The notes under the pieces are model-generated. The model was not told the DNA's origin. It saw only the letters and a list, made by a program, of their open reading frames with translations, and did no database searches. 64,000 nucleotides of DNA from Caulobacter endophyticus (lineage in GTDB: Bacteria > Pseudomonadota > Alphaproteobacteria > Caulobacterales > Caulobacteraceae), in NCBI RefSeq assembly GCF_003116815.1, contig NZ_QDKQ01000011.1:1-64000 (forward strand), in the 5' to 3' direction. Positions 1 to 64,000 of the stretch are shown here, piece after piece (within the stretch, counting starts at the first letter, position 1; each line of letters opens with the position of its first letter). The position numbers were made by a program, and so were the translations under genes.

Positions 1-33
1 GTCCAGAACCCTACCCACGATCAATACCCCTGC

Positions 34-110
<77 letters not shown>

Positions 111-144
111 ATCTTCCGCAGGCGTCTTCTGGGCTGTGCAGCAA

Positions 145-173
145 GGTCGATACGATCCGTATCGGCCTTTTTT
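145..173 (+). terminator. intrinsic terminator after tRNA-fMet
   Basis: A 10-bp stem (145-154 with 158-167, one G-T wobble) and a 3-nt loop are followed by six T residues at 168-173. It lies 35 bases after the tRNA and separates it from the cold-shock gene. The remaining ~200 bases before that gene hold no convincing ORF and could be a long 5' leader, as cold-shock mRNAs often have. Confidence 0.85.
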
Positions 174-370
174 CGCGTCCGCGTTTACCACTCATAGTGG
201 TATTTTGGCGACAGGGCGGCCTCCGCGCGCGAATTTTTCTGGCCTGTGGCCGCTTCCCGTCCATATTCTCCGTGCAAAGGCCATAGCGCGTGCCGCAGTT
301 TTGCGTCATGAGTTGCTGTGGAAGGACGCGGGCCGGCAATTGGCCCGTCGATTGAGGTTTTGAGGATAAG

Positions 371-895
371 ATGGCGAACGGTGTCGTTAAGTGGTTCAAC
401 CCGGCCAAGGGCTTTGGCTTCATTCAGCCCGAGGACGGCGGCCAGGACGTGTTCGTCCACATCGCCGCGGTTGAACGTTCGGGCCTGTCGGGCCTGAACG
501 AAGGCGATCAAGTGGCTTACGAGCTGGAAGAGGACCGCCGTTCGGGCAAGACCTCGGCTGGCAACCTGCGCGTGACCGGCCATGGCGCCGCTCCGGCCGG
601 CGGCGCTCCGCGTCGTCCGCAACGCAGCTTCGACGCCCCGCGCGGCGGCGGCTACGGCGGCGGCGGCGGTGGCGGCACCGGCGAAGCTGGTACGGGCGTC
701 GTGAAGTGGTTCAACAGCACCAAGGGCTTTGGCTTCATCCAGCCCGACAACGGCGGTGGCGACATCTTCGTGCACATCTCGGCCGTCGAGCGCGCCGGCC
801 TGCGCGGCCTGAACGAAGGCCAGCAAGTCGGCTACGAACTCGAGCAGGACCGCCGCTCGGGCAAGACCTCGGCCGGCAACCTGCGCATCCTCTAA
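371..895 (+). CDS. two-domain cold-shock protein
   Basis: This 174-residue protein contains two cold-shock domains, at about residues 1-66 and 106-174. They are joined by a Gly/Pro/Arg-rich linker with a run of glycines. Each domain has the RNP1-like motif KGFGFIQ and an RNP2-like motif (DVFVHIA, DIFVHIS), the aromatic surface that binds single-stranded RNA or DNA. Single-domain Csp proteins are about 70 residues, so this is a duplicated form. Caulobacter CspC and CspD have this architecture and are linked to stationary phase rather than cold, but I cannot tell which one this is. GAGGATAAG just before the ATG is the ribosome binding site. A long imperfect hairpin follows the gene at 947-1006. 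Confidence 0.93.
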
Positions 896-946
896 GGCTC
901 GCGCGCGCCGATCGTCCGCGGTCGGCGCCTGAGGCCTGAATGCAAG

Positions 947-1008
947 AAGGCCCCGCTGGGGCCTCCGTCATCCCCGAGGATGGCTGGAGGCTCCGGCGGG
1001 GCCTTTCT
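947..1008 (+). terminator. long hairpin terminator after the csp gene, probably bidirectional
   Basis: AAGGCCCCGC (947-956) pairs with GCGGGGCCTT (996-1005). Inside it, GCCTCC pairs with GGAGGC and CATCC with GGATG, giving one long interrupted stem ending in TTTC on this strand. On the other strand the stem is followed by TTCTTGCATT. It sits between the convergent csp and YecA-like genes. Confidence 0.7.
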
Positions 1009-1033
1009 GCGTTCGCGGCGGGTCCTGTCGGGA

Positions 1034-1353
1034 TCAGCAGGCGCCGCAGCACCTCTTGTGCTTGCGCCCCGAGCCGCAAGGGCAGGCGTCGTTTCGCCCG
1101 GCCTTGAGCCGGCGGGTCTGGAGGCCGACCGCCGCCAGTAGGCGTGGATTCCCTGGGCGGTCGCCGCCCCAGACATGGGGCAGCCATTCGGCCGGCATGA
1201 TCCGCTCTGGACCGACCGCGAGACCCGTCAGGAAGCCGTCGAGCTCGCTCGGAAGCAGGGCTGATCGCGGAACTTCCTCCGACGACAGAAAGGCGTCCAG
1301 GATTTCGAGTTCGGGGTCAGGTCGGCGGCTTCGGGCGACACGGCGGGTCTCAT
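1034..1353 (-). pseudogene. YecA/UPF0149-like protein with C-terminal SEC-C zinc motif, apparent frameshift
   Basis: The 3' part reads on the minus strand as about 90 residues. It has the UPF0149 signature [13 protein letters not shown], then [11 protein letters not shown], and ends in the SEC-C zinc motif [15 protein letters not shown] followed by a stop. That frame has no ATG, GTG or TTG start upstream of the conserved region. One frame over, an ATG at 1353 gives [14 protein letters not shown]. Adding one base to the run of four G at 1313-1316 (four C in the gene) joins the two frames into a sensible ~106-residue protein. So the gene either carries a one-base deletion or the sequence has an error. 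The family is uncharacterised; SEC-C is the zinc motif at the SecA C-terminus. No Shine-Dalgarno sequence is visible before the ATG. Confidence 0.65.
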
Positions 1354-1447
1354 GCTGGAAAAGCGGCGCCGGCGAAGGGGCGCCTGCAGCCGTCCGTCGA
1401 AAGTAGCCTCAGCCTACATGTCCAGACCGGCGCGTCGAACGCCGGTT

Positions 1448-1496
1448 GTGGCCTGTTCGACCCTTTCCGCCTTCGCGGGATGGACGAACAGGCCAC
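1448..1496 (-). terminator. hairpin downstream of maeB
   Basis: A perfect 12-base inverted repeat (1448-1459 and 1485-1496, GTGGCCTGTTCG) with a 25-base loop lies 17 bases after the maeB stop. There is no T-run on either strand, so it may stabilise the mRNA 3' end or act with Rho rather than being a classic intrinsic terminator. Confidence 0.5.
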
Positions 1497-1513
1497 GGCC
1501 TCGTGCCGCGCCG

Positions 1514-3820
<2,307 letters not shown>

Positions 3821-4036
3821 CGATCCTTCGCGGGTGTTCTGCGCAGCGCTGTGAAAGCGGGCCGTCTTTTCGCGTTCGTTTTGGGAGAGGAACGCACGCG
3901 GCCCGTCTGGCCGTGTAGCTACCGGGGTTGGCCGCGCATTTCCAACCTTACGCAGCGCCTGCGGCCCATTTTTTGTGATTCTGCGGCCCTGGCGCGTCGT
4001 TTCGGCGGCGTCGGACGACCCTGGGTCGAGCTCTAG

Positions 4037-4054
4037 TAAGTAATAAAAGACTTA
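4037..4054. promoter_or_regulatory. operator-like inverted repeat, site 1 of 3 (uraH-xdh operon)
   Basis: TAAGT-N8-ACTTA, an 18-base inverted repeat in an AT-rich patch of a GC-rich intergenic region. It lies 184-201 bases before uraH. The core AAGT-N8-ACTT recurs with identical spacing at 14486-14503 and 16546-16563, each time before genes of the same pathway. I infer one shared regulator, possibly of the GntR or PecS/HucR (MarR) type. No gene for such a regulator is in the window. Confidence 0.6.
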
Positions 4055-4196
4055 TATACGCTCAATCGGCGGGCGCACGGCGCCGCCTGGCTGGGCGAAC
4101 CGGCGGGGCGAGGCGCCCGCGAGGCCCGTGCGGCGCCGACGACGCTGGACAGCCCGTGCGGGCGGTTCCAGCCTTCGGGGGAAGGCGAAAGAGCGT

Positions 4197-4241
4197 ATGA
4201 TGACCACCACACCGCAGGGCGCGAGGAAGCAAGGGCGATGA
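4197..4241 (+). CDS. possible 14-codon leader ORF coupled to uraH
   Basis: ATG at 4197 opens a 14-codon frame (MMTTTPQGARKQGR). Its TGA stop (4239-4241) overlaps the uraH ATG (4238-4240) as ATGA. A purine-rich GGGGGAAGG stretch lies upstream, about 12 bases from the ATG. The uraH ribosome binding site (GAGGAAG) lies inside this frame, so translation of the leader could control access to uraH. The geometry is visible; the function is a guess and the frame may be fortuitous. Confidence 0.25.
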   Translation: MMTTTPQGARKQGR

Positions 4242-4585
4242 GCGGCCTGACGACCCATATCCTCGACACCGCCGCCGGCCGACCGGCCGCCAACGTGGCC
4301 GTGCGCGTGCTGCGCCGGATCGAGGGCCCGCCGGTGCTGCTGAAAGCGACGACCACAGACGCCGACGGCCGCGCGCGGCTGGTCGAGGGGCAGGCGCTGG
4401 AGGCCGGCGGCTATCGCCTGGAGTTCGAGATCGCCGCCTATTTCGCCGCCAGCGGGGCCGGGGTGTCGGACCCGCCGTTCCTCGACGTGGTGACCATCGA
4501 TTTCGCGGTGGCCGACGCGGCCCAGCACCATCACGTGCCGCTGCTGGTGTCGCCGTTCGGCTATTCCACCTACCGAGGCAGCTGA
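4238..4585 (+). CDS. uraH: 5-hydroxyisourate hydrolase (HIUase)
   Basis: The 115-residue protein is a transthyretin-like enzyme that opens 5-hydroxyisourate, the product of urate oxidation, to OHCU in the cytoplasm. It begins with THILDTAAGRPA, whose His7 is a family active-site residue. It has the conserved DADGRARL segment and ends with the diagnostic C-terminal YRGS. Length is normal for the family. GAGGAAG upstream serves as ribosome binding site. It is the first gene of the purine operon, one base before xdhA, with a ~180-base leader after the operator-like site at 4037. Uricase and OHCU decarboxylase, its usual partners, are not in this window. Confidence 0.94.
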   Translation: MSGLTTHILDTAAGRPAANVAVRVLRRIEGPPVLLKATTTDADGRARLVEGQALEAGGYRLEFEIAAYFAASGAGVSDPPFLDVVTIDFAVADAAQHHHVPLLVSPFGYSTYRGS

Positions 4586-4586
4586 G

Positions 4587-6065
4587 ATGGGCGGGACGAT
4601 CCGTTTCCTGCTGGACGGCCAGGCGCAGGAGGCGGCGGGCGTGGATCCTGCGACCACGCTGCTGGAGCACCTGCGCGGGCCGCTGCGGCGAACCGGAACC
4701 AAGGAAGGCTGCGCCGAGGGCGACTGCGGCTCCTGCACCGTGCTGGTGGGCGAACTGACCACCGGCGATGACCTCGATCCCGTCAACTGGCGGGCGGTGA
4801 ACGCCTGCATCCAGCTGCTGCCGATGCTGGACGGCAAAGCGGTGATGACCGTCGAGAGCCTCGCCACCCAGGCCATGGCAGGATGCGAGGGAAGGCCGCA
4901 TCCCGTGCAGCAGGCGATGATCGACAGGCACGGCTCGCAATGCGGCTTCTGCACGCCGGGCATCGTCATGTCGCTGTACGGCCGGGCGGTCGGCGCCTGC
5001 GGCGCCGGTGCGCCGGTCGAGGACGTGCTGGCGGGCAACCTCTGCCGCTGCACCGGCTATGGCCCGATCCTGGACGCCGCCCGCGAGGTGGTGCGCGAGG
5101 CCGCGCCCGACGTGGCCGCGCCGCTGCAGGCCATACAGCGCCAGACCATGCTGACCCTGGCGCACGAGGATCCGGTGCGCGGCGTCACCCGCCGCTGGCT
5201 GGCGCCGCGCGGCCTCTCCGAGCTGTCCGCCGCCGCCGAGGCCAATCCCGACGCGACCTTCGTGGCCGGGGCCACGGACGTGGGGCTGTGGGTGACCAAG
5301 CTTCGCAAGCCGCCGGAGGTTCTGATCGACATCGGCCGCGTGCCGGAGCTGAAGACCATCGGCCGGGTGGGCGACGCTTTGCGGATCGGCGCGGGCGTGC
5401 GCTATGTCGAGGCGATCGAGACCCTGGCGGGGCGCTATCCCAGCCTGGGCGAGATGATGCGGCGGCTGGGTTCGACCCAGGTGCGCAACAGCGGCACGAT
5501 CGGCGGCAACATCGCCAACGGCTCGCCGATCGGCGACATGCCGCCCGCCCTGATCGCGCTGGGCGCCAGGCTGGTGCTGCGCCAGGGCGAGACGACGCGC
5601 GAGATCCCGCTGGAGGACTTCTTCATCGCCTACGGCCAGCAGGACCGCCAGCCGGGCGAGTTCGTCGAGGCGGTGATCGTGCCGCGCGGTCCGGCCGGCC
5701 AGATCTTCAAGGTCTACAAGCTGTCCAAGCGCTTCGACCAGGATATCTCGGCCGTGTGCGGCGCCTTCGCCGTCACCGTTGTCGACGGGGTGGTGATCGA
5801 GGCGCGTGTGGCGTTCGGCGGCATGGCCGGCACGCCCAGTCGGGCCGGCGCCTGCGAGGCGGCGCTGATCGGTTCGCCCTGGACGTACGAGAGCGTCGAG
5901 GCCGCGGCCGCCAGGCTGGACGAGGACTACACGCCGCTGTCGGACATGCGCGCCTCGGCGGCGTACCGGGCGCGGGCGGCGCGCAACCTGCTGATCCGGG
6001 CTTTCATCGAGAGCGCAGAGCCCGGCGTGGCGACCAGCGTGCTGGCGGAGGCGGCCCATGGCTGA
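4587..6065 (+). CDS. xdhA: xanthine dehydrogenase small subunit (2Fe-2S and FAD)
   Basis: The 492-residue subunit carries electrons from the molybdenum site to NAD+ in the cytoplasmic oxidation of hypoxanthine and xanthine to urate. The first plant-type 2Fe-2S domain has Cys42, Cys47, Cys50 and Cys74. The second helical 2Fe-2S domain has Cys119, Cys122, Cys153 and Cys155 (GFCTPG, NLCRCTGYGP). From about residue 200 comes the FAD domain with VAGATDVGLW and IGGNIANGSPIGD, followed by the flavoprotein C-terminal domain. The iron-sulphur and FAD parts are fused in one chain, as in XdhA of Rhodobacter. Its last 8 bases overlap xdhB, which suggests coupled translation. Confidence 0.95.
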   Translation: MGGTIRFLLDGQAQEAAGVDPATTLLEHLRGPLRRTGTKEGCAEGDCGSCTVLVGELTTGDDLDPVNWRAVNACIQLLPMLDGKAVMTVESLATQAMAGCEGRPHPVQQAMIDRHGSQCGFCTPGIVMSLYGRAVGACGAGAPVEDVLAGNLCRCTGYGPILDAAREVVREAAPDVAAPLQAIQRQTMLTLAHEDPVRGVTRRWLAPRGLSELSAAAEANPDATFVAGATDVGLWVTKLRKPPEVLIDIGRVPELKTIGRVGDALRIGAGVRYVEAIETLAGRYPSLGEMMRRLGSTQVRNSGTIGGNIANGSPIGDMPPALIALGARLVLRQGETTREIPLEDFFIAYGQQDRQPGEFVEAVIVPRGPAGQIFKVYKLSKRFDQDISAVCGAFAVTVVDGVVIEARVAFGGMAGTPSRAGACEAALIGSPWTYESVEAAAARLDEDYTPLSDMRASAAYRARAARNLLIRAFIESAEPGVATSVLAEAAHG

Positions 6066-8403
6066 TTCCGGCGTTCCCCTGAAGGTGACCCCGTTCCAGG
6101 GCGTCCACGCTTCGGTCGCGCACGACAGCGCCCTGCGCCACGTGACCGGCACGGCGATCTATGTCGACGACCTGCCCGAGCCGGCGGGGATGCTGCACGT
6201 GCACCTGGGCATGAGCACCCGGGCCCACGCGCGGATCACGGCGATGGACCTCGGCGCCGTGCGCGCCTCGCCCGGCGTGGTCTGCGTGCTGACCGCCGAC
6301 GACATTCCAGGCGAGAACGACGTCAGCCCGGTGATCCATGACGACCGCCTGTTCGCGCAAGGCGAGGTCATTTACGTCGGCCAGAGCCTGTTCGCGGTGG
6401 CCGCCACCTCGATCGCCGCCGCCCGCGCCGCCGCGGCCAAGGCCGTGGTCGCGTACGAGGACCTGCCGGCGGCGATCACCATCGAGGATGCGGCCAAGGC
6501 CGAACTGAAGATCGAGGCCAGCCAGCGCATGGCCCGCGGCGACGCCGAGGCGGCCATCGCCACCTCGCCAAATCGGGTTCGAGGCCGGTTCGCGATCGGC
6601 GGCCAGGACCACTTCTATCTGGAAGGCCAGGCCTCGCTGGCGACGCCGCGCGAGGAGGGCGACGTCCACGTCTGGTGCTCCACCCAGCATCCCACCGAGG
6701 TGCAGCACCTGATCGCCCGCGTGCTGGGCCGTCCCGACCACGCCGTGACCGTGGAGGTGCGGCGCATGGGCGGCGGCTTCGGCGGCAAGGAGACGCAGGC
6801 CTCGCTGTTCGCGGCGGCCGCGGCGCTCGTGGCCGTGAAGACCGGCCGTCCGGCCAAGTGCCGTCCCGACCGCGACGAGGACATGGTCATGACCGGCAAG
6901 CGGCATGATTTCGAGGTGGATTACGACGTCGGCTTCGACGCCGAGGGGCGGCTGCAGGGCATCCGGCTGGAGCTGGCCTCGCGCTGCGGGGCGACGACGG
7001 ACCTTTCGCCGGCCATCAACGACCGGGCGATGTTCCACGCCGACAACGCCTATTACCTGCCGGCGGTCGAGATCGTCTCGCACCGCTATCGCACCCACAC
7101 CGTCTCCAACACCGCTTTCCGGGGCTTCGGCGGGCCGCAGGGCATGGCGGCGATCGAGCGGGTGATGGATGCGGTGGCCCAAAGCCTGGGACTCGATCCG
7201 CTGGAGGTGCGCCAGCGCAACCTCTATGGCGCCCATGGAGAAGGAGCGGGCCGGAATCTCACGCCCTACTACCAGGTGGTGGAAGACAACGTCGCGCCGG
7301 AGCTGATCGAGGAACTGGCGAAATCCTGCGACTACGAGGCCCGGCAGAAGGCGGTGGACGCGTTCAACGCCGCCAATCCGATCCTGAAGAAGGGCCTGGC
7401 CCTGACGCCGGTGAAGTTCGGGGTGTCGTTCACCACCACCCACCTGAACCAGGCGGGAGCGCTGATCCACATCTACGCCGACGGTTCGATCATGCTGAAC
7501 CACGGCGGCACCGAGATGGGGCAGGGGCTGTACGTCAAGGTCGCCCAGGTGGCCGCCGAGGCTTTCCAGGTTCCGCTGGAGCGCGTGAAGATCACCTCGA
7601 CCACGACCGACAAGGTGCCCAACACCTCGGCCACGGCGGCCTCGTCGGGGGCGGACCTCAATGGCATGGCGGTGCTGGATGCGGCCGGCAAGCTGAAGGC
7701 GCGGCTCGTCGCCTTCGCCGCCGGGAAGTGGGGCGTTGATCCCTCGCAGGTGGCCTTCACGCCCGACGGCGTGCGGATCGGCGGCGAGACGGTGAGCTTT
7801 CCCGACCTCTGCAAGCAGGCCTATCTGGCGCGCATCTCGCTGTCGGCCACCGGCTTCTACGCCACGCCCAAGATCGCCTACGACCGCAAGACCCATCGCG
7901 GGCGGCCGTTCTACTATTTCGCCTATGGCGCGGCCTGCAGCGAGGTGGTGATCGACACCCTGACCGGCGAGACCAAGGTGCTGCGCGCCGACATCCTGCA
8001 CGACGTGGGGCGCTCGCTGAACCCGGCCATCGACCTTGGCCAGGTGGAGGGCGGCTTCATCCAGGGCATGGGCTGGCTGACGACCGAAGAGCTGGTCTAC
8101 GACGCCAAGGGCGTGCTGAAGACCCATGCCCCCTCGACCTACAAGATTCCTACGGCCAGCGACCGGCCGCGCGTGCTGAACATCAAGCTCTGGGAGCCCG
8201 GCCGCAACGCCGAGCCGACCGTCCACCGCTCCAAGGCCGTGGGCGAACCGCCGCTGATGCTGGCGATCTCGGTGTTCTCGGCGATCACCCGGGCGGTGGC
8301 GTCGGTGGGCGATCACCGGGTGATGCCGGACCTGGACGCGCCGGCGACGCCGGAGGCGGTGCTGACGGCGGTCGAGGACGTGCGGAGGCGGGCCAATGGC
8401 TGA
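6058..8403 (+). CDS. xdhB: xanthine dehydrogenase large subunit (molybdopterin-binding)
   Basis: The 781-residue catalytic subunit binds the molybdenum cofactor and hydroxylates hypoxanthine and xanthine. The a/b hammerhead domain is at about residues 20-125. It is followed by the molybdopterin-binding region with GGGFGGKE and the substrate-pocket motif FRGFGGPQG. Near the end is GEPP, whose Glu730 fits the catalytic glutamate of the xanthine oxidase family. Length and motif order match XdhB. It is translationally coupled to xdhA (8-base overlap). A 143-base gap with an inverted pair of repeat elements separates it from xdhC. Confidence 0.96.
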   Translation: MADSGVPLKVTPFQGVHASVAHDSALRHVTGTAIYVDDLPEPAGMLHVHLGMSTRAHARITAMDLGAVRASPGVVCVLTADDIPGENDVSPVIHDDRLFAQGEVIYVGQSLFAVAATSIAAARAAAAKAVVAYEDLPAAITIEDAAKAELKIEASQRMARGDAEAAIATSPNRVRGRFAIGGQDHFYLEGQASLATPREEGDVHVWCSTQHPTEVQHLIARVLGRPDHAVTVEVRRMGGGFGGKETQASLFAAAAALVAVKTGRPAKCRPDRDEDMVMTGKRHDFEVDYDVGFDAEGRLQGIRLELASRCGATTDLSPAINDRAMFHADNAYYLPAVEIVSHRYRTHTVSNTAFRGFGGPQGMAAIERVMDAVAQSLGLDPLEVRQRNLYGAHGEGAGRNLTPYYQVVEDNVAPELIEELAKSCDYEARQKAVDAFNAANPILKKGLALTPVKFGVSFTTTHLNQAGALIHIYADGSIMLNHGGTEMGQGLYVKVAQVAAEAFQVPLERVKITSTTTDKVPNTSATAASSGADLNGMAVLDAAGKLKARLVAFAAGKWGVDPSQVAFTPDGVRIGGETVSFPDLCKQAYLARISLSATGFYATPKIAYDRKTHRGRPFYYFAYGAACSEVVIDTLTGETKVLRADILHDVGRSLNPAIDLGQVEGGFIQGMGWLTTEELVYDAKGVLKTHAPSTYKIPTASDRPRVLNIKLWEPGRNAEPTVHRSKAVGEPPLMLAISVFSAITRAVASVGDHRVMPDLDAPATPEAVLTAVEDVRRRANG

Positions 8404-8424
8404 GGCCGGCTTCGCTTCTTCAAA

Positions 8425-8556
8425 CCTCTCCCAAGGGGAGAGGGAGGGGCCCGCCGCGCAGCGGTGGGAGGGTGAGGGGGTAAACCGCTCGCCGTCAAAA
8501 CCCCTCACCCTCCCACGCCTGACGGCGTGGGCCCCTCCCTCTCCCTATGGGAGAGG
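8425..8556. repeat. pair of inverted ~56-bp palindromic repeat elements
   Basis: Unit A (8425-8480) and unit B (8501-8556) are copies in opposite orientation with a 20-base spacer. Each has a CCTCTCCC/GGGAGAGG hairpin, then a conserved GAGGGG block, a central stem, and GGGAGGGTGAGGGG. The central stems differ in sequence but keep pairing: CCGC/GCGG in A, CCACGCC/GGCGTGG in B. That is what selection on structure would leave. They resemble REP-type intergenic elements. The xdhC ATG and its ribosome binding site lie inside unit B. Confidence 0.8.
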
Positions 8557-9587
8557 TTGAATTGCTCGCGACCCACAAGAACTGGGCCCGCGCGGCCCTG
8601 TCGCGCCTCGATGCGAACGATAACGCCGCCCTGGTCACCGTGCTGGCCACCGAGGGCTCGGCGCCGCGCGAGGCGGGGACCAAGATGGTGGTCTGGGAGG
8701 GCGGGCAGTCGGGCACGATCGGCGGCGGCAATCTGGAGCATCAGGCGACCAGCCAGGCGCGGCGGATGCTGACCGGTTCGCAGGTCGCCTTCGCCATCCA
8801 GGACTATCCGCTGGGGCCGCTGCTGGCCCAGTGCTGCGGCGGCCGGGTGAGGTTGATGATCGAGCGGGTCGAGGCCGCCAGCCGCGACTGGCTGACCGAG
8901 GCCGCGCGCCGGATGGACGCCGACCAGCCGTTCGAGCTGCGCACCCGTTTCGATCCGGGTCTCCTGACCAAGACGATCGCTCCGATCGCAGCGCTGGACG
9001 CCGATCCGCCGGCCGTCAGCCTGGGCGGCTCGCCGGCCGCCGCGCGCGGGGCGCGGCCCGAACTCGGCGACGAGCTGGTCGAGCGCAGCGAAAGCCCGCG
9101 CCGGCCGCTGCTGCTGTTCGGCGCGGGGCATGTGGGCCAGGCGATCGCCCGAGCCTTCGCGCCCCTGCCGTTTCGGCTGTTCTGGTATGACAGCCGGCCC
9201 GAGGCGGCCGATGTTCCCGGCGTCGTCGTGCGTGAGCCGGCCGAGTTGGCGGCCCTGGCCATGGGCGCGACGCCGGAAGCCTACGGCCTGATCCTGACCC
9301 ACGACCACGCCCTGGACTACGCCCTGGCCTCGGCCGGGCTGGCGGGCGGCGGGTTTTCCTATCTCGGCCTGATCGGCTCGAAGACCAAGCGGGCCAGGTT
9401 CATGCACCGGCTGCGCGACGACGGCTTTTCGCAGCTGGCGCTGAACCGCCTGACCTGCCCGATCGGCCTGCCGGGCCTGAAGAGCAAGGCGCCGGAGGTG
9501 ATCGCCGTCTCTGTGGCGGCCGACCTCTTGATGCGGTTAGAAGCGGCGCAGGCCCGCAACGACGAGGGCGCCAGTGCAAGCTTATAG
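8547..9587 (+). CDS. xdhC: XdhC, xanthine dehydrogenase accessory protein
   Basis: The 346-residue XdhC/CoxI family protein binds the molybdenum cofactor, protects it until sulfuration and helps insert it into XdhB. The N-terminal XdhC/CoxI domain contains VLATEGSAPREAG and GTIGGGNLE. The C-terminal Rossmann-like domain has LLFGAGHVGQAIA, YLGLIGSKTKRARF and CPIGLPGLKSKAPEVIAVS. The ATG at 8547 falls inside the repeat element. An in-frame TTG at 8562, five bases after GGGAGAGG, is a credible alternative start that would remove five residues. It overlaps guaD by 14 bases. Confidence 0.92.
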   Translation: MGEVELLATHKNWARAALSRLDANDNAALVTVLATEGSAPREAGTKMVVWEGGQSGTIGGGNLEHQATSQARRMLTGSQVAFAIQDYPLGPLLAQCCGGRVRLMIERVEAASRDWLTEAARRMDADQPFELRTRFDPGLLTKTIAPIAALDADPPAVSLGGSPAAARGARPELGDELVERSESPRRPLLLFGAGHVGQAIARAFAPLPFRLFWYDSRPEAADVPGVVVREPAELAALAMGATPEAYGLILTHDHALDYALASAGLAGGGFSYLGLIGSKTKRARFMHRLRDDGFSQLALNRLTCPIGLPGLKSKAPEVIAVSVAADLLMRLEAAQARNDEGASASL

Positions 9588-10857
9588 GGCGTCGATCCTC
9601 CATCTGGTTGGAGATCCGACGAAGGACGAGAAGGCCGTGGCCTTCCATGACGACGGCCTGCTGGTCGTGAATGAAGGACGGGTGGTCGCGTGCGGCGACT
9701 ACGCGGCGCTGGCGGCCGACCATGTCGAGGTTCCGGTCGAGGATCTCTCGGGCCATTGGATCACGCCGGGCTTCATCGACACCCACATCCACTTCCCGCA
9801 GGTCGACATCGTCGCCGCCCATGGCGCGCAGCTGCTCGACTGGCTGGAGCAGCACACATTCCCCGCCGAGGCCGCCTTCGCCGATCCCGAGCACGCGCGC
9901 GAGACGGCGACCTTCTTCGTCGACGAGCTGCTGCGCAACGGCACGACCACGGCCCTGGTGTTCGGCTCGGTGCACAAGGGATCGGTCGAAGCCCTGTTCG
10001 CCGAGGCCTTCTCGCGCGACATGCGGCTGATCGCCGGCAAGGCGCTGATGGACCGCAACGCCCCGCCGGGCCTGACCGATACGGTCGAGGGGGCGCGGGC
10101 CGACATGGAAGGCCTGATCGCCGACTGGCACGGCAAGGGACGGCTGGGCTATGCGGTCACCCCGCGCTTCGCGATCAGCTGCACCGACGCCCAGCTGGAG
10201 ATGGCCGGCCAGGTGCTGGCGCAGCATCCCGGCGTCTGGATGCAGACCCACCTGTCGGAGAACCCGCGCGAGATCGTCGAGACCGCGGAGCTTTTCCCCG
10301 GCGCGAGCGACTATCTCGACGTCTATGAGCGGTTTGGCCTGGTGCGGAAGCGCTCGGTCTTCGCCCACTGCGTCCACCTTCAGGGCGAGGCCTTCCAGCG
10401 GCTGGCGGCCAAGGATGCGGCGGTGTCGTTCTGCCCGACCTCGAACCTGTTCCTCGGCTCGGGCCTGTTCCCGCTGCCGACCGCCTGCCAGCATGGGGTG
10501 AAGGTGGGCATCGGCACCGACGTCGGGGCCGGCACGACCTTCTCGATCCTCCATACCCTGGGCGAAGCCTACAAGGTGGGCCAGCTGCGCGGGCAGGCGC
10601 TGGATCCGTTCCACGCGCTGTACCTGGCCACCCTGGGCGGGGCGAGGGCGCTGGACCTGGACGACCGCATCGGCAACCTGGCCCCCGGCAAGGAGGCCGA
10701 CTTCCTGGTGCTGGATCTCGCCGCCACGCCGCTGCTCGCGCGCCGGCTGGCGGCGGCCAAGGGGCTGGAGGACCGGCTGTTCGCTCTGACCGTGCTGGGG
10801 GATGACCGGGTCGTGGCCCGGACGTACCTGGCGGGCGTGGAGCGGTATCGCAAGTGA
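9574..10857 (+). CDS. guaD: guanine deaminase
   Basis: The 427-residue cytoplasmic amidohydrolase converts guanine to xanthine, feeding XdhABC. Metal ligands His71 and His73 are in DTHIHFPQ. The guanine deaminase signatures DWLEQHTFPAE, the HLSEN motif and the GIGTDVGAG motif with its metal-binding Asp are all present. The start is GTG at 9574, inside the xdhC 3' end. The product begins MQAYRASILH and matches the family N-terminus. It is the last gene of the uraH-xdhABC-guaD cluster and is followed by palindromic repeats that could end transcription. Confidence 0.95.
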   Translation: MQAYRASILHLVGDPTKDEKAVAFHDDGLLVVNEGRVVACGDYAALAADHVEVPVEDLSGHWITPGFIDTHIHFPQVDIVAAHGAQLLDWLEQHTFPAEAAFADPEHARETATFFVDELLRNGTTTALVFGSVHKGSVEALFAEAFSRDMRLIAGKALMDRNAPPGLTDTVEGARADMEGLIADWHGKGRLGYAVTPRFAISCTDAQLEMAGQVLAQHPGVWMQTHLSENPREIVETAELFPGASDYLDVYERFGLVRKRSVFAHCVHLQGEAFQRLAAKDAAVSFCPTSNLFLGSGLFPLPTACQHGVKVGIGTDVGAGTTFSILHTLGEAYKVGQLRGQALDPFHALYLATLGGARALDLDDRIGNLAPGKEADFLVLDLAATPLLARRLAAAKGLEDRLFALTVLGDDRVVARTYLAGVERYRK

Positions 10858-10860
10858 TCT

Positions 10861-10990
10861 CCTCCCCCGCTTGCGGGGGAGGGGGACCGCGAAGCGGTGG
10901 AGGGGGCGAGACTGGGCTCAGTGCCGGCCGTCGCCCCCTCCGTCACGGCGCTGATAGCGCCGCGCCACCTCCCCCGTTGCACGGGGGAGG
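10861..10990. repeat. second pair of inverted palindromic repeats
   Basis: Units at 10861-10908 and 10932-10990 are inverted relative to each other. Each starts with a CCTCCCCCG hairpin and ends with a GGAGGGGGCG block. The middle stem differs but still pairs: ACCGC/GCGGT in one, CGGCGC/GCGCCG in the other. A partial third piece continues to about 11023. The organisation is like 8425-8556 but the sequence family is different. The element lies between the convergent guaD and nucleoside hydrolase genes. Confidence 0.75.
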
Positions 10991-11022
10991 AGTAGGGAGC
11001 TGTCGCGGAGCGACTGAGGGGG

Positions 11023-11991
11023 TTACCCCGCCACCACCCCGTTCATCGTCCGCGCGTACAGCGCCAGCAGCCTGTCCGCATCGACCTTGATCGCCGCGCT
11101 GTGGATCGGCTGGTCGTCCCAGGCGGACGGGCCGAAGAGCTCGCCTTCGACCTTCTGCAGGGTCTGGCCCAGGGCGATGCCCTCGGTGACCACGCGGACC
11201 GAGCCGCGGCGCACTTCGAACAGGCTCTCGTCGATGACATAGGCCACGGCGGCGGCGTCGTGGACGCAGCAGCCGACGATGCCGTCGCGGCCGCCGTAGA
11301 AGGCCGCATAGGGCTTGGAAATGGCGTTGAGGAACTGGCCGGCCGGACCGGCTGAGGCTTCCAGGGCCTCCATGAAGTCCGGCGTCATGATCACCTGGGT
11401 GGTGACGTCCAGGCCGATGACCGTGACGTGCCAGGGCGCGGTGAAGACGCGGTCGGCGGCTTCCGGATCGTTCCAGATGTTGGCTTCGGCGACGGGCGTG
11501 ACGTTGCCCGGCTTGCCGGCGACGGCGAAGGCGCCGCCCATGATCACCACGCCCTTGAGCAGGGTCGCCACTTCCGGATCGGCTTGCAGCGCCAGGGCCA
11601 GGTTGGTCAGCGGGCCGACGGCGACCAGGGTGATCTCGCCGGGATTGGCGCGGGCGATGTCGATGATCGCCTGGTAGGCGGGCTTGGCCTCCGGCTCGGC
11701 GGCGACCAGGCCGGTCAGTTCGACGTCGCCCAGACCGTTCTCGCCATGCACGAAGGTGGGCGAGGGATTGCGCGGGCGGGTGAGCGGCTTGTCCGTGCCC
11801 TTGAAGATCGGCGCCGTGAGGCCGAAGCGGTCCTTGAGGTAGAGGGCGTTGCGGGTGGTGGTGTCGATGTCGGCGTTGCCGAACACGGTCGTCACGGCCA
11901 CCAGGTCGAGCGCCGGGCTGGCCTCGATGAACAGCAGGGCCATGGCGTCGTCGATGCCGGGATCGGTGTCGAAGATGATCTTGGTCGTCAT
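11023..11991 (-). CDS. nucleoside hydrolase (IunH/Rih family)
   Basis: The 322-residue protein cleaves the N-glycosidic bond of ribonucleosides to give base and ribose. Residues 8-16 are DTDPGIDDA, the calcium-binding aspartate cluster that defines the family. VAVGPLTNLALAL and the later NIWNDPEAA segment are also typical. Purine or pyrimidine preference cannot be read from the sequence, but the neighbouring purine genes favour a role in supplying hypoxanthine and guanine. I chose the ATG at 11991 because the family N-terminus starts there; a longer frame adds 25 atypical residues. It is on the opposite strand from guaD, with the TonB receptor upstream on the same strand behind a terminator. 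Confidence 0.92.
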   Translation of the reverse strand: MTTKIIFDTDPGIDDAMALLFIEASPALDLVAVTTVFGNADIDTTTRNALYLKDRFGLTAPIFKGTDKPLTRPRNPSPTFVHGENGLGDVELTGLVAAEPEAKPAYQAIIDIARANPGEITLVAVGPLTNLALALQADPEVATLLKGVVIMGGAFAVAGKPGNVTPVAEANIWNDPEAADRVFTAPWHVTVIGLDVTTQVIMTPDFMEALEASAGPAGQFLNAISKPYAAFYGGRDGIVGCCVHDAAAVAYVIDESLFEVRRGSVRVVTEGIALGQTLQKVEGELFGPSAWDDQPIHSAAIKVDADRLLALYARTMNGVVAG

Positions 11992-12077
11992 CGGTCTTCT
12001 TGTCTGCGAGCCCGGCGGGAGGCCGGGAAAGCCGATGACCTTAGCCTTCCAGGGCGGCGCGAGCATGTCAAAACGAC

Positions 12078-12111
12078 AACGGCCCGGGCGTTTTTCAACG
12101 CCCGGGCCGCC
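12078..12111 (-). terminator. intrinsic terminator between TonB receptor and nucleoside hydrolase
   Basis: A perfect 13-bp stem (12080-12092 with 12097-12109) with a 4-base loop. On the minus strand it is followed by TTGTCGTTTT. It ends the receptor transcript 25 bases after its stop codon. Confidence 0.8.
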
Positions 12112-12134
12112 GTTTGCTTCAGCTTTGTCGTCGC

Positions 12135-14315
12135 TTAGCGGCGGGCGCTCAGCGAGATGCCGACCACGCGCGGCTCGTTGACGAAGCCGGTCAGGTTGTT
12201 GAAGTCGATGCCGCCGCGCAGGTTCACCTCGTTGGTGATGTTGCGGGCGAACACGGCCACTTCATACGCGCCGTCGGTGCGGGCGTAGCCCAGCTTCAGG
12301 CCGCCTTCGAAGGTGTCCTTGCTGTTGAACTCCTTGCTCTCGTAGAGGAAGAGGTTCGTGTAGCCCTGACGGAACCAGTCGGTCTCGGCGAAGAGTTCGC
12401 CGTTCGCGCCGACCGGCACGTTGTAGCGGGCGCCGAAGTTCAGGATGTATTCCGGCGCGTTCGGGAACGGGTTGCCGTTGACCAGGGCCTGGCCGGCGGT
12501 GTTGAGCGGATCGGTCACGGTGCACTGGGCGCAGACGGCCACGGCAAGGCCCGAGTCCTTGATCTTGGTGTGGCTGTAGCTGTAGCCGGCGGTGACCAGC
12601 AGGTTCGAGGTGACCTTCCACTCGCCGTCCAGTTCGACGCCGTAGGCCTCGCCCTTCTTGGCGTTGATCAGGCGGTTGGAGTTGGCGCCGCCGCCGACCG
12701 CGCTGAACTGCGGGTCGTCGATGGTGTAGGTGAACACCGCGCCGTTCAGGCGGAGGCGACGTTCAAAGAGCTCGCTTTTGACGCCGGCTTCCCACGACAG
12801 GATGGTTTCCGACTGGGCGACCGAGGCCGGGCTGCCGAAGGCGATGTCGCGGCCCTGGATCGACGGACCGCGGAAGCCGCGGGCCACCTTGCCGTAGACG
12901 CTGACGTCGTCGCTGACGGCGTAGAAGGCCGACAGGTCCCAGCTGGCCTGGCTGTCGGAGACCGACACCGGGGCCGAGGCGCCGAACGGCGAGGACAGGA
13001 CTTCCATGTCCTTGTCGTCGTCGGTCCAGCGGACGCCGGCGGTGACCTTCAGGGCGTCGGTGACCTGGTAGGAGCCCTGACCGAACACGGCCCACGAGGT
13101 GTTCTTGTGCTCCAGGGTCGAGGGGGCGACGAAGAACGGGTTGGTCGAGACGGTGAAGGCCGACTTGAAGTAGTAGGCGCCGACCTGCCAGGCCAGCTTG
13201 CCGTCGGTGTCGCTGGCCAGGCGGATTTCCTGGGTGACCTGGTCGAGGTCGCCGATGGAGTCCTGGGTGTCGGAGTCGAACGGGATGAAGCCCGGGCCGA
13301 CGCCGGCCACGCCGCCGTCGATGTCGCCGCGGCTGCGGCCCTTGGCGGTCTCGTAGGCGCTGATCGAGGTCAGCTTCACGCCGCCGAAGTCGTGGTCGAT
13401 CTTCAGCGAGACGCCGGTCGAGTCATACGCCTGCGGGTTGTTGTCGCCGCCGTTGTAGCTGACCTTGTCGCGGTCGAAGTTCGAATTGATCTTGTTGCTG
13501 CCGGCCGTGAGGATGTTGGCGCGGAAGACCGCCGCGGTGCCGTCCAGCGAACGGGTGTGGGCGATGGCCAGGATCGAGGTGTCCTCGGTCGGGGTGGCCA
13601 GGATTTGCAGGCGGGCGGCCTTTTCGTTGTAGCCGCCCAGGGCGTTCTTCACGCCGGTGAAGCTGTTGTCGATGTAGTCGTCGCGGTGCTGGTACAGGGC
13701 CGAGGCGCGGACGGCCAGCTTGCCCGGGACGATGGCGCCGCCGACGCCGCCTTCGAAGGTGGCCGAGCCGTACGAGCCGTAGGTGGCCGTGCCGTTGGCG
13801 CGGAAGTCTTCGCTCGGCTTGACCGTGTCGAACTTGACGATGCCGGCGGTGGTGTTGCGGCCGAACAGCGTGCCTTGCGGGCCGCGCAGGACTTCGACCT
13901 GCTCGACGTCATAGACGGGCGAGCTCTTGAGCACGACGTTCTCGAGGACGACGTCGTCCATGATCACCGACACCGGCTGCGAGGCGGCCAGGTCGAAGTC
14001 GGCGTTGCCGAGGCCCCGGATGTAGAAGCGCGGGGCGGCGCGGCCGTTGGAGCTTTCGATGTAGAGGCCGGGGACGCGGCTCGACAGGGCCAGGACGTCT
14101 TCGCCCGCGGCGAAGATCGAGGCCAGCTTCTCGCCCGAGACGGCGGCGACGGAGACCGGCACGTCCTGGATGTTTTCCGAGCGCTTCTGGGCGGTGACGA
14201 TCACGTCGTCGAGGGCGACGGCTGCGTCCTGGGCGAAGGCCGGGGCCGCGACGGCGGCGGCCAGCAGGAGTGCGCCGAACGCGGCGCCCGAGCGCAGCTT
14301 GGCTTGATTGGTCAT
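12135..14315 (-). CDS. TonB-dependent outer-membrane receptor, probable purine or ureide uptake
   Basis: The 726-residue protein has a signal peptide ([16 protein letters not shown]), then the TonB-box-like LDDVIVTAQKRSENIQDVPVSV, a plug domain to about residue 165 with VEVLRGPQGTLFGRNTTAG, and a beta-barrel. The plug motifs are those of the Caulobacter/sphingomonad receptors that import many substrates. The start at 14315 is supported by GAAGGGGATTT upstream; a longer frame adds 18 residues with no signal peptide. Placement inside the purine island and behind operator-like site 2 suggests a purine, nucleoside or ureide substrate, but that is inference. The chain ends SARR, whereas most outer-membrane barrels end in an aromatic residue. 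Confidence 0.9.
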   Translation of the reverse strand: MTNQAKLRSGAAFGALLLAAAVAAPAFAQDAAVALDDVIVTAQKRSENIQDVPVSVAAVSGEKLASIFAAGEDVLALSSRVPGLYIESSNGRAAPRFYIRGLGNADFDLAASQPVSVIMDDVVLENVVLKSSPVYDVEQVEVLRGPQGTLFGRNTTAGIVKFDTVKPSEDFRANGTATYGSYGSATFEGGVGGAIVPGKLAVRASALYQHRDDYIDNSFTGVKNALGGYNEKAARLQILATPTEDTSILAIAHTRSLDGTAAVFRANILTAGSNKINSNFDRDKVSYNGGDNNPQAYDSTGVSLKIDHDFGGVKLTSISAYETAKGRSRGDIDGGVAGVGPGFIPFDSDTQDSIGDLDQVTQEIRLASDTDGKLAWQVGAYYFKSAFTVSTNPFFVAPSTLEHKNTSWAVFGQGSYQVTDALKVTAGVRWTDDDKDMEVLSSPFGASAPVSVSDSQASWDLSAFYAVSDDVSVYGKVARGFRGPSIQGRDIAFGSPASVAQSETILSWEAGVKSELFERRLRLNGAVFTYTIDDPQFSAVGGGANSNRLINAKKGEAYGVELDGEWKVTSNLLVTAGYSYSHTKIKDSGLAVAVCAQCTVTDPLNTAGQALVNGNPFPNAPEYILNFGARYNVPVGANGELFAETDWFRQGYTNLFLYESKEFNSKDTFEGGLKLGYARTDGAYEVAVFARNITNEVNLRGGIDFNNLTGFVNEPRVVGISLSARR

Positions 14316-14485
14316 GTCGAAATCCCCTTCGAACACCGGTGGAGGAGCCGGTTGCGGGGTGCAATGCACAATGGCGTCGCTGAAATCAAAAGGCTTGATG
14401 ACGACTCAGTATCGACTCCGTGAAGTTTGTTCTGGGGCTGTCACTATTTGACCACGCTGCGACAACGGCGCCCAAAACTAGATCA

Positions 14486-14503
14486 TAAGTCAGCACATAC
14501 TTA
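14486..14503. promoter_or_regulatory. operator-like inverted repeat, site 2 of 3 (TonB receptor)
   Basis: TAAGT-N8-ACTTA, with the same core and spacing as the site at 4037. The palindrome extends imperfectly outwards (ATAAGT on the left, ACTTACTTAT on the right). It lies in the 218-base gap before the receptor gene, 171-188 bases upstream of its start and beyond the 3' end of the hpxZ-like gene. Confidence 0.6.
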
Positions 14504-14533
14504 CTTATTGTCCTTGGGCGGAGCGTCTATCGC

Positions 14534-14935
14534 CTATGGAGCAAGGCGTTGGTCGGCGCCGCCCTGAAGCAGCGAAACGTGCGCGGACACGATTTTCCAG
14601 CCGCTTTCGGTGCGCAGCCAGGTCTGGCTCTGGCGGCCGGGCTGTTTTGCCCCGGTTCTGAGGAATTCGACGTTGGCGATCGCGAAATCACGCCCAAAGG
14701 TGGTGATTTCGGTCCGCAGGCGCTCGCGCAGCGGCGAGCCGCCGGTCCGGCCGATTCGAAAGGCGGCGATCTCGGAAAAGCCGTAGAGGTTCTCGGCCAC
14801 GCCGTAGCGCACGGTCTCGGGAGCGTCCCGGAAGAAGCCGTCCAGCGCCTCGACGTCGTTGGTCATCAGGGCCGTCTCGTAGGCGTCGACGGCGGCGGTC
14901 ACCTGCGCCAGCACCTCGGCGTCGTTGACGATCAT
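14534..14935 (-). CDS. HpxZ/AtzH-like protein (DUF3225)
   Basis: The 133-residue small alpha+beta protein has the nuclear transport factor 2-like fold of the AtzH/HpxZ family. It shows ETALMTNDVEALDGFF, ETVRYGVAENLYGFSEI, FRIGRTGG and QSQTWLR. HpxZ is needed for oxalurate use in Klebsiella. AtzH in Pseudomonas ADP acts on 1,3-dicarboxyurea in cyanurate breakdown. The ATG overlaps the stop of the amidase gene as ATGA, so the two are translated together. It is the last gene of a three-gene operon. Confidence 0.85.
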   Translation of the reverse strand: MIVNDAEVLAQVTAAVDAYETALMTNDVEALDGFFRDAPETVRYGVAENLYGFSEIAAFRIGRTGGSPLRERLRTEITTFGRDFAIANVEFLRTGAKQPGRQSQTWLRTESGWKIVSAHVSLLQGGADQRLAP

Positions 14936-16320
14936 CCTTTGAACTCCGGTGGACGATGGGCGGCGATCACCCCGGCGCGCTCCAGGCGCAGGGCCGCGGC
15001 GAAGGCCAGGTCTTCGCGCCAGGCCGGCGCGATCAGTTGCACGCCGACCGGCGGCCTGCCGGGGCGGTTCACCGGCGCGGCCACGACCGGCAGGCCGATG
15101 TAGCTGATCGGCTGGGTGTAGGCGCCCAGGGTCTTGCGCACCGAAACCTGCGCGCCGGCCAGCTCCATGGTCGCCTGGCCGATCGGCGGGGCCGGGCAGG
15201 GGGCGACGGGGGCTAGCAGCAGGTCGAAGTCCGCGAACAGCTTGCGGGCCGCGTCGCGGAACACGGGACGATAGCGGCGGGCGGCGTCGGCGACCTCTTC
15301 CGGCAGCAGGGCGCCGGCCAGCAGGCGGTCGCGCACCGCCGGGTCGTAGTCGAGAGCGCGGGCGGCCAGATCCTCGAAGTGCAGATGGCCGCCTTTGGAG
15401 GCCGACATCGCGAAAGCGGCGGCGCGGGCGGCCTGGGCGCCGGGCAGCTCGACGTCGCGGCGGGCCTGCAGGGCGTCGGCGACGATCTCCAGCGCCTCGA
15501 CCACCTCGGGGAAGGCGCCCTGCTGGAACCAGCCGCCCAGAACGCCGACGCGCAGGGGCCGTTCGGCCAGGGCGTCCAGCCGCCCCGACAGCGGGTCGGC
15601 CACCGGCGGCGCGAGGTCGTCGCACGGGTCCGGGCCCTGTAGCGCGTCATAGGCCAGGGCGAGGTCGGCGGCCGTGCGCGTGAACGGGCCGATGTGGTCC
15701 AGGCTATGGACGAAAGGGAAGGTTCCGGCCCGCGACAGCCGGCCCAGCGTCGGCTTCATCCCGAACACGCCGCACAGGCTGGCGGGAATGCGGATCGAGC
15801 CGTTGGTGTCCGAGCCCAGGGTCAGGGGCATGATGCCACCCGAGACCGCCGCGGCCGAACCACCCGACGAGCCGCCGGCGATGCGCGCTGGATCGTGCGG
15901 ATTGCGGGTGGGGCCGTCGTGAGCGTTCTCGGTGACGAAGCCGTAGGCGAACTCGTCCATGTTCAGCGCCCCGACCAGCACCGCGCCAGCGGCCTTCAGC
16001 CTGGCGACGGCGGTGGCGTCGGTGGCGGCGGGGGGCGCGTCGCGGCGGATCTTGCTGCCGGCCAGGGTGACATGGCCGGCTACGTCGAACAGGTTCTTGA
16101 CCGCGAAGGGCACGCCGGCCAGCGGCCCAAGATCGACCCCGGCCGCGAAGGCGGCGTCGACGGCGTCTGCCTGCCTCAGCGCCTCGGCCTCGAACACGGC
16201 GGTGAAGGCGTTGAACGGCTCGGCCCGGGCGGCGGCCAGCGTGCGCTGGGTGATCTCGCGGGCGGTGGTGCGACCCTCGCGCAGCGCGCGGCCAAGGCCC
16301 TGGACGGTGTCGAAGCTCAT
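14932..16320 (-). CDS. AtzE/HpxY-like amidase
   Basis: The 462-residue amidase-signature enzyme has the Ser-cisSer-Lys triad at Lys75 (PFAVKN), Ser151 (GGSSGGSAAAV) and Ser175 (GSDTNGSIRIP), spaced as in the family. The closest families I recognise are AtzE (1-carboxybiuret hydrolase) and HpxY (oxalurate catabolism), because it is flanked by their small partners, an AtzG/HpxX-like and an AtzH/HpxZ-like protein. Next to xanthine dehydrogenase a late ureide substrate is likely, but the exact one cannot be read. ATGA overlaps link it to both neighbours. Confidence 0.88.
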   Translation of the reverse strand: MSFDTVQGLGRALREGRTTAREITQRTLAAARAEPFNAFTAVFEAEALRQADAVDAAFAAGVDLGPLAGVPFAVKNLFDVAGHVTLAGSKIRRDAPPAATDATAVARLKAAGAVLVGALNMDEFAYGFVTENAHDGPTRNPHDPARIAGGSSGGSAAAVSGGIMPLTLGSDTNGSIRIPASLCGVFGMKPTLGRLSRAGTFPFVHSLDHIGPFTRTAADLALAYDALQGPDPCDDLAPPVADPLSGRLDALAERPLRVGVLGGWFQQGAFPEVVEALEIVADALQARRDVELPGAQAARAAAFAMSASKGGHLHFEDLAARALDYDPAVRDRLLAGALLPEEVADAARRYRPVFRDAARKLFADFDLLLAPVAPCPAPPIGQATMELAGAQVSVRKTLGAYTQPISYIGLPVVAAPVNRPGRPPVGVQLIAPAWREDLAFAAALRLERAGVIAAHRPPEFKG

Positions 16321-16526
16321 GGCTCGAACGCCTCGATCTGGGCGTCGGGATCCGTCAGGTCCGCGAACAGGGCGGTCTGGTCGCGCAGCAGGGCGAGGTT
16401 CTCGGCGACGCCGTCGCGGCAGCTTTCAGGAACGGGCAGGCCAAGCTCGGCGCTGCGGCGATCCAGATAGGCGGCGACCTTGGCGTCGGTGAGGTTTTGG
16501 AAGGCCGACAGATCGCCGCCCGACAT
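16317..16526 (-). CDS. HpxX/AtzG-like small subunit (DUF4089)
   Basis: The 69-residue acidic helical protein has YLDRRSAELGLPVPESCRDGVAENLALL. This fits the DUF4089/AtzG family, which binds and stabilises AtzE-type amidases in the way GatC supports GatA. It is the first gene of the operon and overlaps the amidase start by four bases. Operator-like site 3 is 20-37 bases upstream of its ATG, close enough to block or overlap the promoter. Confidence 0.85.
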   Translation of the reverse strand: MSGGDLSAFQNLTDAKVAAYLDRRSAELGLPVPESCRDGVAENLALLRDQTALFADLTDPDAQIEAFEP

Positions 16527-16545
16527 GGGAAGTCACTCACGCTAG

Positions 16546-16563
16546 GAAGTAATTGAATACTTC
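16546..16563. promoter_or_regulatory. operator-like inverted repeat, site 3 of 3 (hpxXYZ-like operon and formamidase)
   Basis: GAAGT-N8-ACTTC; the inner form AAGTA-N6-TACTT is perfect here. It has the same core and spacing as sites 1 and 2. It lies between the divergent hpxX-like gene and formamidase and could serve both. Confidence 0.6.
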
Positions 16564-16774
16564 ATAGCCAGCCGACGATAGCGCCGCCAGCGCGGGTTTT
16601 TCAAGCGCTTAAGCTAGGCCGATCGCCTGCTGTATGCGCGACCTTGGTGCAACCGGCGCCCAGGCGGCAGGCAGGTTTCGCAAAGCGCGGCGCGGGCGGA
16701 GGCCCGCGCTTCGTTCCAGCGGCGGCGCGGTCGGAGACTGGAGGCCGTTTCAAGCCTTCGGTCACCGCTTCGCC

Positions 16775-17722
16775 ATGCATCATCACCTCGCCTCCACCCC
16801 GCAAACCGTCCGCTTCGGCATCTTCGACGCGGCCTTCGATCCGGTGCTCACCGTCCAGCCGGGCGACAGCGTCACCTTCGACTGCGTCTCCGGCGGGCCC
16901 GAGGTGATGCCGAGCGCGGAGTCGTGGCTGACCATCCCGCCGGCCCTGCAGGCGATCCACGACGCCGGGCTGGATCGGATCGGGCCGCATATTCTCACCG
17001 GGCCGGTGGCCATCGCCGGGGCAGAACCCGGCGACACCCTGGAAGTGCGGATCGAGGCGGTGGAGCCCAACAACGACTGGGGCTACTGCGCGGTGCGGCC
17101 GCTGGCCGGCACGATCCCGGAAGACTTCCCCGACCGCTATGTCAGCCACATCGCCGTCGACAAGGCGCGCGGCGTCTGCAAGCCGGAGTGGGGGCCGCAA
17201 CTGCCTCTGCGTCCGTTCTTCGGCACCATGGGCGTGGCGCCGCCGGCGAAATACGGGCGCCTGTCCAGCCGCGAGCCGCGCGAGCACGGCGGCAACATGG
17301 ACAACAAGGAGCTGGGCGCGGGCGCGACCCTCTATCTGCCGGTCTGGGTTCCGGGCGCCAACTTCTCGGCCGGCGACGGCCACGGCCGCCAGGGCGACGG
17401 CGAGGTCTGCGTCAATGCGCTGGAGATGGGGCTGACCGGGACCTTCACCTTCATCCTGCACAAGGCTTCCGAGGTGGGCGTGGCGACCTGGCCGCGGGCC
17501 GAGACGCCCACCCACTACATCGTCATGGGCTTCAACGAGGACCTCGACCTGGCCATGAAGCAGGCCCTGCGCGGCATGATCGACTTCATCTGCGCCCGCT
17601 CGGCCCTGACCCGCGTGCAGGCCTACCAGTTCTGCTCGCTGGCCGTGGACTTCCGAGTGACCCAGACCGTCAACGGCGAGAAGGGCGTGCACGGCATGCT
17701 GGAGAAGGGCGTGCTGTTCTGA
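16775..17722 (+). CDS. acetamidase/formamidase family protein
   Basis: The 315-residue enzyme hydrolyses short amides to acid and ammonia. Recognisable segments are VQPGDSVTFDCVSGGPEVMP, HILTGPVAIAGAEPGDTLEV, the GNMDNKELGAGATLYLPV motif and AGDGHGRQGDGEVC. I placed the start at the ATG 16775 (MHHHLASTPQTVRF); the longer frame upstream has no family-like residues, though no clear ribosome binding site precedes either. The divergent hpxXYZ-like operon suggests it removes formamide or a similar amide released during purine ring breakdown. It converges with the next gene. Confidence 0.9.
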   Translation: MHHHLASTPQTVRFGIFDAAFDPVLTVQPGDSVTFDCVSGGPEVMPSAESWLTIPPALQAIHDAGLDRIGPHILTGPVAIAGAEPGDTLEVRIEAVEPNNDWGYCAVRPLAGTIPEDFPDRYVSHIAVDKARGVCKPEWGPQLPLRPFFGTMGVAPPAKYGRLSSREPREHGGNMDNKELGAGATLYLPVWVPGANFSAGDGHGRQGDGEVCVNALEMGLTGTFTFILHKASEVGVATWPRAETPTHYIVMGFNEDLDLAMKQALRGMIDFICARSALTRVQAYQFCSLAVDFRVTQTVNGEKGVHGMLEKGVLF

Positions 17723-17729
17723 GGCGGAC

Positions 17730-18551
17730 CTACTTGGTCTGGGCCTTGCGGACCTTGCCCTGCTCGACGATCCAGATGTCCTTGCCGCCGTTGGTCCCGA
17801 CGCCCAGCGGCAGCTTGTAGAGCCGGCTCAGGAACACGTGGGTCTCGACCGGCGTGGGCGAGACGATGTGGCTGGCGAAGGCCAGGGCCGGCTTGCCCTC
17901 GGCGGCCTTGGGCTTCTCGATCAGCAGGCACGAGGCCGACAGGGCGTCGACCTGTTTGACGGTCTTGCCGTCGGCGGCGACGAAGATCCGGTAGTGGCCG
18001 CCGACCGGGATGGCGCCGGCCGCCGGGGCGGGGGCCAGCAGCCAGACGATCCAGCCGTCGCCGTCGGGGTTCTTGACCATCGCGGTGTTGTAGCCAGCGC
18101 GGCAGGCGGCGGGTTGGGCGGCCGCCGCGGCTTGGCGCGCCGAGAAGGCCAGGCGTTCCTCGTCGGTCAGCTTGCGGTCGGCCGGTTCGGTGACCGGACC
18201 CGCGCCCTTGCCGTCGACCACGACATCGTAGCCGATCTCCAGGCCGCTGCCCGTGTCGCGCAGGAAGCGGACCTTGGCGGTCTTGCCGTCGTCCTGCACC
18301 AGCCAGCCCTTCAGGCCAGCGGCCCGCAGGTCGGACACCTTGGCGGTCAGGGCGTCGCTAGCCAGCCAGGCCGCGATGTCCTGCCGGTAGATGGCGGTCC
18401 CGAAAGCCTCCAGCTGCGGCAGTTCGTAGGCCTTGATCGGCGCGGTGGGCCTGGCGGGCGATTTGCTGACCGAGGCGGCCGGCTGGGCGTGCGCGACGCC
18501 GGAAAGCAGAAGGGCCAGGCTGACGGCCAGGGCCGGACGGAACGACGCCAC
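17730..18551 (-). CDS. secreted protein of unknown function
   Basis: The 273-residue protein has a clear signal peptide (ALAVSLALLLSGVAHAQ). I do not recognise the family. The mature part holds AYELPQLEAFGTAIYRQDIAAWLASDAL, KVRFLRDTGSGLEIGYDVVV, a Lys-Pro-rich stretch and ends DIWIVEQGKVRKAQTK. The start is a GTG at 18551 preceded by GGGGGAG at good spacing; the longer frame from 18668 would run through the tetR gene end. It converges with the formamidase gene seven bases away. Confidence 0.75.
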   Translation of the reverse strand: MASFRPALAVSLALLLSGVAHAQPAASVSKSPARPTAPIKAYELPQLEAFGTAIYRQDIAAWLASDALTAKVSDLRAAGLKGWLVQDDGKTAKVRFLRDTGSGLEIGYDVVVDGKGAGPVTEPADRKLTDEERLAFSARQAAAAAQPAACRAGYNTAMVKNPDGDGWIVWLLAPAPAAGAIPVGGHYRIFVAADGKTVKQVDALSASCLLIEKPKAAEGKPALAFASHIVSPTPVETHVFLSRLYKLPLGVGTNGGKDIWIVEQGKVRKAQTK

Positions 18552-18607
18552 GCAGATACTCCCCCAGGATAAAGCTCGACCCAAGGTAGCGTTTCGCGTG
18601 GCGACGT

Positions 18608-19162
18608 CTACAGGGAAGAGGCCTCGGGGTCCGTCAACGCCAGCAGATCGTCGAAGATCTCGCGCCACAGCGGATCGCCGATCTCGAAGCCGACCAGATG
18701 GCGGATGAAGAACAACCCCTCGGCCGCCAGGAAGGCGATCCGCAGCCGGCGCGCCTCGGGCGTCGCGGCCGACAGGTCGCCGACCCGGGCGGCGTACCAG
18801 TCGGCCATGGGGCCGACCTTCTCGCCAGCGCCAGCGGCGGCCGCCAGCAGGGTGGCGACCCGGCTGATGGTCTCGGTTTCCTCGTCGGCGGTCGAGCGCA
18901 GGTGCTCGGCGATGATCTCGCGCGGCGTCGGCGATGGGCCGACGGCCTTGTCGAAGCGCGCTCGCTCCTGCGCGGACCAGCGATCGAGCAGGGCGTTGAT
19001 CATGCCCTCCTTGGTGACGAAGGCCGACTGCACGCTGGCCTTGGGCGCGCTGGCCTCGGCCGCGACCGCGCCGAACGACAGGGCGGCCGCGCCGTTCCTG
19101 GTCACGACGGCCTCGGCCGCGTCGAGAAGGCGGTCGCGATCCATCGTGCGTGGCCTGGCCAT
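18608..19162 (-). CDS. TetR-family transcriptional repressor
   Basis: The 184-residue protein has an N-terminal TetR helix-turn-helix (RDRLLDAAEAVVTRNGAAALSFGAVAAEASAPKASVQSAF is the region, about residues 6-45) and a C-terminal ligand domain resembling TetR_C_7 (LRIAFLAAEGLFFIRHLVGF). I chose the ATG at 19162 because AAGGA lies eight bases upstream; a TTG at 19186 would add eight residues and run into the operator. It is divergent from an SMR exporter with a perfect palindrome between them, the standard arrangement for a drug-responsive repressor. Confidence 0.9.
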   Translation of the reverse strand: MARPRTMDRDRLLDAAEAVVTRNGAAALSFGAVAAEASAPKASVQSAFVTKEGMINALLDRWSAQERARFDKAVGPSPTPREIIAEHLRSTADEETETISRVATLLAAAAGAGEKVGPMADWYAARVGDLSAATPEARRLRIAFLAAEGLFFIRHLVGFEIGDPLWREIFDDLLALTDPEASSL

Positions 19163-19184
19163 CCGGCGGTTCCTTGAATTATTC

Positions 19185-19200
19185 AAATACGATCGTATTT
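19185..19200. promoter_or_regulatory. TetR operator palindrome
   Basis: AAATACGATCGTATTT, a perfect 16-base palindrome in the 80-base gap between the divergent tetR and SMR genes. It is 23 bases before the repressor start and 43 bases before the exporter start, so a repressor bound here could shut off both. Confidence 0.75.
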
Positions 19201-19242
19201 AAAGGCGCAGCCTCGATCAATGACGATCAAAGGAGACGCTTC

Positions 19243-19560
19243 GTGGCCTGGATGTACCTCGTTTTTGCCGGCCTGCTGGAAATCGGCTGGCCGGTGGGCC
19301 TGAAAATGGCCCAGGCGCCGGGCACGCGGCTGTTGGGTATCGCCGTCGCCCTGACCTTCATGGCGGCCAGCGGCACGCTGCTGTTCATCGCCCAACGGCA
19401 GATCCCGCTCGGCACGGCCTATGCGGTGTGGACCGGCATCGGCGCGGCCGGGACCTTCCTGGTTGGTGTGCTGGTCTTCGGCGATCCGACCTCGCTGACC
19501 CGCTATCTGGGCGTGGCGTTGATCGTCGCCGGCGTGGCGGCCCTGAAGTTCGGCCACTGA
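19243..19560 (+). CDS. sugE: small multidrug resistance transporter, Gdx/SugE type (guanidinium exporter)
   Basis: The 105-residue inner-membrane protein has four helices. It keeps the residues that mark guanidinium exporters: Glu13 in GLLEIGW, Trp16, Ser43, Tyr60 and Trp63 in GTAYAVWTGIGA, one position offset from E. coli SugE after the first loop. These exporters swap guanidinium for protons as antiparallel dimers. GTG at 19243 has AAGGAG nine bases upstream; the longer frame runs through the operator. Gdx genes are often under a guanidine riboswitch, but the 42 bases between operator and start leave no room for one, so the divergent TetR is the likely control. Confidence 0.88.
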   Translation: MAWMYLVFAGLLEIGWPVGLKMAQAPGTRLLGIAVALTFMAASGTLLFIAQRQIPLGTAYAVWTGIGAAGTFLVGVLVFGDPTSLTRYLGVALIVAGVAALKFGH

Positions 19561-19567
19561 GCGGGCG

Positions 19568-19873
19568 CTACCCCTCCAGCGCCTCGTAGAGCCCGCGCGC
19601 CTCGGTCGCCGGGCCCCGGCGTTCGCCGCAGTCGAGGATGCGCACGTTCACCAGCCGGCCGCCGATGGCGAAGACCAGGACGTCGCCGGCCTTGAGGGAG
19701 CGCGAGGGCTTGTCGATGCGGCTGTCGGGCGAGCCGGCGCGGGTCAGGCGGATGCGGCCCTCGTCGACGAAGCGGGCGGCCATCGAGCGGGTCTTGAAGA
19801 AGCGGGCGCGCCACAGCCAGACGTCGGCGCGGCAGTGGTCGGCGTGGGCGTCGTCGTGGGCCGCGTCGCTCAT
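19568..19873 (-). CDS. S4-domain RNA-binding protein (Hsp15-like)
   Basis: The 101-residue protein carries an S4 domain: RADVWLWRARFFKTRSMAARFVDEGRIRL, then SRSLKAGDVL. This is the layout of Hsp15, which binds stalled 50S subunits carrying peptidyl-tRNA in E. coli. Its ATG overlaps the helicase stop as ATGA, so both come from one transcript. An RNA- or ribosome-related role fits the helicase partner. Confidence 0.88.
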   Translation of the reverse strand: MSDAAHDDAHADHCRADVWLWRARFFKTRSMAARFVDEGRIRLTRAGSPDSRIDKPSRSLKAGDVLVFAIGGRLVNVRILDCGERRGPATEARGLYEALEG

Positions 19874-22434
19874 GAGGCGGCCTTTTCGGGCGCGGCGGCG
19901 GCCGGCTTGCGACGGCGGGGCTTCTTGCGGCGCGCGGGCGGAGGCGGTGGTTCGGTCAGCTTGGCCAGGGCCGCGAATGGCGAGTCCGGGCGGGCCTTGA
20001 CCGGCTTGGGCTCCAGCCGCTGGGCGCCGCGGCGTTTCCAGACGATCGGCGCGTCGGGCCTGGCGCGCACGGCCGGGGTGTAGTCGAGCGCGCGCAGGAT
20101 CGAGGATGCCTCGGCGGGCGTCCAGCCCAGGGCCTCCAGCGCTTCGGTGGTCAGCACCACGCCGCCGGGACGCTGCTCGGCGCGCAGTAGGGCGTCGAGC
20201 TTTTCCAGGGTCTCGACCTGCACCAGGTGCTTGCCCGCGACGCGCAGGCCGCTGGCGACCAGGGCGCGGGGCGAGGGCGGAGGCGAGGGCAGGGGCGACA
20301 GGCCGACCAGCGGTCCGCGCCAGCCGCCGGGGTCGAGCGCCCGGGCGCAGGCGATGGCCTCGGGCCTCAGCACGCCCGGCGCATAGAGCGAAAAGGCGCC
20401 GATGCGCACGCCGAGACTTTTCAGCGTGCGGCGCTCGGCCTGGCTGAGCGCCTTCAGTTCCGGATCGAGCGGGCGCTTGTCGAGCACGCCGCCGGCTTCG
20501 AGCAGGCGGTGGGCGACGCCGCGCGGCAGGCCGCGCAGCTCGCCGCCGGCCAGCGCCGCCTGCAGCTTGCGCAGCGGGGCCAGGTGGCGGTCGACCTCGG
20601 CGGCCAGGAAGGCGTCGAGTCGGCGCTCGGCCCGCTCGCGCGCGGGCGCTGGGCCAAGCTCCCCCAGCAGCCGGGCGCGGGGCGCCAGCAGGTCGCCGCC
20701 CGAGCGCACGGCCCCGGCGGCCTCGCCGCGCCAGAGGATCGCGCCGTCGGGCGTCAGGGCGAAAGCATCGTCCGGCTCGGCGGCCAGCAGGCCCAGGCGA
20801 CGGGCGATCTCGGGACCGACCGCGCGCTGGGCGGCGTTGCGCAGGGCGCGCTCCTCCAGCGGGGTCGAGGCCTTCTCGGGGACGAAGGTGACGCCCGTCA
20901 ACCGTCCGACGACCTGGCCCTCGACGCTGACCTCGCCGTCGGTCGCGACCCCGGCCAGCAGCACCTCGCGCTCGCCCAGCTGCTTCATCAGCACGCTGGT
21001 GCGGCGGTCGATGAACCGGGCCATCAGCTTTTCGTGCAGGGTGTCGCTGATCTTGTCTTCCAGCTCGCGCGTGCGGCCCTGCCAGTGGACGGGGTTGGCC
21101 AGCCAGTCGGGGCGGTTGGCGATGTAGGACAGGGTGCGCACGCCCGAGAGGCGCGCGGCCAGGCTGTCGATCTCGCCGTCGGTGCGATCCAGCGCCTTGA
21201 ACTGGCCGTTGATCCAGTCTTCCGGCAGGCGCTTGCGGCCGGTGGTCAGGTCGTCGAACAGGGTGCGGACCATCCGCTGGTGGTCGTCGTCGGTGGTCTT
21301 GCGGAAGTCGGGCGTCTGGCAGACGTCCCACAGCTTCAGCAGGGCCGAGCGGTCGGTCTTGCAGCGGGCGACGACGTCCTCGTGCGTCGCCAGCTTGCGC
21401 AGGGTGCGCTCGTCCAGCGCCTCCTGCGAGAGGGTCAGGCCGGTGCGGTTTGGCGGTTCGGACAGCGAGCGCAGCAGGCCCTGCAGCGAGCCGAAATCCA
21501 GCTTGGCGCTGCGCCATTCGGCGGCCATCACCGGCTGGAAGCTGTGCTCCTCGACGGCCTGGACGAGGTCTTCGTCCATCTCCTCGCAGTCGCCCGTGAC
21601 CCCGAAGGTGCCGTCGCGGGTGTAGCGGCCGGCGCGGCCGGCGATCTGGCCCACCTCCTGCGGGTGCAGCCAGCGGGTGCGACGGCCGTCGAACTTGCGC
21701 AGGCCCGCGAAGGCCACGTGGTCGACGTCCATGTTCAGGCCCATGCCGATGGCGTCGGTGGCGACCAGGAAGTCGACCTCGCCGCTCTGGTAGAGGGCGA
21801 CCTGGGCGTTGCGGGTGCGGGGCGAGAGGCTGCCCATGACCACGGCCGCGCCGCCCCTCTGACGGCGGATCAGCTCGGCGATGGCGTAGACGGCGTCGGT
21901 GGAGAAGGCGACCACGGCCGTGCGCCGGGGCAGGCGGGTCAGCTTCTTGGAGCCGGCGTAGGACAGGTTGGAGAACCGCTCGCGGCCGACGATCTCGGCG
22001 TCGGGCAGCAGCCGGCGGACCAGCGGGGCCATGGTCGAGGCGCCCAGCAGCATGGTCTCGAACTTGCCGCGGGCGTGCAGCAGGCGGTGGGTGAAGATGT
22101 GGCCGCGCTCGGGATCGGCGCACAGCTGGATCTCGTCGATGGCCACGAAGTCGACCTCGCGGCCCAGCGGCATGGCCTCGACGGTGCAGACGAAATAGGC
22201 CGCGCGCGGCGGGGTGATCTTCTCCTCGCCGGTGATCAGGGCGACGGCCGCCTTGCCGCGCAGCTTGACGATGCGGTCGTAGATCTCGCGCGCCAGCAGG
22301 CGCAGCGGCAGGCCGATCATGCCCGAGCCGTGGCCCAGCATGCGTTCGACGGCCAGATGGGTCTTGCCGGTGTTGGTGGGCCCCAGGACCGCGGTGAGCC
22401 GCGACGGGGCGAGGCCGGTGGAACGGTCGCTCAT
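19870..22434 (-). CDS. Suv3-like RNA/DNA helicase
   Basis: The 854-residue superfamily 2 helicase has Walker A GPTNTGKTH (about residue 18), Walker B DEIQL, the GASTM motif III, and motif VI QIAGRAGRYTRDGTFG. The Suv3-type helical region follows, then a long C-terminal part ending in a basic Lys/Arg/Ala-rich tail. This is the alphaproteobacterial relative of mitochondrial SUV3, which unwinds RNA for PNPase there; the bacterial role is less clear. It is coupled to the S4 protein. The start at 22434 gives a normal N-terminus; upstream extension is out of family. Confidence 0.9.
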   Translation of the reverse strand: MSDRSTGLAPSRLTAVLGPTNTGKTHLAVERMLGHGSGMIGLPLRLLAREIYDRIVKLRGKAAVALITGEEKITPPRAAYFVCTVEAMPLGREVDFVAIDEIQLCADPERGHIFTHRLLHARGKFETMLLGASTMAPLVRRLLPDAEIVGRERFSNLSYAGSKKLTRLPRRTAVVAFSTDAVYAIAELIRRQRGGAAVVMGSLSPRTRNAQVALYQSGEVDFLVATDAIGMGLNMDVDHVAFAGLRKFDGRRTRWLHPQEVGQIAGRAGRYTRDGTFGVTGDCEEMDEDLVQAVEEHSFQPVMAAEWRSAKLDFGSLQGLLRSLSEPPNRTGLTLSQEALDERTLRKLATHEDVVARCKTDRSALLKLWDVCQTPDFRKTTDDDHQRMVRTLFDDLTTGRKRLPEDWINGQFKALDRTDGEIDSLAARLSGVRTLSYIANRPDWLANPVHWQGRTRELEDKISDTLHEKLMARFIDRRTSVLMKQLGEREVLLAGVATDGEVSVEGQVVGRLTGVTFVPEKASTPLEERALRNAAQRAVGPEIARRLGLLAAEPDDAFALTPDGAILWRGEAAGAVRSGGDLLAPRARLLGELGPAPARERAERRLDAFLAAEVDRHLAPLRKLQAALAGGELRGLPRGVAHRLLEAGGVLDKRPLDPELKALSQAERRTLKSLGVRIGAFSLYAPGVLRPEAIACARALDPGGWRGPLVGLSPLPSPPPSPRALVASGLRVAGKHLVQVETLEKLDALLRAEQRPGGVVLTTEALEALGWTPAEASSILRALDYTPAVRARPDAPIVWKRRGAQRLEPKPVKARPDSPFAALAKLTEPPPPPARRKKPRRRKPAAAAPEKAAS

Positions 22435-22592
22435 GACCTTCCGAAAGTGGGGCGGGAATCGTGGCGAGGCAAGCGGGGGCTTGGCCGGGATGCGACGATC
22501 CGCCGCCCAGGCCGTAAACCATGCTGCACGGCGCGAGCGGCTATGACGACGGGAGAGTTCCTCCCGCTCGCGCTTATCCCGGCCAAGGACCC

Positions 22593-24848
22593 ATGTTCGC
22601 CACGCTCCGGTGCCTGGATCAGCACGACCCGACGCTGGTGATCTGGGCGCTTGTCGTCTGCCTTGCCTCGATGGCCGTGGGCGTGCACGCCTATCATCGG
22701 GGCGCGACGGCGGCGGGATCCGCCCGCCTTGCCTGGGTGCTGCTGACGGGGCTGGTGCTGGGCAGCGGCGTCTGGGCCACGCACTTCATCGCCATGCTGG
22801 GCTTCCAGCCCGCGCTGCGGCTCAGCTTCGACGAGCCGATGACGGCCCTGTCGTTCGCGGTGGCGCTTGCCGGCCTGGCGGGCGGCGCGGGCCTGGCGAT
22901 GACGGCGAGCGGACGGGCGAGACGCGCGGCCGGCGGGGCGATCTGCGGCGGCGCCATCGCGGCCATGCACTTCGTCGGAGTCTCGGCCATGCGCCTGCCG
23001 GCCCTGATGATCTGGCGATCGGATCTGGTCGTCGCGGCCATCCTGATCGCGGCGGTTCTCTCCGCCCTGGCCTTCGCCGATCTCAGGCGCGAGACCGGCC
23101 TGCGCGGGCGGGCGGCCTCGATCCTGCTGCTGGCCGCCGCCGTCTGCGGCCTGCACTTCGTGGGCATGGGCGCGGTCACCCTGCTGCCAGTGGCCGACGC
23201 GGAAGCGGCGGGCCGCTTCACGCGCGAAGAGCTGGCCCAGTCGGTCATCGCCATGGTGTCGATGATCGTTCTGGCCGGGGGCGGCATGCTGCTGACCCAC
23301 CGCCTGGCCCATCGCTCGGCCTTCGCCACCCTGCGCTCGGCCCTCAACCGCGCGCCGATCGGCCTGGGCTATTTCGACCGCAACAACCTGCTGCAGGTGT
23401 GGAACGCCACCCTGGGCGACTTCGCGCGCCCGTATGGCCTGACCCTGGCGCGCGGCATGAGCCTTTCCGAGATCGCCGAGCGCACCTCGATGGACGCCAA
23501 GGCCCGGCAGGCGGCGAGAGCGGTGCTCGACGCCGTCGAAGACCAGGTGGGCGAGTGGGTGTCGCCCGACACCTTCAGCTCGCCCGACGGACGCTTCCAG
23601 TCGCTGAAGCTGACGCCGGCCGACGACGGCGGCTTCCTGCTGATCATCACCGACATCACCGAGCACGTCGTGGTCACCGAGCGGGAGATCGAGGCGCGGC
23701 GCCTGGCCGAGAGCGCCAACCGCGCCAAGAGCCAGTTCCTGGCCAATATGAGCCACGAGATCCGCACCCCGCTGAACGGCATACTCGGCATGGCCCAGGT
23801 GATGTCGCGTGAGGCCCTGGACGGCGACCAGCGCGAGCGCCTGGAGATCATCGGCGCCTCAGGCGCGGCCCTGCTGGAAATCCTCAACGACGTCCTGGAC
23901 CTGTCCAAGATCGAGGCGGGCCGGATGGAGCTGAACGAGGCCCCGTTCGATCTGGAGGAGACGGTTCGCCTGGCGATCGCGCCCTATGCGCCGCTGGCCG
24001 CCGAGAAGGATCTCTCGCTGTCGCTGACGGTGGACGAGGCGGCGGCCGGCGCCTGGCTGGGCGATGCGCCCCGCCTTCGCCAGATCCTCGGCAACCTGGT
24101 GGTCAACGCCGTGAAGTTCACCGACCAGGGCGGCGTGGCCGTGTTGGTCGAGCGAAGCGACGCGGGCCTGCGCTTCAAGGTGGCCGACACCGGCGAGGGG
24201 GTCTCCGAGGCCGATCGCGAGCGGATCTTCCGAGCCTTCACCCAGGCCGACGCCTCGGCCACCCGGCGCCATGGCGGCACGGGGCTTGGCCTGACCATCT
24301 CGCGCAGCCTGGCCGAACGGATGGGCGGCGGGCTCTGGCTGGAAAGCCGCGAGGGCGAGGGGGCGACCTTCGGCGTCGACCTGCCGCTGGCGCCGCTGGC
24401 CGAAGGGCCGGCGACGGACGCCGTCCCACCTGTCGCCCCAGCGGCCCCGCAAGGCGCGCTGCGCATCCTGGCGGCCGAAGACAATCTGGTGAACCAGACG
24501 GTGCTCCAGGCCCTGCTGGCGCCGTTCGAGGTCGACCTGACGCTGGTCGCCGACGGCGAGCAGGCGGTGGCCGCCTACAGGGCCGATCCGGCCATCGACC
24601 TCATCCTGATGGATATCCAAATGCCGGTGCTGAACGGCCTGGCCGCCGCCGAGGCCATCCGCGCTTTGGAGGCCGCCCACGGCCGGGCCGCCGTCCCGAT
24701 CGTGGCGGTCACCGCCAACGCCATGCCCCACCAGGTCGAGACCTATTTCGTCGCCGGCATGAACGGCTTCGTCGCCAAGCCGCTGAACCTGGCCGACCTG
24801 CTGGCGGCGATCGAAGGGGTGACGAGCCCGAAGGCGGACGCGGCTTAG
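22593..24848 (+). CDS. MHYT-domain hybrid sensor histidine kinase
   Basis: The 751-residue inner-membrane protein starts with a seven-helix MHYT sensor (about residues 10-225). Its repeated motifs ATHFIAMLGF, AMHFVGVSAM and GLHFVGMGAV are proposed to bind a metal and sense a small gas. A PAS-like region follows with GYFDRNNLLQVWN, then HisKA with His388 in NMSHEIRTPLNGI, an HATPase domain with DTGEGVSEADRERIF and GTGLGLTIS, and a receiver with phospho-acceptor Asp674 in LMDIQMP. There is no HPt domain, so a separate phosphotransfer protein is needed. The ATG at 22593 follows AAGGA; the longer frame adds 24 residues. Confidence 0.92.
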   Translation: MFATLRCLDQHDPTLVIWALVVCLASMAVGVHAYHRGATAAGSARLAWVLLTGLVLGSGVWATHFIAMLGFQPALRLSFDEPMTALSFAVALAGLAGGAGLAMTASGRARRAAGGAICGGAIAAMHFVGVSAMRLPALMIWRSDLVVAAILIAAVLSALAFADLRRETGLRGRAASILLLAAAVCGLHFVGMGAVTLLPVADAEAAGRFTREELAQSVIAMVSMIVLAGGGMLLTHRLAHRSAFATLRSALNRAPIGLGYFDRNNLLQVWNATLGDFARPYGLTLARGMSLSEIAERTSMDAKARQAARAVLDAVEDQVGEWVSPDTFSSPDGRFQSLKLTPADDGGFLLIITDITEHVVVTEREIEARRLAESANRAKSQFLANMSHEIRTPLNGILGMAQVMSREALDGDQRERLEIIGASGAALLEILNDVLDLSKIEAGRMELNEAPFDLEETVRLAIAPYAPLAAEKDLSLSLTVDEAAAGAWLGDAPRLRQILGNLVVNAVKFTDQGGVAVLVERSDAGLRFKVADTGEGVSEADRERIFRAFTQADASATRRHGGTGLGLTISRSLAERMGGGLWLESREGEGATFGVDLPLAPLAEGPATDAVPPVAPAAPQGALRILAAEDNLVNQTVLQALLAPFEVDLTLVADGEQAVAAYRADPAIDLILMDIQMPVLNGLAAAEAIRALEAAHGRAAVPIVAVTANAMPHQVETYFVAGMNGFVAKPLNLADLLAAIEGVTSPKADAA

Positions 24849-24866
24849 GCCTGGAACCAGGCGCTT

Positions 24867-24885
24867 ACTCGTTGTATATACGAGT
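24867..24885. promoter_or_regulatory. inverted repeat before vapBC
   Basis: ACTCGT-N7-ACGAGT, an inverted repeat 19-37 bases before the vapB start, with TATATA in the centre. Its position suits autorepression by a VapBC complex. Confidence 0.6.
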
Positions 24886-24903
24886 GCATACTTGGAGATG
24901 CGA

Positions 24904-25143
24904 ATGACCAAGTCCAGCACTCGGACCTTCCGAAGCGGCAACAGTCAGGCGGTTCGTCTGCCCAAGGAGGTGGCGTTCGCCGAGGAGACCGAACTCACCC
25001 TGGTGCGCTCGGGTGACGTGCTGACGATCTATCCGGCGCGTGGCACGGTTCAGGATCTAGTGAAGCGCCTGGCTGCGCTCCCGAAGCCGAGCACTGTAGA
25101 AGTGCGCGACGACGAGGATTTCCCCGAGCGTCCCGGGCTCTGA
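24904..25143 (+). CDS. vapB: VapB-type antitoxin (AbrB/SpoVT fold)
   Basis: The 79-residue protein has the swapped-hairpin DNA-binding region RTFRSGNSQAVRLPKEVAF at residues 7-25. A C-terminal tail (DLVKRLAALPKPSTVEVRDDEDFPERPGL is the region) would bind and inhibit the toxin. ATG at 24904 follows GGAG with six bases between; upstream ATG and TTG codons in frame are less well placed. It sits one base before vapC, behind a palindromic operator. Confidence 0.88.
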   Translation: MTKSSTRTFRSGNSQAVRLPKEVAFAEETELTLVRSGDVLTIYPARGTVQDLVKRLAALPKPSTVEVRDDEDFPERPGL

Positions 25144-25144
25144 A

Positions 25145-25534
25145 GTGGCCGCCTTCATCCTCGACACCAACGTTGCGATCCACCTGCGAGACGGCGATCC
25201 CGCCATCTCGGCCAAGGTCGCGGGGCTGGACGGCGCTGTGCTGCTGTCCATTGTCTCGCGTGTCGAGCTCGAAGGCGGCGTCTATCGCGAGTTGGCGGAC
25301 GTGGCCGTGCGCCGAGCCCGGCTGGACGCGATGCTGGACGTTCTGCCGGTGCTGGATTTCGGCGCGGAAGCGGCCGACGCCTATCGATCAATCGTGCAGG
25401 CGACGGGCTACTCCCGTCGCAAGATCCTTGATCGGATGATCGCGGCTCAGGCCCTGACCCACCGCGCCACACTGGTCACCTGCAATCCCGCTGGCTTTCA
25501 GGACGTTCCGGGACTGGCGCTGCTGGCCTGGTAG
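25145..25534 (+). CDS. vapC: VapC-type PIN-domain ribonuclease toxin
   Basis: The 129-residue PIN nuclease has acidic metal-binding residues Asp7 (FILDTN), Glu41 (RVELEGG) and Asp96 (ILDRMIAAQA), and the late motif TCNPAGF. VapC toxins cut tRNA or rRNA when not bound by VapB. The start is a GTG one base after the vapB stop region. It converges with the next gene six bases away. Confidence 0.9.
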   Translation: MAAFILDTNVAIHLRDGDPAISAKVAGLDGAVLLSIVSRVELEGGVYRELADVAVRRARLDAMLDVLPVLDFGAEAADAYRSIVQATGYSRRKILDRMIAAQALTHRATLVTCNPAGFQDVPGLALLAW

Positions 25535-25540
25535 CGCCTC

Positions 25541-27181
25541 CTACCGTTCGAACGCCACCTTGCCGTCGACCACGGTGAGGATCGGCTGGGCCTTCAGGAT
25601 CTCGGCTTCGGGCACGGTCATCAAGTCGCGATCGAAGGCGGTGAGGTCGGCGGCCTTGCCGGCCTCCAGCGTGCCGCGCTGCTGGTCGGCGAAGGCGGCG
25701 TAGGCTGGCGCCCAGGTCAGCATGCGCAGGGCCTGCTGGCGGCTGACGGCCTCTTCGGGATGCCAGTCGGCGTTGGAGAAGCCGGTCAGGCTCTTGCGGG
25801 CGACGGCGGCGTAGAACTCGATGCGCGGGTCGCCGACCTCGACAGGCGCGTCTGAGCCGGCGGCGACGACCGCGCCGCTTTTGAGCATATCGGCCCAGGC
25901 ATAGGCGCCCTTCAGGCGGTCCTTGCCCAGGCGCGCAGGGGCGAAATAGAGGTCGCCGATGGCGTGGCTGGGCTGCATCGAGGCCACGACGCCCAGTCTG
26001 GAGAAGCGCGGCAGGTCGGCGGCGTCGACCACCTGGGCGTGCTCGATCCGCCAGCGGCGGCCGGTGTCCGATCCCAGCGCTTCGCCAAACCAGTCCAGCA
26101 CCATGCGGTTGCCGCGATCGCCGATGGCGTGCATGGCGACCTGGGCGTTCACGGCCCGCGCCTTCTGCATCAGGGCCAGGCCCTGGCCGTGCTCGGTGAG
26201 CACCAGGCCCAGACCCTCGGCGTCGCTGTACGGCGCCAGCAGGGCCGCCCCGCGCGAGCCCAGGGCGCCGTCCATGTAGAGCTTGATCCCGCGCAGGCGG
26301 ATCAGGCCGGTCGGGTCGGCGCTGGGGCCGGTCTCCAGCACCTCGGCGGCGCCGGCCGGGTCCATGTAGTTGTCGACGCGCAGCGAGAAGCGACCCTCGG
26401 CGGCCAGCTGGCGCAGCTGGTCGAGGTCGGGCGCCTCGACGCTCATATTGCCAAGGCCCGTCCAGCCTCGCGAGGCGTAGAGCTTGCCGGCCGTCTCCAG
26501 CGCCTGGCGCTTGAGGGCGGGGGACGGCGGCGGGATCACGCCCTCGACCAGGGCCTGGGCATGGTCGACCAGCATGCCGGTGGGCTCGCCCGTCTCGTCG
26601 CGCAGGATCTGGCCGCCGGCCGGGGCCTTGGTGTCTCGGGTCAGGCCGGCCTTGGCCAGGGCGGCGCTGGAGGCGACCACGGCGTGGCCGTCGGCGCGGC
26701 CAAGCACGACGATGCGGCCGGGGGCGGCGCGGTCGAGGTCGGCGCGGCTGGGGAAGCGCTTTTCGGGCCAGTGGGTCTCGATCCAGCCGCGGCCGTAGAT
26801 CGGCGCGTCGCCGGGATGGGCCTGGGCATGGGCGCGGACTGCGGCGACCAGGGCCTCGACGGAGTCGGTCCTGTCGAGGTTGAGCGTCAGCTCGCGCAGG
26901 CCGATGCCGGTGAGGTGGGCGTGGGCGTCGACGAAGCCGGGATAGGCCGCGCCGCCCTTCAGGTCGATGTCGCGGACGTCCCTGGCGGCCTTGGCGCGGG
27001 CGGGGGCCAGCGGGCCTACGAAGGCGATGGTGCTATCGCGGATCAGCACCGCTTCGGCGGGCGGGGCGCCGGCCACGCCGGTATGGATCGGCCCGCCGTG
27101 GACCAGGATGTCGCCGGCCAGGGCCGGACCTGCGGGCAGGGCGAGTGCGAAGGCGGCGGCGAGCAGGGCGGTGCGGCGCAA
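25541..27181 (-). CDS. exported amidohydrolase, YtcJ-like
   Basis: The 546-residue metal-dependent hydrolase has a signal peptide (ALLAAAFALALPAGPALAG). The amidohydrolase family 3 layout follows: AYPGFVDAHAHL (metal ligands), LNLDRTDSVEALVAAV, GRGWIETHWPEKRFP, IKLYMDGALGSRGAAL, VAMHAIGDRGNRMVLDW, and SDAPVEVGDPRIEFYAAVAR. YtcJ-type enzymes act on amides, and one relative is N-substituted formamide deformylase, but the substrate here is unknown. The TTG at 27181 is preceded by GGAG at good spacing and starts the signal peptide (MRRTALL), whereas the longer frame buries it. Confidence 0.88.
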   Translation of the reverse strand: MRRTALLAAAFALALPAGPALAGDILVHGGPIHTGVAGAPPAEAVLIRDSTIAFVGPLAPARAKAARDVRDIDLKGGAAYPGFVDAHAHLTGIGLRELTLNLDRTDSVEALVAAVRAHAQAHPGDAPIYGRGWIETHWPEKRFPSRADLDRAAPGRIVVLGRADGHAVVASSAALAKAGLTRDTKAPAGGQILRDETGEPTGMLVDHAQALVEGVIPPPSPALKRQALETAGKLYASRGWTGLGNMSVEAPDLDQLRQLAAEGRFSLRVDNYMDPAGAAEVLETGPSADPTGLIRLRGIKLYMDGALGSRGAALLAPYSDAEGLGLVLTEHGQGLALMQKARAVNAQVAMHAIGDRGNRMVLDWFGEALGSDTGRRWRIEHAQVVDAADLPRFSRLGVVASMQPSHAIGDLYFAPARLGKDRLKGAYAWADMLKSGAVVAAGSDAPVEVGDPRIEFYAAVARKSLTGFSNADWHPEEAVSRQQALRMLTWAPAYAAFADQQRGTLEAGKAADLTAFDRDLMTVPEAEILKAQPILTVVDGKVAFER

Positions 27182-27261
27182 AGGCGGTCTCCGAAGCAGG
27201 ATCGTGGAAAGGTAGAGGCCGGCCCTCGCGTCCGGCAACAGCGGTGTTAATCTGAGGGGCG

Positions 27262-27834
27262 ATGGGACAGGGCTTCATGCTTTTCGAGACGGCGATCGGT
27301 CGCTGCGGCCTGGCGTGGGGCGCGGGCGGACTGCTCGGCGTGCAGCTGCCCGAGACCGCGCCGGGGGCGGCCTGGGCGCGGCTGCGCAAGCGCTATCCCG
27401 ACGCCGTCGAAACCGCTCCGCCGGTCGAGGTGGACGAGGCGGCCGACCGCATCATCGACCTGCTGGCCGGAGGGCGCGACGACCTTTCGGACGTGGCGCT
27501 GGACCTGACGGTGGTGCAGCCTTTCAATCGCCGGGTCTACGAGATCGCCCGCGCCATACGCCCCGGCGAAACCTCGACCTACGGCCAGGTGGCCAAGGCC
27601 ATGGGCGAGCCGGGCGCGATGCGGGCGGTGGGCAAGGCCCTGGGCGAGAACCCCTGGCCGATCGTCGTGCCCTGCCACCGGGTGCTGGGCGCCGACGGCA
27701 GGATGGGCGGCTTCAGCGCCGACGGCGGCGCGACCACCAAGGCCAGACTGCTGACCATCGAGCGGGCCAGGATCACCGACGTGCCGACCCTGTTCGACAT
27801 GGACTTCTCGGTCGCCCCGCCCAAGGGGCGCTGA
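27262..27834 (+). CDS. ogt: methylated-DNA--[protein]-cysteine S-methyltransferase
   Basis: The 190-residue suicide repair protein transfers the alkyl group from O6-alkylguanine to Cys138 in the motif IVVPCHRVLG. The helix-turn-helix part with RVYEIARAIRPGETSTYGQVAKAMG and the Asn hinge region precede it. It lacks an Ada activator domain, so it is the constitutive Ogt type. GAGGGG lies before the ATG. A strong terminator follows. Confidence 0.93.
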   Translation: MGQGFMLFETAIGRCGLAWGAGGLLGVQLPETAPGAAWARLRKRYPDAVETAPPVEVDEAADRIIDLLAGGRDDLSDVALDLTVVQPFNRRVYEIARAIRPGETSTYGQVAKAMGEPGAMRAVGKALGENPWPIVVPCHRVLGADGRMGGFSADGGATTKARLLTIERARITDVPTLFDMDFSVAPPKGR

Positions 27835-27845
27835 GGGCGACGAAA

Positions 27846-27873
27846 AAGGGCGGCTCTTGCGAGCCGCCCCTTT
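27846..27873. terminator. bidirectional intrinsic terminator between ogt and the S9 peptidase
   Basis: GGGCGGCTC (27848-27856) pairs with GAGCCGCCC (27861-27869) around a TTGC loop. It has CTTT on the plus strand side and five A residues (T on the minus strand) on the other. It lies between convergent genes. Confidence 0.85.
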
Positions 27874-27891
27874 CCGTTCCGCCATGGCGGC

Positions 27892-29910
27892 TCAGAGGCC
27901 GCCGGGCTTGCACTCGTTCTGGAAGAACTTTTCGATCTCGACCAGCTGGGTCTCCATCATGGCCGGGGTCATGGTCACGTAGCCGTGGCCCATGTCCTTG
28001 ATCTCCAGCCACTTGTAGGGCTTGCCCGCCGACTTCAGTCCCGCGATGAAGCGCTCGGAATCCTTGATGTCGACGTTCGTGTCACGGTCGCCGTGATAGA
28101 GGAAGACCGGAATCTTGGCCTCGCCGGCCATCTTGATGGCGTCCAGGCCGCCGACGAACGGACGCTGATACTCGCGCATCATGCGGCTTTCGGCCGTGAC
28201 CCGCTTCATGTCGGCCAGGCTGCCGCCGGCGCCGGAGACGGCGCACTGGTAGAGGCCGTTGGGGCGGATGGTGGCCGCCAGGGCCGAATAGCCGCCGTAG
28301 GAGTAGCCGAACATCACCGTCCGGTTCGGATCGGCGATGTTCTGGCCCATCAGCCACTTGGCGCCGTCGTCCTTGTCGTCCTGCATCTTCTGGCCCCACT
28401 CGCTGTCGCCGGCGGTCCAGAGCTTGCGGCCCCAGCCCTCGGAACCGCGGAACTGCGGCTGAAGCACGACATAGCCGCGCGAGGCGAAGTACTGCACCCA
28501 GCCGGCGACGTCCCAGCTGAGGTGGTCGCGGGCCCAGGGGCCGCCGTGGGGCATGATGATGGTCGGGAACGGGCCCTTGCCGAACGCGGCCGGCGGCGTG
28601 GTCAGGAAGGCCGGGATCATCAGGCCGTCGCGGGCGGCGTACTGCACCAGGCGCGTGTCGCCCAGGGTCTCGGCCTTGATCCACGGACGGGCCTTGCCCA
28701 GCAGGCTGAGCTTGCCGTCCTTGGTCAGCAAATAGTACTCGCCCGGATCCTTGGGGCCCGACTTCTGGATGATCGCCACCGAACGGTCGTCCGCCCAGCT
28801 GGCCACCCGCACGTCGGCGCCGTCGGCGACGTTGATCTTGGCCGTCTGGCCGGTGCCCGGATCGGTCCAGTCCTGCGGGACCATCTTGATCGACAGGGCG
28901 GCGCGCAGGCCCTTGTTCATGGCCGCCAGCTGCGGGTCGGTCCAGTAGGTGCTGCCGGCGGCGTCTTCGTAGCCGAAGCCCAGCAGCTTGCCGTCGATGT
29001 CCTCGAAGACCCCGCTGGCGTCGAACATCTTGTGCTCGAAGGCGGGCTCCAGGAACGTCTTGGTGCGGATGTCGTATTCGTAGATGCCGGCCTTGTCGCC
29101 GTTACGGACGCCCTGCACGTAGACGATGTTGGGATCGCTCGAGAAGCCCGAGATCCCGAACACGTTGCGGTCCTTCAGGAACGAGCGGAAGTGCTCCTCG
29201 AACTGGCCGGTGGCCGGGTTCTTGATCCACTGGACGTAGAACGCCTTGCCGTCCTGGTAGTCGATCTCGGTCTTGGCGCGGATCTCGCCCTTGGCGTCGG
29301 TCTGCAGGTTGCCGAAGCGCTCGGAGCCACGCTCGACGCGGTCGGCCGTGCCCGAATAGACGTCGGCCTTGAACACGTCGCCATTGTCGTCGACGACCAG
29401 GATCTTGCGCGGATCGTGCGGCAGGCGGTCGAGAATTTCCGGGTTGAGGAGGTTCTTCTCCAGCTCGGCGTTCTCGGAGCGGGCCCGGCTTTCGGGCAGG
29501 GCGGGGTTCCACTTCTCGCCCTTCAGGTCAGTGATGTAGAGCTTGGCCAGGTGGCCCTTGCTGGAACCGATCGTGTAGGTCTGCTGCACGATGACGGCCA
29601 GGCGGTCGTTCTTGATGAACTCGACGCTCTTGAACGCCATGCGGGCCGAGCTGAGGATCGCCGGCGGGCGGTCGATGTGGTCGGTTTCCCAGACCCCGAT
29701 GACCTGTTCGTCGCCGTTGGCCGAGATCAGGGCCGCGATGTGTTTGCCGTCGGGCGAGATCACCACGCCAGTGATTCCCGGGAAGCGCGTGAGTTCGCGG
29801 GCGGAGGGGGCGCCGGGATTGGTCACTCGGGCGTCAGCGTGCCCGGTAATCAAGCACAAGCCCAGAGCGGCCGCCGCGACCGACCAGGCGAATCTGTTCT
29901 TCGACTTCAC
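27892..29910 (-). CDS. exported S9 prolyl oligopeptidase-family peptidase
   Basis: The 672-residue protein has an N-terminal signal peptide (SVAAAALGLCLITGHADA), a beta-propeller-like middle (VVISPDGKHIAALIS and later repeats), and a C-terminal alpha/beta hydrolase domain. The Ser nucleophile is in GYSYGGYSA, the Asp in YHGDRDTNVD and the His in DMGHGY. Such enzymes cut small peptides in the periplasm. The start is a GTG at 29910 giving MKSKNRFAWS, with GGGGTG upstream. It is divergent from the large TonB receptor. Confidence 0.9.
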   Translation of the reverse strand: MKSKNRFAWSVAAAALGLCLITGHADARVTNPGAPSARELTRFPGITGVVISPDGKHIAALISANGDEQVIGVWETDHIDRPPAILSSARMAFKSVEFIKNDRLAVIVQQTYTIGSSKGHLAKLYITDLKGEKWNPALPESRARSENAELEKNLLNPEILDRLPHDPRKILVVDDNGDVFKADVYSGTADRVERGSERFGNLQTDAKGEIRAKTEIDYQDGKAFYVQWIKNPATGQFEEHFRSFLKDRNVFGISGFSSDPNIVYVQGVRNGDKAGIYEYDIRTKTFLEPAFEHKMFDASGVFEDIDGKLLGFGYEDAAGSTYWTDPQLAAMNKGLRAALSIKMVPQDWTDPGTGQTAKINVADGADVRVASWADDRSVAIIQKSGPKDPGEYYLLTKDGKLSLLGKARPWIKAETLGDTRLVQYAARDGLMIPAFLTTPPAAFGKGPFPTIIMPHGGPWARDHLSWDVAGWVQYFASRGYVVLQPQFRGSEGWGRKLWTAGDSEWGQKMQDDKDDGAKWLMGQNIADPNRTVMFGYSYGGYSALAATIRPNGLYQCAVSGAGGSLADMKRVTAESRMMREYQRPFVGGLDAIKMAGEAKIPVFLYHGDRDTNVDIKDSERFIAGLKSAGKPYKWLEIKDMGHGYVTMTPAMMETQLVEIEKFFQNECKPGGL

Positions 29911-30213
29911 TCAAGCACCCCATTTGCTTGCGATTCGCGCCGCACGGGCGCCGAACGCCTAATGCACGTCAGGAAAACGTTCATGTGAAGACGCGCGCCT
30001 ACCGGGCGCGCAACTCACCCCCAAAACGTCGTTCCGGACGCATCAACATGGCTGAAGTGTGATCATGTTGTAACGGTTTTCGCAAGAATGCGCGGATTTT
30101 CGGCAAACAACGTTGCCGGGACGGTTTCCCCGAGCCTACTGAAGGTAGCGCCGGGCGTGCAGTTCGCTGCCGCCGGCTGATTTTTCCGAGTCTGGGGCTC
30201 GAGGGGAGTAGAA
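29911..30213. other. 303-base intergenic region between divergent genes
   Basis: No gene or recognised RNA is visible. It must hold the promoters of the S9 peptidase and the TonB receptor. A GCGCGC inverted repeat lies near 29993-30011. GGAGTAG-type purines at about 30203-30210 form the receptor ribosome binding site. No riboswitch fold was evident by eye. Confidence 0.5.
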
Positions 30214-33200
30214 ATGTTGCAACGTAAGTTCCTGCTGGGAACGAGCATGATCGTCGGCCTGATGGCCGCCGCCGCGGCGCCGACCTTTGCGGCCGCGCAA
30301 ACCGCCGCGCCGGCCGACGGCACCGAAGTCGACGAACTGATCGTCACCGGTTCGCGCATCAAGCGCAGCGAATACAACAGCGCCTCGCCGGTGCAGGTGA
30401 TCACCGCCGAAAGCTCGTCGCTGGCCGGCATGATCAACCCGACCGAAGTGCTGCAGAGCGCCTCGGTGGCCGCCGGCTCGACCCAGATCAACAACCAGTT
30501 CACCGGCTTCGTCGTCAACGGCGGCGGCGGCGTGAACACCGTGTCGATCCGCGGCCTGGGCGACCAACGCACCCTGGTCATGCTGAACGGCCGCCGCCTG
30601 CCGCCGGCCGGCACGCAGGGCGCCGTCGCGGCCGTCGACCTGAACATCCTGCCCGACGCCATCGTCGAACGGTATGAAATCCTGAAGGACGGCGCTTCGT
30701 CGGTCTACGGCTCGGACGCCGTGGCCGGCGTCGTCAACGTCATCACCCGCACCAACCTCGACGGCGGCCGACTGGAAGCCTCGGGCCGCTTCGGCGGCGG
30801 CGGCGACGGCGGCAACGAATACACCTTCAGCGGCGCCTACGGCAAAGTGCTCGACCGCGGTCGCTTCCTGATCAGCGGCCAGTACTACGAGCAGAAGGCC
30901 CTGAAGTACGGCGACCGCAAGGACCTGAACTGCCAGGAGCAGTACACCTTCGATCCCGTCACCGGCCAGCGCAACGACTGGATCGACGTCGACACCGGCA
31001 CCTACAAGTGCTTCGGCGCCTCGGGCGCGCTGTTCAACTACATCCCGGTCACCGTCGGCGCGACCGGCGCGTTCTACGGCAGCCGCGCGCGCATCTCGAC
31101 CGACGGCCCGGCCTACGCCGCCAACCAGCCCTTCTGGGCCGCCGCCGCCGCCGACCCCGCCATGCCGGGCTATCGCTTCGCGCCGCTGAACGACCGCGAT
31201 TCGGTCAACTCGCTCGACGCGGCCTCGGACTTCATCTCGCCGGTGAAGCGCTACACCCTCTATGCCGAAGGCCAGTACGACCTGAACTTCGGCGAGCTGT
31301 ACGGCGAATTCCTGGGCCACCAGCGCAAGTCGTCGCAGACCAACGTGCAGCAGCTGTTCCCCTACATCTGGGAAAATGCGCCGTGCGAAGTTAACCCGTT
31401 CAACTGCGCCGGTTCGGGTATCGCGCCGAACACCTTCGTCCCGCAGTCGCTGGTGCTGACGCCCTACGTCTTCAAGCAGGACGTCAAGGTGTTCCGCGGT
31501 CTGGCCGGCCTGCGCGGCAAGTTCGGCCAGGGCCTCGGCTTCCTGACCGGATGGGACTGGGACGCCTATGTCAGCTACTCGAAGAACCGCGGCGAATACT
31601 CGCTGACGGGCATCAACAGCGACCTGTTCCTGGCCTCGATCGGCGGCGACTGGGCCGACACCGCGACCTACACCCCCTACTGCACCGGCTTCGGCTATAC
31701 GCTCTCCAACTGCCACGCGGTGAACCTGTTCTCCGATCAGGTCCTGCGCACCGGCAACCTGACTCCGGAAGACTACGCCTACCTCAAGCTGACCGAGAAG
31801 GGCGTCACCGACTACACCCAGCTGATCGTCGAAGGCCAGATCTCGGGCGACATCCTGACCCTGCCGGCCGGCAAGCTCGCCGGCGCGTTCGGCGTGTCCT
31901 ACCGTCGTGACGAACTGGACGACAAGCCGGGCGCCAACCTGGCCAACCAGAACTTCTACAACCTGGCCACGGCCAACCGCACCAAGGGCGACGACGCCGT
32001 CACCGAAGCCTACGGCGAACTGGAAGCCCCGCTGCTGAAGGGCCTGCCGGCGGTGGAAGCCCTGACGCTGAACCTGTCGGGCCGTTATTCGGACTACAAG
32101 TCGTACGGTTCGAACTCGACCTACAAGGCCGGCCTGAACTGGCAGCTCAGCAATCAGTACCGCCTGCGCACCAGCTACGGCACCTCGTTCCGCGCCCCGG
32201 CGCTGTTCGAACGCTTCCTGGGCGACCAGGGCGGCTATCTGAGCCAGGCTTCGGTCGACCCCTGCATCCGCTGGGCTGGCGACGGCACCTCGGTGATCAA
32301 CCCGGTCGTGGCCCAGAACTGCGCCGCTCAAGGCATCCCGGGCAACTACACCGGCGCCAACCCCTCGGTGTTCATCACCACGGGCGGCGGCGAGAACCTG
32401 AAGCCCGAGAAGTCGAAGGCCTTCAGCGCCGGCTTCGTCTGGACGCCGGAGTTCGCCGACCTGAGCGTGGCGGTCGACTACTACGAGATCGAGGTCAACG
32501 ACCAGGTCACCAGCAACGGCGCGGCCGTCGTCGGTCAGTGCTACGCCGCCGCCGACTTCCCGACCAACCCGTTCTGCAGCCTGTTCACGCGTGACCTGAC
32601 CGTGGGCTCGTCGACCCGCTACGGGATCACCGAGATCGACGGCAGCTTCCGCAACATCGTCTCGCAGACGAGCCGCGGCATCGACCTGACCACGCGTTAC
32701 TCGCAGGACGTCGGGCCGGGCAACTTCACCCTGGAAACCCAATTCAGCTACACGCTGGAGGACACCCAGGAACTGTTCCCGGGCAACACCGACGACTTCA
32801 ACGGTCTGATCGGCGAGCCGAAGGTCGTGGGCAACACCCAGGCCCGCTACCGCTGGAACGACGTGACCCTGACCTGGTCGACCGAGTTCGTCGGCCACCA
32901 GTCGAACTACGACTACCAGTTCGGCACCGACATCTCGGCCCCGTCGAACTACACCACGCCGCAAGGCGCGCGTTACCGCGGCAAGAACCACGCCGAGGCC
33001 ATGTGGTACCACCACCTGTCCCTGCGTTACCGCACCGATACCTGGGAAGGCCTGGTCGGCGTCAGCAACGTGTTCAACGAAGCGCCGCCGAAGGTGTCGC
33101 CGGCCCTGGCCGACCGCGGCAACTACACCTACGGCCGCGTTGGCAGCTACGCCTTCGCGACCCAGTACGACTACATCGGCCGTCAGGCTTTCGTGAGCCT

Positions 33201-33216
33201 GACCCGTCGCTTCTAA
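30214..33216 (+). CDS. large TonB-dependent receptor
   Basis: The 1000-residue outer-membrane receptor begins with a signal peptide (MIVGLMAAAAAPTFAAAQ), then TEVDELIVTGSRIKRSEYNSASPVQVI (TonB-box and plug start, residues 38-64 region). The plug has VEVL-type IVERYEILKDGASSVYGSDAVAGVVNVITR, and a long beta-barrel ends in the canonical aromatic residue (SLTRRF). This subfamily of about 1000 residues is common in Caulobacter and Xanthomonas and is often tied to carbohydrate or peptide uptake. The substrate is unknown; the divergent peptidase hints at peptides. GAGGGGAGTAG precedes the ATG and a strong terminator follows. Confidence 0.93.
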   Translation: MLQRKFLLGTSMIVGLMAAAAAPTFAAAQTAAPADGTEVDELIVTGSRIKRSEYNSASPVQVITAESSSLAGMINPTEVLQSASVAAGSTQINNQFTGFVVNGGGGVNTVSIRGLGDQRTLVMLNGRRLPPAGTQGAVAAVDLNILPDAIVERYEILKDGASSVYGSDAVAGVVNVITRTNLDGGRLEASGRFGGGGDGGNEYTFSGAYGKVLDRGRFLISGQYYEQKALKYGDRKDLNCQEQYTFDPVTGQRNDWIDVDTGTYKCFGASGALFNYIPVTVGATGAFYGSRARISTDGPAYAANQPFWAAAAADPAMPGYRFAPLNDRDSVNSLDAASDFISPVKRYTLYAEGQYDLNFGELYGEFLGHQRKSSQTNVQQLFPYIWENAPCEVNPFNCAGSGIAPNTFVPQSLVLTPYVFKQDVKVFRGLAGLRGKFGQGLGFLTGWDWDAYVSYSKNRGEYSLTGINSDLFLASIGGDWADTATYTPYCTGFGYTLSNCHAVNLFSDQVLRTGNLTPEDYAYLKLTEKGVTDYTQLIVEGQISGDILTLPAGKLAGAFGVSYRRDELDDKPGANLANQNFYNLATANRTKGDDAVTEAYGELEAPLLKGLPAVEALTLNLSGRYSDYKSYGSNSTYKAGLNWQLSNQYRLRTSYGTSFRAPALFERFLGDQGGYLSQASVDPCIRWAGDGTSVINPVVAQNCAAQGIPGNYTGANPSVFITTGGGENLKPEKSKAFSAGFVWTPEFADLSVAVDYYEIEVNDQVTSNGAAVVGQCYAAADFPTNPFCSLFTRDLTVGSSTRYGITEIDGSFRNIVSQTSRGIDLTTRYSQDVGPGNFTLETQFSYTLEDTQELFPGNTDDFNGLIGEPKVVGNTQARYRWNDVTLTWSTEFVGHQSNYDYQFGTDISAPSNYTTPQGARYRGKNHAEAMWYHHLSLRYRTDTWEGLVGVSNVFNEAPPKVSPALADRGNYTYGRVGSYAFATQYDYIGRQAFVSLTRRF

Positions 33217-33241
33217 GCGCGACGGTCATCCGGACGGACAG

Positions 33242-33270
33242 GGGGCGGCGCGCAAGCGCCGCCCCTTTTT
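33242..33270 (+). terminator. intrinsic terminator after TonB receptor
   Basis: GGGGCGGCGC (33242-33251) pairs with GCGCCGCCCC (33256-33265) around GCAA, followed by TTTTT. A textbook terminator 26 bases after the stop codon. Confidence 0.95.
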
Positions 33271-33306
33271 CGTCGCCCCGCGGTCCGGCGCGTGGCGACG
33301 CGCACA

Positions 33307-33335
33307 TGAAAACGCCCGCGCGAGCGCGGGCGTTT
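33307..33335 (-). terminator. intrinsic terminator after the receiver gene
   Basis: AAACGCCCGCG (33310-33320) pairs with CGCGGGCGTTT (33325-33335) around a 4-base loop. On the minus strand it ends in TTTT. It lies about 40 bases after the single-domain receiver gene. Confidence 0.85.
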
Positions 33336-33374
33336 GCGTATTCGGATCGCTGGCGGAAAGCAGCCTTGCCGGCC

Positions 33375-33752
33375 TCAGGCGACCTGGGCGGCCAGGCCTT
33401 CGAGCACGCGGCGCAGGTCGGCCTCGCGGAACGGCTTCTGCAGCACGGGCGAGCCCTTGTGCGGTTCGGTAAGGCCCGCCTCGCCATAGCCGCTGGCGAA
33501 GGCGAAGGGCACGCCGCGCGCCTTCAGGGCGTCGGCCACCGGGAAGATCGGGCGGCCACCGAGATTGACGTCGAGCAGGGCCGCGTCGATCTCGGCCGAG
33601 CCGGCCAGGCGCAGGGCTTCCTCGATCTCGGCGGCCGGGCCCACGACCTCGCAGCCGAGATCGCCGAGCATGTCCTCGACCAGCATCGAGACGAGAGCTT
33701 CGTCTTCGACAACCAGTACCTTCAGGGCGGCGAGGGTCTTCATCTGTTTCAC
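33375..33752 (-). CDS. single-domain response regulator (receiver only)
   Basis: The 125-residue receiver without output domain has acidic pocket VVEDEA at about residue 15, phospho-acceptor Asp61 in LLDVNLGG and Lys106 in QKPF. Its start (GTG at 33752, or ATG at 33743) overlaps the kinase stop as GTGA, so the pair is co-translated. A kinase of the HWE family plus a lone receiver recalls LovK-LovR of Caulobacter, where the receiver drains phosphate from the general stress pathway. The shared stress promoter supports this, but partner specificity is inference. Confidence 0.92.
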   Translation of the reverse strand: MKQMKTLAALKVLVVEDEALVSMLVEDMLGDLGCEVVGPAAEIEEALRLAGSAEIDAALLDVNLGGRPIFPVADALKARGVPFAFASGYGEAGLTEPHKGSPVLQKPFREADLRRVLEGLAAQVA

Positions 33753-35368
33753 GGCTCCAGGGCGGCGAGGGGCAGCGTCATGGCGCAGACCAAGCCTGAT
33801 TGATCATAGGTGAGACGGACCACGCCCGACAACTCGCCGGCGAGGCCCTTCTCGAGAAGGCGGGCGCCGAAGCCGCGCCGGGTCGGCGCGTTGACGGCGG
33901 GGCCGTCGCGCTCGGTCCAGCGCAGGACCAGCCGGCCCGGCGCCTCGGGCGGGGCGATGGTCCAGGCGATGCTCACGCGGCCCTCCGGCGTCGACAGGGC
34001 GCCGTACTTGGCGGCGTTGGTGGCCAGCTCATGCACGGCCATGCCCACGGCCACCGTGGCCTTGGGGTTGAGGCGCAGGTCGCGGTCGTAGTCGAAGTCC
34101 AGCCGCTCGCGGCCGGCGAAGGCCTCCAGTTCGGCGTCGACGATCTCGCGCAGGCTGGCGCTTTCCCAGTTCTGCTCGGTCAGCAGGTTGTGGGTCTGCG
34201 AGAGGGCGATCAGCCGGGCCTCGAAGGCCTCGCGGAAGGCGTCCAGGTCGTCGGCGGCGCGCAGGGTCTGGGCGGCCATCGACTGCACGGTGACCAGGGT
34301 GTTCTTGACACGGTGGTTCAGCTCGTTGAGCAGCAGGCGCTGGCGCTCTTCGGCGCGCTTGCGCTCGGTGACGTCCAGCGACACGCCGGCCATGCGCCGC
34401 ACGCCGCCGATCACCGGCGTCTCGTCGCGCACGGCGGCCCGGCCGCGGGCGTGCACCCAGCGCGTCTCGCCGCTGGGGATCACCACGCGGTACTCGATAT
34501 CGTAGTCGCCCCCGGTGCGGATGGCTTCGTCCATGGCGGCCAGCATTCGTGCGCGGTCGCTGGAGTGGATGGTGGCCACCAGGTCGTCGAAGCCGAAGTC
34601 CTCGTCGGCTGTGCGCCCGTAGTTCGACTTGCAGATGTCGGAGGCGTCGTAGGCGCGGGTCTCGACGTCGAGCTCCCAGGATCCCAGGCGCCCGGAGTCG
34701 AGGGCGAACTTCAGGCGCTCCTCGGTGCGGCGGCGCTCGGTGAGCTCGCGGTCGCCGGCCTGGCCGGCCCGGCTCCACTCGATGGCGACGGCGGCCTGGG
34801 CGGCCAGGCCCACGATCACCGTCTCGGCCCGCGCGTCGAACCTGCCGGGCTCGCGGTGGCCGAAGAAGAGGCCGCCCAGCACTAGGCCGTCGGAGGTCTT
34901 GACCGGCGCGGCCAGATAGCTGCGCACCGGCAGATGGCCCTCGGGCATGCCCTTGCGCGGCGCGTTCTGGCCATAGCGCGGGTCGGCCGTCACGTCGTCG
35001 GAGCGGACCACGCCCGTGCCGTCGAAGGTTGGCGCGAAGATCGCCGTCTTGCGCGGCATCGGAAAGTCGGAAAAGGCCTCGGGCGGCGCGCCGGCCAGGC
35101 CGTAGAGCATGTAGCTCTCTCCGGCTTCGTCGACGACATTGTAGAAGAAGGCCCCGAACTGGGCGCCGATCAGCTCTACCCCGCCGTCGATCACGGCCTG
35201 GACCGTCTCGCCAAGGCTCTGGTGCGCGCCGATCGCCGCGGCGATGCGGCTGAACGCCTGGTTGCGGCGCACCTCGTCGGCATGGGCCGCCTGCGCCTCG
35301 GCCAGCCGTCGGCGGAGATCGGCAATCTCCTCCGTCGCTGACACCGCGTCGGCCTCCAAAACGGTCAC
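33749..35368 (-). CDS. HWE-family sensor histidine kinase with GAF and PAS domains
   Basis: The 539-residue soluble kinase has no membrane segments. It starts with a short coiled coil (residues 10-40), then a GAF domain (about 40-190, GAQFGAFFYNVVDEAGESY), a PAS domain (about 215-335, SGRLGSWELDVETRAYDASD with the RMAGVSLDVTERK exit), and an HWE kinase core with His352 in LNELNHRVKNTL. HELATNAAKYGALS and LRWTERDGP supply the family-defining Glu and Trp. HWE and HisKA_2 kinases in alphaproteobacteria often feed PhyR. The start is GTG 35368 with GGGGGGAG upstream. A consensus EcfG promoter is ~50 bases before it. Confidence 0.93.
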   Translation of the reverse strand: MTVLEADAVSATEEIADLRRRLAEAQAAHADEVRRNQAFSRIAAAIGAHQSLGETVQAVIDGGVELIGAQFGAFFYNVVDEAGESYMLYGLAGAPPEAFSDFPMPRKTAIFAPTFDGTGVVRSDDVTADPRYGQNAPRKGMPEGHLPVRSYLAAPVKTSDGLVLGGLFFGHREPGRFDARAETVIVGLAAQAAVAIEWSRAGQAGDRELTERRRTEERLKFALDSGRLGSWELDVETRAYDASDICKSNYGRTADEDFGFDDLVATIHSSDRARMLAAMDEAIRTGGDYDIEYRVVIPSGETRWVHARGRAAVRDETPVIGGVRRMAGVSLDVTERKRAEERQRLLLNELNHRVKNTLVTVQSMAAQTLRAADDLDAFREAFEARLIALSQTHNLLTEQNWESASLREIVDAELEAFAGRERLDFDYDRDLRLNPKATVAVGMAVHELATNAAKYGALSTPEGRVSIAWTIAPPEAPGRLVLRWTERDGPAVNAPTRRGFGARLLEKGLAGELSGVVRLTYDQSGLVCAMTLPLAALEP

Positions 35369-35417
35369 CTAGGCTCCCCCCTAGACCCCAACGCCGACAA
35401 CACGGCGCGTCGTCCTC

Positions 35418-35442
35418 AACGCGCCGGAACCAGAGCGGTTCC
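35418..35442 (-). promoter_or_regulatory. EcfG/SigT-type general stress promoter for the HWE kinase-receiver operon
   Basis: On the minus strand the sequence reads GGAAC (35442-35438), exactly 16 bases, then CGTT (35421-35418). This is the known EcfG/SigT consensus GGAAC-N16/17-CGTT. It points at the kinase start at 35368, leaving an untranslated leader of about 40 bases. It was the only full match noticed when intergenic regions were read for this pattern. Confidence 0.75.
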
Positions 35443-35540
35443 GCCGATCGTAAACAAGCTTGGCTTCCAGGGAAGCGACGACATGAAACGCCTGCCTCGT
35501 TCCCCTTGGACCACGCAGCGGGGCGGCCAGACGGCGGGTC

Positions 35541-36656
35541 TCAGCCCGCCGCGCCCTCGGTCAGCAGGAAGGCGCGCAGCGGGGCCGGATCGACGGCCTT
35601 GGCCACGAAGGCCTCGCCGATCCTGCGCACCAGCACGAAGGTCAGGGCGCCGCCCTCGGCCTTCTTGTCCTGGCCCATGTGGGCGATCAGGGCGTCGGCG
35701 CCGAAGGGCTGGCTGCGCACCTCGGCCAGGGTGGTCGGCAGGCCGGCGGCCTTGATGGCGGCCACGGCGCGGACGGCGTCCTGGGCCGGGCACAGGCCCT
35801 GCGCGGCCGAGAAGCGGAAGGCCTGGGCCATGCCCACGCCCACGGCCTCGCCGTGCTTGAGCGCGTCGCCAAAGCCCATCTCGGCCTCAATGGCGTGGCC
35901 GAAGGTGTGGCCGAGGTTGAGCAGGGCGCGGCGGCCGGCCTCCTTCTCGTCTTCGGCGACGATCTCGGCCTTCATCTCGACGCTGCGACCGACGGCGCGG
36001 ACCAGGCTTTCCGTATCGCGCTCCAGGACGGCGTGGACGTTCTTTTCCAGCCACTCGAAGAAGTCGAAATCGCCCAGCAGCCCGTACTTGATCACCTCGG
36101 CGTAGCCGCAGGCCAGCTCGCGGGCGGGCAGGGTGGCCAGGACGTCCAGGTCGGCCAGCACGAGGCGCGGCTGGTGGAAGGCGCCGATCAGGTTCTTGCC
36201 GCGCGGGGTGTCGATGGCGGTCTTGCCGCCGACCGAGCTGTCGACCTGGGCCAGCAGCGAGGTCGGGATCTGGATGAAGTCGACGCCGCGCTTGTAGATC
36301 GCCGCCGCGAAGCCGGCGAGGTCGCCGATCACGCCGCCGCCGAAGGCCACGATCATGTCGCCGCGTTCCAGGTTCAGCGCCAGCAGCTGGTCCGACAGGT
36401 GGGCCAGGCCCTCGAAGCTCTTGGTCTCCTCGCCCGGCGGCAGCACGATCACGTCGACCGAGGCGCCGGCCTTCTCCAGCGACACCGACAGCCGCTCCAC
36501 ATGGTGCTCGCCGACATTGGCGTCGGTGACCACGGCGCAGCGCTTGCGCTTGGAGAGGAACGGCAGCACGTGCTCGCCGGCCCTGTCGATCAGGCCCGTG
36601 CCGATGACGACGTCGTAGGCGCGATCGCCCAGGCCCACGGGAACGGTGCGGATCAC
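35541..36656 (-). CDS. aroB: 3-dehydroquinate synthase
   Basis: The 371-residue cytoplasmic enzyme carries out the second step of the shikimate pathway, closing DAHP to 3-dehydroquinate with NAD+ and a metal ion. Typical segments are [45 protein letters not shown] (region, about residues 105-150), NLIGAFHQP, and the metal-ligand region [12 protein letters not shown]. Length is normal. It lies four bases after aroK in the common alphaproteobacterial aroK-aroB pair. Confidence 0.96.
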
Positions 36657-36660
36657 GGTC

Positions 36661-37236
36661 TTACTCTCCGGTAGCGGACGCGGCGGCGAGGCGGCCCTGC
36701 AAGGCGGCGATCACGGCCTCGACGGCCACCATGTGGGGCGTGTCGCCGGTCTCGACGGTCAGGTGGGCCTCGCCATAGGCGGGGTAGCGGGTCACGGCCT
36801 GCTCGCGCAGGACGTCCATCGGGTCGCGGTTCTTCAGCAGCGGACGGCCGTCCTTGCGGCCGACGCGGCGGGCCAGCAGCTCCAGGTCTGCCTTCAGCCA
36901 GACGGCGATGGCCTTGTCCTTGATCAGGGCGCGGGTCTCGGCGTTGACGAAGGCCCCGCCGCCGGTGGCCAGCACGTGCGGCGGCTCGTCCAGCAGGCGG
37001 GCGATGACCCGGCGCTCGCCGTCGCGGAAGGCTTCCTCGCCCATCTCGGCGAAGATCTCGGGGATCGAGCGGCCGGCGGCGCGCTCGACCTCGTTGTCGG
37101 CGTCGCGGAACGGCAGGTCCAGCGTATTGGCCAGGCGCCGGCCCACGCTGGACTTGCCCACGCCCATCAGCCCGACCAGCACGATGGTCCGGTCACGGAG
37201 GTCTGGATGGCGGGGCGGGGCGAGGTCGGCGGTCAT
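36661..37236 (-). CDS. aroK: shikimate kinase
   Basis: The 191-residue enzyme phosphorylates shikimate with ATP. Walker A is [11 protein letters not shown] (about residues 22-32), RDADNEVE holds the Asp that binds shikimate, LATGGGAFV is the glycine loop, and RPLLKNRDP is the lid region. It is transcribed with aroB four bases downstream. An inverted repeat at 37324-37361 (GGGGCGGG/CCCGCCCC) upstream may mark the end of the oprB transcript. Confidence 0.96.
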
Positions 37237-37362
37237 GGTCGATCCCCCGATACACGACCCGCGCCCCCGCCGCCACGCTTGGACCTGCGGTTATTCCTGG
37301 GGCGGGCGTTAGTTTTGGGGGAGGGGGCGGGAGCGGCCTGTTCTCGCCCCGACCCCGCCCCA

Positions 37363-38619
37363 CTAGAACTGCGCCTTGACCTGCGCGCCCACGGCCAGGG
37401 CGTTTGGGGTGTCGCGATAGCTGAAGGCGCCGGGCTCGATGATGTATTGCACGTCGGGGCGCACGGTCAGCCAGCGGGTCGCCTGCCAGCCGTAGCTCAG
37501 TTCGATCGCGGTCTCGCCGGCCGGCAGGGCTGCGTGATCGACCGGCGAAGCGGCGGTGTCGGCATAGGCCTGCCGCAGGCGCGGATTGAGCCTTGCGTGG
37601 ATCAGGCCCAGGGCGACGGTGTCGGCGTCGTGGCCCCGGAACGTGCCGGTCTTGACCAAGCCCGCCTCGTACCAGCGGGTGATCGGCGCCGAGGCCTTGG
37701 GATTGCTGGTGAACTGGCCAAACAGCGACAGGCCCCGATTGCCGCTTCCCTGCCGCCAGATCATCTGGTCGGCCAGCAGGTAGACGCCGTAGCGACCTTT
37801 CACCGTTCCAGTCTCGCCCTGACGGGTGACGCGCGAGCTGTCGTAATAGGCCCCCAGCTTGTAGTGGCCGGGCAGGCCTCCCTTTCCGCTCCGGTCGTAC
37901 TCCACCTCCAGCGGCAGCATGACGCCGGTTGAGCCCGAGGCGAACAGACGCCAGGCGTTGGCCTTGTCGTTAAGCGCCGGGTTCACCTGATAGACGCCGG
38001 TGCGCACCAGCAGGTCGGGGCGAACCGCATAGCGCGCCGCCACGCCCCAGCGGGCGTTGGGATAGTTGTACCAGCCGCTGTCGCCCGACATCGACAGCGG
38101 GTGGGCGCAGAAGGCCGCGTTGACCAGGTTGCAGCCGATGGCCATGCCGCCCAGGTCGTTGCCCATGGCGAAGAAGCCGGCCCGCAGGTCCAGCCGCCCG
38201 CCGTCCAGCTGCTGCTCGATGGAAAGCTCGGTCAGTCGCGTATACTGGCCGCCATAGGCCTCCTGGATCGGCAGGCGGTTGCCGACCACGTCGGACGACA
38301 CGCCCTTGCCGCGCCGGTCATTGAAGGTCACGTGGACGATGGCGCCCGGCCAGCCGGCCAGCTTGTCGAGGTCGAAGTCGGCGCCGACGCGGATCTGCTG
38401 GGTGTAGCCGCCGCCGCGTCGCAGGCCGCCGTCCAGCACGCTGAAGGTCTCCGAGACGTAGTCGCCCCGGAAGGCGATCCCGTCTTCGGCCAGATCGGTG
38501 CGCACCCCGCCCCAATCGCCGGTCAGGCTCGTGCGTTCGCCGGCGAGGGCCGGCGAGGCGCAGGCCAGGGCCGCCGCCAGTCCGGCGGCGGAGCCCAGCC
38601 GTTCGACCAGCCTGCTCAT
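37363..38619 (-). CDS. OprB-family carbohydrate porin
   Basis: The 418-residue outer-membrane beta-barrel has a signal peptide ending SPALAG, followed by TSLTGDWGGVRTDLAEDGI, the hallmark start of OprB/carbohydrate-selective porins. The strand-rich body ends AVGAQVKAQF with the usual terminal Phe. Its ATG overlaps the stop of the glucose dehydrogenase gene as ATGA. The two form an operon in which the porin admits glucose to the periplasmic dehydrogenase. Confidence 0.9.
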   Translation of the reverse strand: MSRLVERLGSAAGLAAALACASPALAGERTSLTGDWGGVRTDLAEDGIAFRGDYVSETFSVLDGGLRRGGGYTQQIRVGADFDLDKLAGWPGAIVHVTFNDRRGKGVSSDVVGNRLPIQEAYGGQYTRLTELSIEQQLDGGRLDLRAGFFAMGNDLGGMAIGCNLVNAAFCAHPLSMSGDSGWYNYPNARWGVAARYAVRPDLLVRTGVYQVNPALNDKANAWRLFASGSTGVMLPLEVEYDRSGKGGLPGHYKLGAYYDSSRVTRQGETGTVKGRYGVYLLADQMIWRQGSGNRGLSLFGQFTSNPKASAPITRWYEAGLVKTGTFRGHDADTVALGLIHARLNPRLRQAYADTAASPVDHAALPAGETAIELSYGWQATRWLTVRPDVQYIIEPGAFSYRDTPNALAVGAQVKAQF

Positions 38620-41054
38620 TTCAGGGCGTAGGCGATCACGTAGTCGCCGCGGTCGGGCGACTGGCGCGCGCCGCCGGCGGTGATCACCACATACTGCTTG
38701 CCGGTCCTGGGCGAGCGATAGCTCATCGGGCCGCCCTGGCTGCCCACCGGCAGGCGGGCCTTCCAGACCTCCTTGCCGGCCGCGGAATCGAAGGCGCGCA
38801 GATAGTAGTCCTGCGTGCCGGCGAAGAAGACGAGGCCGCCTTGCGTGGCAAGGCTGCCGCCCAGGGTGGGCAGGCCGATCGGCATGGGAAGGCCCATCTT
38901 GATCCCCAGCGGACCGGTGTCGCGCACGGTGCCGACCGGAACCTGCCACTTGATCTTCTGGGTCGTCATGTCGACGGCGGTCATCGTGCCGTAGGGCGGG
39001 GCCTGGCAGGGAATGCCCAGCACCGACAGGAAGCGGTTCTTGTCGACCGAGTAGGGCGTGCCCTTCAGCGGCACGGCGCCCATGCCGGTATTGACCGCCT
39101 CGCCGCCGCCGGCGGCCGCGGCCTTGCTGGTGTCCTGCGGGATCATCCGGACCCACAGGCCAAGGCGCATGTCGTTGACGAAGATGGTGTTGGTGGTCGG
39201 GTCGGTCGACAGGCCGCCCCAGTTCATGCCGCCCAGCGAGCCGGGGAAGCTCAGCGACTTGTCCGTGCCCGGCGCGGTGTAGAGACCCTCGTAGCGCATG
39301 CCCTTGAAGGCGATGCGGCACAGCAGCTGGTCGAAGGGCGTGGCGCCCCACATGTCGGCTTCCTTCAGGGTCTGGGCGCCGATCTGCGGCATGCCGGTCG
39401 AGCGCGGCTGGCTCAGGGCATAGGGCTCGCCGGGAATGTCGGCGGCCTTGACCGGCACGTTCTCGACCTTGGTCAGGGGCTGGCCCGTGGCGCGGTCGAG
39501 CACGTAGAGCTGGCCGGCCTTGGTGCCGAAGACGAGCGCGGGAACGCTGCCGCCGCCGGCCTTGGGGAAGTCGATGAAGCTGGGCTGCATCGGCACGTCG
39601 AAGTCCCAGAGGTCGTTGTGGACGGTCTGGAACACCCACTTCTCGCGGCCCGTCGTGGCGTCCAGCGCCAGCATCGAGGCGCCGTAGCGGTGGTCGAGCG
39701 CGCTGCGGGTCTTGCCGTAGAGGTCGACCGAGGCGCTGCCCACCGGCATGAACACTGTGTTGGAGGAGGGATCGTACGACATCGACGACCAGACGTTGGG
39801 CGTCGAGCGGGCGTAGGTCTTGCCGGCCGGCGGCGCGCCGGTGATCGACGGATCGCCCGGATCGAAGGCCCAGCGCAGGGCGCCGGTGATCACGTCGAAG
39901 CCGCGCACCACGCCGCCGGGCATGTCGACCTGCACGTTGTCGGCGATGCGGCCGCCGACGACGATCGTCGTGCCGGCCAGGGTCGGGGCAGCGGTCACCT
40001 GGTACTGCGGGTCGGGCGCGTCGCCCAGGCCCGCCTTGAGGTCGACGCGGCCGGCGGTTCCGAAGTCCTGGCAGGCCTTGCCGGTGTCGGCGTCGAAGGC
40101 CATCAGCACCGCGTTGATGGTGTTCATCAGGATGCGGCGACGGCAGGGCGCGCCTTCGGGGATGGTCGCGGCCAGGATGGGGCTGGCACCGGCGGCGGTC
40201 GGCTGCAGCAGCGGCGCGCCGGCGTCGAAATAGGCCAGGCCCCGGCAGCGCATCCAGACCGAGGCCTTGGCGTCGACGATGGTCTTCCACTTCTCGGCGC
40301 CGGTGTCGGCGTCCAGCGCGATGACGTTGTTGTGCGGGGTGCAGATATAGACGGTGTCGCCGACCTGCAGCGGGGTGTTCTGGTCCTCGGCGCCGTTGCC
40401 GTCGCTGACCGCCACGTCGCCCGTGCGGTAGGTCCAGGCGACCTTCAGGCCCCCCACGTTATCGCGGGTGATCTCGTCCAGGGCCACGAAGCGGCTGGCG
40501 CCGGGGGTGTTGCCGTAGGCTTCCCAGTTCTTCTGGGCCTTGGCCGGATCGACCGGGATCAGACCGCCGGCCGCGCCGGTGAAGGCCACGGTGGGATGGG
40601 GGAAGAACATGGCGGTGAAGCCCGCCGCCGCGCCCAGGGCCAGCACCGCGCCGGTCGCCAGGGCGGGAACCAGGGCCGGGGGCTTGCCGCTGGCCCGGGC
40701 CATCAGCGGATAGGAAAAGGCCACCACGGCCGCACCGACGCTCAAGGCCAGCAGGCGCGAGATCAGCGGCCAGAACGCAAAGCCCGACTCCCACAGCGCC
40801 CAGATCACCGTGACGACGAACACCGCCCCGAACAGCAGGGCGCCGGTCGTCCTGGCCCGGCAGATCTGCACGCCGGCCGCGGCCAGCACCACGCCGGCCA
40901 GCACGAAGTAGGGACTGCCGCCCAGCGCCAGCAGCTTGCCGCCGCCGATCACGAAGAACAGACCCGCGGCCACGATGACCGCGCCGAGCAGCAGCAGCCA
41001 CAGCCGCGCCAGCGGACTGACGGCTTTTCGGGTGTCGGACAGGGTGGAGGGCAT
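38616..41054 (-). CDS. gcd: membrane-bound PQQ-dependent glucose dehydrogenase
   Basis: The 812-residue quinoprotein has an N-terminal membrane anchor of about five helices (residues 15-145), then the periplasmic eight-bladed propeller. Recognised parts are WEAYGNTPGASRFVALDEI, TYRTGDV, EDQNTPLQVGDTVYICTPHNNVIALDADTG (region), and the late SLGGMNWGG and LATQGGLVFFAGTQDYYLRAFD, which are PQQ-binding propeller segments. It oxidises glucose to gluconolactone and passes electrons to ubiquinone. It needs PQQ; no pqq biosynthesis genes are in the window. ATG 41054 has GGGAG upstream. Confidence 0.94.
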   Translation of the reverse strand: MPSTLSDTRKAVSPLARLWLLLLGAVIVAAGLFFVIGGGKLLALGGSPYFVLAGVVLAAAGVQICRARTTGALLFGAVFVVTVIWALWESGFAFWPLISRLLALSVGAAVVAFSYPLMARASGKPPALVPALATGAVLALGAAAGFTAMFFPHPTVAFTGAAGGLIPVDPAKAQKNWEAYGNTPGASRFVALDEITRDNVGGLKVAWTYRTGDVAVSDGNGAEDQNTPLQVGDTVYICTPHNNVIALDADTGAEKWKTIVDAKASVWMRCRGLAYFDAGAPLLQPTAAGASPILAATIPEGAPCRRRILMNTINAVLMAFDADTGKACQDFGTAGRVDLKAGLGDAPDPQYQVTAAPTLAGTTIVVGGRIADNVQVDMPGGVVRGFDVITGALRWAFDPGDPSITGAPPAGKTYARSTPNVWSSMSYDPSSNTVFMPVGSASVDLYGKTRSALDHRYGASMLALDATTGREKWVFQTVHNDLWDFDVPMQPSFIDFPKAGGGSVPALVFGTKAGQLYVLDRATGQPLTKVENVPVKAADIPGEPYALSQPRSTGMPQIGAQTLKEADMWGATPFDQLLCRIAFKGMRYEGLYTAPGTDKSLSFPGSLGGMNWGGLSTDPTTNTIFVNDMRLGLWVRMIPQDTSKAAAAGGGEAVNTGMGAVPLKGTPYSVDKNRFLSVLGIPCQAPPYGTMTAVDMTTQKIKWQVPVGTVRDTGPLGIKMGLPMPIGLPTLGGSLATQGGLVFFAGTQDYYLRAFDSAAGKEVWKARLPVGSQGGPMSYRSPRTGKQYVVITAGGARQSPDRGDYVIAYALK

Positions 41055-41168
41055 TGGGGGCTCCCGTGGATGATCGACGCGGCTCGACCACTCCCGTCCG
41101 CACTGATGGACGTATGGAGCCCCCCAGAGGCTCAAGCTCACGCTAGGTAAGCTGCACATTCGCGCTTT

Positions 41169-41185
41169 GGACCCAAATTGGGCCC
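41169..41185. promoter_or_regulatory. palindrome between gcd and the divergent secreted-protein gene
   Basis: GGACCCAA-A-TTGGGCCC, a 17-base inverted repeat with one mismatch in a 231-base divergent intergenic region. It could be an operator for gcd-oprB. No regulator is adjacent, so this is only a candidate. Confidence 0.35.
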
Positions 41186-41285
41186 CTCGCAAGCATTTAT
41201 GGGCGACCGCGGTTACGCCCTTTCGCCGCTCTATCGCCGTCCAACCGTCTTCTGCCTGCCGCGCTTCCTTGCCATAGTGGGAGTC

Positions 41286-42761
41286 ATGGCTTTCTCCCCG
41301 CGTTCCCCGCTGGCGCTCGCCGCCGCCGTTTCCGTTCTCGCCGTCGCGGCCTCTGCGCACGCCCAGGACGTGGCCGTGTCCACGCTGGCGCCGCCCGACC
41401 TGTTCTCCAATCCGGCCGCCGACACCGGCCTGCCCGGCGACCTGTGGAAGGACGCCTCGCCGGGCCTGATGCGCGAGACCCTGCCCAGGCTGGCCGCCAA
41501 GCCGCTGTCGCCGGCCTTCGCCGAGTTCGCACGGCGGGTGCTGGCCACCGGGGCGCGAGCGCCCGCCGGGGTCGGCGACGATCCCGAGATGGGCGGGACG
41601 CGGGCCCTGGCCCTGATCGCCCTGGGCGAGGCGGCCGGCGCCAAGCGGGTGATGGACCGCACGCCGGGTCTCGACCAAAACGCCGCCCTGGCCATGGCCG
41701 CCGCCGAGGCCAGCCTGATCGCCGGCGACGACGACCGCGCCTGCGCCGTGGCCGATGCGCTGAGCGCCGACCGCGGAACGGGCTACTGGCTGCGGCTGCG
41801 GGCCTTCTGCCAGGCGCGGGCGGGCCAGACCGCCGAGGCCCAACTGACCTTCAACCTCGCCCAGCAGCAGGGCAAGGACGCCGACTACGCCCGGCTGATG
41901 CCGGCCCTGCTGTCGGGCGCCGCGCCGACCGGCGGCGCCAATCTGCGCACCGGCATCAACTACGCCCTGTCCAGGAAGCTGGGGCTCGACGTCCAGGCCG
42001 CCTCGGCCACCGCGACGCCGGCCACCCGGGGCGTTCTGGCGCCGCCGGCCGACGACCTGGCCGCCGCTCAAGGTTCGGACTGGGCGTTCCTGAAATCAGC
42101 AAAGCCCGGCGCGGACTTCGCCGCCGCCGCTCGCGCCGCCGCCCCGCTGATCGCGGCCATGGTCGCCGCCGACGCGCCGATCACCGAGCCTGGCCTCTTC
42201 CTGCGCGCGGCCCTGACGGCGGGCGACGTCAAGACCGCCCAGGCCATTCGCGGCAAGATGACGGGCGACGCCATACCCGGCGTGGGCAACCAGGACCTGG
42301 CCCTGTTCGACGCCGCCCTGGCCGCGAGCTCGGGCGGCTCGACCGACCAGGCGCTGGACCGGCTCGTGGAGCTGGGCGCCAGCGGCGGAGCCAAGTCGCC
42401 GGCCCAGCCAGCCGCCGTGGTGCTGCAGGCCCTGGGCGGAGCGCTGAGCCCCGAGGACCGTACGACCTTCGCAAGCTTCGAGGCGGGTAAGTCGAACGCT
42501 TCGGCCGCGCGGCTGGCGCTGCTGGACAGCGCGGCCGCCGCCGGCCGCAAGGGCGAGGCCGCCGTGCTGGCCCTGTCGGTCGCCGCCGAGGCCGGCGTCG
42601 CGGGACCCTCGGCCGCCGACCGCGGCCGCATCGTCGCGGCCCTGAACCGCGCGGGCCTCTCCGCCGACGCCCGGGCCCTGGCCGTGGAGGGCCTGCTGCC
42701 CGCGCCGCCGGCTTCGCCAAAGCCCGCCGCCGCCGCCAAGCCGGCTGCGAAGAAGAAATGA
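41286..42761 (+). CDS. exported Ala-rich protein of unknown function
   Basis: The 491-residue protein has a signal peptide (LALAAAVSVLAVAASAHAQ). The rest is helical and Ala-rich, with repeat-like segments such as ALAMAAAEASLIAGDDDRACAVADAL and QALDRLVELGASGG. These suggest TPR/SEL1-type helical repeats. It ends in a Pro-Ala-Lys tail (KPAAKKK). I do not recognise a named family. ATG 41286 follows GGGAG and is the first Met before the signal peptide. The stop overlaps xerD as ATGA. Confidence 0.8.
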   Translation: MAFSPRSPLALAAAVSVLAVAASAHAQDVAVSTLAPPDLFSNPAADTGLPGDLWKDASPGLMRETLPRLAAKPLSPAFAEFARRVLATGARAPAGVGDDPEMGGTRALALIALGEAAGAKRVMDRTPGLDQNAALAMAAAEASLIAGDDDRACAVADALSADRGTGYWLRLRAFCQARAGQTAEAQLTFNLAQQQGKDADYARLMPALLSGAAPTGGANLRTGINYALSRKLGLDVQAASATATPATRGVLAPPADDLAAAQGSDWAFLKSAKPGADFAAAARAAAPLIAAMVAADAPITEPGLFLRAALTAGDVKTAQAIRGKMTGDAIPGVGNQDLALFDAALAASSGGSTDQALDRLVELGASGGAKSPAQPAAVVLQALGGALSPEDRTTFASFEAGKSNASAARLALLDSAAAAGRKGEAAVLALSVAAEAGVAGPSAADRGRIVAALNRAGLSADARALAVEGLLPAPPASPKPAAAAKPAAKKK

Positions 42762-43675
42762 GCGGAAAGGCCGGGGGCTGGGTCGAGGCCTTCCTCGAGA
42801 TGATGGCGGTCGAGCGCGCGGCCGCCGCCAACACCTTGCGCGCCTACAAGAAGGACCTCGAGGACGCCCGTGGCTTTCTGGGCGGCAAGAACGACGATCT
42901 CGACACGGCAGACGCAGGGACCATCGAGGCCTATTTCCAGGACCTCGGCGCGCGCGGCCTGTCGCCGGCCACGGCGGCGCGGCGACGCTCCGCCGTGCGG
43001 CAGTTCTATCGCTTCGCCCTGGGGGAGGGTTGGCGCACCGACGATCCGTCGCGCCGCGTCGTGGCTCCCAAGGCCGGCCGGCCCCTGCCCAAGGTATTGT
43101 CGCGGGCCGAGATCGACGCCCTGCTGGCGGCGGCTTCCGACAAGGACGGGGCCCAGGGCCTGCGCCTGTCGTGCATCATCGAGCTGCTCTACGCCTCGGG
43201 CCTGCGGATCAGCGAGCTCTTGGCCCTGCCGCTGTCGGCGCTGGCCCGCGATCCGGCCTTCCTGATGGTCAAGGGCAAGGGCGGCAAGGAGCGTCTGGCC
43301 CCGCTGAACGACGCGGCCCGCGCGGCGGTGAAGGCCTATCTGGAGGGAAGGCTGCAATTCCTGCCAAAGGGCCAGAAGGACAGCCCCTGGCTGTTCCCCT
43401 CGCGCGGCAAGGGCGGACGGCTGACGGCGCGGCGGGTGTCGCAACTGCTGGAGGACGCGGCCATTGCTGGCGGCGTCGACCGCGAGAAGGTCAGCCCCCA
43501 CGTGCTGCGCCACGCCTTCGCCACTCATCTGCTGGAGGGCGGGGCCGACCTGCGGGTGATCCAGACCCTGCTGGGCCACGCCGACATCGGCACCACCCAG
43601 ATCTACACCCACGTGGCCGGCGAGCATCTGGCCGAGGTGGTGCGCACCAAGCACCCGCTGGGGAAGAAGGGGTAG
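42758..43675 (+). CDS. xerD: tyrosine recombinase XerD
   Basis: The 305-residue recombinase, with XerC, resolves chromosome dimers at dif under FtsK control. A SAM-like core-binding domain is at residues 8-90 and the catalytic domain follows. The catalytic set is complete: Arg150 (SGLRISELL), Lys174, His248 and Arg251 (HVLRHAFATHLL), His274 (LLGHADI) and nucleophile Tyr283 (QIYTHV). Its place next to aroK-aroB is the usual alphaproteobacterial context, so it is the housekeeping enzyme and not an integron or phage integrase. Confidence 0.95.
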   Translation: MSGKAGGWVEAFLEMMAVERAAAANTLRAYKKDLEDARGFLGGKNDDLDTADAGTIEAYFQDLGARGLSPATAARRRSAVRQFYRFALGEGWRTDDPSRRVVAPKAGRPLPKVLSRAEIDALLAAASDKDGAQGLRLSCIIELLYASGLRISELLALPLSALARDPAFLMVKGKGGKERLAPLNDAARAAVKAYLEGRLQFLPKGQKDSPWLFPSRGKGGRLTARRVSQLLEDAAIAGGVDREKVSPHVLRHAFATHLLEGGADLRVIQTLLGHADIGTTQIYTHVAGEHLAEVVRTKHPLGKKG

Positions 43676-43764
43676 GAGCGGTGGATCTTCGTCAATCTGT
43701 CACGGAACCCGGGCAGTAGCGCGGGGCGGCGGCGGTGGGGTCGTCAGTCGGCGGAGGGAATGTC

Positions 43765-45183
43765 ATGAGCCTGCGGAAACTTCTGGTCGGTGCGGCGGCG
43801 ATCGGGCTCGCGGCGCTGTCGACGACGCCGGGTCTCGCCCAGGAAGCCGCCCAGCCCGTTCCGCGCTCGCCCGGCCTGCCGTTCAAGCCCAAGGGCCTGC
43901 CCGACCGCATCGTGCTGACCGCGGGCGCTGATCCCTCGCGCGAAATGGCCGTGGCCTGGCGCACCGATCCACGCCAGGCCAGCGCCGAGATCCAGCTGGC
44001 CCCGGCCATCGACGGCCCCAGCCTGGCCTTCCACGCCAGCACGCTGTCTGGGACCAGCAAGGCGATCGACAGCGCCAACGGCCCGGCCCTCTATCACCAG
44101 GCCCGCCTGACGGGCCTGTCGCCCGATACGGCCTATGTCTACCGCGTGAAGGGCGCCGACGGCTGGAGCGAGTGGCTGCAGTTCCACACCGCCGCGGCGA
44201 CGTTCCGGCCGTTCCGTTTCCTCTATCTGGGCGACACCCAGAACGGCATCCTGCCGATCGGCTCGCGGGTGATCCGCCAGGGCTTCCAGTCGACCGCCGC
44301 GCCGGCCCTGGTGCTGCACGCCGGCGACCTGGTGGCCCAGCGCGACGACCTCGACCACGACGACGAGTGGGGCGAGTGGACAGCGGCCGGCGCCTACAAC
44401 TTCTCGACCGTTCCGCAGCTGCCGGCCACCGGCAACCACGAATATGTCGACGTGACCAAGCCCGACGGGGCCGAGAGTCGCAAGCTTGGTCCCTACTGGC
44501 CGCTGCAGTTCGCCCTGCCGGCCAACGGCGCCGAGCCCGTTAAGGAGACGACCTACTACGTCGACTACCAGGGCGTTCGCTTCATCATCCTGGACGGCAC
44601 GGCCGCCCTCGACCTGGGCGCGCTGGAGGCCCAGACCCGCTGGCTGGACCAGACCCTGGCCGCCAGCAAGGCCAGGTGGAACATCGTCACCTTCCACCAG
44701 CCGATCTTCACCTGCGCCCGCCCGCAGGACACCGAAAAGCTGAAGGCCGCCTGGAAGCCGGTGTTCGAGGCCCGCAAGGTCGATCTGGTGCTGCAGGGCC
44801 ACGACCATTGCTACGCGCGCCTGACCAGCGAGGCCGGCAAGGCCGACGCCGCCAGCCGCCACGCGGCCGGCAAGCCGCAGGGGCCGGTCTATGTGGTCTC
44901 GGTGGTCGGCTCGAAGATGTACGCCCTGAACGACCGCGCCCTGACCCAGCCCGACAAGGTCGCCGCCGACACCGAGTTCTACCAGGTGATCGACGTGGCG
45001 GCCGACACGCTGGGCTTCGCCGCCTACACCGCCACCGGCAAGCTCTACGACGCCTTCACGCTGAAGCGGGCCAAGGACGGCTCCAAGACCCTGGTCGAGA
45101 GCAAGGAGTCGATGCTGGCCCAGCGCGTCTGCAACGGCGCCACCGGGCCGGACGGCGCGCCGTGCCTGGGCCGCGCGAAGTAG
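43765..45183 (+). CDS. exported purple acid phosphatase-like metallophosphoesterase
   Basis: The 472-residue protein has a signal peptide (GAAAIGLAALSTTPGLAQ). A fibronectin III-like domain follows (about residues 45-150, YHQARLTGLSPDTAYVYRV), then a calcineurin-like domain with LGDTQ, HAGDLV, TGNHEY, VTFHQP and QGHDHCYAR, the five metal-binding blocks. The first block reads GDTQ rather than GDWG. It probably releases phosphate from organic esters in the periplasm. GGAGGG precedes the ATG at 43765. Upstream only half of a Pho box (CTGTCAC) is visible. Confidence 0.9.
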   Translation: MSLRKLLVGAAAIGLAALSTTPGLAQEAAQPVPRSPGLPFKPKGLPDRIVLTAGADPSREMAVAWRTDPRQASAEIQLAPAIDGPSLAFHASTLSGTSKAIDSANGPALYHQARLTGLSPDTAYVYRVKGADGWSEWLQFHTAAATFRPFRFLYLGDTQNGILPIGSRVIRQGFQSTAAPALVLHAGDLVAQRDDLDHDDEWGEWTAAGAYNFSTVPQLPATGNHEYVDVTKPDGAESRKLGPYWPLQFALPANGAEPVKETTYYVDYQGVRFIILDGTAALDLGALEAQTRWLDQTLAASKARWNIVTFHQPIFTCARPQDTEKLKAAWKPVFEARKVDLVLQGHDHCYARLTSEAGKADAASRHAAGKPQGPVYVVSVVGSKMYALNDRALTQPDKVAADTEFYQVIDVAADTLGFAAYTATGKLYDAFTLKRAKDGSKTLVESKESMLAQRVCNGATGPDGAPCLGRAK

Positions 45184-45228
45184 GTCGCGGCGGCGAAACG
45201 CCTGGACTTTCGTCTAGCGGCCTCTAAG

Positions 45229-45253
45229 AAGCCCGTACTTTTTGTGCGGGCTT
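45229..45253. terminator. hairpin after the phosphatase gene
   Basis: AAGCCCGTAC (45229-45238) pairs with GTGCGGGCTT (45244-45253) around TTTTT, with one wobble pair. No T-run follows on the plus strand, so strength is uncertain. Confidence 0.5.
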
Positions 45254-45276
45254 ATCTTGAGCCCAGGGAGCCTTCC

Positions 45277-45498
45277 ATGTCCGACGAAACCCGCGATTCC
45301 AACGGCGCGATCCTTGCCGACGGCGACAACGTCACCCTGATCAAGGACCTGAAGGTCAAGGGCTCGGGCGGGGTGACCCTCAAGCGCGGGACCCTGGTCA
45401 GGAAGATCCGCCTGACCGGCGATCCCGAAGAGATCGAGGCCAATGTCGACAAGGTGAAGGGCCTCGTGCTGCGCACCGAGTTCGTCAAGAAGGCCTAG
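45277..45498 (+). CDS. PhnA/YjdM-type protein
   Basis: The 73-residue protein matches the C-terminal domain of PhnA/YjdM: RDSNGAILADGDNVTLIKDLKVKGS, then GTLVRKIRLTGD and NVDKVKGLVLRTEFVKKA. The N-terminal zinc ribbon of full-length YjdM is absent. The old name, alkylphosphonate uptake protein, rests on its neighbourhood in E. coli; its function is unknown. GGGAG precedes the ATG at 45277. It stands alone between a phosphatase and a kinase. Confidence 0.9.
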   Translation: MSDETRDSNGAILADGDNVTLIKDLKVKGSGGVTLKRGTLVRKIRLTGDPEEIEANVDKVKGLVLRTEFVKKA

Positions 45499-45608
45499 AA
45501 GCGCCCATCGTCAGAAATTCCCGTCTCGTCTTAACGGTTTAGGCGGGGTTGGGCGCGATCCTGCCGTCGATTTCGTCGGGGGATGACGAAGGGATCGCGA
45601 GTAGGCGT

Positions 45609-47678
45609 ATGTGGGCTTTAAAACGGTTCGTGGGCGAGGCGCGGCAGACGCGCCTGCTGCTGGCGCTGATCCTCGCCTACGCCGTGACCATTGCCTATTG
45701 CGATCTTCTCACCCGCGGGCCGTCGGGCATGGCCACCCTGTGGCCGTGCAACGGCTTGCTGGCCGGCGGCCTCGTCCTGCTGACGCCGCGCCGCAGCCTG
45801 ATCCTCCTGGCCGTCTCGACCGTCTGCCACGTGCTGCTGGATCGCCTGGGCGGCACGGCGCCGGCGATGACGGCCCTGTTCACGGTGCTCGACGCCATCG
45901 AGGCGGCGGTGATCGCGGTGGTGCTGCGCAAGGCGTTCGGCGGGCCGCCGCGGCTGAAGAACCTGGCCCAGGCCCTGCGGGTGGTTGGGCTGGCCCTGCC
46001 GATCACCGCCGTCCTGGCCGTGGTCGGCGCCTTCGCCAGCGCCCCGATGCTCAACGTCCCGCTGCCGGTGCTGATCAAGAACTGGATGTTCGTCAACGCC
46101 CTGGGCATGACGGCCGGCCTGCCGATCGCCCTGATCCTGTTCGACCCGCGCATCCAGCGCGGTTTCGAGCGGCCGGTCTGGGAGAAGATCGCCTGCTACG
46201 TGATGGTCGCGGCCGCGGCGCTGATCGCCTTCGGACGCCCCGGCCACACCTTGCCGTTCCTGGTGTTTCCCGCCGGCGTGCTGGTGGCCTTCCGGCTGGG
46301 GCCCAAGGGCGCGGCCTGGGCGACGGTGATCGTGGCGGCCATCGCCGCGCCGCTGAGCGTGCTGGGCATCGTGGCCGAAGCCGCGACGCGAGCCCAGGCC
46401 TCCGAGCGCATGCACGCCCTGCAGTTCCTGGTCAGCGCGCTGCTGTTCACCTGCCTGGCCGCCGCCCTGGCCCTGGCCAACCAGCAGCGGCTCAAGCGGC
46501 TGCTGGTGCGGCGCCAGGCCCTGGCCCGCAAGGCCCAGGCCCGCGCCCAGGCCGCCAGCCAGGCCAAGACCGAGTTCCTGGCCACCATGAGCCACGAGAT
46601 CCGTACGCCGCTCAACAGCGTGCTGGGCTTCACCCGCCTGCTGGCCGACCGCAACGACCTGGCTCCCGAGGCCCGTCGGCACGTGGGGCTGATCGACGGG
46701 GCGGGCGGGGCGCTGCTGACCCTGGTCAACGACGTGCTCGACTTCTCGCGGGTCGAGGCCGGCCGGGTGGAGTTGCAGGTCGCGCCCGCGCGGGCCGAGG
46801 CGGTGCTGCGCGACGCCGTCGCCATCGTCGCCCAGGACGCCCGCGCCAAGGGGCTGACGCTTGAGATCGAGATGACGGGCGACACGGGGCGCCATCACGG
46901 CCTCGACGCCGACCGCCTGCGCCAGGTGCTGCTGAACCTGCTCAACAACGCCGTGAAGTTCACGCCGGCCGGCCGGGTGACCGCGCGGCTGGCGGTTGCG
47001 CCCGGAAAGGGCGTCGACCTGCTGCGGATCGAGATCGCCGACACCGGCATCGGCGTGCCGCCGCAGCTGCGCGACCGCCTGTTCCAGCGCTTCAGCCAGG
47101 GCGACAGCTCGGTGACCCGGGCCTTTGGCGGGGCGGGCCTGGGGCTGGCGATCAGCAAGGCGCTGGTCGAGCTGATGGGCGGAAGCATCGGCATGAGCGC
47201 CAATCCGGACCAGGGCTCGACCTTCTGGATCGAGCTGGCGGCGCAGCCCTGCGAGGCCGCGCCCCAGGTGAGCGCCGCGGCGGGCGGCCGGATCGCCGCC
47301 GCGCGCATCCTGCTGGTCGACGACCATCCGATGAACCGCGAGATCGGCGGGGCCTTCCTTACCCTGGCCGGCTGCGAGGTGATCACCGCCGAGAACGGCC
47401 AGCAGGCGGTCGAGATGGCGGGCGGCGGCGACTTCGACATCGTGCTGATGGACATCCATATGCCCGGCATGGACGGCCTGACCGCCACCCGGGCCATCCG
47501 GGCGCTGCCCGGGTCGGCCTCGGCCGTGCCGATCATCGCCATGAGCGCCGACGCCCTGCCCCAGCAGATCGCCCAGTGCCGCGAGGCCGGCATGGTCGAC
47601 CATGTGGCCAAGCCGATCCAGAAGGACCTGCTCTACGCCACGGTCGAGGCCTGGCTGCGCGAGCCCGAGGCGGCTTAG
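45609..47678 (+). CDS. MASE1 hybrid sensor histidine kinase
   Basis: The 689-residue inner-membrane protein has eight or so N-terminal helices matching the MASE1 sensor (GPSGMATLWPCNGLLAGGLVL is the typical start, near residues 38-58). A coiled coil follows rich in Gln and Ala, then HisKA with His329 in TMSHEIRTPLNSVLG, HATPase (LLNLLNNAVKF, DTGIGVPPQLRDRLF), and a receiver with Asp615 in LMDIHMPG. No HPt is present. ATG 45609 gives a sensible N-terminus but has a weak ribosome binding site. It overlaps the convergent next gene by four bases. Confidence 0.92.
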   Translation: MWALKRFVGEARQTRLLLALILAYAVTIAYCDLLTRGPSGMATLWPCNGLLAGGLVLLTPRRSLILLAVSTVCHVLLDRLGGTAPAMTALFTVLDAIEAAVIAVVLRKAFGGPPRLKNLAQALRVVGLALPITAVLAVVGAFASAPMLNVPLPVLIKNWMFVNALGMTAGLPIALILFDPRIQRGFERPVWEKIACYVMVAAAALIAFGRPGHTLPFLVFPAGVLVAFRLGPKGAAWATVIVAAIAAPLSVLGIVAEAATRAQASERMHALQFLVSALLFTCLAAALALANQQRLKRLLVRRQALARKAQARAQAASQAKTEFLATMSHEIRTPLNSVLGFTRLLADRNDLAPEARRHVGLIDGAGGALLTLVNDVLDFSRVEAGRVELQVAPARAEAVLRDAVAIVAQDARAKGLTLEIEMTGDTGRHHGLDADRLRQVLLNLLNNAVKFTPAGRVTARLAVAPGKGVDLLRIEIADTGIGVPPQLRDRLFQRFSQGDSSVTRAFGGAGLGLAISKALVELMGGSIGMSANPDQGSTFWIELAAQPCEAAPQVSAAAGGRIAAARILLVDDHPMNREIGGAFLTLAGCEVITAENGQQAVEMAGGGDFDIVLMDIHMPGMDGLTATRAIRALPGSASAVPIIAMSADALPQQIAQCREAGMVDHVAKPIQKDLLYATVEAWLREPEAA

Positions 47679-48652
47679 GCGACCGCGATCCTGCGCCGCG
47701 TCCAGCGGTCCGCTGCGGCGAGCCGGGCGAGGCCGTATTCCAGCCGCCCTCGCCAGGTCTCCAGCAGGGGCTGGCCTTCGCCCAGAGCGGCGTGCAACTG
47801 GACCAGCGGCCGGCTGGCGACGCCCGGAGCGAGGCGGGCGTCGGGGCGCTCGTCGGCCGCCAGGGCCAGGAACATCACGCCGTAGAACAGGTGGCTGACC
47901 CGCCGGGCCAGCGCCAGACGGGCGCGCTGGCGATCAGTCGGCGGGGCGTCGAAATAGACCGCCAGCAGGCGGTCGGCGGCCTGCGGCGAGGGCGCAAACA
48001 GGTTGGCGACGGCGGCGAGGTCGATATAGCGGTCGGCCGCGAAGGCCGACTCCCAGTCGATCAGCCACAGCCTCCGTCCGTCGCTGAGGATGTTGCGGGG
48101 GTTGAGGTCGTTGTGGCTGGAGACCGTCTCGACGCCGGCCGCACGGCTGCTCTTCGCCAACCCGGCCCACAGCGTCGCTGTCCGCTCGCGTGTCTCCGGC
48201 GCCAGCAGGGGTCGATCTAGAAGCCCGGTGACCAGGCCGTCCAGAGCGTCGACATAGTCAGTCAGCGGCGGGAAGGCCGGAGCCTCGTGCAGCAGGCGCA
48301 CGGTGCGGGCCAGCTCATCCAGCAGCGCCGGGCCGCCGCCGGGAAAGTCGGAAAGAAGCCGAGGCTCGATCCATTCGACGATCGTCAGCCCGGCGTCCGG
48401 ATCGGCGTGGCGCACGCGCGGCGAGAGCAGGGCGTCGGCGGCGATGCGCTGGCAGGCCTGGGCGCGGGCCGGGTCGCGCACGGCGTCGCGGGCCGTGTCG
48501 ATCCGCAGCACATAGGGAATTCCACCGACCCTGATCCGCCAGCTGCCCGCGCCCGAGAGCCCGCCGGTCAGGCGGGTCTCGGCGTCCACTACGTCGGTGG
48601 CGAAGGTCGCCCGCAGGGCGCGGGCGACGGCGGGGATTTCGGCGACGGACAT
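47675..48652 (-). CDS. aminoglycoside phosphotransferase-fold kinase
   Basis: The 325-residue protein has the APH/choline kinase fold: GGLSGAGSWRIRVGG (nucleotide loop), YVLRIDT (Lys position taken by Arg), the Brenner motif HNDLNPRNIL (about residue 185) and LIDWESAFAADRYIDLA with the metal-binding Asp. APH-fold enzymes phosphorylate antibiotics, choline, sugars and others; nothing here fixes the substrate. It has its own promoter region with a perfect 10-base inverted repeat at 48685-48719, so it is probably regulated. Confidence 0.88.
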   Translation of the reverse strand: MSVAEIPAVARALRATFATDVVDAETRLTGGLSGAGSWRIRVGGIPYVLRIDTARDAVRDPARAQACQRIAADALLSPRVRHADPDAGLTIVEWIEPRLLSDFPGGGPALLDELARTVRLLHEAPAFPPLTDYVDALDGLVTGLLDRPLLAPETRERTATLWAGLAKSSRAAGVETVSSHNDLNPRNILSDGRRLWLIDWESAFAADRYIDLAAVANLFAPSPQAADRLLAVYFDAPPTDRQRARLALARRVSHLFYGVMFLALAADERPDARLAPGVASRPLVQLHAALGEGQPLLETWRGRLEYGLARLAAADRWTRRRIAVA

Positions 48653-48684
48653 CGGGCGGCCTCTCGACAGTGGCCGCCTAATTC

Positions 48685-48719
48685 ACCCGGATAAAAATAC
48701 GAGTCAATATTATCCGGGT
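48685..48719. promoter_or_regulatory. promoter with perfect inverted repeat before the APH-fold gene
   Basis: ACCCGGATAA (48685-48694) and TTATCCGGGT (48710-48719) are perfect 10-base arms, 15 bases apart. On the minus strand TTGACC overlaps one arm and, 17 bases on, TATTTT lies between the arms. The repeat thus brackets a plausible promoter for the APH-fold gene. The binding protein is not known. Confidence 0.6.
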
Positions 48720-48729
48720 CAAATATGCA

Positions 48730-49215
48730 TCATTCGCCGCGCGCGGCCTTCTCCAGGGTGGGCACGTCGATCTTGCCCATGGTCATCATCGCGGCGAACA
48801 CCCGGCCGGCGACGGCCTTGTCGGGGCCGGTGGTCAATTCGATCAGCTGGCGCGGGGTGACCTGCCAGGACAGGCCATAGCGATCCTTCAGCCAGCCGCA
48901 CTGCGACGGCGCGCCGCCGCCGGCCAGCAGGGCGTCCCAGTAGCGGTCGACCTCGGCCTGGCCGTCGCAGTCGATCGACAGCGAGATCGCCTCGGTGAAC
49001 TTGAAATGCGGCCCGCCGTTCAGCGCCACATGGGGTTGGCCGTCGAGCTCGAAATAGACGGTCGACACCGACCCGCCCGGACCGGCCGGCGGCGGCACGT
49101 CGTCGGGGTAGCGGTTCACCGACACGATCTTCGAGTTGGGAAAGATCGAGACGTAGAACTCGGCGGCCTCCAGGGCCTCTTTGTCGAACCACAGGAACGG
49201 CGAGATCTTCGGCAT
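48730..49215 (-). CDS. VOC-family protein, PhnB/3-demethylubiquinone methyltransferase-like
   Basis: The 161-residue protein carries the PhnB-type glyoxalase-fold domain: FLWFDKEALEAAEFYVSIFPNSKI, a GGP-containing middle and the late WQVTPRQLIEL and AMMTMGKIDVPTLEKA. The family was misnamed 3-demethylubiquinone-9 methyltransferase, and no enzyme activity is established. GAGGAGG precedes the ATG. It is transcribed towards the APH-fold gene, but the promoter between them suggests separate control. Confidence 0.9.
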   Translation of the reverse strand: MPKISPFLWFDKEALEAAEFYVSIFPNSKIVSVNRYPDDVPPPAGPGGSVSTVYFELDGQPHVALNGGPHFKFTEAISLSIDCDGQAEVDRYWDALLAGGGAPSQCGWLKDRYGLSWQVTPRQLIELTTGPDKAVAGRVFAAMMTMGKIDVPTLEKAARGE

Positions 49216-49340
49216 GGCGTTTCCTCCTCCTTCGCGACTGGCGGCCGCGTCTTCCCGAGGACGAAGGAACGCCGGCCATGCCGACAGGGTCGAGGAGAAT
49301 TTTCGAGGGCGCCGCTAAATCCCTCTCAAAGAGAGGGCCT

Positions 49341-50228
49341 CTACCCCCGCATCCAGTCGATGAACGCCCGCAGGGCCGGCGATAGCTGGCGGCGGCTGGG
49401 GTAGTAGAGGAAGAAGCCGGGGAAGGGCTCGCACCAGTCCTCCAGCAGCGACACCAGGCGGCCGGCGGCGATGTCGTCGGCGACGGCCTCGCGGAACGGG
49501 AAGGCCAGGCCCGCGCCGGCGCGGCAGGCCTCCAGCATGACGACGCCGTTGTCGGTGAGCAGGGCCGGCGGCGGGGTGACGACGACGAGGCGGCCCTTGC
49601 GCTCGAACTCCCACGGATAGGGCTGGCCCGAGGCGCGGCGGACCAGCAGGCAGCGATGGCCGCTCATCAGGTCTTCCGGCTCCTTGGGGGCGCCGTGACG
49701 GGCGATGTAGTCCGGCGTGGCGACCAGGGCCTGGGACAGCTCGCCGCCCAGGGGCACGGCGATCATGTCGGCCTGCAGCCGCTCGCCCAGGCGCACGCCG
49801 CAGTCGAAGCCGCCGGCCACGATGTCGGCCAGGGCGTCCTCGCAGACGATCTCGACCCGCACGTCAGGATAGGTGTTCATGAAGCCGCCCAGGCGCGGGG
49901 CCAGCAGCATGCGCGCGGCCGTGCTGGCGACGTTGATCCGCAGGCGGCCGGCCGGGCGGTCGCGGAACATCGCCACCTCGTCCAGCGCCGCGTCGATGTC
50001 GGCCAGGGCGGGGCCAAGCCTGGCGAGAAGCCGCTCGCCGGCCTCGGTGGGGGCGACGCTGCGAGTGGTGCGGTTGAGCAGGCGCACGTCGAGGCGGGCC
50101 TCGAGATTGCGGATCGTGTGGCTGAGGGCCGATGCGGTGACGCCAAGCGCCTGGGCGGCGGCGCGAAAACTGCGGCGCTCGGCGACCAGGGCGAAGACGG
50201 CGAGGTCGGGTAGGGGGCGCGAAGACAT
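49341..50228 (-). CDS. LysR-family transcriptional regulator
   Basis: The 295-residue protein has an N-terminal winged helix-turn-helix (residues 6-64, FRAAAQALGVTASALSHTIRNLE) and a periplasmic-binding-like effector domain (from about 90, RLRINVASTAARMLLAPRL). It belongs to the common AaeR/CrgA-like LysR group. It is divergent from the aldo/keto reductase gene and probably controls it; a T-N11-A box lies in the shared promoter at 50231-50245. Confidence 0.93.
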   Translation of the reverse strand: MSSRPLPDLAVFALVAERRSFRAAAQALGVTASALSHTIRNLEARLDVRLLNRTTRSVAPTEAGERLLARLGPALADIDAALDEVAMFRDRPAGRLRINVASTAARMLLAPRLGGFMNTYPDVRVEIVCEDALADIVAGGFDCGVRLGERLQADMIAVPLGGELSQALVATPDYIARHGAPKEPEDLMSGHRCLLVRRASGQPYPWEFERKGRLVVVTPPPALLTDNGVVMLEACRAGAGLAFPFREAVADDIAAGRLVSLLEDWCEPFPGFFLYYPSRRQLSPALRAFIDWMRG

Positions 50229-50230
50229 TG

Positions 50231-51347
<1,117 letters not shown>

Positions 51348-51352
51348 TCTGA

Positions 51353-51380
51353 ACCCTCCCCCTTCGGGGGGAGGGTCTTC
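51353..51380 (+). terminator. intrinsic terminator after the aldo/keto reductase
   Basis: ACCCTCCCCC (51353-51362) pairs with GGGGGAGGGT (51367-51376) around TTCG, followed by CTTCT. A very stable stem with a short T-rich tail. Confidence 0.75.
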
Positions 51381-51445
51381 TGGGTCGGCCTTTCCGCCGT
51401 CGCGGGGCTTGAAAGCCCTGCTCCGGACGGCTCAAACTCCGCCCC

Positions 51446-52465
51446 ATGACCGACAACCCCCTGCAGCGCCTGGACGCCCTCGAGCTGGTCAAGCTCGGCA
51501 AGTCGGCGATCACGGTGGGCGGTCTGGCGACGGGGATCGTCATCGTCGTCGCCGCCCTGCTGGCCGCCCGCCTGGCGGCGGCGGGTCTTCGCCGCCTGCG
51601 GGCGCGGGCGGCCGACAGCGCGCCGTCGCTCTACATCGTCGAGAAGCTGACCACCTACGGCCTGGTGCTGGTCGGCTTGCTGGCGGCCCTGTCGACCATG
51701 GGCATCGACCTGACCTCGCTGACGGTGTTCGCCGGCGCCGTGGGCGTGGGCGTCGGCCTTGGCCTGCAGGGGGTGATCAAGGACTTCGCCTCGGGCGTCA
51801 GCCTGGTGTTCGAGCGGCTGGTGGCGGTGGGCGACTTCGTGGAGCTGTCGAACGGCGCGCGCGGGGTGGTGCACGAGATCGGGCCGCGCGCCACCCGCAT
51901 CCGCACCAACGACGCCACCGACGTGATCGTGCCCAACTCGGTGCTGGTGAACGACCAGGTGATCAACTGGACCCTGCGCGGCACGACCCGCCGCATCCGC
52001 GTGCCGTTCGTCACCGCCTTCGGGGTCGACAAGGAACTGGTGCGCGAGGCGGTGCTGAAGGCCGCCCGCAGCGTGCCCTTCACCAGCGCCGACGACGCGG
52101 TGCGCCGCACCCAGGTGTGGCTGGTCGGCTATGGCGAGCACGCCCTGAAGTTCGAGCTGATCGTCTGGCCGACGGTCGAGGCCGTGCGCCGGCCGGCGGC
52201 GATCTTCGCGGCCTATACCTGGGCCATCGACGACGCCTTGCGCGGGGCCGGGATCGAGATTCCCTATCCGCAGCGCGACGTGCGCCTGCGCGGCCTGTTC
52301 GGCGAAGAGGGCGAGGACGCCCGCGCCGCCCTGCGCCTGGAGCCCCGAGCGGCCCGCAAGGCCAGGGGCAAGGCGGCGACCCACGTCTCGCAGAACGACG
52401 CCGCCGACGAGCTGGGCCGCGAGGATCCGGACAACGCGCCGCCGCCCAGGCCGGCGCAGAGCTGA
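51446..52465 (+). CDS. small-conductance mechanosensitive channel (MscS family)
   Basis: The 339-residue inner-membrane channel has three helices in the first ~130 residues. The pore helix is FAGAVGVGVGLGLQGVIKDFASGV, with the alternating Gly/Ala packing of MscS. Next comes the beta domain (ERLVAVGDFVEL, RATRIRTNDATDVIVPNSVLV) and the cytoplasmic vestibule. The C-terminal tail is basic, then acidic and Pro-rich. It relieves turgor when cells face hypo-osmotic shock. Confidence 0.93.
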   Translation: MTDNPLQRLDALELVKLGKSAITVGGLATGIVIVVAALLAARLAAAGLRRLRARAADSAPSLYIVEKLTTYGLVLVGLLAALSTMGIDLTSLTVFAGAVGVGVGLGLQGVIKDFASGVSLVFERLVAVGDFVELSNGARGVVHEIGPRATRIRTNDATDVIVPNSVLVNDQVINWTLRGTTRRIRVPFVTAFGVDKELVREAVLKAARSVPFTSADDAVRRTQVWLVGYGEHALKFELIVWPTVEAVRRPAAIFAAYTWAIDDALRGAGIEIPYPQRDVRLRGLFGEEGEDARAALRLEPRAARKARGKAATHVSQNDAADELGREDPDNAPPPRPAQS

Positions 52466-52504
52466 GCCTTGCGCGGCGCCGCCCGGCCGTCGCATGATCT
52501 CGCC

Positions 52505-52828
52505 ATGCTGGAATGCTCCATGTCCTTCGGCGACAACGTCCGCATCCGTCCTTCGCCCGAAGCCGAGCGCCTGGGCGTGGCGGGCAGGGTCGGAAGCGTT
52601 CGCGGCGAGACGACGCCGAGCGTTTCGGGCGTGGACGTCGTCGGCGTCATGGAGCGCGATTTCGCGGTGAACGTCTTCTTCGACGATCTCGACGAGGGTT
52701 TCTGGTTCGCCGAGCAACTCGTCGAGTTCGTCGACCACGGCGCGGGCGCCGAGATCAGGATCTATGGCGTCGACAAGCGCTGGGTGCGCGGCGAGGACGG
52801 CGAATGGATCGAGCACGACGTCCAGTAG
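52505..52828 (+). CDS. small protein of unknown function
   Basis: The 107-residue acidic soluble protein shows FGDNVRIRPSPEAERLGVAGRVGSVRGETTPSVSG, a KOW-like small beta-barrel pattern, then an acidic FFDDLDEGFWFAEQLVEFVDHG. No named family recognised. The Met at 52505 is the first that leads straight into the conserved-looking part; a longer frame adds 12 residues. It lies 39 bases after mscS and may share its transcript. Confidence 0.65.
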   Translation: MLECSMSFGDNVRIRPSPEAERLGVAGRVGSVRGETTPSVSGVDVVGVMERDFAVNVFFDDLDEGFWFAEQLVEFVDHGAGAEIRIYGVDKRWVRGEDGEWIEHDVQ

Positions 52829-52923
52829 CGTGGGCGGACCTTCCCCCGCGCCACCCTTGACCCCCTCGCGCGCGCGCCGCAGTCTTCTCGCAACTGCGAA
52901 ATAAGCACCTAGGGAAGACGCGC

Positions 52924-53973
52924 ATGAAGACCGCTAGAGGCTTCTTCAAACCCCTGGCCATCGGCGCGCCAGCGCCGTGGCGCGAGCTGCCCGCCCGCGT
53001 CGAGCGGATGATCCATTTCGTGCCGCCGCATCTGGAGAAGGTGCGGGCCAAGGTCGGCGAGATCGCCCCTACGGTGGACGTGATCCTGGCCAACCTGGAG
53101 GACGCCATCCCCGCCGACGCCAAGGGCGCGGCCCTGGCCGGGACTATCGCCCTGTCGCGCGAGGTCGACTTTGCGGCCCTGGGCGTGGGGCTGTGGGTGC
53201 GGATCAACTGCCTCAACTCGCCCTGGCACCTGGACGAGGTGGCGACCCTGGTCGAGAAGGCGGGCGACAGGATCGACGTCATTATGGTTCCCAAGGTCGA
53301 GGGGCCGTGGGACATCTTCTATATCGACCAGCTGCTGGCCTCGCTGGAGGCCAAGCACGGCGTCACCCGGCCGATCCTGCTGCACGCCATCCTGGAGACG
53401 GCCGAAGGGGTGATGAACGTCGAGCAGATCGCCGGCGCCAGCCCGCGCATGCAGGGGATCAGCCTGGGGCCGGCCGATCTGGCGGCCAGCCGGGCGATGA
53501 AGACCACCCGTGTCGGCGGCGGCCATCCGGGCTATCGCGTGATTGAAGATCCGCATGCGGACGGTTCGCCCCGCGTTTCAGTGCAGCAGGATCTCTGGCA
53601 CTACACCTTCGCCAAGATGGTCGACGCCTGCGCGGCCCACGGGATCAAGCCGTTCTACGGTCCGTTCGGCGCGATCGACGACCCGGTCGCCTGCGAGCAG
53701 CAGTTCCGCAACGCCTTCCTGATGGGCTGCGCCGGGGCCTGGAGCCTGCACCCCAGCCAGATCGCCATCGCCAAGCAGGTGTTCAGCCCCGATCCCACGG
53801 AGGTGGCCTTCGCGAAAAGGATCCTGGAGGCCATGCCCGACGGCTCGGGCGTGGCGATGATCGACGGCAAGATGCAGGACGACGCCACCTGGAAACAGGC
53901 CAAGGTGATGGTCGACTGCGCCCGCCAGATCGCCGCCAAGGACGCCGAGTACGCGGCGCTCTACGGGTTCTGA
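52924..53973 (+). CDS. HpcH/HpaI-CitE family lyase, malyl-CoA lyase-like
   Basis: The 349-residue protein resembles L-malyl-CoA/beta-methylmalyl-CoA lyase (Mcl1). It has [33 protein letters not shown] at the start (residues 8-41 region), [10 protein letters not shown] with the metal-binding acid, [14 protein letters not shown] and [14 protein letters not shown]. Mcl1 cleaves malyl-CoA to glyoxylate and acetyl-CoA in the ethylmalonyl-CoA pathway. CitE-like relatives are possible, so the substrate is provisional. GGGAAGA precedes the ATG. Its 3' end overlaps the next gene, on the other strand, by 13 bases. Confidence 0.85.
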
Positions 53974-54452
53974 GGATCGGACAGGCTGAGCGGCGGCCGG
54001 CGCCGGGCCAGACGCTCGGCCTTTCTGGAGGCTGGACGCTCGCGCATGCCGTGGACGGCGCAGAGGATGATCCCGCCGAAGTAGGCGAGGAAGAAGGCCC
54101 AGCCAAGAACAGGGCCGTCGGTCGGCTGGCCATTCGCCAGGGAAATCAACGCCAGCCAGGCGCCCGCCAGAAGGGCCAGGGCGCCGGCCAGCACGGCGGT
54201 CCAGCCGGTGACGTCGGCGGCGAGCCGTAAGCCGCGGCGGCTGTCGCGCCGGGTGAAGAGATTGAGCAGGAAGGCCGCCGCCGGCGCCGCGAAGAAGCCG
54301 AAGAGAAAGCGCGCCAGACCGGGCATGAAGTCGCCGTCGTATTCGTCGGGATCTGCCGGCGGGAGCCCGATCGCCAGCAGCAGCAGGGCCGGCAGTGTCG
54401 TCAGGGCGGCGGCGATCCCTTGCTGGGTCAGGTAGGCGTTGCGTTCCGACAT
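53961..54452 (-). CDS. membrane protein of unknown function
   Basis: The 163-residue protein has about four hydrophobic segments ([69 protein letters not shown]) and a basic C-terminal tail. No family recognised. The start at ATG 54452 (MSERNAYL) fits, as the longer frame upstream is Cys/Arg-rich and unlike a protein. Its 3' end overlaps the lyase gene tail to tail. Confidence 0.7.
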
Positions 54453-54547
54453 GGGCTCGTCTTGGCGCGAGCGCCCAGCCTGGTCCAGCGCCGCGCGGCG
54501 ACGGCACCGACAATCCTTCAACCTTGCACGAGGCCTGCACGCCGGGG

Positions 54548-54580
54548 TTGACAACCGCTTTTGCTCAAAGTTAGCATAAC
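54548..54580 (+). promoter_or_regulatory. promoter of the NAD salvage genes with embedded palindrome
   Basis: TTGACA (54548-54553), then 17 bases and TTAGCA (54571-54576). The -10 region lies in GTTA-N3-TAAC (54570-54580), an 11-base palindrome. The spacing is that of a housekeeping promoter, about 50 bases before the nadM start. The palindrome could be an operator, but I cannot name its protein. Confidence 0.45.
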
Positions 54581-54628
54581 ACATGTCGCCGGATAGACCG
54601 GCGACGGACATCGGCGTGAGGGAGTCTC

Positions 54629-55666
54629 ATGCGCTTCGACTATCTCGTCCTGATCGGACGTTTCCAGCCGTTCCACAACGGCCATGCCTCGGTGCTGCGG
54701 CACGCCCTGCGCCTGGCGCGCAAGGTCATCGTCCTGACCGGCAGCGCCGGCCAGCCCCGCACCATCCGCAACCCCTTCAACGCCGCCGAAAGGGCGGTGA
54801 TGATCCGCGCCGCCGCCGGCGAGGACGCCGCCCGCGTGATCGTCCGCCCGCTGCGCGACCGCCTCTATGGCGAGACCCTGTGGGTTGGCGACGTGCAGCG
54901 CATCGTCGCCGAGGCTGCGGCCCATGACGGCGCGGACGAGGGCGCAACCATCGGCCTGATCGGCCGCAACAAGGACGACGCCACCGCCGCCTATCTGGCC
55001 GCCTTTCCGCAATGGGAACTGGTCGACGTGCAGCACGCCGACGTGCTGTCGGCCACCGAGTTGCGCGACTGGCTGCTGACCGGCGAGGCCGGCGGCCTGC
55101 GGCTGGTCGAGGCCAATGTGCCAGGCCCTGTGTACGAGATGCTCAGCGCGTTTCGCGACGGCTCGCCCGCCTACGCCCAGCTGGCCCGCGAGCACGCCTT
55201 CATCAAGAGCTATCGCCAGGCCTGGGCCGCCGCGCCCTACGCCCCGACCTTCGTCACCGCCGACGCGGTGGTCGTCCATTCCGGCCACGTGCTGCTGGTG
55301 CGCCGCCGCGCCGAGCCGGGAAGGGGGCTGTGGGCGCTGCCCGGCGGCTTCGTGAACCAGGGCGAGACCGTGCAGGAGGCGGCGATCCGCGAGCTGCAGG
55401 AAGAGACCAGGGCCAAGATCCCGCCGGCCGTGCTGCGCGGCTCGATCAAGGCCAGCCGGGTGTTCGACCACCCCGACCGCTCGCTGCGCGGCCGCACCAT
55501 CACCCATGCCTTCCACTTCGACTTCCCCGCCGGCCCGCTACCGCGCGTGAAGGGCGCCGACGACGCCGAGCAGGCGCGCTGGGTCCCGATCAGCGAGGCC
55601 TTGCTGATGGAGGAGCAGTTCTTCGAGGACCACTTCCACATCCTCGAGCACTTCGTCGGCGCCTGA
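54629..55666 (+). CDS. nadM: bifunctional nicotinamide-nucleotide adenylyltransferase / Nudix hydrolase
   Basis: The 345-residue fusion has residues 1-175 forming a NadM-type nucleotidyltransferase with GRFQPFHNGH (the HxGH active site), making NAD+ from NMN and ATP. Residues about 200-345 are a Nudix domain with the full box GGFVNQGETVQEAAIRELQEE, likely cleaving ADP-ribose or related waste. There is no winged-helix domain, so it is not the NrtR repressor. It precedes nadV by 64 bases, and together they form the two-step nicotinamide-to-NAD+ route. Confidence 0.94.
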   Translation: MRFDYLVLIGRFQPFHNGHASVLRHALRLARKVIVLTGSAGQPRTIRNPFNAAERAVMIRAAAGEDAARVIVRPLRDRLYGETLWVGDVQRIVAEAAAHDGADEGATIGLIGRNKDDATAAYLAAFPQWELVDVQHADVLSATELRDWLLTGEAGGLRLVEANVPGPVYEMLSAFRDGSPAYAQLAREHAFIKSYRQAWAAAPYAPTFVTADAVVVHSGHVLLVRRRAEPGRGLWALPGGFVNQGETVQEAAIRELQEETRAKIPPAVLRGSIKASRVFDHPDRSLRGRTITHAFHFDFPAGPLPRVKGADDAEQARWVPISEALLMEEQFFEDHFHILEHFVGA

Positions 55667-55730
55667 CGCCGGCCAAACCCATCCGACCCGAAAGACGGGA
55701 CGGTGACCCCGCGGGCAAGGAGCTTCCGCG

Positions 55731-57122
55731 ATGTTCGATAATCTGATCCTCGACACCGACAGCTACAAGGCCAGCCACTGGCTGCAGTATCCGCCCGGCA
55801 CGACGGGCGCCTTCTCCTATGTGGAAAGCCGGGGCGGGCGCTACGACCGCACGGTCTTCTTCGGCCTGCAGGCCATCTTGAAGACGGCGTTGGCCGCGCC
55901 CGTGACCCACGCCATGGTCGACGAGGCGGCCGAGCTGCTGGCCACGCATGGCGAGCCCTTCAACGAGGCCGGCTGGCGGCGGATCGTCGACGTGCACGGC
56001 GGCCGCCTGCCGGTGCGCATCCGCGCCGTGCCGGAAGGAACCGTGGTCCCCACGCACCAGGCGCTGATGACCATCGAGAACACCGACCCAGAGTGTTTCT
56101 GGCTGCCCTCCTACCTGGAGACCCTGCTGCTGCGGGTCTGGTATCCGGTGACCGTCGCCACGACGAGCTGGGGCGTCAAGCAGACGATCCGCGCGGCGCT
56201 GGAGAAGACCAGCGACGATCCGGCGGGCCAGCTGCCGTTCAAGCTGCACGACTTCGGGGCGCGCGGCGTCTCCAGCCGGGAAAGCGCGGCGATCGGCGGG
56301 CTGGCGCATCTCGTCAACTTCCTGGGCAGCGACACCCTGAGCGCCGTGCAGGCAGGGCGGGCCTGGTATGGCGAGCCGATGGCCGCCTTCTCCATCCCGG
56401 CCGCCGAGCACAGCACGATCACCAGCTGGGGCCGCGAGCGCGAGGCCGACGCCTATCGCAACATGCTGAAGAGCTTCGGCAAGCCCGGCGGCCTGTTCTC
56501 GGTGGTGTCCGACAGCTACGACCTGTTCGACGCGGTCAGCCGCATCTGGGGCCAGGAGCTGCGCGACGAGGTGATCGCCAGCGGCGCGACGGTGGTGATC
56601 CGGCCGGACTCCGGCGATCCGGTCGCCATCGTCGCCGAGACCCTGAAGCGCCTGGACGAGGCCTTCGGCAGCACGGTCAACGCCAAGGGCTACAAGGTGC
56701 TGAACCACGTGCGGGTGATCCAGGGCGACGGGGTCAATCCGGTCAGCATCGCCGCGATCCTGGAGCGGGTGATCGCCGACGGATTCAGCGCCGAGAACCT
56801 CGCCTTCGGCATGGGCGGCGGCCTGCTGCAGCAGCTCGACCGCGACACCCAGCGCTTTGCGTTGAAGTGCTCGGCCGCCAAGGTCGACGGCGCCTGGATC
56901 GACGTCAGCAAGAACCCGGTCACCGATCCGGGCAAGCGCTCCAAGGCCGGGCGGCTGATGCTGCAGCGGAACGCGGCGGGCGAATATCGCACGGTCGCCG
57001 TGACCGAGGGCGAGGCCGCGCCGCAAGGCTGGACCGACGCCATGGTCACGGTGTGGGAAGACGGCGCGCTGCTCGTGGATCACACGCTGGCCGAGGTGCG
57101 GGCGCGCAGCGAGCAGGGTTGA
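55731..57122 (+). CDS. nadV: nicotinamide phosphoribosyltransferase
   Basis: The 463-residue enzyme joins nicotinamide and PRPP to give NMN, the substrate of the upstream NadM. It is like human NAMPT: ILDTDSYKASHWLQYPPGT at the start, KLHDFGARGVSSRESAAIGG (the His/Asp phosphoribosyl site region), VSDSYDLFDAV, TVVIRPDSGDP and GMGGGLLQQLDRDT. NadV is patchy in bacteria and often travels with NadM-Nudix, as here. AAGGAG lies before the ATG. Confidence 0.95.
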   Translation: MFDNLILDTDSYKASHWLQYPPGTTGAFSYVESRGGRYDRTVFFGLQAILKTALAAPVTHAMVDEAAELLATHGEPFNEAGWRRIVDVHGGRLPVRIRAVPEGTVVPTHQALMTIENTDPECFWLPSYLETLLLRVWYPVTVATTSWGVKQTIRAALEKTSDDPAGQLPFKLHDFGARGVSSRESAAIGGLAHLVNFLGSDTLSAVQAGRAWYGEPMAAFSIPAAEHSTITSWGREREADAYRNMLKSFGKPGGLFSVVSDSYDLFDAVSRIWGQELRDEVIASGATVVIRPDSGDPVAIVAETLKRLDEAFGSTVNAKGYKVLNHVRVIQGDGVNPVSIAAILERVIADGFSAENLAFGMGGGLLQQLDRDTQRFALKCSAAKVDGAWIDVSKNPVTDPGKRSKAGRLMLQRNAAGEYRTVAVTEGEAAPQGWTDAMVTVWEDGALLVDHTLAEVRARSEQG

Positions 57123-57135
57123 GGGCTATAGCCTT

Positions 57136-57235
57136 CCGTAAAATCCCCGCGAAAGCGGGGACCCAGGTGTTTTCCGAACAGCGCAGCGCTTTACGACAAA
57201 AAGCCTGGGCCCCCGCTTTCGCGGGGGTTTTACGG
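57136..57235. repeat. 100-base inverted-repeat element between convergent genes
   Basis: Arms of 32 bases (57136-57167 and 57204-57235) begin CCGTAAAA and contain the hairpin CCCCGCGAAAGCGGGG. They differ at two positions, and those two substitutions pair with each other within each arm. It lies between nadV and the DJ-1 gene, could end both transcripts, and looks like a dispersed palindromic element. Confidence 0.75.
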
Positions 57236-57248
57236 ACTAGGGATGACC

Positions 57249-57935
57249 TCAGGCCCGGGCCGTCAGGCGCTTGACCAGGGCGTGGGCGACGGCGTCGCTG
57301 CTGGCGGGGTTCTGGCCGGTGATCAGGTCGCCGTCCTCGACGACGTAGGGCGCCCAGTCGGGGCCCTTCTCGTAGAGGCCGCCGCTTTCCTTCAGCATGT
57401 CTTCGACCAGGAACGGCACGATGTTCGTCAGCTCGACGGCGTCTTCCTCGCCATTGGTGAAGCCGGTGACCTTGCGGCCGGCCACCAGCGGACGGCCGTC
57501 GGCGGCCTTGACGTGGCGCAGGGCGCCGGGGGCGTGGCAGACCAGGGCATGGGGCTTGCCGGCGCGGTCGAAGGCCTCGATCAGGGCGACGGAGACGGGC
57601 GATTCCGCAAGATCCCACAGCGGACCGTGGCCGCCGGGATAGAACACCGCGTCGAAGTCGGCGGCGTTCACGTCGGCCAGCGGCGTGGTCTGGGCCAGGG
57701 CCGCCAGCGCGGCCTTGTCGGCCTGGAAGCGGCGGGTCATGTCGGTCTGGAAGTCGGGCAGGTCGCTCTTGGGATCGAGCGGCGGCTGGCCGCCCTTGGG
57801 CGAGGCCAGGACGAGGTCAGCGCCGGCGTCCTTGAACACGTAGTAGGGGGCGGCCAGCTCCTCAAGCCAGAAGCCGGTCTTCTTGCCGGTGTCGCCGAGC
57901 GTGTCGTGCGATGTCAGGACGATGAGGATTTTCAT
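57249..57935 (-). CDS. DJ-1/PfpI superfamily protein, Hsp31-like glyoxalase III
   Basis: The 228-residue protein has the nucleophile elbow ALVCHAPGAL with Cys133, a preceding YPGGHGPLWDL loop and an acidic residue near Glu25-26 (FWLEEL). This suggests the Hsp31/glyoxalase III branch, which detoxifies methylglyoxal without glutathione and protects proteins from glycation. It is a single gene reading towards the inverted-repeat element. Confidence 0.9.
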   Translation of the reverse strand: MKILIVLTSHDTLGDTGKKTGFWLEELAAPYYVFKDAGADLVLASPKGGQPPLDPKSDLPDFQTDMTRRFQADKAALAALAQTTPLADVNAADFDAVFYPGGHGPLWDLAESPVSVALIEAFDRAGKPHALVCHAPGALRHVKAADGRPLVAGRKVTGFTNGEEDAVELTNIVPFLVEDMLKESGGLYEKGPDWAPYVVEDGDLITGQNPASSDAVAHALVKRLTARA

Positions 57936-58091
57936 GGCGGGCTCTTTGCTGTGAAGATCGGGCGGGCGAAGGTGGCGGGGGGCGTCGATCTCTCCGGCAT
58001 ATGGGGTGGCTGGGCGCGGCCGCCATCGGGGACCGGGCGAGAAGGGTTGGCGATAGCGAGGCGAAAGGGTCTGCTGGAGCGGCTCGATCCC

Positions 58092-58190
58092 ATGAAGCAG
58101 ATCGTTCTGCTGGCGCTTTGCGGCCTGACCGCCTGCGATCGGCTTTCCAACAGTTTCGTCGTCCGCGACGCCGCCTGCGAGGCCGTCTAG
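58092..58190 (+). CDS. possible tiny lipoprotein
   Basis: A 32-codon frame reads MKQIVLLALCGLTACDRLSN and ends in CEAV. It has Lys near the start, a hydrophobic stretch and a lipobox LTAC. A GGAG lies 13 bases before the ATG, which is far. Its stop overlaps, tail to tail, the 3' end of the next gene by four bases. Entericidin-type lipoproteins are of this size, but the call rests on one motif. Confidence 0.35.
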   Translation: MKQIVLLALCGLTACDRLSNSFVVRDAACEAV

Positions 58191-58980
58191 CGCCGCGGGC
58201 GACGGCCGCCCAGGACGGCGCGCGCCTTGGCGATCTGGTCGCTGGAGGACACGCCCTTTTCATGGGCCAGGAACGAGATGAGCGTGATCGGCCGGCCCAT
58301 GCGGACGGCCGCCTCGACCTTGTGGTGACCGTCGAGCAGGTAGTGCGCCAGGCACCAATGGGCTTGTTCCTCAGCGGTCTTGGCGTCGAGGACGGATATG
58401 GCCAGAGCCGTCGGCTCGTGGCCGTCCGCGATCAGGGCGCAGTAGTGGTCGATGCGGGCCGGATCCAGGTCTTGAGCCTGAAGCATCGGCATGACGAACT
58501 CGAACAGGCGCGTGTCAGGCGCAACGGCATGGACGCCTGCCCGATAGTATGCGGTCGAGGCCTCGACCTCAGGATTCCATGAACCGTCGGGACCCCAGGC
58601 TTCCAGTTGTTCGCCGGAAAAGTAGTCGCCGGGAGCGCCGTGGATCGTGGCCTCGAGCTCGGAGCGCAGCAGCAGGGCGTCGTACGATCCCAGGGGCATC
58701 GCCGTGGCCAGGTGGTCGACCAGCGCGAGGCCAGGGCCTGGACGCCGGCTTCCAGCACTCGCGCCAACGCCTGGACGCCGAGCGGCGAACTCGCGCCGTC
58801 CCTGCGCTCGAAGAAGAAGGCGCAGGTATTGCAGATGTTGCCCAGGTGGAAGGCGGGCTTGCCGTCGACCGTCAGGAAGCGATCCCAGACCTTCCAATGG
58901 TCGCCGCCCGTTGTGGCGAAGCCCAGGCGCGAGGCGTTGCGTGCGACCTTCGCCGGCAGGAGCTGGATCAGGGTGCTCAT
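58187..58980 (-). pseudogene. protein with ParB/sulfiredoxin-like DGHHK motif, apparent frameshift
   Basis: The first part (58980 to about 58729) reads MSTLIQLLPAKVARN, then DHWKVWDRF, NICNTCAFFFERRDG and LARVLEAGVQAL. The second part, in another frame, continues ALVDHLATAMPLGSYDALLL and ends at 58187. One extra C in GGCCTC near 58729 would fuse them into a ~264-residue protein. The late segment AHYLLDGHHKVEAAVRMG resembles the DGHH motif of ParB/sulfiredoxin-fold proteins. CxxC in NICNTC may bind metal. Function unknown. Both halves have normal codon use, so the break is recent or a sequencing error. Confidence 0.65.
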
Positions 58981-59031
58981 GATGGGGCGGTCCTGCGCTC
59001 GAGGCGGGGGGGCTGCCCCGCCTCGCGACCC

Positions 59032-60552
59032 CTACGAGCGGTAGTCGCCGTTGATGGCCACGTATTGCTTGGTCAGGTCGCAGGTCCAGACGGTGGACGT
59101 GCCCTTGCCGACGCCAACCTCGACGGTGACCTCCAGCTCCTGGTTCTTCATGTAGGCGCTCATGGCCGCCTCGTCGTATTCGGCCGAGACCAGGCCGTCG
59201 CGGGCGGCGTAGAGTTCGCCGAAGCGGACGCTGATCTTCTCGCGGTTCACCGGCTCGTCGGCGCGGCCGACGGCCATGACGATGCGGCCCCAGTTGGCGT
59301 CCTCGCCGGCGAAGGCGGTCTTGACCAGCGGGCTCTCGGCGATGGTGCGGGCGATCTTGCGGGCCGACAGCGGGCTCTCGGCGCCGTTGACGGTGATCTT
59401 GACGAACTTGGTGGCGCCTTCGCCGTCGCGGACCAGCTGCATGGCCAGGTCCAGCAGCACGCCTTCCAGCTTTTCGCGGAAGTCGGCCAGGCGCTTGTCG
59501 CCTGCGCGGCTGATCTTGGGCGCGCCCGACTGGCCGGTGGCGAACAGCAGCAGGGTGTCGTTGGTCGAGCGGTCGCCGTCCACCGTCACGCAATTGAAGG
59601 TGGTGCGGGTATAGAGTGAGACCAGGGTCTGCAGGGCGGCGGGCGCGATGGCCGCGTCGGTGGCGACGAAGGCCAGCATGGTGGCCATGTCGGGCGCGAT
59701 CATGCCCGAGCCCTTGGCGATGCCGGCGATCTTGACCTCGACGCCGTCGATCAGGGCTGTCGCGTAGGCGCCCTTGGGGAAGGTGTCGGTGGTCATGATC
59801 GCCGAGGCCGCCGCCGCCCAGCCGTCGGCGGTGAGGCGGGTTTCGACCTCGCGCAGGTTGGAGGTGATCTTGCTGTCGTCGAGGATGACGCCGATGACGC
59901 CGGTCGAGGCCATCATCACGTCGCGCTGGCGGCAGTCGAAGCGCTTGCCCACGGCCGTGGCCACGCGGCGCACGGCGTCGGCGCCAGGCTTGCCGGTGAA
60001 GCTGTTGGCGCAGCCGGCGTTGACCACCAGGGCGCGCACGTCGGCGCCGCCGGTGGCGGCCAGCTGGCGCTTGCACCAGTCGACGGGGGCCGAGCCCACG
60101 CCGTGGCGGGTGAAGACGCCGGCCCCCGAGGTGCCCTCGGCAAAGCGCATCAGCAGCAGGTCGGGGCGCTCGTGCTTGTAGAAGCCGGCGCGGCCGGTGG
60201 CGATCTCGACGCCCGCGATGGGCGGGATGGTCGGGAACGGCACGACCAGCGGCGAGACGGCCAGGCCCGGCTTGCCCGGGGCGGCCGCGGGCGTCACGGG
60301 GGCGGCCGCAGCCGGCGTCGGGGCGGGCGCGGTTTCGCCGGCCGACTTCTGGGCGCGGCGCAGGCCGGCGCGCTTCAGGGCCGAGGCCAGCGGGTCGAGG
60401 GCGCGGTCCAGCGCATGGCCGACGGTGGCGCCGACCTGGCCGACGATCTCGGCGGGCGTGTTGGCGGCAGGCGCCTTCTCGGCGGCTTTCGGAGCGGCCT
60501 TGGCCTTGGAAGCAGCCTTGTCGGTCGAGGGCGTGGTGGGCTTGCGGGTCAT
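59032..60552 (-). CDS. argJ: bifunctional ornithine acetyltransferase / N-acetylglutamate synthase
   Basis: The 506-residue enzyme moves the acetyl group from N-acetylornithine to glutamate in the cyclic arginine pathway. The ArgJ core starts near residue 98 (SPLVVPFPTIPPIAGVEIATG). The self-cleavage site is in GMIAPDMATMLAF, with nucleophile Thr291. NAGCANSFTGKPG and TVDGDRSTNDT are also typical. Ahead of the core is an unusual 95-residue Ala/Pro/Lys-rich extension containing an amphipathic stretch (VGHALDRALDPLASALKRAG). Normal ArgJ is about 400 residues. The ATG overlaps the isomerase stop as ATGA. Confidence 0.93.
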   Translation of the reverse strand: MTRKPTTPSTDKAASKAKAAPKAAEKAPAANTPAEIVGQVGATVGHALDRALDPLASALKRAGLRRAQKSAGETAPAPTPAAAAPVTPAAAPGKPGLAVSPLVVPFPTIPPIAGVEIATGRAGFYKHERPDLLLMRFAEGTSGAGVFTRHGVGSAPVDWCKRQLAATGGADVRALVVNAGCANSFTGKPGADAVRRVATAVGKRFDCRQRDVMMASTGVIGVILDDSKITSNLREVETRLTADGWAAAASAIMTTDTFPKGAYATALIDGVEVKIAGIAKGSGMIAPDMATMLAFVATDAAIAPAALQTLVSLYTRTTFNCVTVDGDRSTNDTLLLFATGQSGAPKISRAGDKRLADFREKLEGVLLDLAMQLVRDGEGATKFVKITVNGAESPLSARKIARTIAESPLVKTAFAGEDANWGRIVMAVGRADEPVNREKISVRFGELYAARDGLVSAEYDEAAMSAYMKNQELEVTVEVGVGKGTSTVWTCDLTKQYVAINGDYRS

Positions 60553-61529
60553 TTCTTCTGGGCCGAGTTCTGGGCCGGAGCCGAGGCGGGCGGGGCGTTG
60601 TCGAGGTCGGAGCTGGGGGCGGCGTCGCCCTGGGGCGCGGAGGCCGGCTCCTGCGGGGCGCCGGGGATGTCCTGGGCCTTGCCGACCAGCATCTCCACCT
60701 TGGCGCCGCCGCGCAGCTTCTCCAGCAGGTCGCGGACCTGGTCGTAGGTAAGGAAACGCACGATCTGGGGACGGGCTTCCTCCAGGCTCATCGGCGCTTC
60801 CTGGCGCTTGTCCTCGACACGCATCACCACCCAGCCGCCGGTGATGGCGAACGGGCCCACGAGGTCGCCCTTCTTGGCGTCCTTGAGGGCCACGGCATAG
60901 GGTTCGGGCATGATGTCGACGGTAAAGTAGTCGAGGTCGCCGCCCTTGAAGCGCGTGGCTTCGTCCTTGGAACGCTCCATGGCGAGGGCGTCGAACGAGG
61001 CGCCGGTCGCCAGGAGCTTCTTGACGCTTTCCGCCTCCGCTTGCGTCGGCACCAGGATCTGGCGGGCGCGGATCTCTTCGGACTGCTTGGTCAGCTTCTG
61101 CTGCTCGCCGTAGAGGCCGCGGATGTTGTCCTCGGTGACGGCCTTTTCGACCATGCCCTCGACCAGCATGTCGCCCAGGATGCGCTCGCGGGCGGCCGCC
61201 AGACGGCGCTGGGCCACCGGATCCTTGTCGAGCTTGCGCTCGATGGCCTCGGCGGCCAGCAGCTTCTGGTCGATCACCTCGTCGAGGACGCGGCGGAACA
61301 GATCGGACGACACGTCCAGCGGCTCGCCCTCGCCGATCAGCCCTTGCGCCACCGCCTCGCGCTTGACGTCGGAGGCCCAGACGGCGTGGCCGTCGACCCG
61401 GGCCACGGCCGTGTCGCCCGGTTCGGGCGGGCGCTCGTCGACGCCGCCGCGGCCGCAGGCGGCGACCAGCAGCGCCAGGCCGAGGACGGCGGCGGTCATG
61501 AACGAGCGGGAATTGCGGACGGGGTTCAT
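60549..61529 (-). CDS. lipoprotein peptidyl-prolyl isomerase, PpiC/parvulin type
   Basis: The 326-residue protein has a lipoprotein signal (VLGLALLVAAC). A SurA-like helical N-domain follows (about residues 40-150), then a parvulin domain (about 150-260) with IRARQILVPTQAEAESVKKLL, GGDLDYFTVDIMPEPYAVAL and VGPFAITGGWVVMRVEDKR. The tail is rich in Pro, Ala and Gln. It helps fold outer-membrane or periplasmic proteins. It is translationally coupled to argJ, an unrelated metabolic gene, and divergent from secA, a secretion gene with which its role does fit. Confidence 0.92.
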   Translation of the reverse strand: MNPVRNSRSFMTAAVLGLALLVAACGRGGVDERPPEPGDTAVARVDGHAVWASDVKREAVAQGLIGEGEPLDVSSDLFRRVLDEVIDQKLLAAEAIERKLDKDPVAQRRLAAARERILGDMLVEGMVEKAVTEDNIRGLYGEQQKLTKQSEEIRARQILVPTQAEAESVKKLLATGASFDALAMERSKDEATRFKGGDLDYFTVDIMPEPYAVALKDAKKGDLVGPFAITGGWVVMRVEDKRQEAPMSLEEARPQIVRFLTYDQVRDLLEKLRGGAKVEMLVGKAQDIPGAPQEPASAPQGDAAPSSDLDNAPPASAPAQNSAQKK

Positions 61530-61898
61530 CGGGCGCGGATCTCCGCTGGTCTTATGAAATGCGCTCTAGAGCGCGTCAGGGCAAAGGGGAAGCCGTTTCG
61601 GCGACTTGGCCCGCTAAACTTCGCGCGCGAGGATAAGGTTCTCGGAACCTATGCCGTTCGCGACGGTTCTGATCGCCGCCGAGCCGGTTTCGCGCAGCGG
61701 GTGAAAGCTTGGCCGAACGGGCTTTTCGAGGCCCTGGCGGGCCAGGCCTCGCGTTGACACTGGGGGGGGCGGTGCTTAAGTCTCGCGCGCGCGCCGTTTT
61801 CAGGGGTTCTGCGATCTCGGCGCATCGTCATTACCGTAGTGAAGGCCGATAAAGCCTTAGCGCCGGCCCACTAAGTTCTCGCTCCGGATCCTTTCTGC
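61530..61898. other. 369-base divergent region between the isomerase and secA
   Basis: No convincing gene. It holds a perfect 14-base palindrome GCGCTCTAGAGCGC (61561-61574) and a candidate secA promoter (61754-61782). No SecM-like arrest peptide was found upstream of secA. The frame running from about 61551 to 61757 is Arg-rich and lacks a ribosome binding site. Confidence 0.5.
61754..61782 (+). promoter_or_regulatory. candidate secA promoter
   Basis: TTGACA (61754-61759), 17 bases, TAAGTC (61777-61782). The -35 is consensus and the -10 partial. It would give a leader of about 110 bases. Confidence 0.4.

Positions 61899-64000
<2,102 letters not shown>

Follow-up and report, generated by a model that had tools for sequence, protein, structure and literature searches.

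An HWE kinase and an MrrA-type receiver behind a predicted general stress promoter in Caulobacter endophyticus

In most Caulobacter species the sigma factor of the general stress response appears, from the conservation of its promoter motif, to switch on the gene of its own MrrA-type hub and, usually, a sensor kinase gene with it. The window, the whole stretch of 64,000 nucleotides of the Caulobacter endophyticus genome analysed here, carries one such locus, in which a motif of the EcfG type precedes an operon of an HWE kinase and a single-domain receiver. MrrA is the meeting point of many kinases ahead of PhyR, and we consider it likely that EcfG transcribes its own hub here along with a dedicated HWE kinase, giving a feedback at the level of the hub. 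To our knowledge, the relay has been worked out in two organisms, C. crescentus and Sphingomonas melonis. The initial annotation had read the locus as a feedback loop resembling LovK-LovR; its EcfG/SigT-type promoter, its kinase, its co-oriented receiver and the feedback architecture all hold up, and the comparison of its receiver with that of LovK-LovR has to be given up.

The promoter and its conservation

The predicted EcfG/SigT-type promoter lies on the minus strand at 35418 to 35442 (GGAACCGCTCTGGTTCCGGCGCGTT, read from 35442 to 35418), with GGAAC as the -35 element (35442-35438), a spacer of 16 nt and CGTT as the -10 element (35421-35418). It matches GGAAC-N16-CGTT exactly and so combines the two elements, the separation of 16-17 nt and the nearness to a start codon by which promoters of this type are recognised. 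Its end is separated by 49 nt from the GTG start (35368) of the 539-aa kinase ORF, in good agreement with the distance of about 50 bases first noted. The operon genes and the promoter are co-oriented with aroK and aroB, which are located upstream, and a TonB receptor gene converges on the operon from the opposite side. A perfect inverted repeat within the promoter, GGAACC-N5-GGTTCC (35426-35442), was considered as an operator and rejected; the spacer varies, the repeat is not kept in orthologues and it is judged a coincidence of sequence.

Counting the motif says little by itself. The window holds two strict motifs where 1.45 would be expected, the other one lying at 19074-19098 on the minus strand, and the 5.4-Mb genome holds 67 as against 64 for the reversed pattern, which led us to reject the count alone as a measure of significance. 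This lack of a genome-wide excess is what speaks for the motif being a chance match, with the operon read only from the upstream aroKB genes or from a sigma-70 promoter embedded in the kinase gene. The expected chance rate is about 6e-6 per base per strand, or about 0.001 for the 150 nt upstream of any one gene, and it speaks against a chance match that 47 of 58 genomes, with spacers that have diverged, have the motif at this position, among them genomes in which aroB lies apart from the locus and genomes that have lost the kinase. We regard a chance match as extremely improbable, because of the position of the motif, its conservation before orthologues and the presence of the same motif before nepR-sigT and phyR.

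The latter genes belong to the stress core of the same genome, where nepR is followed by a SigT-like sigma gene, phyR is divergent and a membrane HWE kinase gene adjoins; strict motifs precede both nepR-sigT and phyR. NepR passes the cut-off of the NCBIfam equivalog antisigmaTNepR (“anti-sigma T factor NepR”) and matches Pfam NepR, and the motif is thus found in a genome that encodes the cognate sigma factor, anti-sigma factor and PhyR. The surroundings of this core are rich in the motif, with seven strict copies in 5.5 kb (C43:24192-29645), of which those adjoining nepR and phyR are two clear promoters.

The conservation was followed in 58 receiver-bearing genomes of the genus, by scanning 2.3 kb upstream of the receiver gene. 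Besides the 47 genomes with the strict motif, 2 of 58 of the same regions matched in the reversed-pattern control, and about 0.03 per genome would be expected. The initial annotation had named one finding that would speak against it, a promoter not conserved before orthologous kinases; the strict motif precedes the kinase in all 35 genomes in which the kinase has at least 300 codons. It also precedes the receiver in 12 of the 23 genomes without a kinase, at -74 to -136 (n=8) or -209 to -291 (n=4), and it stands immediately before the receiver in G019, G025, G014, G035, G026, G040, G011 and G029. Over all genomes there are 44 distinct motif sequences in which the spacer positions vary freely, and two positions that the search did not demand are nevertheless kept, a C at position 6 (40/41) and a G at position 21 (35/41). 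The motif is a strict phylogenetic footprint. The constant unit, on this comparison, is evidently EcfG promoter, optional kinase and receiver, and the target for which the promoter is conserved is, by the same token, presumably the receiver. In 11 genomes of the genus, the C. crescentus-like ones among them, the strict motif is missing, so that the hub need not be under EcfG.

The kinase and the receiver

The first gene of the operon (33749..35368, minus strand, GTG start) is predicted from its ORF and Pfam matches to encode a 539-aa HWE-family sensor histidine kinase, with a GAF domain (34778..35221; GAF_2, 1.5e-16), a PAS_3 domain (34418..34642; 1.1e-12) and an HWE dimerisation/phosphoacceptor domain (34103..34324; HWE_HK, 1.8e-27, also found in a genome-wide HWE_HK search), all on the same strand. 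Since Pfam finds no domain beyond GAF, PAS and kinase, the protein is probably cytoplasmic, as first proposed; in place of a LOV photosensor, for which Pfam gave no match in this kinase, there are the GAF and PAS_3 domains. Together with the HWE_HK domain, the HRxxN H-box, the HEL...N box and the glycine-rich box that characterise the family are all present, and the H-box ELNHRVKN, the HEL(A/T)TN box (HELATNxxKYGA) and the GFG(A/V)RLL box (RxGFGxRLL) are conserved in 35 orthologues. Because these catalytic motifs are intact, the kinase can be expected to be active, in contrast to PhyK and LovK, whose role is that of phosphotransferases (PMC5964349). At three loci (L055 in G016, L316 in G002 and L303 in G085) kinases of about 360 codons lack the GAF domain and have the EcfG motif before them and the receiver after them; in these versions the sensor domain has evidently been swapped or lost within a constant frame.

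The GAF domain offers a further lead. Its His145 (codon 34936-34934), in GHLPVRSY, aligns with the heme-ligand region of the DosS and DosT GAF domains, and a sequence comparison with solved structures gives, below E = 0.001, the heme GAF domains of DosT and DevS and no others. In DosS and DosT the proximal histidine of HxPxRxxL is a heme ligand, and His145 falls into this pattern; the same histidine recurs in 32 of the 33 kinases that were aligned and in each of 22 diverse GAF domains. A tyrosine of the distal pocket also has a role in these proteins, and at the aligned position the kinase alignment shows Phe, in a few kinases Leu, and no such tyrosine. A fold search with the domain ranks the PtsP GAF domain and DosS/DosT first, and because PtsP GAF domains are returned besides DosS/DosT, heme binding by this domain is a lead only.

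The second gene is a Response_reg ORF on the same strand (33375-33752), which bears out the single-domain receiver first described behind the kinase. An alternative GTG start at 33752 overlaps the kinase stop, and the probable ATG start at 33743 gives a gene of 33375..33743 with the predicted phospho-Asp58 at codon 33572-33570. The protein carries PFAFASGYG, D-V-N and the Lys in LQKPF, and Asn at D+2 and Tyr at T+2 are conserved. These are the marks of a FATGUY receiver (PFxFATGY, Asn at D+2, Tyr at T+2) with Ser in place of Thr, and the FxSGY form with this replacement has been described for the CckA receiver domain (PMC9981736). It is not of the LovR type, and EL_LovR is only 32% identical to it. 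The FATGUY type, that of Sma0114, SdrG and MrrA, and this low identity led us to reject the analogy with LovK-LovR at the receiver, which had been part of the initial annotation.

Several observations identify the receiver, on Pfam, synteny and identity, as a predicted MrrA orthologue. An orthologue is found in all 49 good genomes of the genus at 62-100% identity, and the next paralogue follows at about 50-57%. MrrA is the single-domain receiver CC3015 of C. crescentus, and CC3013 is the TonB receptor gene chvT (PMC5964349, PMC6237742).

The position on the C. crescentus map was set with the PhyR structure 3n0r as anchor, which we take to be that of C. crescentus PhyR and to which the PhyR of G001 is 100% and that of G100 99% identical. 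In G001 the orthologue, 91% identical to the receiver of the window, stands between a CorC/CBS gene and a TonB receptor gene, followed by a cytidine deaminase gene (cdd), a J-domain gene, aroB and aroK, with no other receiver gene in this stretch. The synteny with CC3013 and CC3015, the 91% identity, the gap to the paralogues and the lack of another receiver nearby mean that, on comparative grounds, the receiver of the window is orthologous to MrrA of C. crescentus, which serves the general stress response as the hub of its phosphorelay. The MrrA phosphosite has been named Asp53 (PMC5964349); in the orthologue the predicted phosphosite is residue 58 counted from the ATG, and residue 53 is also an Asp. 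The two proteins share type and neighbourhood and differ in their setting: in G001 and G100 mrrA is alone behind a kinase remnant without an EcfG motif, and here the gene comes second in an operon of the EcfG type, after that of an intact HWE kinase.

The nearest solved relative of the receiver is Sma0114 (2lpm, E 1.5e-30, 50% identity), with SdrG next. SMa0113-SMa0114 of Sinorhizobium meliloti likewise joins an HWE kinase to a FATGUY receiver, and its reported role in catabolite repression (PMC5964349) differs from the stress relay proposed here. It is therefore conceivable that kinase and receiver form a separate two-component pathway that is merely co-induced by EcfG and has another output, such as the catabolite repression and polyhydroxybutyrate metabolism proposed for that pair, and the metabolic role reported for the closest solved receiver fits this. 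We find it very improbable, given that synteny and the identity gap to the paralogues mark the receiver as MrrA, whose deletion in C. crescentus abolishes SigT activity (PMC5964349).

A second, embedded promoter may serve the receiver. A sigma-70-like promoter, TTGTCG-N18-TATGAT, is predicted in the 3' end of the kinase gene (33803..33832, minus strand), 60 nt before the receiver ATG, and is the only match in a scan of 33100-36700 in which 0.1 would be expected. The Tyr-Asp pair that it overlaps is encoded by TAT in 94% and by GAT in 100% of the orthologues with those residues; at no other conserved Tyr or Asp column does TAT exceed 50% or GAT 31%. At the -35 position the rare codon CTA is used in 17 of 35 kinases, with 40 CTA among 1848 Leu codons in all. 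The sigma-70 pattern is kept in 39 of 58 genomes, including ones without the kinase frame. We infer a housekeeping promoter for basal expression of the receiver, which would offer the hub gene a way to survive repeated loss of the gene before it.

The proposed loop and its sign

In C. crescentus MrrA is phosphorylated by at least six kinases, HWE ones included, and hands the phosphate to PhyK, from which it reaches PhyR; SigT is inactive when MrrA is missing, which makes MrrA an essential positive hub and not a phosphate sink (PMC5964349). The control of the sigma factor by HWE kinases through PhyR, assumed in the initial annotation, holds in C. crescentus by way of MrrA and PhyK and is not direct. 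Indeed the general stress response, its HWE kinases, the FATGUY hubs and a SigT-controlled LovKR are already known (PMC5964349, PMC3073932). In the literature covered, which was incomplete, we found neither a report of an MrrA- or SdrG-type hub controlled by EcfG nor any description of a kinase-mrrA operon or of how C. crescentus lost it by deletion.

The loop that we propose would run as follows. Phosphorylated PhyR would release EcfG (SigT) from NepR, and the released sigma factor would bind the promoter at 35442-35418 and transcribe the gene of the HWE kinase and then that of the MrrA orthologue. MrrA would carry phosphate from HWE kinases to PhyK and then to PhyR, and extra MrrA together with a dedicated kinase under stress would raise the capacity of the relay. 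The weak housekeeping promoter in the 3' end of the kinase gene would supply basal MrrA, so that the relay can start, and the sign of the loop would be set by the kinase's own GAF-PAS sensor. The sequences themselves show the promoter motif and how far it is conserved, the orthology of the receiver, the intact motifs of the kinase and its repeated loss, and the embedded promoter motif with the constraint on it; the dependence on EcfG, the phosphotransfer from kinase to receiver in this pair and a net positive sign are what we infer. A kinase that acts mostly as a phosphatase could reverse this sign: HWE kinases that are bifunctional are able to remove phosphate from MrrA as well (PMC5964349), and the loop would then be negative.

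This possibility leads to the most serious alternative, a negative feedback like that of LovK-LovR, in which the EcfG-induced kinase would act mainly as a phosphatase of, or a drain on, the receiver and so damp the response. LovK-LovR is likewise a kinase-receiver operon under SigT, and the pair in the window stands behind an EcfG-type promoter as well; in C. crescentus LovKR damps the response, and two of the MrrA kinases dephosphorylate MrrA upon ATP depletion (PMC5964349). The two systems nonetheless differ in that LovK-LovR combines a LOV sensor with a LovR-type receiver that functions as a phosphate sink, and the window pair combines GAF-PAS with a FATGUY receiver of the MrrA type. Elsewhere the genome encodes another kinase, one with a LOV domain, together with a LovR-like receiver and behind an EcfG motif of its own, and in the genus the EcfG promoter stands before the receiver even without the kinase. 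A damping loop is, on these points, unlikely.

Further parallels are found in Sphingomonas melonis Fr1, where the stress relay of the Pak kinases, SdrG and PakB-PkrB likewise has kinases of the HWE/HisKA2 type that feed into a FATGUY receiver, and where the kinase-associated receiver PkrB is not the hub. For the genus and its sister genus as a whole we lean towards the view that in most Caulobacter, and in the sister genus, EcfG transcribes its own hub, often with a kinase, that the embedded housekeeping promoter guarantees a basal supply of it, and that C. crescentus, by deletion, and S. melonis are without the loop. If so, there would be positive feedback at the hub in most Caulobacter, with possible effects on threshold, memory and bistability that lie beyond the reach of the C. 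crescentus model.

Loss of the kinase and range of the arrangement

Traces of the kinase remain in several genomes that have lost it. In the C. crescentus-like genomes G001 and G100 mrrA is preceded by 73-74 codons of the kinase 3' end; the EcfG motif was not found, and a search for a degenerate one before mrrA in the C. crescentus-like genomes gave no candidate beyond what shuffled sequence yields. In G038 and G081 the sequence is GGAACC-N17-CATT, which departs from the motif by a single mismatch. G031 keeps the promoter and 41 kinase codons; G044 and G021 also keep the promoter, along with a DNA remnant of the kinase, and one clade (G013, G009, G024 and G082) has a kinase remnant without the promoter. 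A tree of the receiver, built on 119 columns and with many weak forks, places both G031 and the C. crescentus-like genomes within groups that bear the kinase, and the kinase losses in these genomes would therefore be derived. The kinase is thus apparently an accessory gene that was lost several times. The absence of CC3015 from the published SigT carbon-starvation table (PMC3073932) fits the loss of the promoter in C. crescentus, where the kinase and the stress promoter both seem to have gone by deletion, and the loop seems for this reason to have been missed there. The deletion scar would explain the solitary look of the gene in C. crescentus-like genomes, and it makes the loop directly testable by comparison of closely related species.

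MrrA-type receivers are found across the family. In one other genus (g21) the strict motif lies upstream in 12 of 20 loci, one of which (L322) is distant and doubtful. In another (g17, L341-L356) 15 of 16 loci have an HWE kinase ahead of the receiver, and the motif is present in only two; the reversed control gave one match over all 40 loci of the g21 and g17 survey. Because the g17 kinase precedes the receiver in nearly all loci, mostly without the motif, the comparison suggests that the pairing of kinase and receiver is older than the genus. A general control of the hub by EcfG was rejected, as 0 of 30 loci of another family, with clear sdrG genes of the Sphingomonas type, have an EcfG-like motif within 300 nt and g17 is mostly without it; so far as tested, such control is by its predicted promoters a trait of the Caulobacteraceae.

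Other sensor genes of the C. endophyticus genome carry the motif as well. A strict EcfG motif lies shortly before a plausible start codon in 4 of its 23 HWE/HisKA2 kinase genes, where about 0.02 would be expected; these are the kinase of the window, the LOV kinase with the LovR-like receiver, a PAS-PAS HWE kinase and a bacteriophytochrome-HWE-receiver hybrid, and the four motifs lie at C11:35418 (the window), C64:16802+, C65:44233- and C57:60247-. EcfG appears to supply a whole set of its own sensors, and two of them are predicted photoreceptors.
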